From Microvirga splendida (lineage in GTDB: Bacteria > Pseudomonadota > Alphaproteobacteria > Rhizobiales > Beijerinckiaceae), in NCBI RefSeq assembly GCF_016427565.1, contig NZ_JAELXT010000010.1:1-64000 (forward strand): a stretch of DNA of 64,000 nt. Direction: 5' to 3'. A program made the position numbers and the translations under genes. Within the stretch, counting starts at the first letter, position 1. Each line of letters opens with the position of its first letter. Shown here one piece after another: positions 1-64,000 of this stretch. The notes below the pieces were generated by a model. The model was not told where the DNA came from and searched no databases. It was given only the letters and a program-made list of their open reading frames with translations.

Positions 1-451
1 AGGCCGAATACATTGATGCAGCTCTCACGTTTGTCACTCTGCCAACATCATCTTGCGACGCACGGCCGGACCATACATACTTGGCACCTAGAAAGGCCCC
101 CGTGAGATTGACCGCGAGAGCTTCGTTCCATCCCGCAAGCGATACGCCGGGCGTCGGCCCCATTTCGCCATTCGTGCCGGCATTGTTGAAGGCAATGTCG
201 AGGCCGCCAAAGTGGCGGAACGCTGTCTCGACCAACGCATGGGCCAAAGTCTCATCCCTGATATCGCCAGCGAGAGCGACGGCCCGGCCGCCCTCCGCCT
301 CGATCTCTGCAACCAGGGTATTGAGGGCGTCCACACGCCGTGCGGTGACGACGACATTGGCCCCTTCGCGTGCGAAAAGCCGCGCCGTCGCGTAGCCAAT
401 GCCTGAGCTGGCGCCAGTCACAATGGCAGTTTTGTTCCTAAGTGATGTCAT
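1..451 (-). CDS. SDR-family oxidoreductase, C-terminal part outside the window
   Basis: The reverse strand is open from an ATG at 451 to the left edge (150 codons seen). It opens with the Rossmann glycine motif TGASSGIG (residues 13-20), followed by an NADP-type ARR and the NNAG motif near residue 92. These mark a short-chain dehydrogenase/reductase using NAD(P)H. The substrate cannot be told because the catalytic Tyr-x-x-x-Lys lies beyond the edge. After GAKY (about residue 123) the sequence departs from what is usual in the family, which could be divergence or a damaged gene. It is divergent from the FAD oxidoreductase gene, with a 198-base gap between them. The family call is firm; the integrity of the gene is not. 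Confidence 0.8.
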   Translation of the reverse strand, partial: MTSLRNKTAIVTGASSGIGYATARLFAREGANVVVTARRVDALNTLVAEIEAEGGRAVALAGDIRDETLAHALVETAFRHFGGLDIAFNNAGTNGEMGPTPGVSLAGWNEALAVNLTGAFLGAKYVWSGRASQDDVGRVTNVRAASMYSA

Positions 452-649
452 AGCTGAGATCTTTCCTCGTTGAGCTTGTAGCTCCGTGTTGGGATCTCAA
501 ATTACTTGCTGGCTTCCGACCCGCTTTCTGCGCCCGATTCCTGTGTTGAGGGATGGGTATCGCGTCCTCAACCTGACTTTGGCCCCGGGAAGAAAAGACG
601 GTAGGCTCTGCTTTCATCCGAGCAGTTGCGGGATATCCCGAGGGAGCCG

Positions 650-1870
650 ATGAACACGTCTCATATCCCCGAAACCCTTCACACCCGCTGCTGCATCGTT
701 GGCGGCGGACCAGCCGGGATGATGCTGGGGCTTCTGCTGGCCCGGCAGGGCATCGAGGTGCTGGTTCTCGAAAAGCACGCGGATTTCCTGCGCGACTTTC
801 GCGGCGATACCATCCATCCCTCAACGCTCGAGGTCATGGGTGAACTCGGGCTGCTCGACGAGTTCCTGGACCGGCCGCATCAGCAGACGCAGACGGTGAG
901 CCTCGTGGTCGGCGGCGAGACCCTGAAGCTCGGTGACTTCTCCCATCTGCCGACGCGCTGCAAGTTCATCGCCTTCATGCCGCAATGGGAATTCCTCGAC
1001 TTCCTGGCGGATCACGCCCGCGCCTATCCGCATTTCCGCTTGAGGATGCTGGCCGAAGCGACGGACCTTGTGGAGGAGCAGGGCAGGGTGGTCGGCGTGC
1101 GGGTCTCGACGTCCGATGGGCCTCTCGAGGTGAGGGCCGATCTCGTGGTTGCGGCCGACGGCCGGCGCTCCGTCCTGCGCGCGAAGGCCGGCCTTGAGGT
1201 GATGGATGTGGGCGCGCCCATGGACGTGCTCTGGATGCGCGTGTCGAAGCACCCTGGCGATCCGAGCCAGCTGCTCGGGCGCATCGAGGCCGGGCAGATG
1301 CTGGTGATGATCGACCGGGGCGACTACTGGCAATGCGCCTATCTCATCCCGAAGGGTTCGCTGGAGCGGCTCAGGCAGGAAGGTCTGCCGGCCTTCCGGG
1401 CGAATCTCGTGAAGGTGGCGTCCTTCCTGGCGGACCGTGTCGAAGAGCTGCGATCCTGGGACGACATCAAGCTTCTGACCGTCGCGATCGACCGGCTCAA
1501 GCAATGGTACGAGCCTGGGCTGCTGTGCATCGGCGATGCCGCTCACGCCATGTCGCCCGTCGGCGGCGTCGGGATCAACCTTGCGATCCAGGATGCGGTG
1601 GCGACCGCCAATATCCTCGGGCCGCTTCTCAAGCGCGGTCCCGTCGACGCCGAGCAGCTGGCTCTAGTGCAGAAGAGGCGCGAGTGGCCGACCAGGATGA
1701 CCCAGAGGCTCCAGGTGCTGCTTCAAAACCGGCTGATCACGCCTGTCCTCAACAGCGCAGGGCCGGTCTCACCGCCCCGGCTCGTCCGGTGGCTGGCGCG
1801 CTGGTCCCTGTTCCGGCGAATCCCCGCCCGTCTTGTCGGCATCGGCTTCCGGCCCGAGCACGTTCGCTGA
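650..1870 (+). CDS. FAD-dependent oxidoreductase (PHBH/UbiH-type aromatic hydroxylase family)
   Basis: A 406-residue flavoprotein. Residues 18-23 carry the dinucleotide-binding GGGPAG, a VVAADGRRS segment sits mid-protein, and GDAAHAMSP at 295-303 is the second FAD-binding (GD) motif of class A flavin monooxygenases. The pattern fits an NAD(P)H- and O2-using hydroxylase of an aromatic or quinone-like substrate, but the substrate is not predictable. The ATG at 650 is preferred over an upstream in-frame TTG at 626 because AGGGAG lies just before it. The last 102 bases are also the 3' coding end of the antiporter gene on the other strand, an unusually long convergent overlap. Confidence 0.85.
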   Translation: MNTSHIPETLHTRCCIVGGGPAGMMLGLLLARQGIEVLVLEKHADFLRDFRGDTIHPSTLEVMGELGLLDEFLDRPHQQTQTVSLVVGGETLKLGDFSHLPTRCKFIAFMPQWEFLDFLADHARAYPHFRLRMLAEATDLVEEQGRVVGVRVSTSDGPLEVRADLVVAADGRRSVLRAKAGLEVMDVGAPMDVLWMRVSKHPGDPSQLLGRIEAGQMLVMIDRGDYWQCAYLIPKGSLERLRQEGLPAFRANLVKVASFLADRVEELRSWDDIKLLTVAIDRLKQWYEPGLLCIGDAAHAMSPVGGVGINLAIQDAVATANILGPLLKRGPVDAEQLALVQKRREWPTRMTQRLQVLLQNRLITPVLNSAGPVSPPRLVRWLARWSLFRRIPARLVGIGFRPEHVR

Positions 1871-3619
1871 AGCCTCCGCTTCCTCATCGTCCAGGATGTC
1901 GTCCGCTTCGTCGACGGAGGACAGCACAGGCTCCCGTCGTGCGTTCGGCACGGCGGCGAACATGGCGCGGGCGATTTCCTGCTCGCCCATGACGATCCTG
2001 GTCGCGCCGCGTTTCATCACGTGCTCTTCCTCGGCGCGGGAGTGGGCGCGCACGATGATCGGCAGTTCCGGATTGATCCTGCGGGCCTGCTCGACCACCT
2101 GGCCACTCTCGAAGGCGTCGGGGATCGCGACCAGGAGACAGCGGGCCTGCGGGATGTTGGCGGCTGCGGCCACGTCCGGATCGGCGGCATTGCCGACGAT
2201 GACTTCACGGCCGTCCCTCTGCAGCTCGGACACCTGCTCCCTGTTGGTTTCGATGACGAGGAGGGGGGCGCCGATCAATGCCATCTTGCGGCTGATGTAC
2301 TTGCCGACCCGCCCATGCCCCACGAGCACCACATGATCGGCGAGCGATGTGACCGGCAGCGGCTCCCGGGCAGCTTCGGCGGCCACTCTTTCGGCCTCCT
2401 CGACCGCGGCAGCCACCGCCTTCGCCTCGGCCCGTGCCGTCTCCCGTTTCGCGAACCACCGGTCCAGCAGGGTGAACAGGAAAGGGTTCATCAGGATCGA
2501 CAGGATGGCGCCGGCGAGGATCAGATCGCGGCCTTCCTCGGGCAGGATCTGAAGAGCGACTCCCAAGCCTGCGAGAATGAACGAAAATTCGCCGATCTGA
2601 GCAAGGCTTGCGGCAATGGTGAAAGCGGTCGAGTTGGGATGCCCGAAGAGCCGGACGATGGCGAAGGCCGCGAGCGACTTGCCCACGACGATGATCAGGA
2701 AGGTCGCCAGAACCGGTCCGAACTCGTTGATCAGGATTATCGGGTCGAACAGCATGCCGACCGAGACGAAGAACAGGACCGCGAAGGCGTCCCGCAGGGG
2801 CAGGGTCTCGGACGCGGCCTGGTGGCTGAGTTCCGACTCGCTCAGGACCATGCCGGCAAAGAAGGCCCCGAGGGCGAAGGATGCGCCGAACAGCTCCGCG
2901 GCCCCGAAGGCCGCGCCGAGCGCGATGGCAAGCACCGCGAGGCGGAAGAGCTCGCGCGAGCCGGTATGGGCCACATAATGCAGGATCCAGGGGATAACCC
3001 GTCGGCCGACGATGAGCATGATGGCCACGAACGCGACGACCTTGCCGAGAGTCAGGCCGAGGGAGATCACGATGGATTCGAGATCGGTCGAGGAGGTGGC
3101 GTTCGCGAAGGCCGGCAGCAGCACCAGCGTCAGCACCATCGCCAGGTCTTCCACGATGAGCCAGCCCACGGCGATATGGCCGCGCTCGGTCTCGACAAGA
3201 CGGCGCTCCTGGAGGGCCCGCAGCAGCACGACCGTACTGGCGACCGAGAGGGCCAGACCGAACACGATGCCGCCGCCGATGCTCCAGCCCTGAAGCCAGG
3301 CGAGCCCCATGCCGAGAAGCGTGGCGCTGGCGATCTGCACGACGGCGCCGGGAATGGCGATGGCCCGGACGGACAGGAGGTCCTTGAGTGAGAAGTGAAG
3401 CCCGACGCCGAACATCAGCAGGATGACGCCAATTTCGGCGAGCTGGTTGGCAAGCCCTTGGTCCGCCACGTAGCCGGGCGTGAAGGGCCCGACCATGACG
3501 CCGGCGAGCAAATAGCCGATCAGAGGCGAGAGACGGAAGCGGTGCGCGAGGGCGCCGAGAGCGAATGCCAGGACCAGGCCGATGACGATGGTTGAAATCA
3601 GCGGCGCGTGATGCGGCAT
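1769..3619 (-). CDS. ybaL: Monovalent cation:proton antiporter with RCK domain (YbaL/KefB-like)
   Basis: A 616-residue CPA2-family antiporter. The N-terminal ~385 residues form a multi-pass membrane domain rich in family signatures (LSPLIGYLLAG, GVILLMFGVGLHFSL, GASFALGAFFAGMVLSESEL). After a charged coiled-coil linker, residues about 420-560 are an RCK/TrkA-N nucleotide-binding domain starting at VVLVGHGRVGKY. The family exchanges K+ (or Na+) for H+ across the inner membrane, gated by a nucleotide bound to the RCK domain. The start at 3619 is chosen over 3688 because AAGGAGAGG lies immediately upstream. The acidic C-terminal tail is encoded by the 102 bases shared antisense with the oxidoreductase gene. 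Confidence 0.9.
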   Translation of the reverse strand: MPHHAPLISTIVIGLVLAFALGALAHRFRLSPLIGYLLAGVMVGPFTPGYVADQGLANQLAEIGVILLMFGVGLHFSLKDLLSVRAIAIPGAVVQIASATLLGMGLAWLQGWSIGGGIVFGLALSVASTVVLLRALQERRLVETERGHIAVGWLIVEDLAMVLTLVLLPAFANATSSTDLESIVISLGLTLGKVVAFVAIMLIVGRRVIPWILHYVAHTGSRELFRLAVLAIALGAAFGAAELFGASFALGAFFAGMVLSESELSHQAASETLPLRDAFAVLFFVSVGMLFDPIILINEFGPVLATFLIIVVGKSLAAFAIVRLFGHPNSTAFTIAASLAQIGEFSFILAGLGVALQILPEEGRDLILAGAILSILMNPFLFTLLDRWFAKRETARAEAKAVAAAVEEAERVAAEAAREPLPVTSLADHVVLVGHGRVGKYISRKMALIGAPLLVIETNREQVSELQRDGREVIVGNAADPDVAAAANIPQARCLLVAIPDAFESGQVVEQARRINPELPIIVRAHSRAEEEHVMKRGATRIVMGEQEIARAMFAAVPNARREPVLSSVDEADDILDDEEAEASANVLGPEADADKTGGDSPEQGPARQPPDEPGR

Positions 3620-3787
3620 TTCCTCTCCTTCGAAGGGCTGAGTGTCGGGTGATGTCTCCGATATGGTCGACCTGGGCTGTTCGGGCAACCCTGAACGGTC
3701 TCGACGTTTGCCCTTCGACCTCTTATCTATAGATCAGTGAACTCGTTCTGCCCGGGCCTTGAACCCGGCTGTCAGGAGAGAAGGATT

Positions 3788-4168
3788 ATGGCTCTACCCG
3801 GCTTCAAGGTCGTGACCTTGACCGACGCGGCGGCGAACCGCGTCAAGGACATCATCGGCAAGGCGGACCGCCCCATCGTGGGGGTGCGCGTCGGCGTGAA
3901 GAATGGCGGTTGCGCCGGCATGTCCTACACGATGGAATACGCGGAGAGCGTCAACCCGCTCGACGAGGTGGTCGAGGACAAGGGCGTGACCGTGCTCATC
4001 GACCCCAAGGCGGTGCTGTTCCTGCTCGGCACGGAGATGGACTTCCAGACGAGCAAGATGTCGTCGCAGTTCGTCTTCAACAATCCGAACCAGACCTCGG
4101 CCTGCGGCTGCGGTGAGTCCGTGGCCATCACTCCAGCCACTCCGCCGGCCCTTCAATCGGCAGGCTAG
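3788..4168 (+). CDS. A-type Fe-S cluster carrier (HesB/IscA/SufA family)
   Basis: A 126-residue A-type carrier that would receive a Fe-S cluster from the SUF scaffold and pass it to apo-enzymes in the cytoplasm. The three ligand cysteines of the family are present: Cys42 in NGGCAG, and Cys106 and Cys108 in SACGCG. The ATG at 3788 follows AGGAGAGAAGG; an in-frame GTG further upstream would add residues without homology. No other suf/isc gene lies in the window, so the choice between SufA, IscA and ErpA is open. Only three bases separate it from the TfoX-like gene, so the two are probably co-transcribed. Confidence 0.9.
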   Translation: MALPGFKVVTLTDAAANRVKDIIGKADRPIVGVRVGVKNGGCAGMSYTMEYAESVNPLDEVVEDKGVTVLIDPKAVLFLLGTEMDFQTSKMSSQFVFNNPNQTSACGCGESVAITPATPPALQSAG

Positions 4169-4171
4169 TCC

Positions 4172-4559
4172 ATGGATGCCGAGACCATCCGCGACGTCTT
4201 TCGTGGCTTTGGCCTCTTGCAGATCCGCCGGATGTTCGGCGGGCAGGGCATCTATCGGGACGGGCTGATGTTCGCCCTGGAGGCCGGTGGCGAGCTGTAC
4301 CTCAAGGTTGATGAGGAAAGCGTCGGGACGTTCCAGGAACTCGGCTCCCGCCCATTCACCGTCGAGATGAGGAACGGCCGCGCGACCCTTACGAGCTACT
4401 GGCTCATGCCGGAATCGGCCCTGGACGATCCTGACGAGGCGCGGGACTTTGCCGCCCTGGCACTAGGCGCAGCCCGGCGTGCCAAAGCCCGCAAGGGCAC
4501 CAAGGCGGCTTCCACCAAGAAAGCTCCGAAGAAGGCCCGGAAGGCTGCTTCCGAGCCCG

Positions 4560-4567
<8 letters not shown>
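4172..4567 (+). CDS. TfoX/Sxy N-terminal-domain protein with histone H1-like tail
   Basis: A 131-residue protein. Residues 1-100 match the TfoX N-terminal fold (RRMFGGQGIYRDGLMFAL, then YLKVD, then SYWLMPES). Stand-alone TfoX-N proteins are common in alphaproteobacteria and have no settled function; the competence role of TfoX in Haemophilus should not be transferred. The last ~30 residues are an Ala/Lys-rich tail (KARKGTKAASTKKAPKKARK) resembling histone H1 and AlgP-type tails, which suggests nucleic acid binding. Its 3' end overlaps the convergent helicase gene by eight bases. Confidence 0.85.
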
Positions 4568-6068
<1,501 letters not shown>

Positions 6069-6253
6069 GAATTCTCATTACCGTTGGGGCTGGGCGCGCT
6101 CTTCAGTGCCGGCCGCGCTCTACGGCAACAAACAGGCGCGAAACTGGTTTCACCTGAGGCTCTTGCTCAAGTTAAGACGTGGCGGGACCATAAGAGAAGC
6201 TATGCGCTTGTCAATCCAGCCAAACTTGCCGAGGGACAACTGAGGAACATTTG

Positions 6254-6952
6254 ATGGCCGAAACACTCGTTTTGATTCCCGGGCTGGCCTGCACCTCCCG
6301 CCTCTTCGAGCCGCAGGTGGCCGCCCTGGCAGGCGAGCGCACGATCCTGATCGCGGACCACACCCGCGATGATTCGATCCCGGCCATCGCGGCCCGCCTC
6401 TTGCGGGAAGCTCCCGAGCGTTTCGCGGTCGCCGGACTCTCCATGGGTGGGTACATCGCCCTGGAGGTGATGCGGCAGGCGCCGGAACGGGTGGCGCGGC
6501 TCGCCCTGCTCGACACGAGCGCCCGTCCGGATACGGTGGAGGCGAGCCAGGACCGCGAGCGGCTCATTGCCCTGGCGCAGGCCGGGCGCTTCACGGACAT
6601 TCATTCCAAGCTCTGGCCGCGCCTCGTGCATCCGGCCCATCGAGAGGACCGCGCGCTTCAGGATATCGTGCTCGGCATGATGCGCGAGACGGGCGCCGAG
6701 GCCTATGCCCGCCAGCAGCGGGCGATCATGGCCCGGGCCGATTCACGCCCGAACCTTCCAGGCATCGAGGTGCCGACGCTGGTGCTCGTCGGTGAGGGGG
6801 ACGCCATCACGCCGCCGGAGGTCGCCCGGGAAATGGCCGAGATGATCGAGTGGGCGTCCCTGGTGGTCGTGCCCGAGTCGGGGCATCTCTCGACCCTAGA
6901 GCAGCCCGAGCGCGTCACGCAGGCTCTCAGATTGTGGCTGAACAAGGATTAA
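6254..6952 (+). CDS. Alpha/beta-fold hydrolase
   Basis: A 232-residue soluble hydrolase with a complete probable triad: Ser63 in the nucleophile elbow GLSMGG, Asp183 in VGEGDAITPP and His211 in PESGHLS. There is no signal peptide, so it should be cytoplasmic. The family covers esterases, haloperoxidase-like enzymes and 3-oxoadipate enol-lactonase-like enzymes; nothing here or nearby fixes the substrate. The ATG at 6254 is preceded by GAGGAAC; a TTG directly before it is a less likely start. Confidence 0.85.
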   Translation: MAETLVLIPGLACTSRLFEPQVAALAGERTILIADHTRDDSIPAIAARLLREAPERFAVAGLSMGGYIALEVMRQAPERVARLALLDTSARPDTVEASQDRERLIALAQAGRFTDIHSKLWPRLVHPAHREDRALQDIVLGMMRETGAEAYARQQRAIMARADSRPNLPGIEVPTLVLVGEGDAITPPEVAREMAEMIEWASLVVVPESGHLSTLEQPERVTQALRLWLNKD

Positions 6953-7262
6953 CCACGATTCAGCCTCTCGCTTGCGGAGCTCTTCGCGATCATGGTCAAT
7001 GATTGGTTACCGCCCATCCATGCGGTGGCCGGCGACGTTCGATAGTCAGACAAGTAATTGAATATGCTAATATTTCTCTGGTCGCTCAGTGAAGGCTATG
7101 AGGTGTTCGGATCTGCCCCGATGGGTTGCGGGACCCGGGTCGGCGGCCAGGAAGAGGGCACGGTCACTGTTGAGATTTGGACTGTGGCAGGAAAGTGACA
7201 GACGGAACGTCACGTCTAGGCTAGAAGCTGAGCCACATCCTTCCAACAGATGGACCCGAAAC
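6953..7262. other. Gene-free stretch, porin promoter and 5' untranslated region
   Basis: I find no convincing gene in these 310 bases. The segment around 7050-7078 is strikingly AT-rich for this genome and is the best place for the porin promoter, though I cannot pick exact -35/-10 boxes. An open frame entering the porin from upstream (from 7089) lacks a signal peptide and is not used. Confidence 0.5.
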
Positions 7263-7904
7263 ATGAAAAAGATCCTCCTCTCTTCGGTCGCTCTGCTCGG
7301 CCTCGCCACCGGCGCTGTCGCTGCTGACCTTCCCTCCCGCCGCGCCGCTCCGGCTCCGGTGATCGTGGCTGCTCCGATCTTCACCTGGACCGGCTTCTAC
7401 GTCGGTGTGAACGCCGGCTACGGCTGGTCGAACGACGACTTCGACGCCATTGATCTGGCGGACGAGGATGACGACGGCGGCTTCGTCGGCGGCGCCCAGG
7501 TCGGCTACAACTACCAGATCGGCTCGTTCGTGGTCGGTCTCGAAGGCGACATCCAGTACGCCGACTTCGGCGGCTCGTTCACCTTCGCTGACGGCCCCGA
7601 TGCCGACACGGACCTTGACGTGTTCGACCGCGGCGACTGGTTCGGCACGGTGCGTGCTCGCGCCGGTGTGGCCTTCGACCGTGCTCTGATCTACGCCACC
7701 GGCGGCTTCGCGTTCGCGGATGACGCCAACGGCTGGACCGTGGGTGGTGGTGTGGAGTACGCCTTCACCAACAACCTGTCGGCGAAGATCGAAGGTCTGT
7801 ACGTCAACCTCGACCACGACGATAACGACTTCCCGGGCTTCGACGGCGAGACCGACTTCGGCGTCATCCGCGCCGGTCTGAACTTCCGCTTCGGCAGCTA
7901 CTAA
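7263..7904 (+). CDS. Outer membrane beta-barrel protein (Omp25/Omp31-like)
   Basis: A 213-residue porin-like protein. Residues 1-20 are a signal peptide (MKKILLSSVALLGLATGAVAA, cleaved before DLP). They are followed by a short proline-rich linker, then WTGFYVGVNAGYGWS, the hallmark first strand of the Rhizobiales Omp25/31 family. Alternating amphipathic strands lead to a C-terminal GLNFRFGSY ending in an aromatic residue, as BamA substrates do. The loops are very acidic (DLADEDDDGG). It would sit in the outer membrane with a structural or adhesion role. Codon use is strongly C-ending, which suggests high expression, and a strong terminator follows. Confidence 0.9.
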   Translation: MKKILLSSVALLGLATGAVAADLPSRRAAPAPVIVAAPIFTWTGFYVGVNAGYGWSNDDFDAIDLADEDDDGGFVGGAQVGYNYQIGSFVVGLEGDIQYADFGGSFTFADGPDADTDLDVFDRGDWFGTVRARAGVAFDRALIYATGGFAFADDANGWTVGGGVEYAFTNNLSAKIEGLYVNLDHDDNDFPGFDGETDFGVIRAGLNFRFGSY

Positions 7905-7930
7905 GATCCGTCGCCTCCGCGACAGACGAA

Positions 7931-7957
7931 AAGGCCCGGGTCACCCCGGGCCTTTTT
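7931..7957 (+). terminator. Intrinsic terminator of the porin gene
   Basis: A perfect 10-bp stem AAGGCCCGGG/CCCGGGCCTT with a 4-base loop, followed by five T. It lies 27 bases after the porin stop codon. Confidence 0.92.
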
Positions 7958-7977
7958 GCTTTTCCGGCTGATGAAAC

Positions 7978-8004
7978 GGCCGCCCATCAGCATGGGCGGC
8001 CTTT
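7978..8004 (-). terminator. Hairpin after the DUF1236 gene, probable terminator
   Basis: A 10-bp inverted repeat GGCCGCCCAT/ATGGGCGGCC with a 4-base loop, flanked by short T runs in both directions. It lies 13 bases beyond the stop of the reverse-strand gene. The T tract is weak. Confidence 0.6.
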
Positions 8005-8016
8005 CGTACTCTTACG

Positions 8017-8367
8017 TTACTCGACGATGGTCACGACCTTGCGGGTCTTCGGGTCCACCAGCACCACGTTGTCGTTGTAGACGAAGTAGCGGTGGCCCTT
8101 CACGGACGGAACTTCCGAGACGATGGTCTCGGGAACAGTCCGCAGCTCCACGGTATCCGGCACCATCGCGCCGACCGTCACCTTTTCCTTGATCGTGGCC
8201 GGTGCGCTCGAGCCGAGCTGCTGGCGGATGATGGTGCGCTTCTCGGGAGCGATGGTGACGGAGCCCGTCGTCTCGGTGGTGGTCGTGGTCACCGAGGTCT
8301 GAGCGCCGGCCGGGACGGCAGCCAGCAGGCCGATGGCGGCCGCGGTCGCAATCACAAAGCTTTTCAT
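8017..8367 (-). CDS. DUF1236 secreted protein
   Basis: A 116-residue exported protein. A signal peptide (residues 1-22, ending PAGAQ) precedes a Thr-rich stretch. The C-terminal half follows the DUF1236 pattern: VGAMVPDTVELRTVPETI, then YFVYNDNVVLVDPKTRKVVTIVE. The function of DUF1236 is unknown; members are common in Rhizobiales, are periplasmic or surface-associated, and are often stress-induced. The GGAGATTGAACC upstream gives a plausible ribosome site. It is a distant paralogue of the protein at 48312-48722. Confidence 0.85.
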   Translation of the reverse strand: MKSFVIATAAAIGLLAAVPAGAQTSVTTTTTETTGSVTIAPEKRTIIRQQLGSSAPATIKEKVTVGAMVPDTVELRTVPETIVSEVPSVKGHRYFVYNDNVVLVDPKTRKVVTIVE

Positions 8368-8523
8368 GGTTCAATCTCCTCTGAAGTTTTTGGGCTTGCG
8401 GCTCCATTGCGGGAACGGATCCTCCGCTCGCCTCGGGTCGAATAATTCGGGCCGGGGCGAACCGTTCCCCTCTATCAGGTGCTTTTTGTCTCCCTGCCAG
8501 GCTTAAGTTCCTGAGAAGCCAGA

Positions 8524-8554
8524 ACAAAAAAAGCCGGAGCCCGAAGGCTCCGGC
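8524..8554 (-). terminator. Intrinsic terminator of glnB-glnA
   Basis: Read on the reverse strand, a 9-bp stem GCCGGAGCC/GGCTCCGGC with a 4-base loop is followed by seven T. It lies about 45 bases after the glnA stop codon. Confidence 0.92.
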
Positions 8555-8596
8555 GAAGGAAGGCTGCGGATCCGCAGCCGGGAGGAAACGCGTCCG

Positions 8597-10006
<1,410 letters not shown>

Positions 10007-10075
10007 GGTCGTCTGGTCCTCTTCTGCCCTTGAGAATCATCCTTGGCCTTCCGGCCTTGGCTTGGAAAAGCGAGG

Positions 10076-10450
<375 letters not shown>

Positions 10451-10594
10451 TTAGCATCGGCAGGGAGGAGCCTTCCATGGCCTCATCGAGTCAAAACCGT
10501 CCATTCTGCTGCCTTGCTGAGCATCTTCTGCTCAAAGATTGTGCAGTTGCGAAAAAGCTCGCCAGTTCCTCGAAAACGGGTCCATTTTGCTCCC

Positions 10595-12082
10595 ATGACA
10601 GCCCCTGAACTCGTTCTGACCTCCTCCGAAATGAGGCAAGCCGACCGGGAGACCATCGAAAGCGGGATTCCGGGCATCGAACTCATGCGGCGCGCCGGGC
10701 GCGCGGTTGCCGACGGTGCCGAAAAATTAGCCTCTCCGGGCGGCAGGATCGTCGTGGCGGCAGGGCCGGGCCAGAACGGCGGGGACGGCTTCATCGCGGC
10801 CACCCTGCTGGCCGAGCGGGGCTACCGGGTCAGCCTGGGCCTTCTGGGCACTCCCGACCGGCTGACCGGCGATGCGGCCGAGGCCGCCAAGGACTGGAGA
10901 GGCGAGGTCGGACGGGTCGAAGACCTCTCCTTCAAGGAGGCGGACGTCATCGTCGACGCGCTCTTCGGCACCGGTCTCGCGCGCGATCTTGAGGGGGCCG
11001 CGCGCCTTGCCGTGGAGCACATGAACGCCTCGGGGCGGCCGATCCTTGCAGTGGATCTGCCCTCCGGGATCGACGGCGACACCGGCCAGCTGCGGGGGCT
11101 TGCGGTCAAGGCTGCTCGCACCGTGACCTTCGCGGCCCGCAAGCCTGGCCATCTGCTGATGCCGGGGCGGGCCTATAGCGGACCGGTCGAGGTGGCCGAT
11201 ATCGGGATCGGCCGCAGGACTCTGGAAGCCAAGGGCGTCACGCTGTTCGCCAACGATCCCGCATTGTGGAGCCACACGCTGCCGAGGCCGGGGCTCTCTT
11301 CCCACAAGTACGAGCGCGGCCACACGCTGGTGGCCTCCGGCGGCGCCACACGGACGGGCGCCGCGCGGCTGGCAGCGCGGGCGGCACTGCGGATCGGCTC
11401 CGGTCTCGTGACGGTGGCCTCGCCCCCAGAGGCGCTCGGGGTCAATGCGGCCCATCTCACGGCGATCATGCTGCGGGGCTGCGACGGGCCGGAGGGGCTC
11501 AATACGATCCTGCAGGACCCGCGCTTCAACGCCCTGGTTCTTGGCCCGGCGCTCGGCATCCATGCGGGAACGCGCGCCATGGTGGCGGTGGCGGTTCACG
11601 CCCGGCGCAGCCTCGTCCTCGATGCGGATGCCCTGACCTCCTTCGAGGGGCTCGCCTCGGAACTGCATGGAGCGTTCCGATATGCGCCGACGGTGCTCAC
11701 GCCGCACGATGGCGAGTTCACCCGGTTGTTCAAAGGACACCAGGATCTTCTTGATCCCGCGTCGAAAATCGAGCGCACCCGCCGCGCCGCCGCTTATACG
11801 GGCGCGGTGGTGCTGCTCAAGGGGCCCGATACGGTGATCGCCGCGCCGGACGGCCGCGCGGCGATCAACGAGAACGGCACGCCGTATCTGGCGACGGCCG
11901 GGTCGGGCGATACGCTTTGCGGCCTCATCGCCGGCTTGATGGCCCAGGGCGTGCCCGCCTTCGAGGCGGCCTGCGCCGGGGTGTGGATCCACGCGGAAGC
12001 GGGGGCGAGCTTCGGACCGGGGCTGATCGCCGAAGATCTGGCGGAGCTGGTGCCCGGGGTGCTGAGGGACCTGCTCAGGTGA
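10595..12082 (+). CDS. nnr: Bifunctional NAD(P)H-hydrate epimerase / ADP-dependent dehydratase
   Basis: A 495-residue two-domain repair enzyme. Residues about 1-210 are the YjeF-N epimerase (GPGQNGGDGFIAATLLAERG, then DALFGTGL and VDLPSGIDGDTG). Residues 225-495 are the YjeF-C/CARKD dehydratase (HKYERGHTLVASGG, then VLTPHDGEFTRLF, LLKGPDTVIA and ATAGSGDTLCGLIAGLMAQG). Together they restore NAD(P)H damaged by hydration. The frame is open far upstream through the antisense of glnB, but homology and the glnB position require the ATG at 10595. The last eight bases overlap the convergent cupredoxin-fold gene. Confidence 0.95.
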   Translation: MTAPELVLTSSEMRQADRETIESGIPGIELMRRAGRAVADGAEKLASPGGRIVVAAGPGQNGGDGFIAATLLAERGYRVSLGLLGTPDRLTGDAAEAAKDWRGEVGRVEDLSFKEADVIVDALFGTGLARDLEGAARLAVEHMNASGRPILAVDLPSGIDGDTGQLRGLAVKAARTVTFAARKPGHLLMPGRAYSGPVEVADIGIGRRTLEAKGVTLFANDPALWSHTLPRPGLSSHKYERGHTLVASGGATRTGAARLAARAALRIGSGLVTVASPPEALGVNAAHLTAIMLRGCDGPEGLNTILQDPRFNALVLGPALGIHAGTRAMVAVAVHARRSLVLDADALTSFEGLASELHGAFRYAPTVLTPHDGEFTRLFKGHQDLLDPASKIERTRRAAAYTGAVVLLKGPDTVIAAPDGRAAINENGTPYLATAGSGDTLCGLIAGLMAQGVPAFEAACAGVWIHAEAGASFGPGLIAEDLAELVPGVLRDLLR

Positions 12083-13415
12083 CCTCGATCCAGGTCCACA
12101 GGCCCGCATCGAACCGTTCCAGCACGGTCGAGGCCAGAAGCCACTTGCCTGGGTTGTCCGCCACGAAGGCGATGCGGATTGTCTTGTTCTCCGGCACCTG
12201 CACCGTATCCAGCCAATAGGGCTCCCAACCGTCGTCGAGCGCATGGAGGAGACGGAAGGCATGGCCGTGCAGGTGGAGGGGCTGCATGAACGCCGTCTGG
12301 TTCGTCAGGGCCAGGACCACGGGAGTGCCGCGCTTGACCTTCACGAGCGGGGCGCCCGTCGGCTGGCCGGCCGCTCCGTTGATCGTCCAGGGGGCGTTCG
12401 GCGCCTTGGGGTCGCCCTTGAGCACCACATCTTTGCGGGTAGCATTCTGAAGCTTGATCGTCTGAGGCAGCTTCGTATTCGCGGGCAGCGGGGTGACGGC
12501 GGGCAGAGCCGGGCGCTTCTCGCCCACGGTCGTGATTTCGAGGAGAGGCAGTCCGTCGCCGACCATCGCCGTCAGGGCGCCCGTCACGCCGGCTTCGAGG
12601 GCGAGGTCCACGAGCAGGTCGTAGCGGGTGCCGGGCGCGAAGGGCAGGGAGGCGCGCAGCGGTTCGAAGGTGCTGGTCGGCTGCCCGTCCGCAGCGATCA
12701 CATAGGCCTTCAGCCCATCGAGGCGCAGGCGCATGGCGCGGGCGTTGCAGGCATTGGCGAGCCGCAGCCGCAGCCGCCCGCCGGGAGGCGCCTCGATCCG
12801 TTGCGGCGTCGGTTGGCCGTTCAGGCTGAGCCAGTTCCCGAGCCGACCCGCGGGAGCAGCCTCGGCCGGCTGTTCGAAAGGCGCCAGCGATCCATCGTCG
12901 TTCAGGCGCCAGTCGTCGATGAGGAGCGCAAGATCCCGCTCGACCTCGGGAGGGTTGGCCTCCTCCACGATCAGCAGGCCCGAGAGGCCGCGCTCCTGCG
13001 GTTCGGCGCTGCCGCCGAGCACGCGAGCGCCGATCAGGAAGGTGCCGGCATCGGGCGGGGTGAAGCGGTAATCGTAGGACTGGCCGGGCACCACCGGCTC
13101 CTGCGTCAGGCCGCCGACGCCGTCCATGGCGTTAGGACCTCGAACCCCATGGAAGTGCAGGGACAGGGGCAGGGCGGTTTCGTTCCGCAGCCTCAGTTGC
13201 AACTCCACGCCCTGCCTGATCCGTAGCGCGGGAGCCAGGGAACCGTTGAAGGTCCACGCCTCCGCCTCGCCGGCTGCGTCCAGGCGGAGCTTGAGCGGGA
13301 CAGGCTTTGCCGTGAACTCCGGGACGGGCGAGCCTGCCTCTTGAGCCAATCCCGCTCGAGGAAGCCCGATCAGGGAGGTGGCGAGGCCGGCGGTGACGGC
13401 GCGGCGGGTGATCAT
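12075..13415 (-). CDS. Multicopper-oxidase-fold protein lacking most copper ligands (SufI/FtsP-like)
   Basis: A 446-residue exported cupredoxin-fold protein. MITRRAVTAGLATSLIGLPRAGLAQ at the start, with paired Arg at 4-5, is a probable Tat signal. Three cupredoxin domains follow. Of the four copper motifs of multicopper oxidases, the first HxH survives (HFHG, 87-90). The second is replaced by LIGAR (127-131), the third keeps HLHGH (381-385) but has Gln in place of its leading His, and the HCH of the fourth, including the type 1 Cys, is AST (428-430). It therefore cannot be a normal laccase. The nearest known precedent is FtsP/SufI, a copper-free fold in cell division. The ribosome site is weak. 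Confidence 0.82.
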   Translation of the reverse strand: MITRRAVTAGLATSLIGLPRAGLAQEAGSPVPEFTAKPVPLKLRLDAAGEAEAWTFNGSLAPALRIRQGVELQLRLRNETALPLSLHFHGVRGPNAMDGVGGLTQEPVVPGQSYDYRFTPPDAGTFLIGARVLGGSAEPQERGLSGLLIVEEANPPEVERDLALLIDDWRLNDDGSLAPFEQPAEAAPAGRLGNWLSLNGQPTPQRIEAPPGGRLRLRLANACNARAMRLRLDGLKAYVIAADGQPTSTFEPLRASLPFAPGTRYDLLVDLALEAGVTGALTAMVGDGLPLLEITTVGEKRPALPAVTPLPANTKLPQTIKLQNATRKDVVLKGDPKAPNAPWTINGAAGQPTGAPLVKVKRGTPVVLALTNQTAFMQPLHLHGHAFRLLHALDDGWEPYWLDTVQVPENKTIRIAFVADNPGKWLLASTVLERFDAGLWTWIEVT

Positions 13416-13586
13416 GCAGGGGCTCGCGAATGGCTCGAGGAGTTCGGTACCGGTACAGCGTTGAACGTGAACGGCCAAGTTCGGTTGCCAATTGGCCGCA
13501 TACGAACTTTTTTGATGCACGCTTTCTCAACCATGCTATAGAGCCGCGTCCCGGAAGAGGGGCGCGTTCGCGCGCGCTGCTCCCGC

Positions 13587-13671
13587 GCGGGCGTGGCGGA
13601 ATTGGTAGACGCACTGGATTTAGGTTCCAGCGACGCAAGTTGTGGGGGTTCGAGTCCCTCCGCCCGCACCA
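13587..13671 (+). tRNA. tRNA-Leu (anticodon TAG)
   Basis: 85 bases including an encoded CCA. The acceptor arms GCGGGCG and CGCCCGC pair perfectly, the anticodon stem CTGGA/TCCAG carries loop TTTAGGT with TAG at its centre, a class II variable arm is present, and the T arm reads GGGGGTTCGAGTCCCTC. It lies directly upstream of tig. Confidence 0.97.
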
Positions 13672-13786
13672 ATCCCGTCAGGGTTGGATCCGGAGGCTCC
13701 GAGCGGCTGAGGTGACGGCGTGACGCCGCATCGGCCGGAGCTTGGATTTGAGATTCATATTCGAGTGGATGAAGGCGAATAGTACC

Positions 13787-15154
13787 ATGCAGGTGACGGA
13801 AACACTGTCCCAAGGCTTGAAGCGAGAGTTCAAGGTCGTGCTCCCGGCCACCGAGTTGGAAGAGCGCCTGAACAGCGAATTGTCGACCCTGAAGGACCGG
13901 GTCCGGCTCAACGGTTTCCGTCCCGGCAAGGTGCCGGTGGGTCACCTGCGCAAGGTCTATGGCCGTTCCGTCATGGCCGACGTCCTGCAGAACGCCGTCA
14001 ACGAGGCGAACCGCAAGATCGTCGAGGACAACAGCCTGAAGCTTGCCAACGAGCCCCAGGTTCAGTTCCCCGAGAGCCAGGAAGAGGTCGAGAAGGCCAT
14101 GGACGCCAAGGGCGATCTGGCCTTCACCGTCGCCCTCGAGGTCCTGCCGGACTTCGAGCTGGCCGACCTGTCCGACGTCGCCGTCACCAAGCCGGTGGCC
14201 GAGGTCACCGACGCTGAGATCAACGAATCGCTCGAGCGCATGGCCAAGCAGAACCGCTCCTTCGAGACGAAGGACGGTGAGGCTGTGTCCGGCGACCGCG
14301 TCGTCGTGGACTTCGTGGGCCGCATGGACGGCACCGAGTTCGAGGGCGGCAACGGCCAGGACATCCGGGTCGAGCTCGGCTCCAACACCTTCATCCCGGG
14401 CTTCGAGGACCAGCTCCTCGGCCTCAAGGCCGGCGACACCAAGCTCGTGAAGGTCACCTTCCCGGTGAACTACATGGCCGCTCACCTGGCCGGCAAGGAC
14501 GCCGAGTTCGACGTGACCGTGAAGGAAGTCGAGGCTCCCGGCGAGCTGAAGATCGACGACGAGATGGCCAAGGGCTTCGGCATGGAGTCCCTGGACAAGC
14601 TCAAGGAAGCGATCAGCGACGCCATCAAGCGCGACTTCGACACCCAGTCCCGCCGCAAGGTCAAGAAGGACCTGCTGGACGCCCTGGACGCCAAGTACAG
14701 CTTCGAGCTGCCGCCGACCCTGGTCGAGCAGGAGTTCGCGGCCGTGTGGTCGCAGGTCGTGGGCGACATGAAGTCCAACAACCGCACCTTCGCGGATGAG
14801 GACACCACAGAGGACGAGGCCAAGGCCGAGTACCGCAAGATCGCCGAGCGCCGCGTGCGCCTCGGGTTGGTCCTTGCACAGATCGGTGAGAAGTCCGATA
14901 TCAAGATCTCCGACGACGAGGTGACTCAGGCCCTCATCGAGCGGGTCCGTCAGTACCCCGGCCAGGAGCGCCAGGTTTGGGAGTTCTACCAAAAGAACCC
15001 GCAGGCCCTAGCTGAAATCCGGGCTCCTCTGTTCGAAGAGAAAGTCGTCGACCAGATCCTGTCCCAGGTGAAGGTGAAGGAAGAGACCGTCTCCAAGGAT
15101 GCGCTCTTCAGCGACGAGGACGAGGACGGAGAGAAAGCCGGCAAGGGCGAGTAA
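13787..15154 (+). CDS. tig: Trigger factor, ribosome-associated chaperone
   Basis: 455 residues. The N-terminal ribosome-binding domain carries the signature GFRPGKVP near residue 45. An FKBP-type peptidyl-prolyl isomerase domain follows (about 155-245, [20 protein letters not shown] and [15 protein letters not shown]), then a long helical C-terminal chaperone domain ending in an acidic tail. It binds ribosomal protein L23 and folds nascent chains. The ATG at 13787 is chosen because [15 protein letters not shown] is the conserved family start and GAAGGCGA precedes it. It is followed at 78 bases by clpP in the classic tig-clpP-clpX-lon order. Confidence 0.98.
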
Positions 15155-15232
15155 CGCTCCCTTAAGCGTCTCGTTGCTTGCATGAATTGGACGGCCGCGA
15201 ATCTGCGCGGCCGAACTGGAGCAGTGAGACAA

Positions 15233-15865
15233 ATGAGAGATCCGGTAGCGCTCTTTAACAATACGCTCGTCCCGATGGTGGTTGAGCAGTCGAACCGCGG
15301 CGAACGCGCGTTCGACATCTATTCGCGCCTCCTGCGCGAACGGATTATCTTCCTCACGGGTCCTGTCGAAGACTACTCGGCCTCGCTGATCGTGGCGCAG
15401 CTTCTGTTCCTCGAGGCCGAGAACCCGAAGAAGGAAATCTCCTTCTACATCAACTCGCCCGGTGGCGTGGTGACCTCGGGTCTGTCGATCTACGACACCA
15501 TGCAGTTCATCCGCTGCCCGGTCTCGACCCTCTGCGTCGGCCAGGCCGCCTCCATGGGCTCCCTCCTGCTGACCGCCGGCGAGAAGGGCATGCGCTTCGC
15601 CCTCCCGAACGCCCGGATCATGGTCCACCAGCCCTCCGGCGGCTACCAGGGCCAAGTGACCGACATCATGATCCACGCCCGCGAGAGCGAGGCCCTCAAG
15701 CGCCGGCTGAACGAGATCTACGTCCAGCACACCAGCCAGCCCTACGAGGCCATCGAGCGGGCGCTCGAGCGCGACAACTTCATGACCGCCGAGGCGGCCC
15801 AGGAGTTCGGGCTGATCGATCAGGTCATCGCGAAGCGTCCGGAGCCGGCCGCACCCCCGGCCTAA
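15233..15865 (+). CDS. clpP: ATP-dependent Clp protease proteolytic subunit
   Basis: 210 residues with the serine protease triad residues in conserved settings: Ser107 in GQAASMGS and His132 in MVHQPSGG, with the Asp in the C-terminal third. It forms the two-ring 14-mer chamber that receives substrates from ClpX (next gene) or ClpA. The start MRDPV is the alphaproteobacterial one; the ATG at 15233 has GGAG about 11 bases upstream, while an earlier in-frame ATG at 15182 would add residues foreign to the family. Confidence 0.98.
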
Positions 15866-15877
15866 CCCTTAAAACCT

Positions 15878-15908
15878 GGGGACAAATTCCTCCAGGGTGC
15901 GTCTTTTT
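15878..15908 (+). terminator. Possible weak terminator after clpP
   Basis: An imperfect hairpin, CCTGGGGA pairing with TCCTCCAGG, is followed by GCGTCTTTTTGG. If real it would partly uncouple clpX from clpP. The stem has a bulge, so confidence is low. Confidence 0.4.
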
Positions 15909-15931
15909 GGCGGGCAATTCCGTTTCTATTG

Positions 15932-15952
15932 ATCACGCGGCCTCCGCGTGAT
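15932..15952. repeat. Inverted repeat in the clpP-clpX spacer
   Basis: Perfect 9-bp arms ATCACGCGG/CCGCGTGAT separated by CCT. No T run follows, so it is not an intrinsic terminator. It could be an operator or an mRNA stem. Confidence 0.7.
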
Positions 15953-15998
15953 TGCATGCGGATTCGGGAAGACTGGGCGATTTGGACGTTCAATTCTT

Positions 15999-16029
15999 AG
16001 CGACGGAACATTTTATTAGCTCCGTCGCT
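15999..16029. repeat. Second inverted repeat in the clpX leader
   Basis: Perfect 9-bp arms AGCGACGGA/TCCGTCGCT with an AT-rich 13-base loop. It lies 59 bases before the clpX start, without a T run. It probably forms a stem-loop in the clpX leader mRNA or serves as an operator. Confidence 0.65.
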
Positions 16030-16088
16030 CATAACTTAGAAGTGTTGGGCCGGGAGAGGCCGTCCCGGCACGGATTGGAGATGTGACA

Positions 16089-17357
16089 ATGACCAAGGCT
16101 GGCGGCAACGACTCCAAGAGCACGCTGTACTGCTCCTTTTGCGGCAAGAGCCAGCACGAGGTTCGCAAGCTGATCGCTGGCCCGACGGTTTTCATCTGCG
16201 ATGAATGCGTCGAGCTCTGCATGGACATCATCCGCGAAGAGTCGAAATCGTCTCTCGTGAAGTCCCGCGACGGGGTTCCGACCCCGAAGGAAATCAGCCG
16301 CGTTCTGGACGATTACGTGATCGGCCAGGAGCACGCCAAGAAGGTGCTCTCGGTAGCGGTCCACAACCATTACAAGCGCCTGGCTCACGCGACGAAGCAC
16401 AACGACGTCGAACTGGCCAAGTCGAACATCCTGCTGATCGGTCCCACCGGCTCGGGCAAGACCCTGCTGGCCCAGACCCTGGCCCGGATCCTGGACGTGC
16501 CGTTCACCATGGCGGACGCCACGACCCTGACCGAGGCCGGCTACGTCGGTGAGGACGTGGAGAACATCATCCTCAAGCTGCTCCAGGCCTCCGACTACAA
16601 TGTCGAGCGGGCCCAGCGCGGCATCGTCTATATCGACGAGATCGACAAGATCTCCCGCAAGTCGGACAATCCCTCGATCACCCGCGACGTCTCGGGCGAG
16701 GGCGTGCAGCAGGCGCTTCTGAAGATCATGGAGGGCACCGTGGCCTCCGTGCCTCCCCAGGGCGGCCGCAAGCACCCGCAGCAGGAATTCCTGCAGGTCG
16801 ACACCACGAACATCCTGTTCATCTGCGGCGGCGCCTTTGCGGGCCTCGAGCGGATCATCGCCAGCCGCGGCAAGGGCACGTCCATCGGCTTCGCCGCCAG
16901 CGTGAGCTCGCCGGACGACCGCCGGACGGGCGAGATCTTCCGTGAGGTGGAACCCGAGGATCTGCTGAAGTTTGGCCTGATTCCGGAGTTCGTGGGCCGT
17001 CTGCCGGTCCTGGCGACCCTGGAAGACCTCGACATCGACGCCCTGAAGACCATTCTGCAGGAGCCGAAGAACGCCCTGGTCAAGCAGTACCAGCGCCTGT
17101 TCGAGATGGAGAACGTGCAGCTGACGTTCCAGGACGAGGCCCTGACCCTCATCGCCAAGAAGGCCATCGAGCGCAAGACCGGCGCCCGCGGTCTGCGGTC
17201 CATCATGGAAGGCATCCTGCTGGAGACCATGTACGATCTGCCGGGCCTCGACTCGGTCGAGCAGGTGGTGATCGGGCCCGAGGTGGTGGAGGGCAAGGCC
17301 AAACCGCTCTTCATCCACGGCGAGCGCAACGATCAGGCCGCCAGCGCCAGCGCCTAA
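16089..17357 (+). CDS. clpX: ATP-dependent Clp protease ATP-binding subunit
   Basis: 422 residues. The N-terminal zinc-binding domain has Cys15, Cys18, Cys37 and Cys40. A single AAA+ module follows with Walker A GPTGSGKT, Walker [10 protein letters not shown] and a RHxxxG-type pore region. As a hexamer it unfolds tagged proteins and feeds them to ClpP. In alphaproteobacteria it degrades cell-cycle regulators and ssrA-tagged chains. GGAG ends eight bases before the ATG. The clpP-clpX gap of 223 bases is long and holds two stem-loops, so clpX may have its own promoter. Confidence 0.98.
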
Positions 17358-17406
17358 GGGCGGCGGCGAGGGGGCTCCCATGAACCGATCCGTTGCGGGC
17401 AATCTT

Positions 17407-17437
17407 CTTGAAACGAAGGGTCCGCAACGCCACATTA
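17407..17437 (+). promoter_or_regulatory. Candidate RpoH (sigma-32) promoter of lon
   Basis: CTTGAAA at 17407-17413 matches the RpoH -35. After 16 bases comes CCACATTA, one mismatch in the CCCC part of the CCCCATnT -10. It lies 150 bases upstream of lon, whose family is classically heat-shock controlled. No real gene occupies the clpX-lon gap. Confidence 0.6.
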
Positions 17438-17588
17438 TCTCTAGCGCCGGAGCTGTCCGCTCATTGCCCGAGGGAGGGCCCGGCGTACCGGATGCAGCCC
17501 ATAACAACAGCCTGAGCATCCCGGTTGTCCGTCTGAGGTCCAGCTCATTCGAGGGGATCCCCGGACGCAGCGAAAAGGAAGTCGTCTC

Positions 17589-20015
17589 ATGACACAATCG
17601 AAGCCACGTCAGCCTGTCGTTCCAGGCTCGACCGGAACCTACGCGGTTCTGCCTCTGCGCGACATTGTTGTCTTTCCGCACATGATCGTGCCGCTCTTCG
17701 TCGGCCGCGAAAAGTCGATCCGCGCGCTTGAGGAGGTGGTCAAGGGAGACCGTCATATCCTTCTGGCGACCCAGATCGATGCGACGGATGACGATCCGGC
17801 GACGGATGCGATCTACAAAGTCGGTACGCTGGCGAACGTGCTCCAGCTCCTGAAGCTGCCCGACGGCACCGTGAAGGTGCTCGTGGAAGGCGCGAGCCGC
17901 GCCCAGGTGAAGGCCTATACCCGCACCGACGAATATTACGAGGCCGAGGCCGAGGCTCTGCCGGACGCCCTCGGAGACCAGGTGGAGGCCGAGGCGCTCG
18001 CCCGCTCCGTCGTGTCCGAGTTCGAGAATTACGTGAAGCTCAACAAGAAGGTGTCGCCCGAGGTCGTGACCGCGGTGACCCAGATCGACGAGCCGGCCAA
18101 GCTCGCCGACACCATCGCTTCGCACCTGGCCATCAAGATCGCCGACAAGCAGGCGATCCTGGAGACCCCGACCGTCGCCCAGCGCCTGGAGAAGGTGCTC
18201 GGCATGATGGAGAGCGAGATTTCGGTTCTCCAGGTCGAGAAGCGGATCCGCACCCGCGTGAAGCGTCAGATGGAGAAGACGCAGCGCGAGTACTATCTCA
18301 ACGAGCAGATGAAGGCGATCCAGAAGGAGCTCGGCGACGACGAAGGCCGCGACGAGCTGGCCGAGCTCGAGGAGAAGATCGAGAAGACCAAGTTCACGAA
18401 GGAAGCCCGCGAGAAGGCGATGGGCGAGCTGAAGAAGCTCCGCCAGATGTCGCCCATGTCGGCGGAAGCCACCGTCGTGCGCAACTATCTCGACTGGCTG
18501 CTCGGGATCCCGTGGAACCGCCGCTCGAAGATGAAGAAGGACCTGAAGGCCGCCCAGGATCTGCTCGATGCGGATCACTACGGCCTTGAGAAGGTCAAGG
18601 AGCGCATCGTCGAGTACCTGGCCGTGCAGCAGCGCGCCAACAAGCTCACGGGCCCGATCCTCTGCCTCGTCGGTCCTCCCGGCGTGGGTAAGACATCGCT
18701 CGGCAAGTCGATCGCCAAGGCCACGGGCCGCGAGTTCGTCCGCATGTCGCTCGGCGGCGTCCGTGATGAATCCGAGATCCGCGGTCACCGCCGGACCTAT
18801 ATCGGCTCGATGCCCGGCAAGATCATCCAGTCGATGCGCAAGGCCAAGACGTCCAACCCGCTCATCCTGCTCGACGAGATCGACAAGATGGGCATGGACT
18901 TCCGCGGCGACCCGTCGGCGGCCCTGCTCGAGGTTCTCGACCCTGAGCAGAACTCGACCTTCAACGATCATTACCTGGAGGTCGACTATGACCTGTCCAA
19001 CGTGATGTTCGTGACGACGGCGAACACGCTCAACATTCCCGGCCCGCTTCTCGACCGTATGGAAGTGATCCGCATCGCGGGTTACACGGAAGAGGAGAAG
19101 GCCGAGATTGCCCGCACACACCTGATCCCGTCCTCCATGCAGAAGCATGGCCTGGCGGTGAAGGAGTGGAAGATCGGCGACGAGGCTCTCCTCATGCTGA
19201 TCCGCCGCTACACCCGCGAGGCGGGCGTGCGTAACCTCGAGCGCGAGCTGGCCAACCTCATCCGCAAGGCCGTGAAGGAGATCCTGATCTCCAAGGTCAA
19301 GTCGGTGGAGGTCACGACCGACAACCTGCCGGAGTTCCTCGGACCCCCGCGCTATCGCTACGGCGAGGCCGAGACCGAGGACATGGTGGGCGCGGTCACG
19401 GGTCTGGCCTGGACCGAGGTGGGCGGCGAGCTGCTGACCATCGAAGGCATCATGATGCCGGGCAAGGGCAAGATGACCGTCACGGGCAACCTGCGTGACG
19501 TCATGAAGGAATCGATCTCGGCGGCGGCGTCCTATGTCCGTTCCCGGGCCGTCGATTTCGGTGTCGAGCCGCCCATGTTCGACCGTCGCGACATCCACGT
19601 GCACGTGCCGGAAGGCGCAACGCCCAAGGACGGTCCGTCCGCCGGCATCGCCATGGCGACCGCCATCGTGTCCGTCATCACGGGCATTCCGGTCCGCCGC
19701 GACATTGCCATGACAGGCGAGGTCACGTTGCGGGGCAGGGTGCTGCCCATCGGCGGATTGAAGGAAAAGCTCCTGGCGGCCCTTCGCGGCGGCATCAAGA
19801 AGGTCTTGATCCCCGAGGAGAACGCCAAGGACTTGGCCGATATCCCGGCAAGCGTGAAGAACGGTCTGGAGATCGTTCCGGTCTCCATGATGGATCAGGT
19901 CCTCCAGCATGCCCTCGTGCGCACGCCGGAGCCGATCGAGTGGGACGAGGCCTCCGTTCTCAAGGCCCCTAAGCCTGTCGTCGAGGACGATTCGACCGGC
20001 CTTGTTGCCCACTAA
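17589..20015 (+). CDS. lon: ATP-dependent protease Lon (LonA)
   Basis: 808 residues. The N-terminal LAN substrate-binding domain begins [21 protein letters not shown] helical region leads to the AAA+ module with GPPGVGKT (Walker A) and [10 protein letters not shown] (Walker B). The C-terminal protease domain has the catalytic Ser684 in DGPSAG and Lys727 in GGLKEK. It degrades misfolded proteins and specific regulators such as CcrM and DnaA in relatives. AAGGAAG precedes the ATG. A strong terminator follows, and the RpoH-like site upstream suggests heat-shock induction independent of clpX. Confidence 0.98.
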
Positions 20016-20038
20016 AACTTGCACCTTACGTAACGAAA

Positions 20039-20075
20039 GAAGCCCCCGAACGAGCGTTCGGGGGCTTCTTTTTTG
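20039..20075 (+). terminator. Intrinsic terminator of lon
   Basis: A long GC-rich stem, GAAGCCCCCGAAC pairing with GTTCGGGGGCTTC around a tiny loop, is followed by TTTTTT. It starts 24 bases after the lon stop. Confidence 0.95.
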
Positions 20076-20210
20076 GGAAGAACAGCGAAAAAACGGCTGA
20101 TTTCAGCCACTTCGGGGCTTGCTTACGGACAAGCTTTGCGCCAAACGGATTGTCCCTGAAACGGTGGACCATTTCCTTTTGCGGCTGCCGTGATCACTGG
20201 AGGATAAGAC

Positions 20211-20489
20211 ATGAATAAAGGCGAGCTCGTTGCGGCCGTCGCCGACAAGGTGGGCCTTTCGCGTGGCCAGGCTGGTGACGCGATCGACGCCGCCATCGAG
20301 GCGATCACCGGCGCTCTGAAGCAGGGCGACGAAGTGAAGATCGTCGGTTTCGGCACGTTCGTGGTGACCAACCGCGCTGCCGGCGAGGCGCGCAACCCGC
20401 GCACCGGCGAGAAGGTCAAGGTTCCCGCTTCCAAGACCCCCAAGTTCCGCGCAGGCGCCGGCCTGAAGGACGCCGTCAACGCGAAGTAA
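20211..20489 (+). CDS. hup: HU-family DNA-binding protein
   Basis: 92 residues, a typical HU. MNKGELVAAVADKVGLS forms the N-terminal dimerisation helix, the core holds VGFGTFVV, and the DNA-inserting arm is RAAGEARNPRTGEKVKVPASKTPKFRAG with the conserved RNP. As a nucleoid protein it bends DNA without sequence specificity. GGAGGA precedes the start. Its place after lon is conserved in proteobacteria. Confidence 0.97.
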   Translation: MNKGELVAAVADKVGLSRGQAGDAIDAAIEAITGALKQGDEVKIVGFGTFVVTNRAAGEARNPRTGEKVKVPASKTPKFRAGAGLKDAVNAK

Positions 20490-20517
20490 TCGCGTTTCGA
20501 GCGGTGTTTAGCTGCAA

Positions 20518-20557
20518 AGAGGGCCAACGGCGCTTGCGTTGTTGGCCTTCTGTTTTT
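20518..20557 (+). terminator. Intrinsic terminator of hup
   Basis: A GGCCAAC/GTTGGCC stem with a larger structured loop is followed by TTCTGTTTTT, just before tRNA-Val. Confidence 0.75.
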
Positions 20558-20571
20558 ATGTCAGGCCTGTC

Positions 20572-20647
20572 GGGCGGTTAGCTCAGCTGGTAGAGCATCG
20601 GTTTTACACACCGCAGGTCGGGGGTTCGATCCCCTCACCGCCCACCA
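20572..20647 (+). tRNA. tRNA-Val (anticodon TAC)
   Basis: 76 bases with encoded CCA. Acceptor GGGCGGT pairs with ACCGCCC. The D arm is GCTCAGCTGGTAGAGC, the anticodon loop TTTACAC has TAC at its centre, and the T arm is GGGGGTTCGATCCCC. Confidence 0.97.
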
Positions 20648-21000
20648 TTTTTCCCGAATACCAACAGTTCTGGCAAAGCTGGGCGATGTCTCGGCGACCG
20701 CATCCCGGTGCTTTGAATTTGGCGACAGGCGGGTCCCGCCGGGATATGGGGTGGAACGCCGCACCGCCTTCATGAAACCAATCATTTATCTGGAGGGTTG
20801 GACGAGATCCCTCCAAGGATTGCTCCTGAGACTTGAACCCGCTCCAGCCAACACTGGGGCGGGCTTTTTTATGGCGCCTCAACGTATCATGGTTTTGAGG
20901 ATGGCTCTGTGCGCGCGGATACCGTTGTCGAGACGAGCGGGATCGTCCGCTGGCGGATGGAACGCCGCATGCGCTTTATATTTTGCGATGCTTGAAAAAA
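20648..21000. other. Gene-free stretch between tRNA-Val and tRNA-Pro, possible small RNA
   Basis: No credible protein gene. It holds a hairpin at 20791-20815 (TGGAGGG/CCCTCCA) and a strong terminator at 20838-20870. These could end the tRNA-Val transcript or a separate small RNA beginning after about 20650. Confidence 0.5.
20838..20870 (+). terminator. Orphan intrinsic terminator
   Basis: A 10-bp stem CCCGCTCCAG/CTGGGGCGGG with one T-G pair, a 6-base loop and CTTTTTT. No gene on this strand ends nearby except tRNA-Val, 190 bases upstream. Confidence 0.88.
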
Positions 21001-21078
21001 TGGTCGGAGCGAGAGGATTTGAACCTCCGACCCCTAGTCCCCCAGACTAGTGCGCTAACCGGGCTGCGCTACGCTCCG
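21001..21078 (-). tRNA. tRNA-Pro (anticodon GGG)
   Basis: 78 bases on the reverse strand with encoded CCA. Acceptor CGGAGCG pairs with CGCTCCG. Anticodon stem CTAGT/ACTAG carries loop CTGGGGG with GGG in the anticodon position, and the T arm is GGAGGTTCAAATCCTC. Confidence 0.97.
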
Positions 21079-21175
21079 ACGCCTTGTACGGCCTGTTTCA
21101 ATTAGCTCCGGCGCTTGCGCTGTGCAACCCCTGAAATTCATTTTGCCGGGAAGCGCTGAGCCATAAGGCGAAATC

Positions 21176-21598
21176 CTAGCGCGCCAGAGGCGAGCGGGCG
21201 ATCCGGACCTTCGCAAGGGTCGAACCTGTGACGCTGATGCGAGCGGCCTCGAACGAGGGCGGGGCCGTGCGGCCCGTGCCATTGCTGAAGCCGTAGGGTT
21301 CCAGGGGCAGGCCTCTTGGATCGCGGTCGAGATTGTTGTTGGCGTTCGTGTCCTGGAAGACGGCGATGGCGTAGGAGCCCTCCGGGACGTCCGGGAACAG
21401 AACCCGGAACTCCGCAGCCGGGGGCTGGACGGTCTGGCTGTACCGGCAGGAGCCGAAATCCAGTGAGCCGGAGCAGATGCCGACCAGGACGGGCCCCTGG
21501 CCGGGAACGGCGCCCTCCACCTGCACGGTCAGCTGAGCTGCCTTCGCGCCGCCCGCAAGCATGAGAACAGCGATCATTCCGATGGTCGGTCGAAGCAT
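21176..21598 (-). CDS. DUF2141 secreted protein
   Basis: A 140-residue exported protein. The signal peptide runs to about residue 20 (MLRPTIGMIAVLMLAGGAKAA), and the rest is a transthyretin-like DUF2141 domain. Diagnostic pieces are LTVQVEGAVPGQGPVLVGIC, VPEGSYAIAVFQDTNANNNLDRDPRGLPLEPYGFSN and a C-terminal V/I strand. The fold is beta-rich and DTNANNNLD looks like a Ca2+-binding loop. The function is unknown; the place is periplasm or surface. GAGGTG precedes the ATG at 21598. An open frame upstream has no homology. Confidence 0.85.
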   Translation of the reverse strand: MLRPTIGMIAVLMLAGGAKAAQLTVQVEGAVPGQGPVLVGICSGSLDFGSCRYSQTVQPPAAEFRVLFPDVPEGSYAIAVFQDTNANNNLDRDPRGLPLEPYGFSNGTGRTAPPSFEAARISVTGSTLAKVRIARSPLAR

Positions 21599-21771
21599 GA
21601 AAGGCGCACCTCGTGAAAAGCGGGATCTTAAACCGCCGGCCAGGACAAACCTGGAGCTTGGCTTCAAGAATGCGAGAGCCCCGCCGATCACATGCCCGCG
21701 TGCCCTTCCCGAACGCAGTCGGGGAGCTAGGTTGCTGACGTAGGCAGCAGGCCGGGCCTGCCGCCGTTCCC

Positions 21772-22764
21772 ATGGAGGCAGCCATCCCCGCGCGTCCGAT
21801 TCTCTCGTCGATCCAGGAGCCGGCGGCTGCGCGCCGGGGGCCGCCAATTGCGCGGCTGGACGGGGTTCATGTCGGGCTGGGAGAGCGCAAGGTTCTGCAG
21901 GGGCTGAGCCTGTCCCTATACCAGGGCGAAATCTTCGCCCTGCTCGGGCGCAACGGGACGGGCAAGACGACCCTGATGCGCCTCCTGACGGGTCAGCTCA
22001 GGCCATCATCCGGCGACGTGCGGGTCTTCGGGGGCGATCCCGCCAGGGATGCCGCGCCGCGGCGGATGACGGGCCTGGTTCCGCAGGATATCGCCCTCTA
22101 TCCCCGCCTGACGGTTCGGGAGAACCTGGAGGTCATGGCCGGAATGGCGGGGCTGCCGAGGCGCGAGATTCCATCGCGTGTCGCCGAGGCCATGGTCCTG
22201 GTGCAGGTGGAGGACCGGCAGCGGGACCTGATCGACCATCTCTCCGGCGGGTACAAGCGCCGGGCCAATATCGCCGCGGCCCTGCTGACGCGGCCCCGGC
22301 TTCTGCTTCTGGACGAGCCGACGGCGGGCGTCGACGTGGACGCCCGGCTGGCGCTGCACCGGACCTTGAGGCGTCTGCGGGAGGAGGGCACGTCGGTCCT
22401 GCTCACGACCCATGATCTCGACGAGGCCAGGGGCCTGGCGGACCGGATCGGCATTCTGGCATGCGGCCGGATGGCCGAGGAGGGGCCCGTCGGCGACATC
22501 CTCCGTCGCATGTTCGGGGACAGGCGTGAGGTCGTGGCGACCCTAAGCCGGGAGCCGGACGATGTCGTGAAGGGCTCCCTCGAGCGACTGGGACTGGCGC
22601 CGACGGCCAACCCGCTCGAATGGACCGCGTGGTCGACGGGCCTGGAGAGCTTCTCATCCTTGCCGGCCGCGCTCCGGCGGTATGGAATCGACCTGCACGA
22701 GATCCGCCTGCGCGAGCCGGGGCTGGAGCATGTGCTGGCCCATGTGGAGGGCGCTGGATCGTGA
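21772..22764 (+). CDS. ABC-2 type exporter, ATP-binding subunit
   Basis: 330 residues. A single ABC domain covers about residues 25-250: Walker A GRNGTGKTT, Q-loop VPQDIALYPRLTV, signature LSGGYKRR, Walker B LLLLDEPTAGVD and H-loop TTHDLDEA. The C-terminal ~80 residues follow the DrrA/NatA pattern. It energises the membrane partner encoded next, with which it shares a GTGA stop/start overlap. The exported substrate (drug, lipid or polysaccharide) is unknown. No clear ribosome site precedes the ATG, so the true start may lie a few codons away. Confidence 0.9.
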   Translation: MEAAIPARPILSSIQEPAAARRGPPIARLDGVHVGLGERKVLQGLSLSLYQGEIFALLGRNGTGKTTLMRLLTGQLRPSSGDVRVFGGDPARDAAPRRMTGLVPQDIALYPRLTVRENLEVMAGMAGLPRREIPSRVAEAMVLVQVEDRQRDLIDHLSGGYKRRANIAAALLTRPRLLLLDEPTAGVDVDARLALHRTLRRLREEGTSVLLTTHDLDEARGLADRIGILACGRMAEEGPVGDILRRMFGDRREVVATLSREPDDVVKGSLERLGLAPTANPLEWTAWSTGLESFSSLPAALRRYGIDLHEIRLREPGLEHVLAHVEGAGS

Positions 22765-23966
22765 TTTTCCCGGCTGCTCGCGTCATGCTCCTGACCCTGC
22801 TCCGGGATCGCGGGGCGCTTGCCATGGCGTTCGTCCTGCCGCCGCTCATCTTCGTGATCTTCGCGGCGATCTTCTCGTCCGCCGGCGGCGACCAGCTCCG
22901 GCTGCATGTGGGCATTGCCGATCTGGCGCGGACGCCCACGACCGCGCAGCTGGTCCAGGTGCTCCGCGAGGAGCCGACCCTCCGCGTCACCTACAGGGAC
23001 GATGCGACGGCGGAGAGCGTGCGCGGCCTGGTCAAGGACGGCGCGGTCGACCTGGGACTCATCCTCAGGAGCGATCTCAACGAACGTGGGGCCGGCGCTC
23101 CCGTCCTCCTCGTCACCCACGAGGCGCGGGCGATTGCCGGCGCCATCATGGCGGGTCACCTGCAGCGGCTGCTGGCCGTCCACATGCCCGACGTCGCCTT
23201 TGCCCAGGTGCTGGCCGATCTGGAGGCCATCGGGGGAATCACGTCCGAGCAGAGAATCTGGATCGACGAGACGTTCAAGGAGAAGGCGGACGAGACGCGG
23301 GACGATCCCCGGATGCGGGATGCGGGGCTGGTCGCCAGCGAATCGGCCCTGCCGCAGACGGCCGGATGGGCCGTGTCGTACTATGCCGGCGCGGTCGCGG
23401 TAATGTTCCTGCTTCTGGCAGCCGTCCAGGGCGCGGTCGGCCTGATCGAGGAGCGGCGTCTCGGAGTCTATGACCGCCTCCTGGCAGGACCCGGCGCCAT
23501 TGCGGCCATCATCCTGGGCAAGTTCCTGTTCCTCGTCGCGCAGGGCACCGTTCAGGCCGGTCTGGTGTTCGCAGCCGCTTACCTTCTCTATGACGTGAAC
23601 TTCATCGCGTCTTTCGGCCCCTGGCTGACGACGACCCTCGCGGTCGCTGCCGCGACATCCGCCCTGGCCTTGGGACTATGTGTCCTCTGCTCCTCGCGCC
23701 AGCAGGCCCAGGTTCTGTCCACCTTCGTGGTGCTCATCCTGTCGGCGGCAGGCGGCAGCATGGTGCCGCGCTTCTTCCTGCCGCCCTGGCTGCAGGAGGC
23801 GGGATGGTGGACGCCGAACGCCTGGTCGATCCAGGCCTACTCGTCGGCCCTCACGCCGGGATCGTCCCTCATGTCCCTGTGGACCGCGTGGGGCATCCTG
23901 ATCGCCATGGCGGCAGGGGCGCTGCTCTTCAGCCTGACGATCTCCCTGCGTCGTCGCTCGGTCTGA
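22761..23966 (+). CDS. ABC-2 type exporter, permease subunit
   Basis: 401 residues starting at a GTG that overlaps the ATPase stop codon (GTGA), a sign of translational coupling. One membrane helix lies near the N terminus (MAFVLPPLIFVIFAAIFSS). A large periplasmic domain of about 170 residues follows, then five or so helices in the C-terminal half (AVAVMFLLLAAVQGAVGL to AMAAGALLFSLTISL). This is the YhhJ/DrrB-like ABC-2 topology. It forms the export channel in the inner membrane. The substrate is unknown. Confidence 0.88.
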   Translation: MIFPAARVMLLTLLRDRGALAMAFVLPPLIFVIFAAIFSSAGGDQLRLHVGIADLARTPTTAQLVQVLREEPTLRVTYRDDATAESVRGLVKDGAVDLGLILRSDLNERGAGAPVLLVTHEARAIAGAIMAGHLQRLLAVHMPDVAFAQVLADLEAIGGITSEQRIWIDETFKEKADETRDDPRMRDAGLVASESALPQTAGWAVSYYAGAVAVMFLLLAAVQGAVGLIEERRLGVYDRLLAGPGAIAAIILGKFLFLVAQGTVQAGLVFAAAYLLYDVNFIASFGPWLTTTLAVAAATSALALGLCVLCSSRQQAQVLSTFVVLILSAAGGSMVPRFFLPPWLQEAGWWTPNAWSIQAYSSALTPGSSLMSLWTAWGILIAMAAGALLFSLTISLRRRSV

Positions 23967-23991
23967 CCGTATGGACGCTCAGATCCTTCGC

Positions 23992-26427
23992 TCAGGAGGA
24001 TGCATCCTGCGTCTGTCGCCGTTCTGACCCTGAGACGGGATCCTTCCCGCCCGAGCGCTCTTCGGCATCGCGTTCGAGCTGCGCCATCAGGCTGTCGGCC
24101 ATCTCCTGAAGCCGGACCCGGTCCGCATCCGAGAACTCGCGCGGCTGCATGTCGATGACGCACAGGGAGCCCAGGGCCAGTCCCGACGAGGTGCGCAAGG
24201 GGGCTCCGGCGTAGAAGCGAATGCCCTTTTCGAGCACGAGCGGATTGTTCGTGAAGCGGGGATCCTTGGTCACATCCTCGGACACGATCACCTCGTCGGT
24301 GGCCACCACATGGCCGCAGACCGATTCCTCCCGTGGAACCTGCCGGCTTGCATCGAGGTCGGGCGGCAGGCCCTGCGCACCCGGCATGAGCTGCTGCTCG
24401 TCCGTAATCATCGACACGAGGGCGATCGGGGCCCCGAACGCCTCGGCGACCCGTTTTGCGATCGCGTCGAAAGAGTGACGGCGTCCACCGGCAAGCCCCA
24501 GCTGGTGCAGAACGGCCAGCCGCTCATGCTCGTCGTCGATGGTCGCCGTCAGCGCGCTCCCATCGGAGGCGGTCTGCTGCTGTGCGCGCCACGCATTGAC
24601 TTGGTCGACGCAGAGTTCGAGCGACAGGATGGCGGCATCGGTGGACATCTGCCGGGCCATATCCTCCGTGTGGGTCCCCTGGGGTGGAGCGTTCCAGCAG
24701 CAGACGACCAGCTTGACGTGAGGCGCCCGCCGCCGGAGGCGTCGGCAGATATAACGGGCGAAGACCTGCGGCTGGGGGTGCAGATAGGACAGGCAGACGA
24801 CCTCGACTCCCGTCAGGTCGAGCTGCGCCAGAGCGCCCTCGCTGACCGCAATCGGCGGCAGGACCCGGGCTCCCGTTCCGGATTCCTCCAGCACCTGGGC
24901 GAGCATCTCGGCCGCAGCCCGATCCAGCTCTGTCCGGCCCGCGATGCACAGAACGGGCTTGTTCGGAGCGGGGGTGGAGGGTTGGTCCTTGTCGGCCTCA
25001 TCGGAGGACGTTTTGTCCCTGATGTGGTCTTCGATTTCCCTGACCACGCAGGTGGCGGTGGTCGCCACCAGGCGCCTGTAATTGGTGTCGGTCGTGCTGC
25101 GCTGCCGGTCGTTCTCGGCCAGGCGAAGGGCCGGGATGGCGACTTGGTCGTAGAACTGGCGTGAGGAATGCTCGTCCACGTAATCCTCGGCGATCTCGAC
25201 GGCTTCCTCGAGATTGCCGGCCAGCAGGCGTTGGTAGAGGCGCTCCTCGGGGGCGAGGACAGGATCGCTGCCGAGGAGGACGCCGAGAAATTCCAGCTGC
25301 GGCACGTAGCGGCCGATCACCACGAGACAGACGGTGAGGGGTGTCGCAAGAAAGAGTCCGACCGGCCCCCAGAGGGTGGTCCAGAAGATCGCCGCCATGA
25401 TGATGGCGAGCGAGGACAGGCCGGTGCTGGAGCCGTAGAGCCAGGGCTCGATGACGTTGTTGCTGATGAGTTCGGCGAGGAGAAACAGCCCCACGACCCA
25501 CAGCAGCATCGACCAGCCCGGATCGACCGCGACGGCGAGCGCGATGGGAAAGGTCGCGGCGAGGAAAGGACCTAGATAGGGGATGAAACGCAGCACCGCC
25601 GCGAGCAGGCCCCACAGCACCGCATTGGGCACGCCGATGAAGTAGAGCGCGATTCCTATGGGTATTCCGTAGGTCAGGTTGACGATGAGCTGCATCAGCA
25701 GGTAGCGGCTGACCCGTGCGGCGGCATCGTTGAGCGCCTGCGTGCTCTTCTGGAGATCGCCGGCGCCGGCGAGCTTGATGAAGCGGTCGCGCAGATCCTC
25801 CTGCTCGAGCAGGATGAAGATGACGAAGATGATCACCAGACCGGCGGTGGCCAGCGGGGCGAGGAGCGGACCGGCAATCGTCTGAATGATTTCGAGCGGC
25901 TGCGATTCCGGGCGCTCGAGCCGGACCGTGATGGGCTCCTGCGGGGCAGGGGGAGCGCCAAGAGCGCTGCCGGCCTGCTCGGCCGCCTTCTCGGCATCCT
26001 TCTCCGCCCCCGAGATTTCCTTGCTCAGGTCTTCGATGGTGGTCGTGACCTTGTCGACGACCCCGCCTCCGGTGGCGGAGGATTGCAGGGCGCGGATCTT
26101 CTCCGTGATCGTGGTCTGATAGCTCGGAAGGTTGTTGGCAAGCTGCACGAGCTGGCTCCCAACCACGTAGGTGATCCCTCCGATGAGAACGAAGGCCAGA
26201 GTCACGGCGATCAGCGAGGCGGCGATCCGCGGGAGCCTCAGCCGCCGGAGCCAGTTGACGAGGGGCGTCAGCGCGAAGCTGAGGAGAATGCCGACGGCAA
26301 ACGGGATGAAGATGTCACGGCCGAAATACAGGCCTCCGATGGCCAGGACGATTCCGCCCGCCGTAAAGAGCGACGATCCTGCAGGCGGTGGAGCCGGCTG
26401 AGCGGGAGGAAGCGCCGGATCGACCAT
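23992..26427 (-). CDS. AI-2E/PerM-type membrane protein fused to an alpha/beta domain and a GAF domain
   Basis: 811 residues in three parts. Residues 15-385 are an AI-2E-family permease with about eight helices, including the hallmark PYLGPFLAATFPIALA and NVIEPWLYGSSTGLS. Residues 490-610 look like a Rossmann/B12-binding-like alpha/beta domain (KPVLCIAGRTELDRAAAEML, then VVCLSYL). Residues 634-785 are a GAF domain ending RFYAGAPLRTSSGLALGSLCVID, the type found in bacterial redox or small-molecule sensors. The permease family includes TqsA and Na+/H+ antiporters, so AI-2 export must not be assumed. The GAF part suggests ligand- or redox-gated transport. It is convergent with the ABC exporter genes. 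Confidence 0.87.
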   Translation of the reverse strand: MVDPALPPAQPAPPPAGSSLFTAGGIVLAIGGLYFGRDIFIPFAVGILLSFALTPLVNWLRRLRLPRIAASLIAVTLAFVLIGGITYVVGSQLVQLANNLPSYQTTITEKIRALQSSATGGGVVDKVTTTIEDLSKEISGAEKDAEKAAEQAGSALGAPPAPQEPITVRLERPESQPLEIIQTIAGPLLAPLATAGLVIIFVIFILLEQEDLRDRFIKLAGAGDLQKSTQALNDAAARVSRYLLMQLIVNLTYGIPIGIALYFIGVPNAVLWGLLAAVLRFIPYLGPFLAATFPIALAVAVDPGWSMLLWVVGLFLLAELISNNVIEPWLYGSSTGLSSLAIIMAAIFWTTLWGPVGLFLATPLTVCLVVIGRYVPQLEFLGVLLGSDPVLAPEERLYQRLLAGNLEEAVEIAEDYVDEHSSRQFYDQVAIPALRLAENDRQRSTTDTNYRRLVATTATCVVREIEDHIRDKTSSDEADKDQPSTPAPNKPVLCIAGRTELDRAAAEMLAQVLEESGTGARVLPPIAVSEGALAQLDLTGVEVVCLSYLHPQPQVFARYICRRLRRRAPHVKLVVCCWNAPPQGTHTEDMARQMSTDAAILSLELCVDQVNAWRAQQQTASDGSALTATIDDEHERLAVLHQLGLAGGRRHSFDAIAKRVAEAFGAPIALVSMITDEQQLMPGAQGLPPDLDASRQVPREESVCGHVVATDEVIVSEDVTKDPRFTNNPLVLEKGIRFYAGAPLRTSSGLALGSLCVIDMQPREFSDADRVRLQEMADSLMAQLERDAEERSGGKDPVSGSERRQTQDASS

Positions 26428-26523
26428 GCACGGGTACTTTCCAGTTGAGCTGTCCTGCAGACAACTCAGCAGCCCCGGGTTGGATCCGGCACGCTCAAGC
26501 CGAGCGGCCTAGGCTGCGCCGGC

Positions 26524-27495
26524 TCAAGCGCCCCTGGAAGCCTGACGCCACCCGTCGAGATCGTCCAAGGACAGGTTGGAGCCGCACAGCACGAGGCCGA
26601 TCACGCTGTCGTCGGGCAGGGACGGGACGACGGTCTCGGCCGCCGTCAGCACGCAGGCGGCCGCGGGTTCGCAGAGGAGCTTTTCCTTTTGCAGGATCCA
26701 GCTCACGTCTGCGATGACCGGCTCATCCTCGACGAGAAGGATCTCCTTCAGGAACAGCTTGGCGCCCGCGACCGTCCTGTGGGTGGCGAACGGCGCGCCG
26801 AGGGTCCGGGCAATCGAGGTCGGGCGGATCGTCACCGGCTCGCCGACCTTGAGCGCTTCCGTCATGGTCGGGGCTCCGACCGTCTCGACGCCGTAGACCG
26901 TGAGCGAGGGCTTTCTCGCCTTGAGAGCCGCCGCGACCCCGGACATGAAGCCGCCGCCGCCGATGGAGACGAAGACGTGGGTCAGGTCCGGGACGTCGTC
27001 GAGGAATTCGAGCCCGAGGGTGCCGTGGCCCGCGATGATGGCCGGATCGTCGTAAGGATGGACGAACAGCCGCCCCTGGCGCTGATAATCCTCCGCCTTG
27101 GCGAAGGCCTCGGCGGCATCGTCGCAGAGCTCGATGCGGGCACCATACTTCGTGGCGAGATCGACGTTGAAGCGCGGCGTCACCTTCGGCATCAGCACCA
27201 GCGCATCGAGGCCGAGGGTTCCCGCAACGCGCGCAACCGCGATGGCGTGGTTGCCGCCCGACACCGTCACGAGCCCGCGCCGGCGCTCCTCGTCGCTCAG
27301 GGTCAGCACCTTGTTGAAGACCCCGCGCACCTTGAACGAGCCCGCCAGCTGCAGGGCCTCCATCTTCAGGGCCGTGCGCCGGCCGAGGCGCGCCGAAACC
27401 TCTGGGCTCTCATAGGCGGGCGTGCGCCGGACGCGCCCGGCGACGCGGCTGCGGGCGGCTTCAATGTCGGCAAGCGTGACGTCGAACGTGGTCAT
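26524..27495 (-). CDS. PLP-dependent threonine/serine dehydratase family
   Basis: 323 residues of fold type II. The PLP lysine is in AGSFKVRG, the phosphate loop is SIGGGGFMSG, and the asparagine loop is SGGNHAIAVARVA. The protein lacks the C-terminal ACT domain of biosynthetic IlvA, so it is more like catabolic threonine dehydratase, serine racemase or hydroxyectoine-utilisation EutB-like enzymes. It is expected to deaminate Thr or Ser to a 2-oxo acid in the cytoplasm. The start at 27495 has GGAG upstream; an earlier in-frame codon adds a Ser-rich tail foreign to the family. Confidence 0.85.
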   Translation of the reverse strand: MTTFDVTLADIEAARSRVAGRVRRTPAYESPEVSARLGRRTALKMEALQLAGSFKVRGVFNKVLTLSDEERRRGLVTVSGGNHAIAVARVAGTLGLDALVLMPKVTPRFNVDLATKYGARIELCDDAAEAFAKAEDYQRQGRLFVHPYDDPAIIAGHGTLGLEFLDDVPDLTHVFVSIGGGGFMSGVAAALKARKPSLTVYGVETVGAPTMTEALKVGEPVTIRPTSIARTLGAPFATHRTVAGAKLFLKEILLVEDEPVIADVSWILQKEKLLCEPAAACVLTAAETVVPSLPDDSVIGLVLCGSNLSLDDLDGWRQASRGA

Positions 27496-27661
27496 GGAGT
27501 CTCCGTCGGAGCGGAAGGAGGAAGCGAAAGAAGGGCGGATCATGGTCGCGCGCAGCCTGCCGCGTCAACAGGCACGGCGCCGGTCGGTTGGCGATAAATC
27601 CGGCTTGACCCGTCACGCATTAGGATCGGATGCTCACGCCTGACTTTGGGAGAATTCACAC

Positions 27662-28816
27662 ATGCACTTATCGCCCCGCGAGATGCTCGCGCGTCTGGTT
27701 GCCTTTCCGAGCGTTTCGACGAGCAGCAATCTCGACATCATCCACTTCTGCCGCGACTGGCTGAACAGCCATGGGGTCGAGAGCACCCTCGTCATGAGCC
27801 CCGAGGGCGACAAGGCCAACCTGTACGCCACTATCGGCCCGAAGGTGGAGGGGGGCATCGTGTTCTCCGGTCACACGGACGTCGTACCGGTGGAAGGGCA
27901 GAACTGGACGACGGATCCGTGGACGCTGACCGAGAAGAACGGCCGCCTCTACGGGCGCGGCGCAACCGACATGAAGGGCTTCGATGCGCTCGTGCTGGCG
28001 CTGGTGCCCGAGATGGTGAAATCCCCTCTCAAGCGCCCGGTCCATATCGCCCTGTCCTATGACGAGGAGATCGCCTGCCGGGGAGCGCCTTCCATGGTGG
28101 AGGCCATGGCGCGGTCGATCCCGAAGCCGGCTGCCGTGATCGTGGGCGAGCCAACCCGGCATGCGGTGGTGACGGGCCACAAAGCCTCGGTCCAGCTGCG
28201 CACCCAGGTGACCGGGTACGCGGTGCATTCCAGCCGAATCGACCAGGGCGTGAGCGCGGTGATGAATGCGGCCCGGCTCATCGCCTGGCACGAAGATGTG
28301 ATGGAGGAGAACCGGCGCCGGGCCGATTCATCGAATCCTTTCGAGCCCCCCTATACGACCCTTCATTGCGGCATGATGGCGGGCGGCAACGCGGCCAACG
28401 TGGTGTCCTCCTCCGCCTGGTTCTTCAGCGACATCCGGGCCATCCCGACGGAGAGCCCGCACGAATATCTTGAGCGCTACCAGGCCTATATCCGGGATGT
28501 CGTCGAGCCGCGGATGAAGGCGATCGCACCTGAGACCGGCGTTGCCGTCGAGCTGATCGCCGAGGTGCCTGGGCTCCGGCCCGAGACGGACGGAGAGGCC
28601 GAGCGCCTCATGCGCCGCATCACCGGCGACAACGGCACCCATGTGGTCTCCTACGGCACTGAGGCGGGCATCTTTCAGAAGGTCGGCTGGTCGACGGTGG
28701 TCTGCGGGCCGGGCGACATCGCCCAGGCCCATCAGCCGGACGAGTGGATCGAGATCAGCGAGCTGGAAACGGGCGAGCGTTTGCTGCGGCGCATCATCGG
28801 AGAGCTCTGTGCCTAA
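27662..28816 (+). CDS. argE: Acetylornithine deacetylase
   Basis: 384 residues, M20 metallopeptidase family. Metal-site motifs are visible: SGHTDVVP, GRGATDMKG, SYDEEIACRG and IVGEPT, with the C-terminal AHQPDEWIE His. It would hydrolyse N2-acetylornithine to ornithine and acetate. GGGAGA precedes the ATG. A peptide ABC importer starts 152 bases downstream on the same strand, so the enzyme could also act on imported N-acylated amino acids or peptides. ArgC for the same pathway is coded at 55139. Confidence 0.9.
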   Translation: MHLSPREMLARLVAFPSVSTSSNLDIIHFCRDWLNSHGVESTLVMSPEGDKANLYATIGPKVEGGIVFSGHTDVVPVEGQNWTTDPWTLTEKNGRLYGRGATDMKGFDALVLALVPEMVKSPLKRPVHIALSYDEEIACRGAPSMVEAMARSIPKPAAVIVGEPTRHAVVTGHKASVQLRTQVTGYAVHSSRIDQGVSAVMNAARLIAWHEDVMEENRRRADSSNPFEPPYTTLHCGMMAGGNAANVVSSSAWFFSDIRAIPTESPHEYLERYQAYIRDVVEPRMKAIAPETGVAVELIAEVPGLRPETDGEAERLMRRITGDNGTHVVSYGTEAGIFQKVGWSTVVCGPGDIAQAHQPDEWIEISELETGERLLRRIIGELCA

Positions 28817-28968
28817 ATGCTGAGCAGAGAGGTGGAAGACAGGACTAGACCGCCGGCCACTTTCCTGCCTAACTTCATGCCCGACGGAAGGAACGCGGCC
28901 TAAGCCGGACTTCCGACAAGAAGAACACCGCGCAAAGACGCGGGGCTTCCAGAGGAGAAAGAGACACG

Positions 28969-30567
28969 ATGACCAGACGTTCGAAATTCCTTGCCGCTAC
29001 GGTTGCTGTGCTGATGACCGGCGCTGCCCTGCCGGCCATGGCCGTGACCCTGCGCTATGCCAACCAGGGCGACCTGAAGTCGCTCGACCCCTATACCCTC
29101 AACGAGACCACCACCATCGCGCATCACGGCCACGTCTACGAGGGCCTGACCAAGCGCGATAAGGATCTTTCCATCATCCCGGGTCTCGCCGAGCGCTGGG
29201 AGATCAGCGAGGACGGCCTCACCTGGCGTCTGTTCCTGCGCAAGAACGTGAAGTTCCACAACGGCAATCCGTTCAACGCCGATGACGTGATCTTCTCGGC
29301 CAACCGCGTGCGCGCCCAGGGTTCGAACTTCCAGACCCGCGTTCCGAGCGGCTCCGAATGGGTGAAGGTGGACGACCACACCGTCGACGTGAAGCTGAAG
29401 TCGCCGAACCCGATCATGAATGCCCAGTGGGATACCTGGTACATCATGGACAAGGAATGGTCGGAGGCGAACAACAGCGCCCAGCCGACTCCGGCCGCCG
29501 CTACCACGCCGAGCTTTGCTTCGTTGAACGCCAACGGCACCGGTCCGTTCAAGATCGAGAGCCACCAGCCCGGCGTGAAGACCGTCTTCAAGGCGAACAA
29601 GGATTGGTGGGGCAAGGCCGAACATAACCTCGACGAAATCGTCTTCACCCCGATTGCCTCCGACGCCACCCGCGTGGCCGCGCTTCTCTCGGGCGAAGTG
29701 GACGTGATCGAGCCGGTTCCGCTGCAGGACGTCCAGCGCGTCAACAGCAGCGCCAACGCGAAGGTAAAGGCGGGCCCCGAGCTGCGCACCATCTTCCTGG
29801 GCTTCGACCAGACCCGCGACGAGCTTCTGTTCTCCAACGTGAAGGGCAAGAACCCCTTCAAGGACAAGCGCGTGCGCGAAGCCTTCTACAAGGCCATCGA
29901 CATCGAAACCATCAAGTCCCGCGTCATGCGCGGCATGGCGACGCCTTCGGCCCTGATGATCGCGCCGCAGCTCTTCGCGCATTCGAAGGATTTCGAGCGT
30001 CCGAAATATGATCTCGAAGGGGCGAAGAAGCTGCTTGCCGAGGCCGGCTACCCGAACGGCTTCGAGGTCGGCATGGACTGCCCGAACGACCGCTACGTCA
30101 ATGACGAGGCGATCTGTCAGGCCGTCGTCGGCATGCTGGCTCGCGCCGGCATCAAGGTGAACCTTATGGCTCAGCCCAAGGCGCAGTACTTCGCCAAGGT
30201 GCTGAAGTCCGGCAACTACAACACCTCGTTCTACCTGCTGGGCTGGACGCCGGGCACCTTCGACAGCCACAACGTGCTGTTCGACATCCAGGGCTGCCGC
30301 AACGATCCGAACTCCTCGCGCGGTGAATCGAACCTCGGCAATTACTGCAACAAGCAGCACGACGAGCTGACCGACAAGATCCTGGTCGAGAGCAACAAGG
30401 AAAAGCGCGACCAGATGATCAAGGAGGCGTTCAAGATCTCGACCGACGAGTACGGCTATATTCCGCTGCACCAGCAGGCTCTGGCCTGGGGCGTCTCGAA
30501 CAAGGTCGACCTGACCCAGCGCGCCGACAACCAGGTGCTGCTCTACTGGGCCCAGAAGAAGGAATAG
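28969..30567 (+). CDS. Peptide ABC transporter substrate-binding protein (family 5)
   Basis: 532 residues with a signal peptide cleaved near ALPAMA (residue 24) and the SBP_bac_5 fold: LRYANQGDLKSLDPYTLNE, GLAERWEISEDGLTWRLFLRKNVKFHNGNPFNADDV, and GAKKLLAEAGYPNGFE in the C-terminal lobe. It would capture di- or oligopeptides (or another family 5 ligand such as heme or nickel complexes) in the periplasm. GAGGAG precedes the start. It is the first gene of a six-gene operon; the mRNA stem-loop after it probably keeps its dose above that of the permeases. Confidence 0.93.
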   Translation: MTRRSKFLAATVAVLMTGAALPAMAVTLRYANQGDLKSLDPYTLNETTTIAHHGHVYEGLTKRDKDLSIIPGLAERWEISEDGLTWRLFLRKNVKFHNGNPFNADDVIFSANRVRAQGSNFQTRVPSGSEWVKVDDHTVDVKLKSPNPIMNAQWDTWYIMDKEWSEANNSAQPTPAAATTPSFASLNANGTGPFKIESHQPGVKTVFKANKDWWGKAEHNLDEIVFTPIASDATRVAALLSGEVDVIEPVPLQDVQRVNSSANAKVKAGPELRTIFLGFDQTRDELLFSNVKGKNPFKDKRVREAFYKAIDIETIKSRVMRGMATPSALMIAPQLFAHSKDFERPKYDLEGAKKLLAEAGYPNGFEVGMDCPNDRYVNDEAICQAVVGMLARAGIKVNLMAQPKAQYFAKVLKSGNYNTSFYLLGWTPGTFDSHNVLFDIQGCRNDPNSSRGESNLGNYCNKQHDELTDKILVESNKEKRDQMIKEAFKISTDEYGYIPLHQQALAWGVSNKVDLTQRADNQVLLYWAQKKE

Positions 30568-30584
30568 TCAGCGCCTGATCGCAT

Positions 30585-30610
30585 GTCCCGGGCAGCTTGC
30601 TGCCCGGGAC
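30585..30610 (+). promoter_or_regulatory. Stem-loop between binding-protein and permease genes
   Basis: An 11-bp perfect stem GTCCCGGGCAG/CTGCCCGGGAC with a 4-base loop starts 17 bases after the stop codon. No T run follows. Such hairpins usually stabilise the upstream message or cause partial termination. Confidence 0.75.
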
Positions 30611-30672
30611 AATTCATTCGAAGGCTCCGGACGGCCAGGCTCGCCCGGGGCGCAGCGATCAAGAGATTGTGC

Positions 30673-31653
30673 ATGTTTGCTTTTATCATCCGGCGTGCCC
30701 TCCAGGCCATCGGCGTTCTTCTGGCCGTCGGCATCATTTCGTTCGCCATGTTCCGCTTTGCCGGCGATCCGGTGAACCAGATCGTCTCCCTCGATACCCC
30801 GGCTGCGGAGCGCGAGCAGGTTCGCCGCTCGCTTGGTCTGGACGACCCGGTCCCCGTTCAGTTTGCCCGCTATCTCGTGAGTGCCGCTCAAGGCGAGTTC
30901 GGCGTGTCCTACCAGTTCCGGCAGCCCGTCTCGGATCTCCTGGCCGAAAGAATGCCCGCAACCCTGGAGCTGGCTTTCTGCGCGACGCTCTTCGCCATCG
31001 GGTTCGGGGTGCTGATGGGGGTCTATTCGGGCCTGAAGCGGGACAGCTTCCTGGCCAAGGTGTTCCAGACGGTGTCGCTGATCGGCATCTCGCTTCCCAC
31101 CTTCCTGATCGGCATCCTGCTCATTTATCTCTTCTCCGTCATCCTCGGCTGGCTGCCGTCCTTCGGGCGGGGCGACACTGTGCGGATCGGCTGGTGGTCG
31201 ACGGGATTCCTCACGACCTCCGGGCTCAAGGCGCTGATCATGCCATCGATCACCCTGGGCCTGTTCCAGATGACCCTGATCATGCGCATCGTCCGGGCCG
31301 AGATGCTTGAGGTGCTGCGCACGGACTACATCAAGTTCGCGCGGGCGAGGGGGCTCACCACCCGGGCCATTCATTTCGGCCATGCGCTCAAGAACACCCT
31401 GGTGCCGGTGATCACCATCGTGGGCCTGCAGTTCGGCTCCGTCATCGCCTTCGCGATCATCACGGAAACCGTGTTCCAGTGGCCCGGCATGGGTCTCCTG
31501 TTCGTCCAGGCGGTGCAGAACGTCGATATTCCGATCATGGCGGCCTACCTGATGCTGGTGGCGCTGATCTTCGTGCTCATCAACCTCGCTGTCGACATCC
31601 TCTATACGATCGTCGATCCCCGCCTGAGAACGTCCATCCGGCAGCCGGCCTGA
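30673..31653 (+). CDS. Peptide ABC transporter permease (DppB-like)
   Basis: 326 residues and about six membrane helices. It opens FIIRRALQAIGVLLAVGIISF, the DppB/OppB start, and has the EAA loop RAEMLEVLRTDYIKFARARG that docks to the ATPases, then TETVFQWPGMGLL. It pairs with the next permease to form the inner-membrane channel. The ATG at 30673 fits the family start; the ribosome site AAGAGA is modest. Confidence 0.93.
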   Translation: MFAFIIRRALQAIGVLLAVGIISFAMFRFAGDPVNQIVSLDTPAAEREQVRRSLGLDDPVPVQFARYLVSAAQGEFGVSYQFRQPVSDLLAERMPATLELAFCATLFAIGFGVLMGVYSGLKRDSFLAKVFQTVSLIGISLPTFLIGILLIYLFSVILGWLPSFGRGDTVRIGWWSTGFLTTSGLKALIMPSITLGLFQMTLIMRIVRAEMLEVLRTDYIKFARARGLTTRAIHFGHALKNTLVPVITIVGLQFGSVIAFAIITETVFQWPGMGLLFVQAVQNVDIPIMAAYLMLVALIFVLINLAVDILYTIVDPRLRTSIRQPA

Positions 31654-31663
31654 GGAGGGCACC

Positions 31664-32620
31664 ATGGCAGACGCAATCCAGGCGGCCCCCGCGCCGCATT
31701 CCCCACCCACCACATGGGCCGGCCGTTTCTTCGACAGTGACATCTGGGCGAGCTTCACGCGTTCCAAGCTCACGATGGTGGCGGCCCTTCTGACGGCCCT
31801 CTTCATGGCCTCCGCGATCCTGGCAGGGGTGCTGTCGCCCCAGGATCCCTTCGATCCCGCGCAGCTGGAGCTGATGAACAGCCGGCTGCCGCCCATTTGG
31901 AGCGCCGAAGGGCAGATGCCTTTCATGCTGGGCACGGACGAGCAGGGCCGCGACATCTTCTCGGCCATTCTCTACGGCCTGCGGATCTCGCTGACTGTCG
32001 GCATTCTCGGGGTGGTCCTTTCGGCCACTTTCGGCATCACCATGGGCCTCATCGCCGGCTATGTGGGCGGCACGGTCGATGCCATCATCATGCGCATCGC
32101 GGACGTGCAGCTAACCTTTCCGGCCATCCTGATCGCTCTCCTGGTCGATGGCGTGGTCAAGGCCGTTCTCGGCGGTCAGCTCAACGAGATGACGACCCTC
32201 GCCGTGCTGGTCTTCTCCATCGGCCTGAGCTTCTGGGTGCAGTATGCCCGCACCGTGCGCGGCTCGGTGATGGTCGAGAAGAACAAGGACTACATTGCCG
32301 CCGCCCGGCTCATCGGCCTGCCGGCACCGGTAATCATGTTCCGGCACGTGCTGCCCAACGTTCTGGGTCCGGTGCTGGTGATCGCCACCATCAACCTGGC
32401 GCTTGCCGTCATCACCGAGGCGACCCTGTCGTTCCTCGGCACCGGCATGCCGGAAACCATGCCGTCGCTGGGCACGCTCATCCGCATCGGCAACAATTAC
32501 CTGTTCTCCGGAGAGTGGTGGATCGTGGCCTTCCCGGGCATTGCGCTGGCGCTTCTGGTGCTCGCCATCAACCTGCTGGGCGACTGGCTGCGCGATGCGC
32601 TCAATCCGAAGCTGCGATGA
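31664..32620 (+). CDS. Peptide ABC transporter permease (DppC-like)
   Basis: 318 residues with a cytoplasmic N-terminal stretch and about six helices. Family marks are LGTDEQGRDIFSAILYGLRISL, the EAA loop VEKNKDYIAAARLIGLP and ATLSFLGTGMPETMPSLG. GGAGGG lies just before the start, ten bases after the previous stop. Its own TGA stop overlaps the ATG of the next gene, a small secreted protein that normal dpp/opp operons lack. Confidence 0.93.
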   Translation: MADAIQAAPAPHSPPTTWAGRFFDSDIWASFTRSKLTMVAALLTALFMASAILAGVLSPQDPFDPAQLELMNSRLPPIWSAEGQMPFMLGTDEQGRDIFSAILYGLRISLTVGILGVVLSATFGITMGLIAGYVGGTVDAIIMRIADVQLTFPAILIALLVDGVVKAVLGGQLNEMTTLAVLVFSIGLSFWVQYARTVRGSVMVEKNKDYIAAARLIGLPAPVIMFRHVLPNVLGPVLVIATINLALAVITEATLSFLGTGMPETMPSLGTLIRIGNNYLFSGEWWIVAFPGIALALLVLAINLLGDWLRDALNPKLR

Positions 32621-33039
32621 TGAAAAGCAGCATCACAACATTATTGGCTGCTATGATGCTCGTAGCACCAACTCAGTCAGCTATCGCCCAGAAGGCCAAT
32701 ACAGCCTGTGTATGGAGTCTTGCCCGAATGGTGCAGCTGTTTGAGGAGCTATGCCATCCAGATGAGCATAGCGACTATCGAGCAACTCTAAATGAGAGCG
32801 TTGCGGCTCTGCATGCGAGAACCAAAGAGCTTGGGACGGTTGCTGATATCGACCGTGTTTCGAACGACATGAAGGGAAGTCTCGAAGGCGAGTTTGCCAA
32901 GCAGCCAACCTTTTGCCAGCGTGGTCACCTATTCGATATGTCTCGGGCGATGAGAGGCAAAGGTATTGAACGGATCAAACAAGATACAGCTAACACTCTG
33001 GCGGTGCCCCGCGAGAGGCAAGTGAATGGGTGCCTGTAA
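32617..33039 (+). CDS. Small secreted cysteine-containing protein of unknown function, inside the importer operon
   Basis: 140 residues. A signal peptide (MKSSITTLLAAMMLVAPTQSAIAQ) precedes a mature part of about 115 residues with four cysteines (ACV, ELC, TFC and the terminal NGCL), suited to two disulfides in the periplasm. I recognise no family. It overlaps the upstream permease stop (ATGATGA) and its stop TAATG overlaps the next ATPase start, so it is locked into the operon. GC is about 51% over 240 bases I counted, against roughly 65-75% in its neighbours, and it uses rarer codons, pointing to recent acquisition. A role modulating substrate capture is only a guess. Confidence 0.8.
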   Translation: MMKSSITTLLAAMMLVAPTQSAIAQKANTACVWSLARMVQLFEELCHPDEHSDYRATLNESVAALHARTKELGTVADIDRVSNDMKGSLEGEFAKQPTFCQRGHLFDMSRAMRGKGIERIKQDTANTLAVPRERQVNGCL

Positions 33040-34031
33040 TGACCGTCCCCGTCCTCTCCGTCCGTGACCTGCGCGTCGAGTTCGTAACCCGGCGCGGCAT
33101 CCTCAAGGCCATCGACGGCATCTCGTTCGATATCGGCAAGGGCGAGGTGCTCGGCGTCGTCGGTGAATCCGGTGCCGGCAAGTCGGTGACCGGCTCCGCC
33201 GTCATCGGCCTCATCGATCCGCCGGGCCGCATCGCCGGCGGCGAGGTTCTGCTGTCGGGCATGCGCATCGACAACCTGCCGCCCGACGAGATGCGCCGGG
33301 TGCGCGGCAAGCGCATCGGCATGATCTTCCAGGATCCGCTGACCAGCCTGAACCCGCTCTACCGGGTCAGCGAGCAACTCATCGAGACGATCCGCACCCA
33401 CACGAACCTCTCGGCCAGCGCGGCGCGCAAGCGCGCCATCGATCTCCTGGCGGAAGTCGGCATCCCGGCACCCGAGAGGCGCATCGACAGCTATCCACAC
33501 GAGTTCTCCGGCGGCATGCGCCAGCGCGTTGTGATCGCGCTCGCCCTGTGCGCGGAGCCGGAACTCATCATTGCGGACGAGCCGACCACCGCACTCGACG
33601 TGTCCGTGCAGGCGCAGATCATTTCGCTCCTCAAGCGGCTCGGGCGCGAGCACGGCACGGCCATCATGCTGGTCACGCACGACATGGGCGTGATCGCCGA
33701 AACGGCCGACCGCGTCGCCGTGATGTATGCAGGCCGCATCGCCGAAATCGGGCCCGTGCGGGACGTGGTGCAGAACCCGCTGCACCCCTATGCAAAGGGC
33801 CTCATGGGAGCGATCCCGTCGCTGGAGAGCGAGACGGACCGTCTCGTGCAGATTCCGGGCTCCATGCCGCGCCTGTCGGCCATTCCGCCCGGCTGCCCGT
33901 TCAATCCGCGCTGCCCCTATGTGTTCGACCGCTGCCGCGTCGAGCGCCCGGAGCCGATCCAGCACAGCGAGCACCGCGTGGCCTGCCATCTCTACGATCA
34001 ATCTTCCGCCCGTTCGGAGGCCGTTGCGTGA
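33039..34031 (+). CDS. Peptide ABC transporter ATP-binding protein (DppD-like)
   Basis: 330 residues. Walker A GESGAGKS, signature FSGGMRQR, Walker B LIIADEPTTALD and H-loop VTHDMG, then the oligopeptide C-terminal Cys-rich Fe-S-type region GCPFNPRCPYVFDRC typical of OppD/DppD. It hydrolyses ATP to drive import. The ATG shares one base with the preceding TAA. Its stop overlaps the next start as GTGA. Confidence 0.94.
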   Translation: MTVPVLSVRDLRVEFVTRRGILKAIDGISFDIGKGEVLGVVGESGAGKSVTGSAVIGLIDPPGRIAGGEVLLSGMRIDNLPPDEMRRVRGKRIGMIFQDPLTSLNPLYRVSEQLIETIRTHTNLSASAARKRAIDLLAEVGIPAPERRIDSYPHEFSGGMRQRVVIALALCAEPELIIADEPTTALDVSVQAQIISLLKRLGREHGTAIMLVTHDMGVIAETADRVAVMYAGRIAEIGPVRDVVQNPLHPYAKGLMGAIPSLESETDRLVQIPGSMPRLSAIPPGCPFNPRCPYVFDRCRVERPEPIQHSEHRVACHLYDQSSARSEAVA

Positions 34032-35032
34032 CCGAGAACTCCTATGTCGAAGTCAAAGACCTGCGCCGTGTTTTCGACGTCTCCAAACCCTGGCTCAACC
34101 GGGTGCTGGAAGGCGGCGAGAAGCAATACCTGAAGGCGGTCGACGGCGTCTCCTTCTCCATCGCCAAGGGCGAGACTTTTGCGCTCGTCGGCGAATCCGG
34201 CTCGGGCAAGTCGACGGTCGCACGCATGGTCGTGGGCCTGCTGCCACCCACGAACGGCGAGGTGGTGATCGACGGCGTCTCCATGTCGAGCAGGGCCGCG
34301 CTGGCCGAGCGCCAGCGCCTGCGGCGGCGCATCCAGATGATCTTCCAGGATCCCTATGCCAGCCTCAATCCCCGCTGGCAGGTGGACCGCATCGTCGCCG
34401 AGCCGATCCGGGCCTTCCGGCTGATTGAACGGGAGAAGGAGATCGGGGAGCGCGTGGGTGAGCTTCTCTCTCTCGTCGGCCTTCATCCGGCGGACGGGAA
34501 GAAGTACCCGCACGAGTTCTCCGGCGGACAGCGCCAGCGCGTCGCCATCGCCCGGGCGCTCGCGTCGAACGCGGAGTTCATCGTCTGCGACGAGCCGACC
34601 TCGGCGCTCGACGTGTCCGTGCAGGCGCAGATCCTCAATCTCATGCGCGATCTGCAGGATCAGCTTGGCCTGACCTACCTGCTCATCAGCCACAACCTCG
34701 CCGTCGTGCGCCATATGGCAAGCCGCATCGGCGTCATGTATCTCGGCCGCATCGTCGAGATCTCCAACGGGCGTGAGCTCTTCGCGCAGCCGAAGCATCC
34801 CTATACCCGCATGCTCCTCGATGCGGTGCCGGATGTGGGCATGACCGGGCGCCAGCGCATTCCGGTGAGCGGCGAAATTCCGAACCCGATCAGCCCGCCC
34901 TCCGGCTGCACCTTCAACCCGCGCTGCCCCTTCGCCAACGAACGGTGCCGGGCCGAAATTCCGCCGCTCCTCGGCGGTGTCGCCTGCCACGCCATTCACG
35001 AGGGACGCCTGGCTATCGACGCCGCTGCGTAG
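34028..35032 (+). CDS. Peptide ABC transporter ATP-binding protein (DppF-like)
   Basis: 334 residues from a GTG overlapping the upstream stop. The N terminus has the DppF-like insertion (FDVSKPWLNRVLEGGEKQYLKAV), then Walker A GESGSGKS, signature FSGGQRQR, Walker B FIVCDEPTSALD and H-loop ISHNLA. The oligopeptide-type C-terminal motif is GCTFNPRCPFANERC. With the previous subunit it forms the heterodimeric ATPase. It is the last gene of the importer operon. Confidence 0.94.
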   Translation: MTENSYVEVKDLRRVFDVSKPWLNRVLEGGEKQYLKAVDGVSFSIAKGETFALVGESGSGKSTVARMVVGLLPPTNGEVVIDGVSMSSRAALAERQRLRRRIQMIFQDPYASLNPRWQVDRIVAEPIRAFRLIEREKEIGERVGELLSLVGLHPADGKKYPHEFSGGQRQRVAIARALASNAEFIVCDEPTSALDVSVQAQILNLMRDLQDQLGLTYLLISHNLAVVRHMASRIGVMYLGRIVEISNGRELFAQPKHPYTRMLLDAVPDVGMTGRQRIPVSGEIPNPISPPSGCTFNPRCPFANERCRAEIPPLLGGVACHAIHEGRLAIDAAA

Positions 35033-35070
35033 GAGCGAGGGGGCAGGCTGGATCGAGCGTGAGTCTCGGG

Positions 35071-35099
35071 CCTCTTGGCTGACACTGCCAGCCAAGAGG
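35071..35099 (+). terminator. Hairpin after the importer operon
   Basis: A perfect 11-bp stem CCTCTTGGCTG/CAGCCAAGAGG with a 7-base loop, 38 bases after the last stop. There is no T run, so it may mark the 3' end by processing rather than intrinsic termination. Confidence 0.55.
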
Positions 35100-35465
35100 G
35101 TTCCAGCACGTGAAGGAAGAGACGCACCTGAACCCTGGTAAAAGCAGGGCCGGGCTCTCATCGTCCATATTCTGCGCGATACGGCAGGACAGTTTCCCCG
35201 TTGCGATCATGCACAACGGTGCCGGGGGCCTAGATGGTTTTCAGGGCATGACGGTTCCGCAGGCGAAAGCTTCGCATCTCGGCAATGCGGATGCTGTAAA
35301 GCCGCCGGAATTTAGAATAATTATAGATTGCAGCCGTTATCTTTAGCAGCAAAGATCATCTCAATGCAAAGGTTAGCCTGTGATGTTGCGAGAATATGCT
35401 TGGCAATATAAAGCTTAGCCTCTCATTAATTGTTCATCACAACTCTGTGGGCAGCCATAACGCTT

Positions 35466-35490
35466 GGAAACCATTCGACCCGAGCGCGTT
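35466..35490 (+). promoter_or_regulatory. Candidate EcfG-type promoter (one mismatch)
   Basis: GGAAA-N16-CGTT, one base from the EcfG consensus GGAAC-N16/17-CGTT. It lies 57 bases upstream of the repeat-protein start, a normal promoter distance. Confidence 0.4.
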
Positions 35491-35547
35491 AAGCCTGTGT
35501 TCTCATATGGCGAGAAGCCATGCCCAACCCAAGCACAGGAGACTTCT

Positions 35548-35982
35548 ATGATGAGGATCGCACTCATTGCTGGCGCCGGTCTGATGGCCCTTTCCGGTAT
35601 CGGTTCTGCCGTCGCGCAGCCGGCCTCTGGGACGCCGAACTCCCCGTTCCCGTATGCTGCTCCGCACGAGATCCGCTGGATCAACGGCGTTCCGTGCCGC
35701 ACCATTTATGACCAGACGCTCAAGACCCGCGTTCCGGTGGCCTGTGCCGGCCCGATGGCTGGTGCCATGGCGCCTTCGCCGCTGGGCTACGATGTCGTCG
35801 AGACCGGCAGCATTGCGTCCGCTCCCGTTGCCCCGATGATGGGCGCCCCGGTTTCCGGCACGCCGGCCTCGCCGTTCCCCTATGCGGCTCGTCACGAGAT
35901 CCGCACGGTGAATGGCGTCCCGTGCCGCACGGTCTACGATCAGACCCTCAACACCCGGGTCCCGGTGGCCTGCGTTCGGTAA
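35548..35982 (+). CDS. Secreted protein with two tandem 42-residue repeats, unknown function
   Basis: 144 residues. The signal peptide ends at VAQ (about residue 24). The mature part is two near-identical units, each SGTPxSPFPYAAxHEIRxxNGVPCRTxYDQTLxTRVPVAC, separated by a Met/Pro/Ala linker of about 34 residues. Each unit has two cysteines about 20 residues apart, likely forming one disulfide per unit. The repeat is also clear in the DNA, so the duplication is fairly young. AGGAG lies six bases before the ATG at 35548; the ATG at 35551 is an equal alternative. The family is not recognised. Confidence 0.82.
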   Translation: MMRIALIAGAGLMALSGIGSAVAQPASGTPNSPFPYAAPHEIRWINGVPCRTIYDQTLKTRVPVACAGPMAGAMAPSPLGYDVVETGSIASAPVAPMMGAPVSGTPASPFPYAARHEIRTVNGVPCRTVYDQTLNTRVPVACVR

Positions 35983-36002
35983 ACGTTGCCCTCACTGCAC
36001 AG

Positions 36003-36035
36003 GGCGTGGTCCTTCGGGGCCACGCCTTTTTCTTT
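36003..36035 (+). terminator. Intrinsic terminator with TTCG tetraloop
   Basis: The GGCGTGG/CCACGCC stem is extended by three pairs around a TTCG loop and followed by TTTTTCTTT, 20 bases after the stop. It also faces the convergent ATPase gene. Confidence 0.92.
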
Positions 36036-36057
36036 GCACACCTGACAAGAGCAAAGC

Positions 36058-38334
36058 CTACTCGGCGGCCTGCCTGAGGGGCAGGAAGCCGATGGCCTGA
36101 CGCTGCGGCCCGGTCTGCTTGAGTGTACCGACCAGTTCCTCGTATTCCCGCTCCATCTCCGGAGTGACGGAGGGGCGCGTCTCGCGCAGGGCTTGCTCGA
36201 AATGCGCCATGGCAACGCTTTGTGTCTCGAGGGATTCTCGCAGCGCGAGAAGTCCGGCACGGCGCGTCAGGTCCTCAAGGTCGGCACCGGTGAAGCGATC
36301 CGTCCGCTCGGCGATGGTGTCGAGGTCGACATCCGGCCCGAGCGGCATGGTCTTGGTATGGATGCCGAGAATATGCCGGCGGCCCTTGGCATCGGGGACC
36401 GGCACATAGATCAGCTCGTCGAAGCGTCCCGGCCGCAGCAGGGCAGGGTCGATGAGGTTGGGCCTGTTCGTCGCCGCCATCACGACGACGCCCTGCAACT
36501 CCTCGAGGCCGTCCATCTCGGCCAGGATCGTGTTGACCACCCGCTCCGTCACGGCCGGCTCGCCGAGTCCGCCGCCGCGGATGGGGGCGAGCGAATCGAT
36601 CTCGTCGATGAAGATGACGCTAGGGCCCACCTGACGGGCGCGGGCGAAGAGGCGCGAGACCTGCTGCTCGGACTCCCCGTACCACTTGGACAGGAGGTCG
36701 GAGGATTTCGTCGCCACGAAATTGGCCTGGGCCTCCCGGGCGACCGCCTTCGCCAGCAGTGTCTTGCCGGTTCCGGGCGGGCCGAAGAGCAGGAAGCCCT
36801 TGGCGGGCCTGATCCCGAGGCGAGTGAAGGATTCCGGGCTCTTGAGGGGAAGCTCCACGCCTTCGCGCAGGCGGGTGCGGGCCTCCTCGACGCCGCCGAT
36901 GTCGTCCCAGGTGACGTTGGGCACCTGGATCATGATCTCGCGCAGGGCGGAGGGCTGAACGCGCTTCATGGCATTCAGGAAATCCTGCCGGTTCACCTGC
37001 AGGCTCTCGAGCACGTTCGCCGGAATGCCGTCGCGCAGGTTGATGCCGGGCAGGATGCGCCTCAGCGAGTCCATAGCGGCCTCGCGGGAGAGAGCGGCCA
37101 GATCGGCGCCGACGAAGCCGTAAGTGGTGCGGGCGACCTCGTCGAGGTCCACGTCCTCGGCCAGGGGCATGCCGCGGGTGTGAATGCCGAGGATCTCCCG
37201 CCGGCCCGGTTCGTCCGGCACCCCGATGACGATTTCGCGATCGAATCGGCCCGGACGGCGCAAGGCTTCGTCGATGGCCTCCCGCCGGTTCGTTGCGCCG
37301 ATCACCACGATGTTCTGGCGTGGCTCCAGCCCGTCCATGAGGGTGAGAAGCTGCGCCACGATGCGCCGCTCGACCTCGCCGGTCACTTCCTCGCGCTTAG
37401 GCGCGATGCTGTCGATCTCGTCGATGAAGATGATGGCCGGTGCGTTCTGCTGCGCCTCCTGGAACACCTGCCGCAGCCGCTGCTCCGACTCGCCGTAATG
37501 CTTGCCCATGATCTCGGGGCCGGCGATGTGGTAGAACTGCGCCTCCGTCTCGTTGGCCACCGCCCGCGCCAGGCGCGTCTTGCCGGTGCCGGGGGGGCCG
37601 TAGAGGAGCACGCCCTTGGGCGGGTCGATGCCGAGGCGCTGGAACAGTTCGGGATGGCGCAGCGGCAGCTCCACCATCTCGCGCAACTGGTCGACCGTGC
37701 TGCCGAGCCCGCCGATATCGTCATAGGTGACATCGGCGCGGCGCGCCTCCCGCGGCTCCTCGAATTGCGGACGCAGCTCGATCTCCGTCTCCGCCGTGAC
37801 ATGCACGATCCCGCGCGGCTGGGTCGTGACCACCACGAGGCGGATCTCCTGCAGGCCGTAGGCCGGGATGTTGAGCAGCCCGCGCAGCTCCTCCGGCAGG
37901 CGCGGATCCGTCGAGCGCTGCGAGTACACGGAGGTCGAGATCACGTCGCCTGCCGTGAGCGGGCGCTGGTAGAAGGTGCGCTTGAGGGCGTCGCCGGATC
38001 CCTGAAGCCGGAGCCCCTTCTGGGCCGGCGCCAGCACGACGCGGGTGGCAGGACGAACGTCCGCGCGCTTCACCTCCACATGATCGCCGCTGCCCACACC
38101 CGCGTTCACGCGCTGCAGACCGTCGAGGCGCACGATGTTGAGGCCTTCGTCCTCGGCGTAGGGCGTGACCGCAATGGCAGTGGTATGGCGCTTTCCGATG
38201 ATCTCGATGGCCTGGCCTTCCTGCACGCCGATCTCCGCCAGGGCCTGTCGGCTCATGCGCGCGATGCCGCGGCCGGAATCGTCGGGCCGGGTATTCGCGA
38301 CCTGGAGCCGTACATTCTGCCCATCATCCGCCAT
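36058..38334 (-). CDS. CDC48/VCP-like AAA ATPase
   Basis: 758 residues with the full CDC48 plan: a double-psi-barrel N domain (VRLQVANTRPDDSGRGIARMS), a D1 AAA module (GPPGTGKTRLARAVA, IIFIDEIDSIAPKREE) and a D2 AAA module (GPPGTGKTLLAKAVA, VIFIDEIDSLAP), each with SRH arginines (RRPGRFD, LRPGRFD). It would unfold or extract proteins using ATP. The C terminus (LPLRQAAE) lacks an HbYX proteasome-docking motif. The start MADDGQN at 38334 has GGGAAAG upstream and matches relatives; an ATG 33 bases earlier is possible. Confidence 0.92.
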   Translation of the reverse strand: MADDGQNVRLQVANTRPDDSGRGIARMSRQALAEIGVQEGQAIEIIGKRHTTAIAVTPYAEDEGLNIVRLDGLQRVNAGVGSGDHVEVKRADVRPATRVVLAPAQKGLRLQGSGDALKRTFYQRPLTAGDVISTSVYSQRSTDPRLPEELRGLLNIPAYGLQEIRLVVVTTQPRGIVHVTAETEIELRPQFEEPREARRADVTYDDIGGLGSTVDQLREMVELPLRHPELFQRLGIDPPKGVLLYGPPGTGKTRLARAVANETEAQFYHIAGPEIMGKHYGESEQRLRQVFQEAQQNAPAIIFIDEIDSIAPKREEVTGEVERRIVAQLLTLMDGLEPRQNIVVIGATNRREAIDEALRRPGRFDREIVIGVPDEPGRREILGIHTRGMPLAEDVDLDEVARTTYGFVGADLAALSREAAMDSLRRILPGINLRDGIPANVLESLQVNRQDFLNAMKRVQPSALREIMIQVPNVTWDDIGGVEEARTRLREGVELPLKSPESFTRLGIRPAKGFLLFGPPGTGKTLLAKAVAREAQANFVATKSSDLLSKWYGESEQQVSRLFARARQVGPSVIFIDEIDSLAPIRGGGLGEPAVTERVVNTILAEMDGLEELQGVVVMAATNRPNLIDPALLRPGRFDELIYVPVPDAKGRRHILGIHTKTMPLGPDVDLDTIAERTDRFTGADLEDLTRRAGLLALRESLETQSVAMAHFEQALRETRPSVTPEMEREYEELVGTLKQTGPQRQAIGFLPLRQAAE

Positions 38335-38515
38335 GGCAGCTTTCCCATCGTTCGAGTGGTCGCTCATGCGATGGCAGATGCAGGGAAGGGGCCGGGAGAG
38401 CAGGTCTTCCGTGTGCCATGCGTCGGAGGTTCCGCCGGAATCTCGAGGCGGCAAAACCGGAGGGCAAACGCGACATCGGGGGAATCGTTGCAGGTCTGCC
38501 GGGGAGCTCGCAGAG

Positions 38516-39034
38516 TTATGAAGAGGCATCCCTGGACGGGGTCCAAAGCCTTTGCAACGACAGCGCGACTTCGTCCTCTGCGGGCGCCGCATAGTTCGCG
38601 GCCCTACCGGCCGGCATGAAGGGCGCAATGGTCGGCAGGCCCGGAGATCCATCGCCGTCTCTTGTCTCCTGCGACGGCGGATCGATCAGCTCCCAGCTGT
38701 CGAAGAGGTCCATGGTCGAGTGGCCGGGCAGGTCAGGGCCAAGGTAGGGGACAATCTCGATCCAGGGGCGCCCCTGAGGCCGCGGAGTAATCTTCGTGAC
38801 GCGTCCGAAGAAATTCGTCAGGGGGCAGCGGACGAAATCGCCGGGTGCGGGCAGGCGCGTCTTCTCGCGTTCGAGTTCGGCCTCGGCCTGCCGCAGTTCG
38901 GCCTGCAGCCGGGCGATCCGCGCCTCGAGTTCGGCGACGCGCATCGTGCAGGGGCTTTCATGTTCCTGGTTCAAGGTCGAAACCAGGGCAAGGCTCTTGT
39001 CCGAACCAACATCCATCACCAGGGATGCCCTCAT
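38516..39034 (-). CDS. Hypothetical protein with coiled coil
   Basis: 172 residues, family not recognised. Residues 31-62 form a strong amphipathic coiled coil (MRVAELEARIARLQAELRQA and onward). A compact beta-rich part follows, GDFVRCPLTNFFGRVTKITP, then PWIEIVPYLGPDLPG, FDSWELIDPP and an acidic-aliphatic tail. It has no signal peptide or membrane helix. GGAGGG sits six bases before the ATG at 39034, a strong case for translation. It is upstream of the CDC48-like gene on the same strand with a 181-base gap, so a functional link is possible but unproven. Confidence 0.7.
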   Translation of the reverse strand: MRASLVMDVGSDKSLALVSTLNQEHESPCTMRVAELEARIARLQAELRQAEAELEREKTRLPAPGDFVRCPLTNFFGRVTKITPRPQGRPWIEIVPYLGPDLPGHSTMDLFDSWELIDPPSQETRDGDGSPGLPTIAPFMPAGRAANYAAPAEDEVALSLQRLWTPSRDASS

Positions 39035-39167
39035 GGCGGGCCCTCCATTCCTCCTTAGGATTTTGGTGCGTCTCGCGACGAGAACAAGACGTCCAGAAGG
39101 CTGAGCGGGAACCCAAGCTCGGCGCATGGGGGTTATAGAACTGAAGAACATGAGGATTGGAGTTTCG

Positions 39168-39911
39168 ATGGACCTTCGTGGCTGCAGGGCAGGGTGGATC
39201 GGCTGGGCCATGGCTTTGCTGCCGTTGCTGACAACGGCCACATTGGCTCAAGCGCCAACCGCGCCGCTGCCGCCGCCGCGCCCCGACTACACGGACAAGC
39301 CCGGTCCCGAGCCCAAGGTCGAGAATCCCGCCTCGGCCGAGACTCCGGCCGATCAGACGGCCTCCGAGGACAGCAGCCTCCACGCCGCGTGTTTGGACAG
39401 GCTTTCAAAACTCGGATTGCGTTTCGAGGAAAAGCCTCCCGTGCAGGAGGGGCGCTGCAGCATCGACAACCCCGTTCTCCTGTCGGGGCTGCCTAACGGC
39501 ATCGAGGTTGCTCCTGCGTCGCTCATGGCCTGTCCTGTGGCGGAGAGCCTCGCGCGCTGGATGAGCGAGGTTGTTGTTCCCGAGGCTGAGCGCCAGTTCC
39601 AGACCGCTCCGACCAAGCTCCTGATCGGAACGTCCTACCAGTGCCGTGATCAGCGCGACGGAGCAAAGCTCAGCGAGCACGCCCTCGGCAATGGCGTCGA
39701 CGTCATGGGATTCGAGTTCGCCAAGCGCCCGCCACTGGCGATTGCCGAGCAGCCCGACAGCACGCCGGAGGCGGGCTTCCAGTCCACCGTTCAGAAGGCC
39801 GCGTGCCCCATCTTCAATACGGTGCTCGGCCCGGGCTCGGACGCAGCCCATGGCGATCACCTTCACCTCGATCTGCGCCAGCGCAAGGGCGACTACCGGA
39901 TCTGCCAGTAG
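39168..39911 (+). CDS. Extensin-like C-terminal domain protein (LAS-type peptidase fold)
   Basis: 247 residues. A signal peptide ends near TLAQA (residue 28), then comes a Pro-rich linker, then the extensin-like C domain. Metallopeptidase-type zinc motifs of the LAS/M15 fold are visible: SEHALGNGVDV and HGDHLHLDL. Cysteines at conserved spacing (HAACLDRLS, GRCSIDNP, MACPVAESL, SYQCRD, AACPIFN, RICQ) imply disulfides. It is likely a periplasmic peptidoglycan-acting protein. The ATG at 39168 has GGAG five bases upstream; an ATG at 39150 is an alternative. The L,D-transpeptidase gene follows. Confidence 0.85.
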   Translation: MDLRGCRAGWIGWAMALLPLLTTATLAQAPTAPLPPPRPDYTDKPGPEPKVENPASAETPADQTASEDSSLHAACLDRLSKLGLRFEEKPPVQEGRCSIDNPVLLSGLPNGIEVAPASLMACPVAESLARWMSEVVVPEAERQFQTAPTKLLIGTSYQCRDQRDGAKLSEHALGNGVDVMGFEFAKRPPLAIAEQPDSTPEAGFQSTVQKAACPIFNTVLGPGSDAAHGDHLHLDLRQRKGDYRICQ

Positions 39912-39973
39912 ATTGCGGGAACAGGGAGGCGCTCCGGGCTTTGTCATTCATGACATTCTCGGTGGAGTTTCCC

Positions 39974-40960
39974 ATGAAGTTGACCGCTTACGCTGCTCTT
40001 GGATTCCTGAGCTTCCTCGGACCTGCTCTGGCCGCGCCGCAAGGGCTCGACAAGGAAACGGTGAACGGCGCCGAATGGACCGCAAAGAGCAAGGCGGGCA
40101 ACGAAATCGATCCGGTCATGATCAAAACCCAGGTCCTGCTCGACCGGGCGCGTTTCTCGCCGGGCGTCATCGACGGGTTCAAAGGCGAAAACCTTCAGAA
40201 CGCGATCCGAATTTTCGAGAAGGCCAACGAGCTCGAACCGGACGGAGCGCTCGACGAGGAGACCTGGAAAAAGCTCGCCGGCACGTCGACCGAGCCGGTG
40301 CTGACCGAATACACGATCACTGACGATGATGTGAACGGCCCCTTCGTCGAGATCCCTGACGAGATGGAGGAGCAGGCGAAGCTCGAACGGCTCGCCTATA
40401 CCAGCCCGGAGGAGCTTCTGGCCGAGAAGTTCCACATGGACATGGACCTGCTCAAGGCCCTGAACCCTAATAAGCCCTTCGACAAGGCCGGCACCTCCAT
40501 CCTCGTCGCCAATGTGGACACGAAAGATTCCGAGAAGCCGAAGGACAAGGTAGCCAAGATCGAAATTGTCAAAAGCGAGAAGGTTCTGCGCGCCCTGGCC
40601 GAGGACGGCTCCCTCATCGCGGCCTACCCCGCTTCCATCGGCAGCGAGGAGAAGCCGGCGCCGAGCGGCACCCATAAGGTCCGGGCCGTCGCGAAGAACC
40701 CGACCTACACCTACAACCCGGAATACGGATTCAAGGGTGTGAAGGCGAAGGAGGCTTTCAAGATCGCGCCGGGACCGAACAACCCTGTCGGAAGCGTCTG
40801 GATCGACCTGTCCGTCGAAACCTACGGCATCCACGGAACGCCTGAACCGGCGAAGGTCGGAAAATCGTACTCCCACGGCTGCATCCGGCTGACGAATTGG
40901 GATGCAGAGGAGCTGGCCCTGATGGTGGAAAAGGGCATGCCGGTGGCGTTCATTGACTAG
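39974..40960 (+). CDS. L,D-transpeptidase (YkuD family) with peptidoglycan-binding domain
   Basis: 328 residues. The signal peptide ends near GPALAAP (residue 20). A helical peptidoglycan-binding domain (about 45-105, KTQVLLDRARFSPGVIDGF) and a LysM-like segment lead to the YkuD domain with the catalytic HGT and SHGCIRL motif (His301, Cys303). It forms 3-3 crosslinks or anchors outer-membrane proteins to peptidoglycan, as in other Rhizobiales. GGAG is found before the ATG at 39974. It lies 62 bases after the extensin-like gene. Confidence 0.93.
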   Translation: MKLTAYAALGFLSFLGPALAAPQGLDKETVNGAEWTAKSKAGNEIDPVMIKTQVLLDRARFSPGVIDGFKGENLQNAIRIFEKANELEPDGALDEETWKKLAGTSTEPVLTEYTITDDDVNGPFVEIPDEMEEQAKLERLAYTSPEELLAEKFHMDMDLLKALNPNKPFDKAGTSILVANVDTKDSEKPKDKVAKIEIVKSEKVLRALAEDGSLIAAYPASIGSEEKPAPSGTHKVRAVAKNPTYTYNPEYGFKGVKAKEAFKIAPGPNNPVGSVWIDLSVETYGIHGTPEPAKVGKSYSHGCIRLTNWDAEELALMVEKGMPVAFID

Positions 40961-40985
40961 CCCGGCGCCAGCAGGCGCGGGAGCC

Positions 40986-41261
40986 TCAGTCGTCGTTGGC
41001 GGAGTTGAGCTGGTCCGGCCTCATGCCTTCATCCACCTCTGAGTCGTGAGCCTGGACGAGCCACTCCAGCTGTTCCTGGACGAAGTTGGGATCGCTGTGA
41101 AAACGCATGGCGCAGGCCACGAGAAAGATCGCAATCTCAGGCAGGTCGCTGTCGCCCATGTCCGGAAGGATCAGCTCGAGATCCGTCATGTTGCCGGAGG
41201 TCAGGATAGCCGCCTCGGTTGGAGGAATGACGGTTCCGCCGTTGTCAGAATCGTGAGCCAT
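40986..41261 (-). CDS. Small acidic protein of unknown function
   Basis: 91 residues, acidic, no signal peptide. The central part is DLELILPDMGDSDLPEIAIFLVACAMRFHSDPNFVQEQLEWLV, mostly helical in character. No family recognised. Base use at third positions is coding-like, and the gene fits the space convergent to the transpeptidase gene with a 25-base gap. The ribosome site is weak (GGAAAC). It could be a regulatory or adaptor protein. Confidence 0.6.
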   Translation of the reverse strand: MAHDSDNGGTVIPPTEAAILTSGNMTDLELILPDMGDSDLPEIAIFLVACAMRFHSDPNFVQEQLEWLVQAHDSEVDEGMRPDQLNSANDD

Positions 41262-41381
41262 GGGGTTGTTTCCGAGCCTTCCATCTTGGGGTGAGATCCT
41301 TGGCCAGCCTTCAGCCTCGGATGTTGTTCTAAGGCATGCGCCTGGGAGGTAAAGGCTGACCGGACAGGGAAGCGGTGTTCA

Positions 41382-41421
41382 CAAACGGAAGCCCTGCGGC
41401 AGGGGACTGCCGCAGGGCTTC
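41382..41421 (-). terminator. Terminator of the BA14K gene
   Basis: A perfect 14-bp stem GAAGCCCTGCGGCA/TGCCGCAGGGCTTC with a 6-base loop. The reverse-strand reading continues CGTTTGT. It lies 23 bases after the stop. Confidence 0.8.
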
Positions 41422-41443
41422 GGAAAAGGCGACCTGTTATGGC

Positions 41444-41857
41444 TTAAGGATACGTGCAGACGTACCGCATCCCGTTCGTCGCAAGGAATGTTCCGGTTGC
41501 GGGGTCGTAGGAGCGATACTTGCGGGCGCAGTAGGCCGCGACCTGCGGATTGACGACGCCGGGAGGCGGAGGAGCGGCCGGCTGAGCCTGGGCCTGGCTG
41601 GCGATCGCGCCGGCGATCAGGGCGCCGGCCGCAAGGCCTGCAACGCCCGCCGCAACGGCGGCGCCATTGTCGCGGCGATAGTAGTACCGCTCACGGTAAT
41701 AAGGGCGGTAGCCGCGCCGGTAGTATTGGGCGTAGCTCTCGTTCGGGTACGCCTGCTCGATCTGCGGCAGGGGACGGGTCTCAAGAGGGGTTGCGCTGGC
41801 CGGAAGGGCAGGCGCTAATACGGCCACGCCAACCAGGGCCGTCATGAACTTGCGCAT
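41444..41857 (-). CDS. BA14K-family secreted protein
   Basis: 137 residues. The signal peptide ends at ALPASA (about 22). A Tyr/Arg-rich region follows (YYRRGYRPYYRERYYYRRD), then an Ala/Gly hydrophobic stretch that may span or sit on a membrane, then the BA14K domain CARKYRSYDPATGTFLATNGMRYVC with its two cysteines. The family is named after the Brucella 14-kDa immunogenic protein and is linked to lectin-like or cell-envelope roles. AGGAG lies six bases before the ATG at 41857. Confidence 0.88.
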   Translation of the reverse strand: MRKFMTALVGVAVLAPALPASATPLETRPLPQIEQAYPNESYAQYYRRGYRPYYRERYYYRRDNGAAVAAGVAGLAAGALIAGAIASQAQAQPAAPPPPGVVNPQVAAYCARKYRSYDPATGTFLATNGMRYVCTYP

Positions 41858-42241
41858 AATCATCTCCTGTTGCGCCGGATAGGCCGACAGCAATCCTGTT
41901 GATCCGGTTGCACTATAGCTTCTGTGGTCAAGCTTGCAAAGCTTAGCGGGTGGGCTGCCCGGAAGGTCACACCCATGTGTGCCCGCTGTTGCTGCCCCTG
42001 ATGCCGGAGGTGGTTTGTCATTGCAGGTTGCTGCGATTGAACTTGTCGGCAGCTCTCGATAATTCATGATTACATAAATTCATTTCAGATAAACAGAGGC
42101 TGAACAGTAATGTATTGGCTGTCGGAAATTTTTCAGCAACGTCACGCGTGATATAATTTCTCCTTGAGCCTTCTGGATTTTTGGGCCGAAATCGGGGAAG
42201 ATAGCGTCGTTTTATTATAATCTGTCGCTGAACGGGAACTG
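41858..42241. other. Divergent promoter region, 384 bases
   Basis: No gene seen. The segment 42060-42235 is AT-rich compared with the rest of the window and should contain the promoter of the signalling operon that starts at 42242. The BA14K promoter lies in the left part. I cannot assign boxes with confidence. Confidence 0.5.
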
Positions 42242-42748
42242 ATGCGTCCGCTCATTGGGCTTATATATTTCGTGATTGCCATGGGCGCGGGCGGCCTGTC
42301 CTACGCGCAGGCGCCTTTGCCTGCGCCCAAGGGACCTGTCGTGTTGACCATCTCGGGCAAGATCGAGCAGACCAACGGCGACGGCGTCGCGCGGTTTGAT
42401 ATGGACATGCTGGAAGCGCTCGGCAGGGATTCGTTTGCCACGCGATGGGAATTGTCCGAGACGCCTCAGCAGTTCGAGGGCGTTCCGCTGCGGGCAGCGC
42501 TTGAAAGGGTAGGCGCCCAGGGCAAGAGCCTGAGAGCATCCGCCCTGAACGACTATGTCGCAGTCATTCCCATGGAGGATCTCAAGTTCGAGCCGATCCT
42601 CGCGACCAAGCTTGATGGCCGGGCGCTGACGATCCGTGACAAGGGGCCTTTGTGGATTGTTTATCCAAGAGACCGTCACAAAGTTCTGCAGGATGCCAGA
42701 TATGACGCCCGCTGGGTCTGGCAGCTCAACAAGCTGCACGCCGAATAG
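42242..42748 (+). CDS. Periplasmic sulfite-oxidase-fold protein without the Moco cysteine
   Basis: 168 residues. A signal peptide (MRPLIGLIYFVIAMGAGGLSYAQ) precedes a single small domain similar to the molybdopterin oxidoreductase (SUOX) fold: VVLTISGKIEQTNGDGVARFDMDMLEAL, FEGVPLRAALERVGA, LRASALNDYVAVIPMED and DKGPLWIVYPRD. It contains no cysteine at all, so it cannot ligate molybdenum in the way true SUOX enzymes do. It is followed three bases later by a sensor kinase gene. I infer a ligand-binding or sensory accessory role rather than catalysis. Confidence 0.82.
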   Translation: MRPLIGLIYFVIAMGAGGLSYAQAPLPAPKGPVVLTISGKIEQTNGDGVARFDMDMLEALGRDSFATRWELSETPQQFEGVPLRAALERVGAQGKSLRASALNDYVAVIPMEDLKFEPILATKLDGRALTIRDKGPLWIVYPRDRHKVLQDARYDARWVWQLNKLHAE

Positions 42749-42750
42749 CC

Positions 42751-44895
42751 ATGCGGTTCAGCTTCCACCACTATAAGACTGCTCTGGTCACGCTCGTTGC
42801 AACTGCAAGCCTCGTCGTGTGCCTCGGCTTCACCGTTGCGCGATTGTTCGAGATGGAACATGAGTTTCGCAACGATAGGTCCGTCGCTGCCATTTGGTTC
42901 GTGACCCAGGCTCAATTCGAGGCCGTCGTTCTGGCAGAGACCCTGGCTCGTGTCGACGCCAATGAGGGCATCGGCGCGCCGGAGCAGCAGCCCGGCTTTC
43001 GTGCCAACATTCTGATCAGCCGCCTGTCGGTCCTGCTGGAGGGGCGCCAGGGCAAGCTGATGGACGACATGGGCATCGCAGGCGACCTTAAGAAGGCTTA
43101 CCTCCAGCTCACATTGGCTGAGCCGCTGCTGCAGAACGACATCGATGCTTCGGCTGCGGCGCTGCTTCGTGAGCAGGCGATGCAGCTCGCCTACAGGCTC
43201 AGGGACGTCGCCAACGAGATGGTTGCGCTCAGCCATGGTCAGGCTGCCTCGAAGCGCTCCAGCTATTTGCAGGTGATCTTCGAAGGCATCGCTTTTCTGA
43301 TCGGGATTGTTCTGAGCGCCGCGTTCCTTCTGGTGCGCCTCTTCAAGGGCGTTCAGGAGGCGAGTCAAGCGAAGCAGTTGCTCAAGCAGGAGCAGGAACT
43401 GTCCGACCTGGTGATCAACAACATCAGCAACCAGGGCATCATCATGTTCGACAGCCAGCTCCGCTGCCTGCTGTGGAACCCGGGCATGGAGGGCCTGCTC
43501 AACCTGAAGCCCGACCAGGCCATCGGCCAGAGGATGGAAAATCTGGACCGGCTGTTCAGCAAGCCCGAGGTCGTCGATGCTCTGACCCGGGCCACCGAAG
43601 GGGCCAGCTCTATCCTGGAGCACGAGGCCGTGACATCGGAGGGGCACGAGCGCTGCCTGGAGGTCAACAGCTTCCCGATCTATATGGCCGACCGGAAGCT
43701 GGGGATCGCCTTCATCCGCGATGTCACGGAGCAATGGCTCGCGCGCAAGCAGGCGGAGCGGCAGAACTTCGATCTCGAGATCAAGGTTCTCCAGAGGACT
43801 GCGGCCCTGCGCCAGGCCGAGCGTCGCCTGATCGCCGCCATCAACTCCGCCTCGGAAGGCTTTGCGGCCTTCGACTGGACGGGCAAGCTCCTCTTCGCCA
43901 ACGAGCAGATCTGGGCGGCGGCTCCTGTGTCCCTGTGGTGCAACGAGGACATGAGCCTGCCCGTGTTCCTGCGGTGCTTCGCCATGTGCGAGGGAGCCGA
44001 CCTGCGCCTCCTGAAAGCCAGCGCGCCCTTCGAGGAAATCGAGTACGATCTCCTGGTCAGGAAAGACACCTGGCACCGGCTCTCGCTGACCAAAGCCGAC
44101 GGGGCCACGATCTTCGTCCGCCTCACCGACATCAGCGCCTACAAGCAGGCCGCGAAGGCCCTGGAATCGGCGCTGGAACGCGAACGCGAGACGACGAACG
44201 CCTATCGCAGCTTCGTGTCAATGGTCTCGCACCAGTTCCGGACGCCGCTCGCCATTCTGGATTCGAGCGCTCAACGCATCCTGCGGCGCGGCGCGGCTCT
44301 CACCCAGGACGAGCTCGTCACCCGGGTTCAGAAGATCCGCAATGCGGGAACGAGGCTGACGCGTCTGGTGGACAGTGTTCTGAATGCGGCCAAACTCGAT
44401 GCGGGAACGATCGAACTGAACCCCGCCTCGTACGATCTCACCCACCTGGTCATGGATATCTGCGAGCGGCAGCGGGAGGTCAGCTCCCAGGCCGACATCC
44501 GTTTCGACGTGCCGGATGTTCCCGTCCGCGTCTATTGCGACGGCATGCTCATCGAGCAGGTTGTCGTCAATCTCCTGTCGAATGCCATTAAGTATTCCGG
44601 CGTTGCACCGGTCGTTGAGATCAAGATCTGGATGGACGGCTCACGAGCCTATTGTTCCGTTCGCGACTGGGGCATCGGAATTCCCGCCAAGGAACTGCCG
44701 AAGATCTTCGAGCGCTTCTATCGCGCCAGCACGGCCTCCGGCATCGCCGGCACAGGGATCGGCCTGAACTTTGCCCAGCGGATCATGCACCTCCATGGGG
44801 GCGAGATCCATGTCGAGAGCTATGAGGCGGCAGGCTCCCTGTTTACCTTCGACCTACCCATCGCCAATGCGGATCAAGCGCAGCAGGCTGCATGA
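42751..44895 (+). CDS. Membrane-bound PAS sensor histidine kinase
   Basis: 714 residues. Helix 1 is at about 10-32, a periplasmic helical domain at about 33-175, and helix 2 at about 180-200 (IAFLIGIVLSAAFLLVRLF). Two PAS-like domains follow (about 225-325 and 370-470) with coiled-coil linkers. Then come the H-box SMVSHQFRTP with phospho-acceptor His494, the N-box VVNLLSNAIKYS (about 605-616), G1 DWGIGI and G2 GTGIGL. It autophosphorylates and should pass phosphate to the regulator coded eight bases downstream. The signal probably comes from the periplasm, perhaps through the SUOX-fold partner. Confidence 0.93.
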   Translation: MRFSFHHYKTALVTLVATASLVVCLGFTVARLFEMEHEFRNDRSVAAIWFVTQAQFEAVVLAETLARVDANEGIGAPEQQPGFRANILISRLSVLLEGRQGKLMDDMGIAGDLKKAYLQLTLAEPLLQNDIDASAAALLREQAMQLAYRLRDVANEMVALSHGQAASKRSSYLQVIFEGIAFLIGIVLSAAFLLVRLFKGVQEASQAKQLLKQEQELSDLVINNISNQGIIMFDSQLRCLLWNPGMEGLLNLKPDQAIGQRMENLDRLFSKPEVVDALTRATEGASSILEHEAVTSEGHERCLEVNSFPIYMADRKLGIAFIRDVTEQWLARKQAERQNFDLEIKVLQRTAALRQAERRLIAAINSASEGFAAFDWTGKLLFANEQIWAAAPVSLWCNEDMSLPVFLRCFAMCEGADLRLLKASAPFEEIEYDLLVRKDTWHRLSLTKADGATIFVRLTDISAYKQAAKALESALERERETTNAYRSFVSMVSHQFRTPLAILDSSAQRILRRGAALTQDELVTRVQKIRNAGTRLTRLVDSVLNAAKLDAGTIELNPASYDLTHLVMDICERQREVSSQADIRFDVPDVPVRVYCDGMLIEQVVVNLLSNAIKYSGVAPVVEIKIWMDGSRAYCSVRDWGIGIPAKELPKIFERFYRASTASGIAGTGIGLNFAQRIMHLHGGEIHVESYEAAGSLFTFDLPIANADQAQQAA

Positions 44896-44902
44896 GTGAC
44901 TG

Positions 44903-45952
44903 ATGATGATGACAACACAAAAAACAATTCTCTGCGTTGAAGACGAAAATGACCTCCGGGGCGATATCGCCGAAGAACTGGAGGCTGCCAAATATCGCGT
45001 GCTCCAGGCGGCCAATGGCAGCGAGGCGCTGGCGCTTCTCGAGAGGCATCGTCCCGATCTGGTCCTTTGCGACATCACCATGCCGGGACTCGGCGGCTAT
45101 GACGTTCTCAAGGCCCTGCGCGAGCAGGGGAACATGGTGGACGTTCCCTTCATCTTCCTCACGGCTCTGGCCGAGCGAAACGACGTGCTGACCGGCAAGC
45201 AGGCTGGAGCGGACGATTACCTGGTCAAGCCCATCGATTACGAGATCCTGCTCGCGACCGTGGCCGCCCGACTCGATCAGGTCGCGCGGGTGCAGACGAG
45301 CGCCGTTCACCGGGCGGAGGAATCCTGGCAGGAGGTCCTCAAAGCCTCTCAAGGGCGCACCGTGGATGCCCTCGACAAGGCCACTTTCGCCTTCGACCGT
45401 TTCCTCGTGGGCGTCGTGATCGTCGACGAGACCGGAGCGGTTCGGGTGATGAACAAGGAAGCGCAGCGCATCCTTGCCGAAGAGGATGGGCTGGGTGCGG
45501 CGCAGGGCATCCTGAAAGGCTCCGTCGCCAAGCAGAACAGCAAGCTCTATTCAGCAATCGAGAAGGCCTTCGAGGAGGAGACCCTCGACGAGATCATCTC
45601 ATTCCCGCGCCTCTCCGGCGGGCGGCCCTACCTCGTCCTGATCCCGGGCCAGCGCTTCTCGCCCGAGGAGCGCCCCGAAGCCGTGGTGCTGCTCGTCATC
45701 GACACGGAGCAACGCGCCAAGGTGTCCGGCGACACGCTGGTTCGCCTCTACAACCTGACCCCGTCCGAGACGCGGGTCGCGCTGATGCTGATCGACGGCA
45801 AGCGCCTGGACCAGATTGCCGAGGAACTCGAGGTGGCTCAGACCACCGTGGTCTTCCACCTCAAGAACCTGTTCCGCAAGACGGACACGAACCGGCAGGC
45901 GGATCTGGTTCGTGTGCTCCTCTCGGTGCCGCTGCGGACCGCGGCGGACTGA
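44903..45952 (+). CDS. REC-PAS-LuxR response regulator
   Basis: 349 residues. The receiver domain (about 8-125) has the acidic pair ED14-15, phospho-acceptor Asp57 in LCDITMPG and the conserved Lys in DYLVKPID. A PAS-like domain spans about 155-265 (FAFDRFLVGVVIVDETGAVRVMN). The C-terminal LuxR-type HTH (about 280-340) has LTPSETRVALMLIDGKRLDQIAEEL and TVVFHLKNLFRKTDTNRQ. It would bind DNA when phosphorylated by the adjacent kinase. REC plus PAS plus LuxR is an uncommon order and hints at a second cytoplasmic input. Confidence 0.93.
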   Translation: MMMTTQKTILCVEDENDLRGDIAEELEAAKYRVLQAANGSEALALLERHRPDLVLCDITMPGLGGYDVLKALREQGNMVDVPFIFLTALAERNDVLTGKQAGADDYLVKPIDYEILLATVAARLDQVARVQTSAVHRAEESWQEVLKASQGRTVDALDKATFAFDRFLVGVVIVDETGAVRVMNKEAQRILAEEDGLGAAQGILKGSVAKQNSKLYSAIEKAFEEETLDEIISFPRLSGGRPYLVLIPGQRFSPEERPEAVVLLVIDTEQRAKVSGDTLVRLYNLTPSETRVALMLIDGKRLDQIAEELEVAQTTVVFHLKNLFRKTDTNRQADLVRVLLSVPLRTAAD

Positions 45953-46117
45953 CCCGGTCGCTTAATCCGCGTTAAGACCTTGCTCACCATTCCGGCAAGA
46001 TCGGCCAAAACCCAAGCTTCGCCACAATCTGTTCAGCTTTCAGAGAGGTTTCGAACAGTATATCTCATGACATGAAGAGGGAGACATGGAGCCTCCCTTC
46101 TGTCGGGGGTGACGATC

Positions 46118-46483
46118 ATGAAGATCTTCCGTCTAGTTTCCGGTACGGCTGCCGCTCTGGCGCTGGTTTCCGGCCTGGCTGTTGCCGAACCGGCTGCAGC
46201 GCGCGATCGCCTGTCGCCGGGTGCCGCTGTGGCTCTCGGCGCTCTTGGAGGTCTCGCCGTGGGTGCCGCGGTCGGTGCCGCGGTGGCTCAGCCGCAGCCG
46301 CCCATCGTGTATCGGGCTCCGCCTCCGCCGCCGCCGGTCTACGTGGAGGAGCGCCGGGTGCCGGTTTACTACGAGCGTCCGGTACGCGAGCGGGTTTACG
46401 TGGAACAGTGCACGACCGAGCGCTTCCGTGAGTGGGTTCCCGGCTGGGGTTGGGAGCACCGCACCCGCAGGGTGTGCCACTAA
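46118..46483 (+). CDS. Secreted glycine-zipper, Pro/Tyr-rich protein
   Basis: 121 residues. The signal peptide ends around AVAEPAAA (about 25-28). A glycine-zipper stretch GALGGLAVGAAVGAAV could insert in a membrane. Then come PPPPPPVYVEERRVPVYYERPVRERVYVEQC and a C-terminal WVPGWGWEHRTRRVCH. Two cysteines (EQC, RVC) may bond. It resembles the many small envelope proteins of Rhizobiales with unknown function. The ATG at 46118 has GGGGGTG upstream. Confidence 0.8.
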   Translation: MKIFRLVSGTAAALALVSGLAVAEPAAARDRLSPGAAVALGALGGLAVGAAVGAAVAQPQPPIVYRAPPPPPPVYVEERRVPVYYERPVRERVYVEQCTTERFREWVPGWGWEHRTRRVCH

Positions 46484-46533
46484 CGCATCAGACCCGAAAG
46501 TGGACGCCACTTTCGGGATCGAATCTGACGCGT
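46483..46533. repeat. Nested palindrome (REP-like) after the glycine-zipper gene
   Basis: Inner arms CCCGAAAGTGG/CCACTTTCGGG (11 bp, 3-base loop) sit inside outer arms ACGCATCAGA/TCTGACGCGT (one mismatch). It begins at the stop codon of the upstream gene and has no T run. The form is that of dispersed intergenic palindromes. Confidence 0.75.
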
Positions 46534-46557
46534 TCCTCCTGAACGAAAGCAACGATC

Positions 46558-46585
46558 AGGCCCGCCTCCGAGCGGGCCTTTTCTT
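46558..46585 (+). terminator. Intrinsic terminator of the glycine-zipper gene
   Basis: A GGCCCGC/GCGGGCC stem with a 6-base loop, then TTTTCTTT. Confidence 0.88.
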
Positions 46586-46649
46586 TGAACGGCGGAGAAC
46601 CGGGGTTTTGCTGCCGCGTTGATCGCATGAGAACCATGCGAGATTTGCC

Positions 46650-46844
46650 ATGACCAGCACACCGAAGGATCAGGCCGGCTCAGATCGGACCAAGCTGAAT
46701 CCCGGCGATCAGGCCGAGCCGGGCACGCCCGGCACCGGGGAGAACGTGTGCCCGGAATGCAAGGGTAGCGGCCGCATCGGTGCGGCGGCGTGCCAGACCT
46801 GCGGCGGCACCGGCACGATCATCGAAGGGATCGGCGGCGCTTGA
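46650..46844 (+). CDS. Mini zinc-finger protein with two DnaJ-type CxxCxGxG motifs
   Basis: 64 residues. A hydrophilic 32-residue N-terminal part precedes CPECKGSGRIGAAACQTCGGTG, two CxxCxGxG motifs in the spacing of one zinc site of the DnaJ cysteine-rich domain. No J domain is present. It probably binds one zinc ion and may act as an adaptor or redox-active chaperone piece. It is convergent with the DUF2842 gene at a 3-base gap. The ribosome site is weak. Confidence 0.78.
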   Translation: MTSTPKDQAGSDRTKLNPGDQAEPGTPGTGENVCPECKGSGRIGAAACQTCGGTGTIIEGIGGA

Positions 46845-46847
46845 GGT

Positions 46848-47057
46848 TCAGGACTTGTCCGGCTTGGCCATCCAGCGGATGAGCGGCATGAGCGGGACGA
46901 TCCAGATCAGGCCGAGAACGATGTAGGCCAGAGTCTGAATGAGCTTCGGTGCCTCGGAGATCCGGCCTTCGGCGGCAGCCATGGCGAACAGCGCATAGAA
47001 GATGATGAAGGCCAGCATCACCACTGTGCCGATCAGCTTGCGTGCGCTCGTGCCCAT
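46848..47057 (-). CDS. DUF2842 small membrane protein
   Basis: 69 residues with two membrane helices: KLIGTVVMLAFIIFYALFAMAAA and LIQTLAYIVLGLIWIVPLMPLIRWM, ending KPD. This matches DUF2842, a family of unknown function found next to cytochrome oxidase assembly or other core genes in alphaproteobacteria. AAGGA precedes the ATG at 47057. It is divergent from ctaA. Confidence 0.85.
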   Translation of the reverse strand: MGTSARKLIGTVVMLAFIIFYALFAMAAAEGRISEAPKLIQTLAYIVLGLIWIVPLMPLIRWMAKPDKS

Positions 47058-47175
47058 GGTCGAAGTCCTTAAAGCTTGGCAAAATCTCATCACGACGGTG
47101 CGTCACCGGCATGAATTGCCTCTTGGAGGCGCAGCCTCTATGTGACGTTCGTATCCGGGGTTCAAGCCCTAATCG

Positions 47176-48258
47176 ATGATGAGAGTGAGCATGGCTGTCG
47201 CAGCCTCCACCGGGAGCATGCCTCTGGCGCGCGTGCCCCAAACCCGTTCCCTGTCCGCTGTTCGCGTCTGGATCTACACCCTTGCCGCCCTGGTGGTGCT
47301 GATGGTCGCCGTCGGCGGCGCCACGCGTCTGACCGGCTCGGGTCTGTCGATCACCGAATGGCGGCCCGTCACGGGCGCCATCCCGCCGCTGACCGAGCAG
47401 GCCTGGCTGGTCGAGTTCGAGAAATACAGGCAGATCTCCCAGTACGAGCTCGTAAACAAGGGCATGACCCTGTCCGAGTTCAAGTTCATCTATGGCTGGG
47501 AATGGGGGCACCGGCAGCTCGGGCGCCTGCTCGGCCTGGTGTTCTTCCTGCCGCTGGTCTGGTTCTGGGCGCGGGGCGCGATCCAGGGCAGGCTTGCCCT
47601 GACCCTCCTCGGCATCGGGGCCCTCGGCGGGCTGCAGGGTGCCATCGGGTGGATCATGGTCGCGTCCGGCCTCGAGCCGGGCATGACCGCTGTCGCGCCC
47701 ATCAAGCTGGCCCTGCACCTGACGGTCGCCAGCATTATCCTGGCCTGTCTCGTCTGGGTGGCGGCCGGCCTGAAGGACCGCTCCGACGCAGGGCCGGAGG
47801 CGCGCGCAGGGTATGCGCCGCGCATTCTCGTGGGGCTGATCCTGTTCCAGATCGCTCTTGGCGGCCTTGTCGCGGGCTCGAAGGCGGGGCTGACCTATAA
47901 CACCTGGCCGTTGATGGACGGCGCCTTCATTCCGCCGGCCTCGGCCCTCTTCTCGGTCTCGCCCTGGATCGAGAACTTCGTCGACAATGTTGTGCTGGTG
48001 CAGCTCAACCATCGCCTGGTCGCCTATGCCATCGTGGCTTTCGCCCTGTGGCATGCCTGGACCCTGCGACGGACCGCACCGGGATCCAAGGCCGCCAGCC
48101 GGGCCACGGCCATGGCCGGCCTGACCCTGGGCCAGATGGTGCTCGGCATCGTGACCCTGCTGCTCGTGGTGCCTCTCTGGGCGGGCCTCGCTCATCAGGT
48201 CTTCGCCATGGCCGTTCTGGCGATGGCCGTCGTCCATGCCCGCGTGAGCGCGGCCTGA
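47176..48258 (+). CDS. ctaA: Heme A synthase (COX15/CtaA)
   Basis: 360 residues and eight expected helices. The family motifs are GGATRLTGSGLSITEWRPVTGAIPP near the N terminus, the heme-ligand histidines in EWGHRQLGRLLG and ALHLTVA, and QLNHRLVAY and LAHQ in the C-terminal half. It oxidises the heme O C8 methyl to heme A for cytochrome aa3 in the inner membrane. Starts at 47176, 47179 and 47191 are all possible; none has a strong ribosome site. Confidence 0.94.
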   Translation: MMRVSMAVAASTGSMPLARVPQTRSLSAVRVWIYTLAALVVLMVAVGGATRLTGSGLSITEWRPVTGAIPPLTEQAWLVEFEKYRQISQYELVNKGMTLSEFKFIYGWEWGHRQLGRLLGLVFFLPLVWFWARGAIQGRLALTLLGIGALGGLQGAIGWIMVASGLEPGMTAVAPIKLALHLTVASIILACLVWVAAGLKDRSDAGPEARAGYAPRILVGLILFQIALGGLVAGSKAGLTYNTWPLMDGAFIPPASALFSVSPWIENFVDNVVLVQLNHRLVAYAIVAFALWHAWTLRRTAPGSKAASRATAMAGLTLGQMVLGIVTLLLVVPLWAGLAHQVFAMAVLAMAVVHARVSAA

Positions 48259-48260
48259 CA

Positions 48261-48290
48261 TAAAGAAAAGGGCGGCCTTTCGGCCGCCCC
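48261..48290 (-). terminator. Terminator shared by the convergent genes
   Basis: An 8-bp stem GGGCGGCC/GGCCGCCC with a 4-base loop. On the reverse strand it is followed by TTTTCTTTA, ending the DUF1236 gene transcript. Confidence 0.85.
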
Positions 48291-48311
48291 GATCTTCAAC
48301 CGCTCCAGCAA

Positions 48312-48722
48312 TTAGCGGATGACCTGAACGATGCGGCGGGTGCCGGGATCGACCAGAACCGGGGTCTCGTTGACCACGGTGTAGCGGTAGTTGGACACGC
48401 CGTACTCGGCCGGAACCTCATAGTACTGCACGCCCGAGGCCGGCAGGGTCGCGCCCACGCGGATCTCTTCCTGGACGCGGTAGGACGGAACGTCCTGGGT
48501 CACCACATACTGACGGAACTTCGGCTGCTGCTGCTCGGCAAGGCCGCCGACGATCGCGCCCGTCACGCCGCCGATGGCTGCGCCGACCGGGCCGCCGACG
48601 ATGGCGCCGCCAACGGCACCGGTGGTCGCGCCGGCCGCAGCACCGCCGCCGGACTGAGCAAAAGCGCCAACCGGGGCGAGGGCCACAACAAGGGCGCCTG
48701 CAAACAAGATCTTCTTCGACAT
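48312..48722 (-). CDS. DUF1236 secreted protein with glycine zipper
   Basis: 136 residues. The signal peptide ends at GAFAQ (about 23). A glycine-zipper segment AVGGAIVGGPVGAAIGGVTGAIVGG could associate with membranes. A C-terminal DUF1236 part follows: VGATLPASGVQYYEVPAEYGVSNYRYTVVNETPVLVDPGTRRIVQVIR. The function is unknown. AGGAGC precedes the ATG. A consensus EcfG-type promoter lies 34 bases upstream, so it is likely part of the general stress response. It shares its C-terminal module with the protein at 8017-8367. Confidence 0.88.
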   Translation of the reverse strand: MSKKILFAGALVVALAPVGAFAQSGGGAAAGATTGAVGGAIVGGPVGAAIGGVTGAIVGGLAEQQQPKFRQYVVTQDVPSYRVQEEIRVGATLPASGVQYYEVPAEYGVSNYRYTVVNETPVLVDPGTRRIVQVIR

Positions 48723-49121
48723 GTGTCAGCTCCTAACTGGTGAAGTCTGGGGCTTAACGGCCATCCGGAAGAGTGGTTCCGAGTCTCTAAAGCTGCCTGA
48801 AAAACGAATTATGAATAAATTTATCCGGTTTCTTGCGTGGCCGCATGGAGCGCCGCTCAAAGCTTGATCCGAGCTTTCGAACAGGCCCGTGCCGTGGAAA
48901 CTTTTCTTCCCGAGACAGGGGGCGAAGCTCCGCACCGGCTGATGCGCATACCGTTCAGGAACCGAAATTTTGAGCGCTTTTGGCTCATGAGCAATGAAAT
49001 CACAGTGGGAACAGGGCCGAAATTAGGAAATCAGGTCTTGCCCTGCTACAGGTGAACAATATTAAGATGGCCTTAACCCTCAAGCGCAGTGCTGCAGGAA
49101 CAGGCTGATAAGGAGTCAGGC
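48723..49121. other. Gene-free stretch of 399 bases
   Basis: It holds the EcfG-type promoter of the reverse-strand DUF1236 gene (48756-48780), an AT-rich part at 48798-48835, and the parA promoter, which I cannot place. An open frame at 48837-49055 has no ribosome site or recognisable content. Confidence 0.55.
48756..48780 (-). promoter_or_regulatory. Consensus EcfG general-stress promoter
   Basis: Read on the reverse strand: GGAAC, 16 bases, CGTT. This is an exact match to the EcfG/RpoE2 consensus. The predicted transcript start is about 27 bases before the DUF1236 ATG. Confidence 0.72.
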
Positions 49122-49796
49122 ATGAACGTGCTGGTCTTTGCTTCGCGAAAAGGCGGCTCGGGTAAGAGCACGCTCGCTGCTCATCTCGCGAGTTATATCG
49201 CCAACCCTTCACGCCCCACGTTGCTGATCGACAACGACCCGCAGGGGTCCTTGTCCTTGTGGCACAAGATCCGGAATCAGGAATACCTTGGCCTCAAGCA
49301 CAACGTCCGCAACATCGCGGATGCGATCCGGGACGCCAAGCGCGAGGGCTATGAGTGGGTTCTCGTCGACACCCCTCCGAACAAGTCCTCGATCGTTGCC
49401 GAAGCGATCAAGCAGGCAACTCTCGTGATCATCCCGACCAGGGCCAGCCTGTTCGACATCGCAGCCCTTCAGGATACGGTTGCGATTGCCCGCGAGCACC
49501 GCAAGCCCTACGCGGCCGTGATCAACGCCGCGCCGGCCAAGCACGGCGATAATGAGTCAGCCGTTGTGGCCGACGCGCGCGGAGCCCTGAATGCGCTCCA
49601 GGTCCCCGTCTGGGCCGGCCAGATCACGCATCGTCCCGAGTTGACCCTTTCGCTCGCCACGGGTGAAGGCGCCCGGGAATACGATGCGAACTCGCAGGGC
49701 GCGGACGAGATCGGACGCCTCTGGACGGCGCTCGAACGCTCGCTCAACGCCATTCACAACACCTACAAGAAGGCGGGCTCGTCCCGCGCTGCGTAG
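49122..49796 (+). CDS. ParA/MinD-family ATPase, orphan
   Basis: 224 residues. It has the deviant Walker A KGGSGKST (residues 9-16), Walker A' LLIDNDPQGS and Walker B VLVDTPP, and a PTRAS segment. ParA-type ATPases form nucleotide-dependent dimers on DNA or membranes and position cargo. No parB or parS-like repeats are seen nearby, so chromosome partition proper is unlikely; cargo could be a chemotaxis array, carboxysome-like body or polar protein. AAGGAG lies seven bases before the ATG at 49122. Confidence 0.9.
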   Translation: MNVLVFASRKGGSGKSTLAAHLASYIANPSRPTLLIDNDPQGSLSLWHKIRNQEYLGLKHNVRNIADAIRDAKREGYEWVLVDTPPNKSSIVAEAIKQATLVIIPTRASLFDIAALQDTVAIAREHRKPYAAVINAAPAKHGDNESAVVADARGALNALQVPVWAGQITHRPELTLSLATGEGAREYDANSQGADEIGRLWTALERSLNAIHNTYKKAGSSRAA

Positions 49797-49822
49797 CGCC
49801 GAGCTTCACGAAACGAATTAAG

Positions 49823-49849
49823 AAGGGCGGCCTTGAGCCGCCCTTTTTG
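49823..49849 (+). terminator. Intrinsic terminator of the ParA gene
   Basis: A 9-bp stem AAGGGCGGC/GCCGCCCTT with a 5-base loop, followed by TTTGTTTTT. It also serves the convergent metY end. Confidence 0.92.
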
Positions 49850-49887
49850 TTTTTCCTGAGTGGCAGTGAGGACTATCCGCAACCTGC

Positions 49888-51171
49888 CTAAGCTGCGTCC
49901 AGCGCCTGATTGAGGTCGTCGATCAGGTCCTGCGTATCCTCGAGCCCGATGGACAGGCGCACCACCTCAGGGCCCGCACCGGCCTGGGTCTTCTGCTCGT
50001 CCGTGAGCTGGCGGTGCGTGGTCGAGGCCGGGTGGATCACCAGGGAGCGGGTGTCGCCGATATTGGCCAGGTGAGAGAACAGCTTGAGGTTCGACACCAG
50101 CTTCACGCCGGCCTCGTAGCCGCCCTTGAGGCCGAACGTGAACACCGCGCCGGCGCCCTTGGGGCAGTATTCCTGCGCGAGGTTGTGGTAGCGGTCCGCG
50201 CGCAGGCCGGGATAGCTCACCCAGGAGATCTTGCTGTGGCCCTGCAGATGCTCCGCGACAGTCAGGGCATTGTCCGAGTGACGCTGCATGCGCAGCGGCA
50301 GGGTCTCAATGCCGTTGAGAATCAGGAACGCATTGAACGGCGAGAGCGCTGGGCCGAGATCGCGCAGGCCCAGCACGCGGCACGCAATGGCGAAGCCGAA
50401 ATTCCCAAAAGTCTCGCCCAGCACCATGCCGGCATATTCCGGCCGCGGCTTGGAGAGCATCGGGTAACGATCGTCGCCGGCGAAGTTGAACGTGCCGCCA
50501 TCCACGATGAGACCGCCGACGGAGTTGCCGTGGCCGCCGAGGAACTTGGTGGCCGAATGCACGATGATGTCGGCGCCATGCTCGAACGGGCGGATCAGGT
50601 AGGGCGAGGCCATCGTGTTGTCGACGATGAACGGGATGCGGTGCTTCTTGGCGATGGCCGCGATGGCTTTCAGATCGACGATCACGCCGCCCGGATTGGC
50701 GATGGACTCGACGAAGATCGCCTTGGTCTTCGGGGTGATGGCGGCCTCGAAGGAGGACGGATCGTCCGAATCGGCCCAGACCACGTTCCAGCCGAAGTTC
50801 TTGTAGGCGTGGTTGAACTGGTTGATCGAGCCGCCATAGAGCTTGCGGGCCGCAATGAACTCGTCGCCGGGCTGGAGCAGGGTGTGGAAGGTCAGGAACT
50901 CGGCCGCATGTCCTGATGCTACGGCCAAGGCAGCCGTGCCCCCTTCCAGCGCTGCCACACGTTCTTCGAGCACCGAGCAGGTCGGGTTGCCGATACGGGA
51001 ATAGATATTGCCGAAGGCCTGCAGGCCGAAAAGAGAGGCGGCGTGATCCACGTCGTCGAACACGAAGGACGTGGTCTGGTAGATCGGCGTCGCCCGCGCG
51101 CCGGTGGCTGCATCGGGGGCCGCTCCGGCATGGATGGCAAGCGTGTTGAAACCTGGCAGGCGGTCGGACAT
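49888..51171 (-). CDS. metY: O-acetylhomoserine sulfhydrylase / aminocarboxypropyltransferase
   Basis: 427 residues, Cys/Met metabolism PLP family. Signatures: [23 protein letters not shown] at the start, [22 protein letters not shown], the PLP lysine in [11 protein letters not shown], and [20 protein letters not shown] at the end. It makes homocysteine from O-acetylhomoserine and sulfide, using the product of the homoserine branch (hom is coded at 62682). The reverse-strand leader contains a palindrome but no SAM-II riboswitch that I can recognise. Confidence 0.93.
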
Positions 51172-51215
51172 GGCAGCAGCCTCTTCCTCTCAAGGACGAC
51201 GTTCTGTTCTCTATA

Positions 51216-51232
51216 AAGAACGAAACGTTCTT
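51216..51232. promoter_or_regulatory. Palindrome upstream of metY, operator candidate
   Basis: AAGAACGAAACGTTCTT, 7-bp arms and a 3-base centre, 45 bases before the metY start, with additional GTTCT half-sites at 51201-51210. The position is right for a repressor site. Confidence 0.5.
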
Positions 51233-51262
51233 CCGGTCAAGGCAGCCTTTTGTCCGTTCTGC

Positions 51263-51361
51263 TGTCATCCCCGGCGAGCCGCAGGCGAGGGAAAGGGATC
51301 CACGATCAGGCTCAGAGCTATGGATTCTTCCCCTCCGCTACGCTCCGGCCGGGAATGACAA
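51263..51361. repeat. Dispersed palindromic repeat, copy 1
   Basis: A 99-base imperfect palindrome with ends TGTCATCCCCGGC and GCCGGGAATGACA. It shares its ends and the internal GGGATCCA and CGCTACGCTCCGGCCGGGAAT with the copy at 56106-56204. It lies between metY and the CoA-binding gene. Confidence 0.85.
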
Positions 51362-51370
51362 GAGGTGCAG

Positions 51371-51895
51371 CTAAGACCGATTGAGGCTGAGTTTCTGGAA
51401 GCCTTTTCCCGACAGAACCGGCTTCTTCGCGCTGATCATCCGCGAATTCACGCCCTGCCAGGAGATCTCGCCGGAGAGACGTCCGAACTCGATCTTCGGG
51501 CAGCGGTCCATCACAACCTGTAGGCCCTTCGCCTCGGCCCTGGCAGCGGCCTCGTCGTTGCGCACGGAGAGCTGCATCCAGATCACCTTGGGCAGCGGAT
51601 CGAGGGTGAGCGCTTCGTCCGTAATGGGCCCGGCGGCCTCCGAGTTGCGGAAGACCTCGACCATGTCTATCGGCACGGGCACGTCCTTCAGGGAGGCGTA
51701 GACCGTCTTGCCCAGAAGCTCGGTGCCGGCCAGCCCTGGATTGACTGGGATGACATCGTAGCCCCGCTCCAGCAGGTACTTGGTGACGATCCAGCTCGGG
51801 CGCGCCGGGTTCTGCGAGGCGCCGACCATCGCGATGGTCTTCACGCCGTTGAGGATGCCGCGGATGTAATCGTTCGGATAATTGTCGTGATTCAT
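51371..51895 (-). CDS. CoA-binding domain protein (YccU-like)
   Basis: 174 residues. The Rossmann-like CoA-binding domain (about 15-130) shows IAMVGASQNPARPSWIVTKYLLERGYDVIPVNPG and KVIWMQLSVRNDEAAARAEAKGLQVVMDRCPKIE, the YccU/succinyl-CoA-ligase-alpha-like pattern. It is a single-domain protein that binds CoA or a nucleotide; no enzymatic activity is established for the family. The ATG at 51895 is set by the family start. It is divergent from the thioesterase gene by 51 bases. Confidence 0.88.
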   Translation of the reverse strand: MNHDNYPNDYIRGILNGVKTIAMVGASQNPARPSWIVTKYLLERGYDVIPVNPGLAGTELLGKTVYASLKDVPVPIDMVEVFRNSEAAGPITDEALTLDPLPKVIWMQLSVRNDEAAARAEAKGLQVVMDRCPKIEFGRLSGEISWQGVNSRMISAKKPVLSGKGFQKLSLNRS

Positions 51896-51946
51896 AAAGG
51901 GAACGTATGGGATAGGGCAGGGCAGTTCAATGAGCATCGCACATCC

Positions 51947-52384
51947 ATGGCATCGCACCATCCCATCATGACCCGAGACGAACTCGCGGCTTTCCTCGAC
52001 CGGGAGTTTCCCCAGATCCACGTGGGCGGGCAGACCTATTTCGTGGATGAAGTCGGGCCCCTCTCGGCGAAGATGCGGATGACCTATCACGAGCGCCATA
52101 TCCGACCGGGAGGAACGATCTCGGGACCGGCCATGATGGCCCTGGCGGACCTCACCCTCTACGTGGCGATCCTCGCCCATATCGGTCCGGTGGCGCTCGC
52201 CGTCACCACGAGCCTGAACTTCAACTTCCTGAGGAAGCCCGAGCAGCGGGACCTCATCGCCGATTGCCGCCTGCTGAAACTGGGCAAGCGGCTGGCGGTT
52301 GGGAAGGTGTCGATCTACTCAGACAGCAGCTCGGACGTTGTCTGCCATGCGACGGGGACCTATTCGATCCCGGATCGCCGCTGA
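51947..52384 (+). CDS. Hotdog-fold thioesterase (PaaI family)
   Basis: 145 residues. The hotdog core is visible: HIRPGGTISGPAMMALADLTLYVAILAHIG, then ALAVTTSLNFNFLRKPEQRDL, and strands ADCRLLKLGKRLAVGKVSIYS and VCHATGTYSI. It would hydrolyse acyl- or aryl-CoA in the cytoplasm. The neighbouring CoA-binding protein makes a CoA-linked pair plausible. The start is uncertain: 51947 or 51968, neither with a good ribosome site. Confidence 0.85.
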   Translation: MASHHPIMTRDELAAFLDREFPQIHVGGQTYFVDEVGPLSAKMRMTYHERHIRPGGTISGPAMMALADLTLYVAILAHIGPVALAVTTSLNFNFLRKPEQRDLIADCRLLKLGKRLAVGKVSIYSDSSSDVVCHATGTYSIPDRR

Positions 52385-52399
52385 CGCCAAAGCCGGTCT

Positions 52400-53026
52400 T
52401 TAAGTCTCCGGAGGCAGGAGCGCATCGTCGATCTCTCGGGCGCGCAGGGCCGCCGGCCGATTGCCGATGCGGTTCCAATAGGCCTCGAAGGCGGGCCGCT
52501 TCTCGATGGTTCCGAACATCATGCCCCAGCCGAGCTGCGAGCCGACATAGACATCGGCGGCGCTGAACTGATCGCCAGCAATGTATTCGGATTGGGAGAC
52601 CGCATGCTCCAGGGCGCTCAGCACGTCCTCCATGGAACCGTAGCCGACCATCCCTTGACGCTCCGACGGTACCTCGAAGCCCAGCGACTTGTTGCTCACG
52701 GCGGCCTCCACCGGGCCGGCGGCGAAGAACATCCAGCGGTAATAGGTCCCCCGGCGAGGATCTCCTGGCGGGGGCGCCAGCCTTGCATTGGGGAAGGCAT
52801 CGGCCAGATAGGCGCAGATCGCCGCCGCCTCGGTGACGACCACCCCTTCGTGAAGGATCGCCGGCACCTTCCCCATCGGGTTGACGGCCCGGTACCCGGG
52901 CGCCTTCATCTCGGGGCCGAAAGCCAGAACCTCCGTGCGGTACGTACAGCCCGTTTCCTCCAGCATCCACCGCACGATACGGCCGCGCGACATGGGATTC
53001 GTGAAGAAGATCAGTGCATCAGCCAT
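52400..53026 (-). CDS. Glutathione S-transferase family protein
   Basis: 208 residues. The thioredoxin-like N domain (about 1-80) holds FFTNPMSRGRIVRWMLEETG, GKVPAILHEGVVVTEAAAICAYLAD; the cis-Pro VPA and the glutathione-binding E-A are present. The helical C domain has the N-capping box FSAADVYVGSQL. The first segment has Ser and Arg in the active loop. A detoxification or isomerase role is likely; the substrate is unknown. AAGGGG precedes the start at 53026. Confidence 0.9.
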   Translation of the reverse strand: MADALIFFTNPMSRGRIVRWMLEETGCTYRTEVLAFGPEMKAPGYRAVNPMGKVPAILHEGVVVTEAAAICAYLADAFPNARLAPPPGDPRRGTYYRWMFFAAGPVEAAVSNKSLGFEVPSERQGMVGYGSMEDVLSALEHAVSQSEYIAGDQFSAADVYVGSQLGWGMMFGTIEKRPAFEAYWNRIGNRPAALRAREIDDALLPPET

Positions 53027-53320
53027 GGGGAGCCCCTTGTTCTCGTTGTGGGCCGATTGTGCCTCAGACTTACGGCCAAGCAAAGTGCGCGATAGTTTAG
53101 GGCAGAAAGAGTGTGGTGCGGAAATACCGTATATGTGGTGCCGTATTACCTATCGCATCTAAGGCGTTGTTTATAAGGGATTTTCTACTGGACCGGTCTT
53201 GTTTGTTTCCGGTTGACTTGCCCGCCTGAAAACACTAAACAGCCCTCACTCGCCGCCGCACCTCGCGGCGGTTTGTCGTTTCAGAACCTGAGCCCCAGGG
53301 CTCCAACGGGATACAGCGCA
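53027..53320. other. Upstream region of rplM with leader hairpin
   Basis: A 294-base gap. The rplM leader contains a hairpin at 53253-53275 (CCGCCGC/GCGGCGG, 5-base loop) followed by TTTGTCG, 45 bases before the start. It is either an attenuator or a ribosomal-protein binding site. The promoter is probably in the AT-richer 53120-53225. Confidence 0.5.
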
Positions 53321-53785
53321 ATGAAGACTACGACTTCGCTGAAGCCCGCCGAGGTCGAGAAGAAGTGGGTTGTGATCGACGCGAAGGGCCTCGTTGTGGG
53401 CCGTCTCGCGTCCGTGGTTGCCATGCGCCTGCGCGGCAAGCACAAGCCGAACTACACGCCCCACGTCGACTGCGGCGACAACGTCATCGTCATCAACGCC
53501 GACAAGGTGGTGTTCACCGGCCGCAAGCGCGAGCAGAAGGTGTACTATCATCACACCGGTTATCCGGGCGGCATCAAGGAGCGCACCGCGCGTTTCATTC
53601 TCGACGGCCGCTTCCCTGAGCGCGTGGTCGAGAAGGCTGTGGAGCGCATGCTCCCCCGCGGCCCGCTTTTCCGTCAGATCATGGGCAACCTGCGCGTCTA
53701 TGGCGGCACTGAGCATCCTCATACCGCTCAGCAGCCGGAAGTCCTGGACGTCGCGGCCCTCAACAGCAAGAACGTGAGGGCCTAA
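53321..53785 (+). CDS. rplM: 50S ribosomal protein L13
   Basis: 154 residues. The L13 signature is clear: [62 protein letters not shown] and [18 protein letters not shown]. It is an early-assembly protein of the large subunit. The start at 53321 corresponds to the family start; the open frame upstream is leader. rpsI follows three bases later as in most bacteria. Confidence 0.98.
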
Positions 53786-53788
53786 TCC

Positions 53789-54265
53789 ATGGCGACCCTT
53801 CAGTCTCTCGCCGATCTGGGTGAGAACGCCCAGACCTCCGCTCCGGAAGCTCCGAAGCACGTCCAGAAGCTCGACTCGCTCGGGCGCGCCTATGCCACCG
53901 GCAAGCGCAAGGACGCGGTTGCCCGCGTGTGGATCAAGCCCGGCTCCGGCAAGATCGTGATCAACGGCCGTACGGCCGAGGTCTATTTCGCCCGTCCCGT
54001 GCTCCGCATGATCCTGGCGCAGCCGCTCCAGATCGCCCAGCGCGAAGGCCAGTACGACATCACCGTCAACGTTGACGGCGGCGGTCTCTCCGGCCAGGCC
54101 GGCGCGGTCCGTCACGGCCTCGCCAAGGCGCTGACCTACTACGAGCCGGAGCTTCGCGGCCCGCTCAAGAAGGAAGGCTTCCTGACCCGCGATCCGCGCG
54201 TCGTCGAGCGTAAGAAGTACGGCAAGAAGAAAGCCCGCCGCAGCTTCCAGTTCTCGAAGCGCTAA
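53789..54265 (+). CDS. rpsI: 30S ribosomal protein S9
   Basis: 158 residues. A ~30-residue N-terminal extension typical of alphaproteobacteria precedes [27 protein letters not shown], then [21 protein letters not shown] and the basic tail [17 protein letters not shown] whose last residues reach the P-site tRNA. Co-transcribed with rplM; a strong terminator follows. Confidence 0.98.
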
Positions 54266-54290
54266 GGCTCCTTCAGCCAGATCATTTGAA

Positions 54291-54317
54291 AAGGGCGGCC
54301 TTCGGGCCGCCCTTTTT
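54291..54317 (+). terminator. Intrinsic terminator of rplM-rpsI
   Basis: A perfect 10-bp stem AAGGGCGGCC/GGCCGCCCTT with a TTCG loop and a five-T run. It is bidirectional and also suits the convergent gene at 54322. Confidence 0.95.
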
Positions 54318-54321
54318 GCAT

Positions 54322-54837
54322 CTATGCCAGGGCGCGCTCCAGCTCCGCCTTCGTCATCCGCGAGCGGCCCGGGATATCCCGTTTGCGGGCACGCTCCATG
54401 AGCTGGGCCTTCGTAGTCGACGAGGCGCCGCTCCGAGTGGCGCTCTTGCGTGCGGCAGCGGCCTTCTTCGCCACGTCACGCGGCTGCTTAGAAAACTGCT
54501 TGCCCTTACGGGTGTCGGCTCTCTTCTTGTCCGACGACCGCTTGTACTCGCTTTCCGTCAGCGCTTCACGGCTCTTGGCCGGCAGGTAGCGCTCGCCGGT
54601 CTCCCGGCTCTTCCGGCCCGACTTCGTGCCCCAATCCTCATCTTCCCACTGCTTGAGATGGTTGTCCGGGGCCTTCCGGCCCTCGTAGCCGCCGCCTTCC
54701 TTCTTGTACTCGGCCACAGCCATCTGTGCCTTGCGGGCCGACCACTGGCCCGCCTTGCCGCCCTTGGCGCTTTTCGTGACCTTTGCCTTCACCGTCTCCC
54801 AGAGCTTGGGATTCGTCTTCTTCGCCGTGCCTGCCAT
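54322..54837 (-). CDS. Lys-rich DUF5872-like protein with C-terminal SAP/Rho-N-like motif
   Basis: 171 residues, very rich in Lys, Arg and Ala. Residues 1-115 follow a DUF5872-like pattern (LWETVKAKVTKSAKGGKAGQWSARKAQMAVAEYKKEGGGYEG, then EDWGTKSGRKSRETGERYLPAKS). The last ~30 residues (KAQLMERARKRDIPGRSRMTKAELERAL) look like a SAP/Rho-N helix-loop-helix that binds nucleic acid. It is likely nucleoid-associated. A candidate EcfG promoter 37 bases upstream suggests stress induction. Confidence 0.8.
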   Translation of the reverse strand: MAGTAKKTNPKLWETVKAKVTKSAKGGKAGQWSARKAQMAVAEYKKEGGGYEGRKAPDNHLKQWEDEDWGTKSGRKSRETGERYLPAKSREALTESEYKRSSDKKRADTRKGKQFSKQPRDVAKKAAAARKSATRSGASSTTKAQLMERARKRDIPGRSRMTKAELERALA

Positions 54838-54873
54838 TGGAGCCGCCTGCCTGTTGTCCGAGATTTCGGATGC

Positions 54874-54898
54874 AACCGCGCTGGCGCATGAGGGTTCC
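54874..54898 (-). promoter_or_regulatory. Candidate EcfG-type promoter of the Lys-rich gene
   Basis: On the reverse strand: GGAAC, 16 bases, GGTT. It meets the broader GGAAC-N18-TT rule but differs at the first base of CGTT. It lies 37 bases before the ATG. Confidence 0.5.
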
Positions 54899-54922
54899 GG
54901 AAGCTTCAGGCGGGCACAATTC

Positions 54923-54952
54923 TTGACAAGCCAGGCTGTGTGGCTTCATAGA
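54923..54952 (+). promoter_or_regulatory. Candidate sigma-70 promoter of the argC leader
   Basis: TTGACA at 54923-54928 is a perfect -35. CATAGA at 54947-54952 is a weak -10 at 18 bases. The predicted transcript start falls at or within a base or two of the ATG at 54960, so the leader message would be leaderless. Confidence 0.5.
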
Positions 54953-54959
54953 TCGGCTC

Positions 54960-55019
54960 ATGATCATCATTTCAGACATCCGACGTAGCCTGTCTGCCGC
55001 GCCTGCGCGCCTGCGATGA
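54960..55019 (+). CDS. Putative Arg-codon leader peptide of argC
   Basis: A 19-codon frame, MIIISDIRRSLSAAPARLR, with Arg codons CGA CGT at 54981-54986 and CGC and CGA at 55008-55016, then TGA. It is followed by a competing stem (55020-55025 with 55043-55048) and an intrinsic terminator (55044-55074), and argC starts 65 bases later. The order is that of a ribosome-mediated attenuator: stalling at the Arg-Arg pair would leave 55020-55025 free to pair and block the terminator. There is no Shine-Dalgarno site, consistent with leaderless translation as in rhizobial trpL. This is inferred, not proven. Confidence 0.45.
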   Translation: MIIISDIRRSLSAAPARLR

Positions 55020-55043
55020 CGGCTGCCTGTCCGTTCGTCTGCC

Positions 55044-55074
55044 AGCCGCGCCCTCTGCGCGGCTTTTCTTTTTT
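55044..55074 (+). terminator. Intrinsic terminator in the argC leader
   Basis: A 7-bp stem AGCCGCG/CGCGGCT with a 7-base loop, followed by TTTCTTTTTT. No annotated gene ends before it on this strand, so it belongs to the argC leader or to a small RNA. Confidence 0.88.
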
Positions 55075-55138
55075 CTGAAACCTTGCGGGGCCTGTGCGCT
55101 TGGCCCTATCTCAGCCTCGACGACAGAATGGATCGACC

Positions 55139-56101
55139 ATGACCTCGACCCTCGACAGATCAACAGGCCTCAAGACGAAAACCGTCTTCATCGACGGGGA
55201 GGCGGGCACCACCGGCCTTGGCATCCGCGAGCGCCTGAAGGACGTGCCCGGCGTCGCGATCCGCAGCATCGACCCGGAGCGGCGTAAGGACCCGGCCGCC
55301 AAGCGCGAGATCCTGGCCGAGGTCGATCTCGTGGTGCTGTGCCTGCATGACGACGCGGCGCGCGAGACCGTGAGCCTCGTGGACGGCCTGAGCGGCCACA
55401 AGCCCCACATTCTCGATGCCAGCACGGCCCATCGGGTGAGCCCCGGGTGGGTCTATGGCTTCGCCGAACTCGATTCTGCACAACGGGAGGCCGTCGCCAA
55501 CGCTAACCGTGTGGCCAATCCCGGCTGCTACCCGACCGGCGCCATCGCGCTCATCCGGCCCCTGGTGGATGCGGGTCTCGTCCCGGCCGATTACCCGATC
55601 AGTGTGAACGCGGTGAGCGGCTACAGCGGCGGCGGGCGCTCCATGATCGAGGCTTATGAGACTGGCACGGCGCCGTCCTTCGAGCTCTACGGCCTCGGCT
55701 TCGAGCACAAGCATGTGTCCGAGCTGCAGAAATACACGGGCCTGACCCGGCGGCCGATCTTCATTCCGTCGGTGGGCAATTTCCGGCAGGGCATGCTGGT
55801 CAGCGTGCCGCTCCACCTCGACATGCTGCCGGGCAAGCCGAAGGCTGCCGACATCGAGGCTGCGCTCATGGGACATTATCCGGGCGGCGGGCTCGTGAGC
55901 GTGGTCCCGACGATCCGCGACAGCAAGAAGGTCGAGCGGCTCGAGCCCGAGGCTTTGAAAGATACGGACAGGCTGGAGCTCTTCGTCTTCCAGCACGACA
56001 GCTACAGCCATGCGCTCCTGGTCGCCCGCCTCGACAACCTCGGCAAGGGAGCCTCGGGCGCAGCGGTGCAGAACATCCAACTCATGCTGGGGCTGGTGTA
56101 G
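55139..56101 (+). CDS. argC: N-acetyl-gamma-glutamyl-phosphate reductase (short type)
   Basis: 320 residues, the shorter ArgC class seen in alphaproteobacteria. The N-terminal NADP-binding stretch is [18 protein letters not shown], the catalytic Cys130 is in NPGCYPTG, and [12 protein letters not shown] and HKHVSELQ lie in the C domain. It reduces N-acetylglutamyl-phosphate to the semialdehyde in arginine synthesis. The start at 55139 fits the family; the ribosome site is weak. A leader with Arg codons and a terminator upstream suggests attenuation control. Confidence 0.95.
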
Positions 56102-56105
56102 GATC

Positions 56106-56204
56106 TGTCATCCCCGGCGAGCGTCAGCGGAGGGAAGGGGATCCAGTCTCACGTGCAGCGCCATGGATTCCCTGCCCCTTCGCTACGCTCCGGCCGGGAA
56201 TAAC
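56106..56204. repeat. Dispersed palindromic repeat, copy 2
   Basis: Same element as 51263-51361: TGTCATCCCCGGCGAGCG at the left, GGGGATCCA inside, and CGCTACGCTCCGGCCGGGAAT at the right. It starts four bases after the argC stop. Confidence 0.85.
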
Positions 56205-56231
56205 GCTGAACGATTCGATAGCGCCCTCCAC

Positions 56232-56313
56232 CGTCATGGCCGGCCTTGTGCCGGCCATCCACGTTTTGAGCCGTCGCAAAGACGTGGATGCCCGCAACAA
56301 GTGCGGGCATGAC
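56232..56313. repeat. Second type of dispersed palindromic repeat
   Basis: An 82-base palindrome: CGTCATGGCCGGCCTTGT and CCATCCACG mirrored by CGTGGATGCCCG and GCGGGCATGACG. It follows the first repeat type after 27 bases, forming a small repeat cluster between argC and the FAH gene. Confidence 0.8.
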
Positions 56314-56336
56314 GAGCCTATCAATCGGTCCGTTTC

Positions 56337-57221
56337 TTAGTGCCCCTTCCAGCTCTTGCTGGTGTCCACCTCATTGCCCTCGAAAGCGACAAAGCGCTGG
56401 CGCTGTTCGCCGAGCCCTTCGATGCCGAGCGACACCACGTCGCCGGCCTTCAGGAAGCGCTGCGGCTTCATCCCCATGCCGACGCCGGGCGGGGTGCCGG
56501 TGGTGATCACGTCGCCGGGCTCCAGGATCATGAAGTGCGAGACGTAGGACACGATCTGCGCGACGTTGAAGATCATGGTCTTGGTCGAGCCGTTCTGCAT
56601 GCGCTCGCCGTTCACGTCGAGCCACATGGAGAGGTTCTGCGGGTCCGGGATCTCGTCCCTGGTCACAAGCCAGGGGCCCAGGGGCCCGAAGGTCGGGCAG
56701 CCTTTGCCCTTGGTCCAGGTGCCGCCGCGCTCGATCTGAAACTCGCGCTCGGAGACGTCGTTGCAGACGCAGTAGCCGGCGACGAACTCCAGCGCCTCGT
56801 TGGCCCCCACATAGGACGCCCGCTCGCCGATCACGATGGCGAGTTCCACCTCCCAGTCGGTCTTCTGCGATCCGCGGGGGATGATCACGTCGTCGTTGGG
56901 GCCGACGATGCACGAGGGAGCCTTGTTGAACACGATGGGCTCCGCCGGAATCGCCGCCCCCGTCTCGGCGGCATGGTCGGCATAGTTCAGCCCGATGGCG
57001 ATGAAGTTGCGGACCTGTCCCACGCAGGCGCCGAGGCGCTGGCCCGAGGGTGCGGCCGGGAGGCTCGCCGGATCGGTCTGGCGGATGCGGTTCAAGGTCT
57101 CCGAGGACAGCGTGGCGCCGGTGATGTCGGGCACGAGCCCCGACAGGTCGCGGACCTGTCCTTGGGTATCGATCAACCCGGGCTTCTCCCGTCCCGCTTC
57201 CCCAAATCTCACCAGCTTCAT
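56337..57221 (-). CDS. Fumarylacetoacetate hydrolase family protein
   Basis: 294 residues. An N-terminal ~70-residue cap precedes the FAH fold with metal-ligand acids in DWEVELAIVIG and the downstream NDVSEREFQIERGGTWTKGKGCPTFGPLGPWLV. ILEPGDVITTGTPPGVGMG is the family hallmark. Members include 2-oxo-hepta-diene-dioate isomerases, acylpyruvases, ureidoglycolate lyase and oxaloacetate decarboxylases; the substrate here is not fixed. The start MKLVRFG at 57221 has GAGGAG six bases upstream. Confidence 0.9.
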   Translation of the reverse strand: MKLVRFGEAGREKPGLIDTQGQVRDLSGLVPDITGATLSSETLNRIRQTDPASLPAAPSGQRLGACVGQVRNFIAIGLNYADHAAETGAAIPAEPIVFNKAPSCIVGPNDDVIIPRGSQKTDWEVELAIVIGERASYVGANEALEFVAGYCVCNDVSEREFQIERGGTWTKGKGCPTFGPLGPWLVTRDEIPDPQNLSMWLDVNGERMQNGSTKTMIFNVAQIVSYVSHFMILEPGDVITTGTPPGVGMGMKPQRFLKAGDVVSLGIEGLGEQRQRFVAFEGNEVDTSKSWKGH

Positions 57222-57603
57222 CAAACGCTCCTCTCTTTGCGTCATGTGCATAATTGGCGCGGACGCGCCTCGCTACAATGCATGTTCTGGGCGTAAATAT
57301 GTTGCTGTTTTGCCACGAGCGCCCACAAAGTGCGCGATATCCCTTATCTCAGAGGGGTTAGGAAACAGCCGGCAATTAGCCGCCAATACATCTGTTTATA
57401 TATGAACCATTGTTCCATGCTTACTTTTGCTATGAGGTTCCCTAAGTATAACCAAATATTTGTTGAAGAAGATACATGAAGTTTATGAACTCTTAATGAG
57501 GCTGTCGGGTCTCATAATCAGATTGCGGCGAAATTTAAGCATTGGCAGACTGTGCTTCAGGCGGGATTCGCCCGCACAAGAAACAAATGGGCAGGAAAAC
57601 TCC
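57222..57603. other. AT-rich upstream region of the FadL gene, 382 bases
   Basis: No gene. The part 57290-57560 is among the most AT-rich of the window and should hold the promoter(s) of the FadL porin. A small hairpin GCGGG/CCCGC lies near 57562-57576 in the leader. An open frame entering from 57460 has no signal peptide at its start and is not used. Confidence 0.55.
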
Positions 57604-58890
57604 ATGAGTCGTCTCTCTCGTTCTTTGTCGCTGGCTGCAGTCTCCCTGGCAGCTCTCGTCGCCGCTCAGGGCGGCGCTCATGCCGGTGCCTTCGGCATCC
57701 GCGAGCAGAGCGCTACTGCTCAGGGGCTTTCCTTCGCCGGCGCTGCATCCGGCTCCGGCCATCTGTCCTCCATGTTCTGGAACCCGGCCGTCATCACGAT
57801 GATGCCGGGCTGGAACACCGAGGCGAGCCTGTCTCTCATCGTTCCGCGCGTTGACATCAACCCGCTGCCGTCCGTTCCCACCTTCGCGTTCGGCGCCTCC
57901 GGCGATATCGGCCAGGACGCCATCGTCCCGGCGAGCTACAACTCCTACCAGATCAACGACATGCTCTGGGTCGGCCTGTCGACCACGTCGCCCTACGGGC
58001 TTGTCACCGATCCGCGGGACAACTGGGCCGGCCAGGTCTATTCGCGTTCGTCCAAGGTCTTCTCCTTGAACGTCAACCCGGTCCTCGGCATCAAGGTGAA
58101 CGACTGGCTGTCGGTTGCTGCCGGTCCGTCTCTCCAGTATTTCGATATCCGCCTCAAGCGGGCGGCCGCCGTCACGCCGGGCGCTCCCAGCGTCATCCTC
58201 GACGGTGACGATATTGGCTTCGGCTTCACGGCCGGTGTGACCCTCACGCCGTTCGCCGGCACCTCGATCGGTATCGGCTACCGCTCGCGGATCGACCATG
58301 AGCTCGAGGGCACGGTGACCGCTCCCGGCAGCCGGATCCCGATCAGCTCCGACCTGACGACGCCGGACCAGCTCACCATCGGCATCTCGCAGGCCATCAC
58401 CCCGGCCCTGACCGTGCATGCCGGTTTCGAGTGGACGAACTGGAGCGTTCTCGAGACGCCTCTCGTCACCGGTCCGGGCGGTGTCGTCGTGACCGATCTT
58501 CCGCTCAACTACGATGACGGCTACTTCTACTCCCTCGGCTTCGACTACAGGCTGAACAACCAGTGGACCCTGCGTGCCGGCGTGGCCTACGAAGAGTCGC
58601 CGATCGATACGGAAGTCCGCTCCACCCGTCTGCCCGACAACGATCGCATCTGGGCATCGATCGGCGCCAGCTACCAGTGGAACGACAAGCTGTCCTTCGA
58701 CGTCGCCTACACGCACATCTTCGCGAAGGAGACGGATATCCGCATCCTTCCGGGTCACCAGGATTACGAAGGGCTGCCTTTCGTGGCCGATGTGGACTCG
58801 AGCGTCGACATCGTGTCGGTGGGCCTGCGCTACCGCTGGGACAACCCGGCCGTTGCCATCCCGGCCGCTCCGATCGTCCGCAAGTACTGA
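57604..58890 (+). CDS. FadL/OmpP1/TodX-family outer membrane transporter
   Basis: 428 residues. The signal peptide ends near GGAHAG (about 27). The mature N terminus AFGIREQSATAQGLSFAGAASGSGHLSSMFWNPA is the FadL plug hatch with the NPA motif. Many amphipathic strands follow and the protein ends in RYRWDNPAVAIPAAPIVRKY. It passes long-chain fatty acids or other hydrophobic compounds through the outer membrane by lateral opening. AGGAAA precedes the ATG. High C-ending codon use suggests strong expression. Confidence 0.93.
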   Translation: MSRLSRSLSLAAVSLAALVAAQGGAHAGAFGIREQSATAQGLSFAGAASGSGHLSSMFWNPAVITMMPGWNTEASLSLIVPRVDINPLPSVPTFAFGASGDIGQDAIVPASYNSYQINDMLWVGLSTTSPYGLVTDPRDNWAGQVYSRSSKVFSLNVNPVLGIKVNDWLSVAAGPSLQYFDIRLKRAAAVTPGAPSVILDGDDIGFGFTAGVTLTPFAGTSIGIGYRSRIDHELEGTVTAPGSRIPISSDLTTPDQLTIGISQAITPALTVHAGFEWTNWSVLETPLVTGPGGVVVTDLPLNYDDGYFYSLGFDYRLNNQWTLRAGVAYEESPIDTEVRSTRLPDNDRIWASIGASYQWNDKLSFDVAYTHIFAKETDIRILPGHQDYEGLPFVADVDSSVDIVSVGLRYRWDNPAVAIPAAPIVRKY

Positions 58891-58913
58891 TCCTTTCATC
58901 ACGGATCAAAGCG

Positions 58914-58945
58914 AAAGGCCGGCGAAAGCCGGCCTTTCTTTTTTG
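58914..58945 (+). terminator. Intrinsic terminator with GAAA loop
   Basis: A 10-bp stem AAAGGCCGGC/GCCGGCCTTT with a GAAA tetraloop, followed by CTTTTTT. It serves the FadL gene and faces the convergent phaC. Confidence 0.93.
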
Positions 58946-58968
58946 CTGTTCGGAAAATGTTCGAGGCT

Positions 58969-60774
58969 TCAGGACTTCGCGAGAACGTAGGTTCCCGGCG
59001 CATCGCACAGGGGCTCCAGCTTGCCGCCTCCGGGCTCTCGCGCCGGCACCGTCTTGGGGCCTTGAGCCTTAATCCACTCGAACCAGTAGGGCCACCAGGA
59101 GCCGGGCGTCTCGGCCGCCTGCTTCATCCAATCCTCCAGTTCGCCCTCGACAGGGCCGCCGGTCCAGAACTGGTATTTCGGCTTTCCGGGAGGGTTGACC
59201 ACGCCGGCAATGTGCCCCGATCCGGCAAGCACGTAATGGACCGGGCCGCCGAAGGCTTTCGAACCGACGAAGACGGAGCGGGCAGGGGCGATGTGGTCTT
59301 CCTTGGTGGCGAGGTTGAAGATCGGCACCTTCACCTTCTTCAGGTCCAGCTTGACGCCCGCAAGCTCCATCTCGCCTTGCGCGAGCTTGTTCTCCAGGTA
59401 GCAGTTGCGCAGATAGAAGGCGTGATTGGCCGCCGGCATGCGGGTCGAGTCGGCATTCCAGTAGAGCAGGTCGAAGGGAAGCGGCGCCTTGCCCTTCATG
59501 TAGACATTGACCACGTAGGGCCAGATCAGGTCAGTCGGACGCAGCATGTTGAAGGCATTGGCCATGCGCGCTCCTTCGAGATAGCCGCGCTTCTTCATGG
59601 AGGCTTCCAGGCTTTGGACCTCCTGTTCGCCTGCGAACACCTTCAGGTCGCCCGCATGCGTGAAGTCCACCTGGGCGGTGAAGAGCGTCGCGCTGTCGAT
59701 GCGCTTATCGCGCTTCGCCGCCATGTAGGCCAGCGTGGTGGCGAGCAGGGTGCCGCCGACGCAGTAGCCGATGGCCGTCACCTTCTTCTCGCCCGTGGCC
59801 TGCTCGATGGCCTCCAGCGCCGCGAAGATGCCGTCGCGCATGTAATGCTCGAAGCCCTTCTCCGCATGCTGCTCGGCTGGGTTTACCCACGAGATGCAGA
59901 AGACGGTCAGGCCCTGCGACACAGCCCAGCGGATGAAGCTCTTCTCCGGGTTGAGATCGAGGATGTAGTACTTGTTGATCCAGGGCGGCACGATCAGAAG
60001 CGGGCGCTTCAGCACCTTCTCGGTCGTCGGCGCGTACTGGATCAGTTCCATGAGTTCGTTGCGGAAGATCACTTTGCCCGGGGTATTGGCGATGTTGGCC
60101 CCGATCCTGAAGTTGCTCGGGTCGGACTGGCGGATCTTCAGCTCGCCTCCGCCGGCTTCGATATCCTCCGCCAGCATGCTGATGCCGCGCACAAGGTTGG
60201 CGCCGTTCTCGCGCAGGGTTTCGCGGATGAGTTCGGGATTGGTCAGGAGGAAGTTGGAAGGCGAGAGCGCGCTTGAGAGCTGCTTGAGGTAGAACTGCGC
60301 CTTGTGGCGCGTGCGCTCGTCGAGGCCTTCGGCATCCTCCACCAGATCCTCCGCCCAGCGCGAGGAGATGAGGTACGCCTGCTTGAGGAAATCGAAGACC
60401 GGGTTCTCGGACCACTCGGGATCCTTGAAGCGGTTGTCCTTCGGCTCGGGCTCGGCGACCGGCTCCGCCGGCTCGCCCTGGGCGCGCTTCAGGGTCGAGG
60501 CCCACAGGCTCATGAACTGGGTGCCGAGGCGGGTCTGGGCCTCCAGGCTCTTCTGCGGGTCAGTCATCCAGGCTTCGGCTACCCGGGTCAGGGACTTGAT
60601 CGCCTCCGATGCATCTCCCGGAGGCTCCGACAGGGTTTTGCCCTCCTGGACGGGCTTGAGATAGGCGGCTGCGGCCTTGCCGGCGCCCTCGATGAATCGG
60701 GCGACATTCTGGGAGAGTGCCTCGAAGTCCGGGGTCGGGCTCTGAGCCTTCTCTTCACCATATGGCTTGTCCAT
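58969..60774 (-). CDS. phaC: Class I polyhydroxyalkanoate synthase
   Basis: 601 residues. The N-terminal PhaC_N region ([21 protein letters not shown]) leads to an alpha/beta-hydrolase catalytic domain with the lipase-like box GYCVGG bearing the catalytic Cys. The conserved [21 protein letters not shown], the Asp in ATKEDHIAP and the His in [12 protein letters not shown] complete the triad. It polymerises 3-hydroxyacyl-CoA at granule surfaces. The start at 60774 has GGGAG upstream; an ATG at 60828 would add 18 residues. No phasin or phaR gene lies in the window. Confidence 0.95.
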
Positions 60775-60886
60775 AGGGCGATCTCCCTCTATCGCAGCAG
60801 CATTGCCCTCGAGCGGCACTTCCGACATCTTAGCGTTCGAAACGCTGGGTTTGCCAGAGTCATGTTGCCATCCTTAGGTATCAGAA

Positions 60887-61306
60887 ATGCGTATGAAGCC
60901 CCTTTCGATCCCTCGCTGTGCGGCCCTTACCCTGACCTTGTGCACGGCTGTCGGTCTGGCAGGCTGCAACAGCAATCCCGTGCGGGACGTGGCCACGTCT
61001 CTCGGGGCCGGCCCCCGGATGGCGCCGACGCCTGATTTCGTGGAGCGCTCAAGGCCGGCTACTCTCGACTATATGCCGATCGGCACCAGCGCTCCCGAAC
61101 GCGCGACCCCCGCACGCACGGCGGAGGAGATCAAGGCCGCCGAGGCGGAACTCGACGCCCTGCGCTCCCGCAACGAGGCCGCCGGCGCCGCGGCCGCGGA
61201 ACTGGGCAACACGCCGCCGCCCGAGCCGGTCAGGCTGCCTGCAAACTCCTCTGCCAACACGTCGCAGCAGACGCGCCAGAAGGCGAATTCCAACAGAAGG
61301 CCTTAG
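60887..61306 (+). CDS. Small lipoprotein of unknown function
   Basis: 139 residues. The lipoprotein signal has lipobox GLAGC with Cys27. The rest is hydrophilic and disordered in character, Ala/Pro/Glu-rich, with a short helical stretch AEEIKAAEAELDALRSRNEAAGAAAAEL. It should be anchored to the outer or inner membrane on the periplasmic side. It is divergent from phaC and 43 bases before the aminotransferase gene. No family recognised. Confidence 0.82.
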   Translation: MRMKPLSIPRCAALTLTLCTAVGLAGCNSNPVRDVATSLGAGPRMAPTPDFVERSRPATLDYMPIGTSAPERATPARTAEEIKAAEAELDALRSRNEAAGAAAAELGNTPPPEPVRLPANSSANTSQQTRQKANSNRRP

Positions 61307-61349
61307 TGCCTATACCGGGATCAGGTGATTCCGCTCGGGGACGAGAACC

Positions 61350-62570
61350 ATGTCTGATTTCTACCGGATCAAGCGCCTTCCGCCTTACGTCTTCGAGCAG
61401 GTCAACCGGATCAAGGCCGCGGCCCGGGCCAACGGGGCGGACATCATCGACCTCGGCATGGGCAATCCGGACCTGCAGGCCCCCCAGCACGTGATCGACA
61501 AGCTGGTCGAGACCGTGGGCAAGCCCAGGACCGACCGCTACTCGGCCTCCAAGGGCATCGGCGGCCTGCGCCGCGCTCAGGCCGGCTACTACGAGCGCCG
61601 CTTCGGGGTGAAGCTCAACCCGGACACGCAAGTTGTGGCGACGCTGGGCTCCAAGGAGGGCTTCGCCAACATGGCCCAGGCGATCACGGAGCCCGGCGAC
61701 GTGATCCTCGTGCCGAACCCGAGCTATCCGATTCACGCCTTCGGCTTCCTGATGGCAGGCGGCGTCATCCGCTCCGTTCCGGCCGAGCCGACCCCTGACT
61801 TCTTCGTCGCCGCCGAGCGGGCCGTGGCCCACTCGATCCCGAAGCCCGTGGCGCTTGTGGTCTGCTACCCGTCTAACCCGACCGCCTATGTGGCCTCCCT
61901 CGACTTCTATCGGGACCTCGTGGCCTTCGCGAAGAAGCATGAGCTGATCCTGCTGTCGGATCTCGCCTACTCGGAAGTCTATTTCGACGAGTCGAACCCG
62001 CCGCCCTCGATTCTCCAGGTGCCCGGCGCCATGGATGTGGCGGTGGAGTTCACCTCCATGTCCAAGACCTTCTCCATGGCCGGCTGGCGCATCGGCTTCG
62101 CGGTGGGCAACGAGCGGCTCCTGGCGGCACTCGCCCGGGTGAAGTCCTATCTCGATTACGGGGCCTTCACGCCCGTGCAGGTGGCGGCCACCGCCGCCCT
62201 GAACGGGCCCGACGACTGCATCCGCGAGATGCGCGCCACCTACAAGCGTCGCCGGGACGTGATGGTCGATTCGTTCGGGAAGGCCGGTTGGGACGTGCCG
62301 GTGCCCACCGCGTCCATGTTCGCCTGGGTGCAGATCCCGGAGAAATTCCGGTCGCTGGGCAGCCTTGAGTTCTCCAAGCTCCTGGTGGAGAAAGCCGACG
62401 TGGCGGTGGCGCCCGGCATCGGGTTCGGTGAGCACGGCGACGATTACGTGCGTATTGCCCTTGTGGAAAACGAGCAGCGCATCCGCCAGGCCGCCCGCAA
62501 CATCCGCAAGTTCTTCGATCAGGCGGACCAGATGCTCCACAACGTGGTGCCGATGGTTCGCCGGGGCTGA
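61350..62570 (+). CDS. Class I/II aminotransferase (AlaC / LL-diaminopimelate aminotransferase-like)
   Basis: 406 residues, PLP fold type I. IIDLGMGNPDLQAPQHVIDKL at the start, DRYSASKGIGGLRRA, CYPSNPTA, and the PLP lysine in TSMSKTFSMAGWRIGFA. Relatives are glutamate-pyruvate transaminase AlaC and proteins named LL-DAP aminotransferase. In alphaproteobacteria the gene regularly precedes hom, as here (111 bases), which points to amino acid synthesis around aspartate or alanine. Confidence 0.92.
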   Translation: MSDFYRIKRLPPYVFEQVNRIKAAARANGADIIDLGMGNPDLQAPQHVIDKLVETVGKPRTDRYSASKGIGGLRRAQAGYYERRFGVKLNPDTQVVATLGSKEGFANMAQAITEPGDVILVPNPSYPIHAFGFLMAGGVIRSVPAEPTPDFFVAAERAVAHSIPKPVALVVCYPSNPTAYVASLDFYRDLVAFAKKHELILLSDLAYSEVYFDESNPPPSILQVPGAMDVAVEFTSMSKTFSMAGWRIGFAVGNERLLAALARVKSYLDYGAFTPVQVAATAALNGPDDCIREMRATYKRRRDVMVDSFGKAGWDVPVPTASMFAWVQIPEKFRSLGSLEFSKLLVEKADVAVAPGIGFGEHGDDYVRIALVENEQRIRQAARNIRKFFDQADQMLHNVVPMVRRG

Positions 62571-62681
62571 TCCTCGCGGCAGGAATTGATGCCGGTGCCT
62601 GTGACCGGGGTTCCGGTGCGCATGGACATGGAACCCTGGCAGTCGTAAAAGCAGCCCCAGATTTGCAAGGAGCTGCTGTTC

Positions 62682-64000
62682 GTGACACGTCCCCTTCGGG
62701 TCGGCATCGCCGGCCTCGGCACCGTCGGCGCATCGGTCATTCGCATCCTCGACCGCCAGAATGAGGCCATCGCCCAGCGCGGTGGCAAGCCCGTTCAGGT
62801 TGTGGCCGTTTCGGCCCGTGACCGGTCGAAGGACCGAGGCTTCGACCTCGCGCGCTTCACGTGGTTCGACAACCCGGTGGAGTTGGCCGGCGCTGCCGAT
62901 GTGGATTGCGTGGTCGAGCTCGTCGGCGGCGCGGACGGGGCGGCCCTAGAGACGGTGCGCACGGCGCTCTCGGGCGGCAAGCATGTGGTCACGGCCAACA
63001 AGGCGCTGCTCGCCAAGCACGGGCTCGAGCTGGCGAAGCTGGCGGAAGACAAGGGCGTGTCGCTCGCCTTCGAGGCTTCCGTCGCCGGCGGCATCCCGAT
63101 CATCAAGACCCTTCGCGAGGCCCTGCCGGCCAACCGGATCTCGCGCCTCTACGGCATCCTCAACGGCACCTGCAACTACATCCTTTCCCGGATGGAGCTG
63201 GAGGGCCTGACCTTCCAGGAATGCCTGAAGGACGCCCAGCGTCTCGGCTATGCGGAGGCCGATCCGACCTTCGACGTCGAAGGCTTCGACACGGCCCACA
63301 AGCTCGCGATCCTCACCAGCCTTGCCTTTGGCACGCAGATCGACGCCGAGGCGATCTACGTCGAGGGCATCTCCTCCATCGCGCCGCTCGATCTGGCCAT
63401 GGCGAAGGAACTGGGATTCCGCATCAAGCTTCTCGGCGTCGCCGAGCGCACGAAGACCGGCATCGAGCAGCGCGTCCACCCGACCATGGTGCCCCGCACG
63501 TCCTCCATCGCCCAAGTCATGGGCGTGACGAACGCGGTCACCATCGACGCCGATGCGGTTCGCGAGCTGACCCTGATCGGCCCGGGGGCAGGGGGCGATG
63601 CCACCGCGTCCGCCGTCGTGGCGGACATCGCCGACGTGGCCACCGGCAAGGTGCAGCCGCTCTTCGGCGCGCCCATCGACCGGCTGGAGAAGGCGGCCCG
63701 TGCGCCCATGCAGCGCCACGAGGGCGGCTACTACATCCGCCTGACGGTCCACGACCGACCCGGCGTTGCCGCCGGCGTGGCGACGCGGATGGCCGAGGCC
63801 GAGATCTCGCTCGAGAGCATCCTCCAGAAGCGCTCCGAGACCGCAGCGAGCAAGGATCCGCACGGCCGTTCGGGCACCCCGGTTCCGCTGGTGCTCATCA
63901 CCTATGCAGCCACCGAGGCGTCGATCCGCTCCGCCCTGGAAAACATTATGGGGGATGGTCTTATTGCCGAGCCGCCCCAAGTCATTCGCATCGAACGCGA
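62682..64000 (+). CDS. hom: Homoserine dehydrogenase, 3' end outside the window
   Basis: 439 codons are seen from a GTG at 62682 to the right edge without a stop; the family is about 430-440 residues, so only a few codons are missing. The N-terminal NAD(P) site is GIAGLGTVG. Catalytic-domain motifs include ELVGGADGA, VVTANKALLAKHG, ASVAGGIPIIKTLREAL, GILNGTCNYILSRM and AEADPTFDVEGFDTAHKLAIL. The C-terminal ACT domain (YYIRLTVHDRPGVAAGVATRMAEAEISLESI) mediates threonine feedback. AAGGAG lies nine bases before the GTG. It feeds Met (see metY) and Thr synthesis. Confidence 0.96.
   Translation, partial: MTRPLRVGIAGLGTVGASVIRILDRQNEAIAQRGGKPVQVVAVSARDRSKDRGFDLARFTWFDNPVELAGAADVDCVVELVGGADGAALETVRTALSGGKHVVTANKALLAKHGLELAKLAEDKGVSLAFEASVAGGIPIIKTLREALPANRISRLYGILNGTCNYILSRMELEGLTFQECLKDAQRLGYAEADPTFDVEGFDTAHKLAILTSLAFGTQIDAEAIYVEGISSIAPLDLAMAKELGFRIKLLGVAERTKTGIEQRVHPTMVPRTSSIAQVMGVTNAVTIDADAVRELTLIGPGAGGDATASAVVADIADVATGKVQPLFGAPIDRLEKAARAPMQRHEGGYYIRLTVHDRPGVAAGVATRMAEAEISLESILQKRSETAASKDPHGRSGTPVPLVLITYAATEASIRSALENIMGDGLIAEPPQVIRIER

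Follow-up and report, generated by a model that had tools for sequence, protein, structure and literature searches.

The arginine biosynthesis gene argC of Microvirga splendida is preceded by a compact leader region that carries a candidate regulatory element. The DNA considered here (the window) is a stretch of 64,000 nucleotides, positions 1 to 64,000 of contig NZ_JAELXT010000010.1, and the features of the leader region are all found on its forward strand:

54923-54928 (+), -35 hexamer TTGACA, read directly in the sequence
54947-54952 (+), putative -10-like element CATAGA, weak (3/6 to TATAAT)
54960-55019 (+), leader peptide frame MIIISDIRRSLSAAPARLR followed by TGA, 19 codons, from the open reading frame and cross-genome conservation; leaderless start and translation presumed
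54981-54986 (+), putative sensor, Arg-Arg codons CGA CGT, from the frame test and codon counts
55005-55051 (+), predicted antiterminator, 55005-55009 with 55047-55051 and 55011-55013 with 55043-55045, with inner pairs between, from folding and the swap test
55020-55025 (+), CGGCTG, complement of CAGCCG at 55043-55048, a minor or alternative pairing
55044-55074 (+), intrinsic terminator, stem 55044-55051/55057-55064 and T tract 55065-55074, from terminator prediction and conservation
55139-56101 (+), argC, encoding N-acetyl-gamma-glutamyl-phosphate reductase of class TIGR01851 (407.7 bits, cut-off 229.85)

The perfect TTGACA and the 19-codon frame with four Arg codons, two of them adjacent, can be read directly where the initial annotation had placed them. 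The ATG at 54960 lies 37 bases from the start of TTGACA, the stop codon TGA occupies 55017-55019, and the two Arg codons outside the pair are CGC at 55008 and CGA at 55014. At the -10-like position, CATA recurs among many relatives when upstream regions are compared; a scan of 54300-56300 with a generic sigma-70 consensus found no promoter. The terminator stem, 55044-55051/55057-55064, is followed by TTTCTTTTTT, and a folding energy of -43.3 kcal/mol is predicted for the segment 54960-55075 (z -3.1 relative to shuffled sequences). Rfam, applied to the whole window at its own cut-offs, returned three tRNAs only.

The surroundings of the leader vary. In the window, a gene for a small lysine-rich protein (54322-54837, reverse strand) lies between rpsI and the leader, while at several Microvirga loci the leader directly follows rpsI. 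At two loci in which no leader was found (L049, L057), a gene resembling the 54322-54837 product, as judged by eye, precedes argC. Assignment of the terminator to rpsI was rejected, as several relatives have a separate rpsI terminator further upstream. The gap between terminator and argC (55075-55138) is partly conserved among 44 sequences compared, and a CTATCT or TTATAT block found there in some Microvirga could represent a second -10 element or promoter.

Conservation of the leader and its reading frame

All 48 Microvirga genomes searched contain argC, and the leader is found upstream of it in 45 of them; it is missing at L030 (G012), L070 (G022) and L071 (G010). The terminator, placed at 55044-55074 by the initial annotation and predicted here as well, is intact in 44 genomes, its commonest form being AGCCGCGC-loop-GCGCGGCT. 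The typical Microvirga leader consists of TTGAC, an interval of 35-37 bases, an ATG opening a frame of 18-20 codons with Arg-Arg(-Arg) in the middle and an Arg close to the end, and then the terminator. The interval of 35-37 bases holds in every relative whose leader was listed, in a scan that permitted 27-48 bases and preferred the start nearest 36. From this spacing, the transcript is predicted to start at the leader AUG itself.

Departures from the typical form are few. The leader at L025 (G011) is present with its terminator interrupted by an inserted repeat, a palindrome of the GCGGAAAAGTGGATCCGGTTTTCCGC type, and a similar repeat was seen by eye upstream at L060. One leader keeps a single Arg of the pair (Arg-Trp, L007) and another reads Arg-Cys-Arg (L062). 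At L035 (G082), the leader has CGA in place of its normal TGA, as noted by eye, and the frame extends to a stop that lies closer to the terminator; control may be altered as a result.

The reading frame was tested with the terminator, TTGAC, an ATG 34-38 bases further on and the first CGAYGY as anchors, an open frame not being required. The CGAYGY motif (a CGA-CGY Arg pair) stands in frame with the ATG in 114/114 distinct leaders that hold it, which through shared descent amount to far fewer than 114 independent events; three further rows, from L007, L091 and L236, lack the motif. Seven spacings occur between ATG and pair (18, 21, 24, 27, 30, 33 and 36 bases), all multiples of three, and the frame closes 15-39 bases past the pair in these 114 leaders. 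The initial annotation had proposed conservation of frame and Arg codons in relatives as a check, and the 45 Microvirga leaders together with the in-frame pairs pass it. On this comparison the leader frame is under selection, and a translation-free arginine riboswitch was discounted on the same test. The promoter spacing, the Arg pair, the terminator, the alternative helix and the association with particular genes are likewise established by comparing sequences.

The codons of the leader are equally distinctive. Leaders contain a mean of 5.3 Arg per 19 residues, against an Arg share of 7.9% of codons in 27 long open reading frames of the window. Arg-Arg occurs in 112 of 116 leaders, with Arg-Trp or Arg-Cys in the remaining four, and the 224 codons of these pairs are CGA, CGC or CGU only. 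CGA contributes just 11% of Arg codons in the 27 long frames, yet it is the first codon of the pair in 99/112 leaders and the second in 12/112. In bacteria, CGA, CGC and CGU are read by one tRNA with the anticodon ICG, which suggests that the sensor depends on this tRNA alone.

A leader of this kind might also act through its peptide, with free arginine (or ornithine) acting on the nascent chain in the exit tunnel and the arrested ribosome setting the RNA fold. Arrest by free arginine or ornithine on the nascent chain is how the SpeFL leader and the fungal arginine attenuator peptide work, and a C-terminal A-P-A-R-x-R, which is also conserved across much of the genus, would suit a functional peptide. 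However, apart from the Arg pair, leaders vary greatly in sequence from group to group, and the conserved C-terminus coincides with the antiterminator strand. Moreover, in L013, L015 and L016 a displaced stop removes the last Arg, although most of the RNA sequence is retained. Regulation through peptide arrest is thus regarded as very unlikely.

Competition between terminator and antiterminator

The initial annotation had proposed that a stalled ribosome and a ribosome at the stop codon favor mutually exclusive structures, and folding agrees with this in the window and in most argC leaders. In the window, the predicted terminator probability is 0.00 with a stalled ribosome and 0.98 with the ribosome at the stop. 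Across 59 argC leaders (L025, with its interrupted terminator, was excluded from the folding tests), the median is 0.97 when the ribosome has reached the stop; when it is stalled on the first Arg codon of the pair, the median is 0.01 and the mean 0.31. Under stall, the terminator falls below 0.5 in 39/59 leaders; in the other 20/59 it stays at 0.5 or above, and the antiterminator is not favored in equilibrium folding. Shuffling the segment before the terminator in the 59 leaders raises the stalled-state mean to 0.81. In untranslated RNA, the terminator probability is 0.94 in the window, with a median of 0.94, and is near 0 in several relatives. Folding kinetics could exert an influence beyond equilibrium.

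The antiterminator strand begins within the last leader codons, at 55005 in the window according to folding. In one common Microvirga type, these codons, GGCGCGCGUGCG, are predicted to pair with the 5' arm of the terminator and the bases preceding it, CGC(A)AGCCGCGCC. The helix is shifted to GCCUCGC with GCGAGGC in L041, L042 and L059, and other groups fold into a like helix made of other letters. The pairing of 55020-55025 with 55043-55048, put forward by the initial annotation, is perfectly complementary as claimed, but it is not the main antiterminator, the pairing of 55005-55009 with 55047-55051 being better supported. Folding by group recovers a leader-to-terminator helix in most groups; the consensus fold of the whole 59-row alignment contains the terminator and a two-pair hairpin only, perhaps because the spacing of the antiterminator varies.

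When strands were swapped between 12 groups, native pairing (mean -24.8) exceeded permuted pairing (-23.0, sd 0.5; p 0.00015 with 20,000 permutations). As the groups were assigned by hand and 43% of single-sequence swaps pair as well as the native combination, this is a group-level signal of modest size.

In the stalled state, the 5' arm of the terminator pairs upstream in 111/114 leaders. The partner strand starts at a median of 25 bases past the Arg pair (10-90%: 22-27) in folds that begin 13 bases past the pair, a nearer partner being impossible by construction. A ribosome at the stop would cover this strand in 110/111 leaders.

Leaders in front of other genes behave less uniformly. Equilibrium exclusion was not seen in 12/19 class-1 argC rows (9/14 distinct, as five rows duplicate another), nor in 5/6 argD and 1/2 argJ leaders. 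These foldings hold no row for L135. L050, L237, L136 and L118 stand outside alignment A2. Where the peptide of a class-1 argC leader ends 8 or 9 codons past the pair, the strand begins 26-34 bases past the pair and 2-7 bases past the first stop base; in the two leaders with 10 codons (L187, L231), its first base lies 24 bases past the pair, ahead of the stop. The argJ leader L134 has a different fold.

Several hallmarks of an attenuator can be found at this locus. A short leader frame carries tandem codons for the amino acid of the pathway, an intrinsic terminator lies between leader and structural gene, and the downstream gene serves to make the amino acid sensed. An exclusive antiterminator, freed by the stall and covered at the stop, is predicted in the window and in 39/59 argC leaders. 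The argC leader is very probably a transcription attenuator mediated by the ribosome, with charged arginine tRNA as the signal sensed. The transcript would begin with the AUG of the 19-codon leader, which would be translated. When Arg-tRNA is ample, the ribosome would clear CGA-CGU, reach the stop and cover the last leader codons; the terminator would then form and transcription would end before argC. When Arg-tRNA is short, the ribosome would stall on Arg-Arg and leave the last leader codons, about 25 bases downstream, free to pair with the 5' arm of the terminator. RNA polymerase would in that case continue into argC, giving the expected response to arginine. The cross-genome comparison supports the leaderless Arg leader peptide, the terminator, an alternative stem and the argC target of the initial annotation, with start and translation presumed, and control of argC by Arg-tRNA supply is well supported as a reading of these sequences.

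Distribution of the layout and its relation to RF02884

A model built from the 59 leaders (R1) gave 34 matches with E<1e-9 in 149 genomes of the family, all directly upstream of argC and spread over 12/43 genera. In two genomes (G069, G108), the match precedes a class-1 argC. Counting G083 and G087, which match with weaker E and whose loci were read, the leader is found in 36/149 family genomes. Among 397 genomes of the order, R1 gave 18 matches with E<1e-9, which precede seven class-2 argC, nine class-1 argC, one argD and one Rid-family gene. Class-1 argC proteins are about 30% identical to that of the window, and TIGR01850 was confirmed for L084. The Rid-family case (L080, 1440-1562, reverse strand) is a complete Arg leader with terminator before a Rid-family hydrolase gene in one draft genome.

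A collection of named genomes was also scanned with a pattern. The pattern, CGATGA...CCGCGC...GCGCGG[CT]TTTT, includes no promoter or start but does require a CGA ahead of the TGA, and it matched at least 117 stretches. A TTGAC-spaced leader is present in 48 of the 117 matches listed, and 47 of these 48 precede argC, argD or argJ (34 class-2 argC, 6 class-1 argC, 5 argD and 2 argJ); the 48th runs into a contig end 28 bases on. None of these genes was found downstream in 68 of the 69 listed matches without a leader, the lone exception (L135) being a Burkholderiales argD with an Arg-rich frame. The records scanned come partly from the same genomes as the genus, family and order sets, and the counts overlap. 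As the class-2 argC matches are largely homologous to the starting set, they are not independent of it; the class-1 argC, argD and argJ cases are.

A second model (R2) matched 24 of 385 class genomes at E<=1e-4. Sixteen loci outside the window were read, and at five of them a leader precedes an arginine gene: argD at L241, whose leader is identical to that of L143, and at L250 (33 bits, with an RRRR leader), and class-2 argC at L243, L244 and L245. No leader was seen at the remaining 11. One genome (G454) carries two leaders, one before argD and one before argC. Further copies in the window's own genome were discounted, R2 giving one strong copy (90.8 bits) and a next-best match of 27.0. The R1 and R2 matches of about 30 bits that were read are mostly plain terminators, one of them at the end of rpsI (L226), and L227, L237, L250 and L291 are true leaders among the weak matches. 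At L249 (G948), a short Arg-Arg-Arg frame and a terminator-like stretch were seen by eye before a gene for a CrcB-type membrane protein-like product, probably by chance.

The initial annotation had proposed an attenuator upstream of argC. Its target stands, but the layout is wider than argC and than this group, and also precedes class-1 argC, argD and argJ in other Alphaproteobacteria. This breadth bears on a further explanation, in which CGA-CGY is merely a slowly read pair and any translation stress leads to readthrough into the downstream gene. The scarcity of CGA elsewhere in the window and its preference for the first position of the pair agree with slow reading. Still, arginine biosynthesis genes of four kinds (two argC classes, argD and argJ) follow 47 of the 48 listed pattern matches with a leader, which is unexpected company for a general sensor. 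One R1 match does precede a Rid-family gene, but such a general role is regarded as extremely unlikely.

A related element has already been filed in Rfam as a small RNA, RF02884 (Burkholderia sRNA 7, BcKCsr7). At a relaxed threshold, the window matches this family end to end with 21.1 bits (E 0.02-0.03), far below the cut-off of 59; it works alike and is not a filed member. The RF02884 consensus reads AUG ... CUC CGA CGC CGC CGC. In Burkholderia dolosa (L149), RF02884 scores 167.6 bits directly upstream of argD (confirmed with 816.7 bits), with the frame MNRFLSALRRRRSPLRPDAAGSSRTRA. Among 150 Burkholderiaceae genomes, 72 have a match with E<=1e-5, 61 of them above the cut-off. Fifty of the 72 loci were read (L299 and L301-L349; the 30 best and 20 chosen lower down), and argD lies directly downstream in 50/50. 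In 49 of these 50 loci, three Arg codons in a row, of which the first two are CGACGY, share the frame of an ATG behind a -10-like element; the 50th (L335) has masked bases over the start. A CCACGG/CCGTGG terminator is present in all 49 scorable loci.

Folding is less favorable to the attenuator reading in this family. Among 47 Burkholderiaceae argD leaders, a terminator probability below 0.5 is predicted in three when the stall is placed at the first Arg and in 12 when it is placed at the fourth. The leader L299 follows the expected course, with probabilities of 0.17 and 0.00 for these two stall positions and 0.99 for a ribosome at the stop. With the ribosome at the first Arg, the natural mean (0.91) is higher than the shuffled mean (0.78), which speaks against exclusion. 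As equilibrium exclusion is mostly unsupported there, the attenuator reading of RF02884 is based on codons, frame, terminator and gene.

The filing of RF02884 also raises the prospect that the terminator simply ends an independent small RNA and that the reading frame is incidental. Bc_KC_sr7 (also nc5U30, RIT34) is listed as expressed in Burkholderia cenocepacia from a locus of 147 bases (PMC10987360), and 82 short 5' UTR transcripts of that species are attributed to processing or attenuation (PMC5688073). The accessible portions of both reports contain no link of Bc_KC_sr7 to argD or arginine (PMC10987360, PMC5688073). By analogy with B. dolosa, the B. cenocepacia locus would lie before argD. 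The reported expression speaks for the existence of such an RNA in Burkholderia and not for a function in trans. Set against an incidental frame are its preservation in 114/114 leaders and 49/49 scorable Burkholderiaceae loci and the constant position before arg genes, and a small RNA gene of this sort is hardly credible. A second role for the terminated RNA would be compatible with these observations.

Attenuation at Arg codons, mainly through the one tRNA that reads CGA, CGC and CGU, is probably common among Alpha- and Betaproteobacteria without ArgR as a means of controlling arginine biosynthesis. It would be placed before one or another gene for making ornithine (argC of either class, argD or argJ), and RF02884 is probably its terminated product at argD. 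An Rfam entry annotated as a small RNA and nothing more would thereby gain an interpretation. The attenuator also predicts which codons and positions to mutate, and it places one layout on several genes of one pathway.

Comparison with known systems

The classical trp and his attenuators follow the same logic as the argC leader. For arginine biosynthesis genes, no leader-peptide attenuator was found in a literature search devoted mostly to open-access papers. A survey of premature terminators does not contain the string 'argin' in its main text (PMC2965389), and the available portion of a survey of structured RNAs contains a carA motif and a cysS leader and none for arginine (PMC8632094). In the part of an Actinobacteria survey that was available, no arginine attenuator is given for that phylum, and T-boxes are named as the RNA elements that control arginine genes in other bacteria (PMC1262725).

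The sensing of Arg codons as a principle is already known from Salmonella. There, the short upstream frame orf34 contains two consecutive core Arg codons, and low arginine is reported to cause ribosome pausing at these codons, refolding of the RNA and increased expression of the downstream gene, speF (PMC6386406). Changing the Arg codons to Lys abolished arginine sensing (PMC6386406). In contrast to the argC leader, the target is an ornithine decarboxylase, and control runs through Rho, RNase G-dependent mRNA decay and a masked ribosome-binding site (PMC6386406). As far as the accessible text of that report goes, the gammaproteobacterial system also differs in having a Shine-Dalgarno sequence, a long leader and no intrinsic terminator (PMC6386406).

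Two RNA motifs from the structured-RNA survey are partly comparable. The uORFC-8-2 cysS motif of Rhodobacterales is likewise an alphaproteobacterial attenuator with a short frame and tandem cognate codons, but it senses cysteine and precedes a tRNA synthetase gene (PMC8632094). The Polynucleobacter carA motif also lies before a gene of the arginine/pyrimidine pathway, although no leader peptide is named for it in the portion available (PMC8632094). RF02884 resembles the window more closely, with an AUG close behind a -10-like element, an in-frame CGA-CGY-CG(C/A) run, a terminator and an arginine gene (argD). It differs in its terminator core, CCACGG/CCGTGG, and in that equilibrium exclusion is seen in a minority of its members.

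ArgR, like the proposed attenuator, controls arginine biosynthesis genes, but it is a DNA-binding repressor (PMC5343134). According to the accessible text, the proteobacterial classes studied alongside the gammaproteobacteria all lack it (PMC5343134). A search with TIGR01529, positive in 9/14 control genomes, did not find ArgR in the genome of the window. The attenuator would thus offer a concrete answer to how arginine synthesis is adjusted where this repressor is missing.

A precedent for the leaderless arrangement, which the initial annotation had invoked, is rhizobial trpL. In Sinorhizobium meliloti, trpL is a leaderless frame at the first AUG of the transcript, forms part of an attenuator and gives rise to a short attenuator RNA, rnTrpL (PMC10117765). 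That system serves tryptophan and trpE (PMC10117765), whereas the layout described here would serve arginine and precedes argC, argD and argJ.
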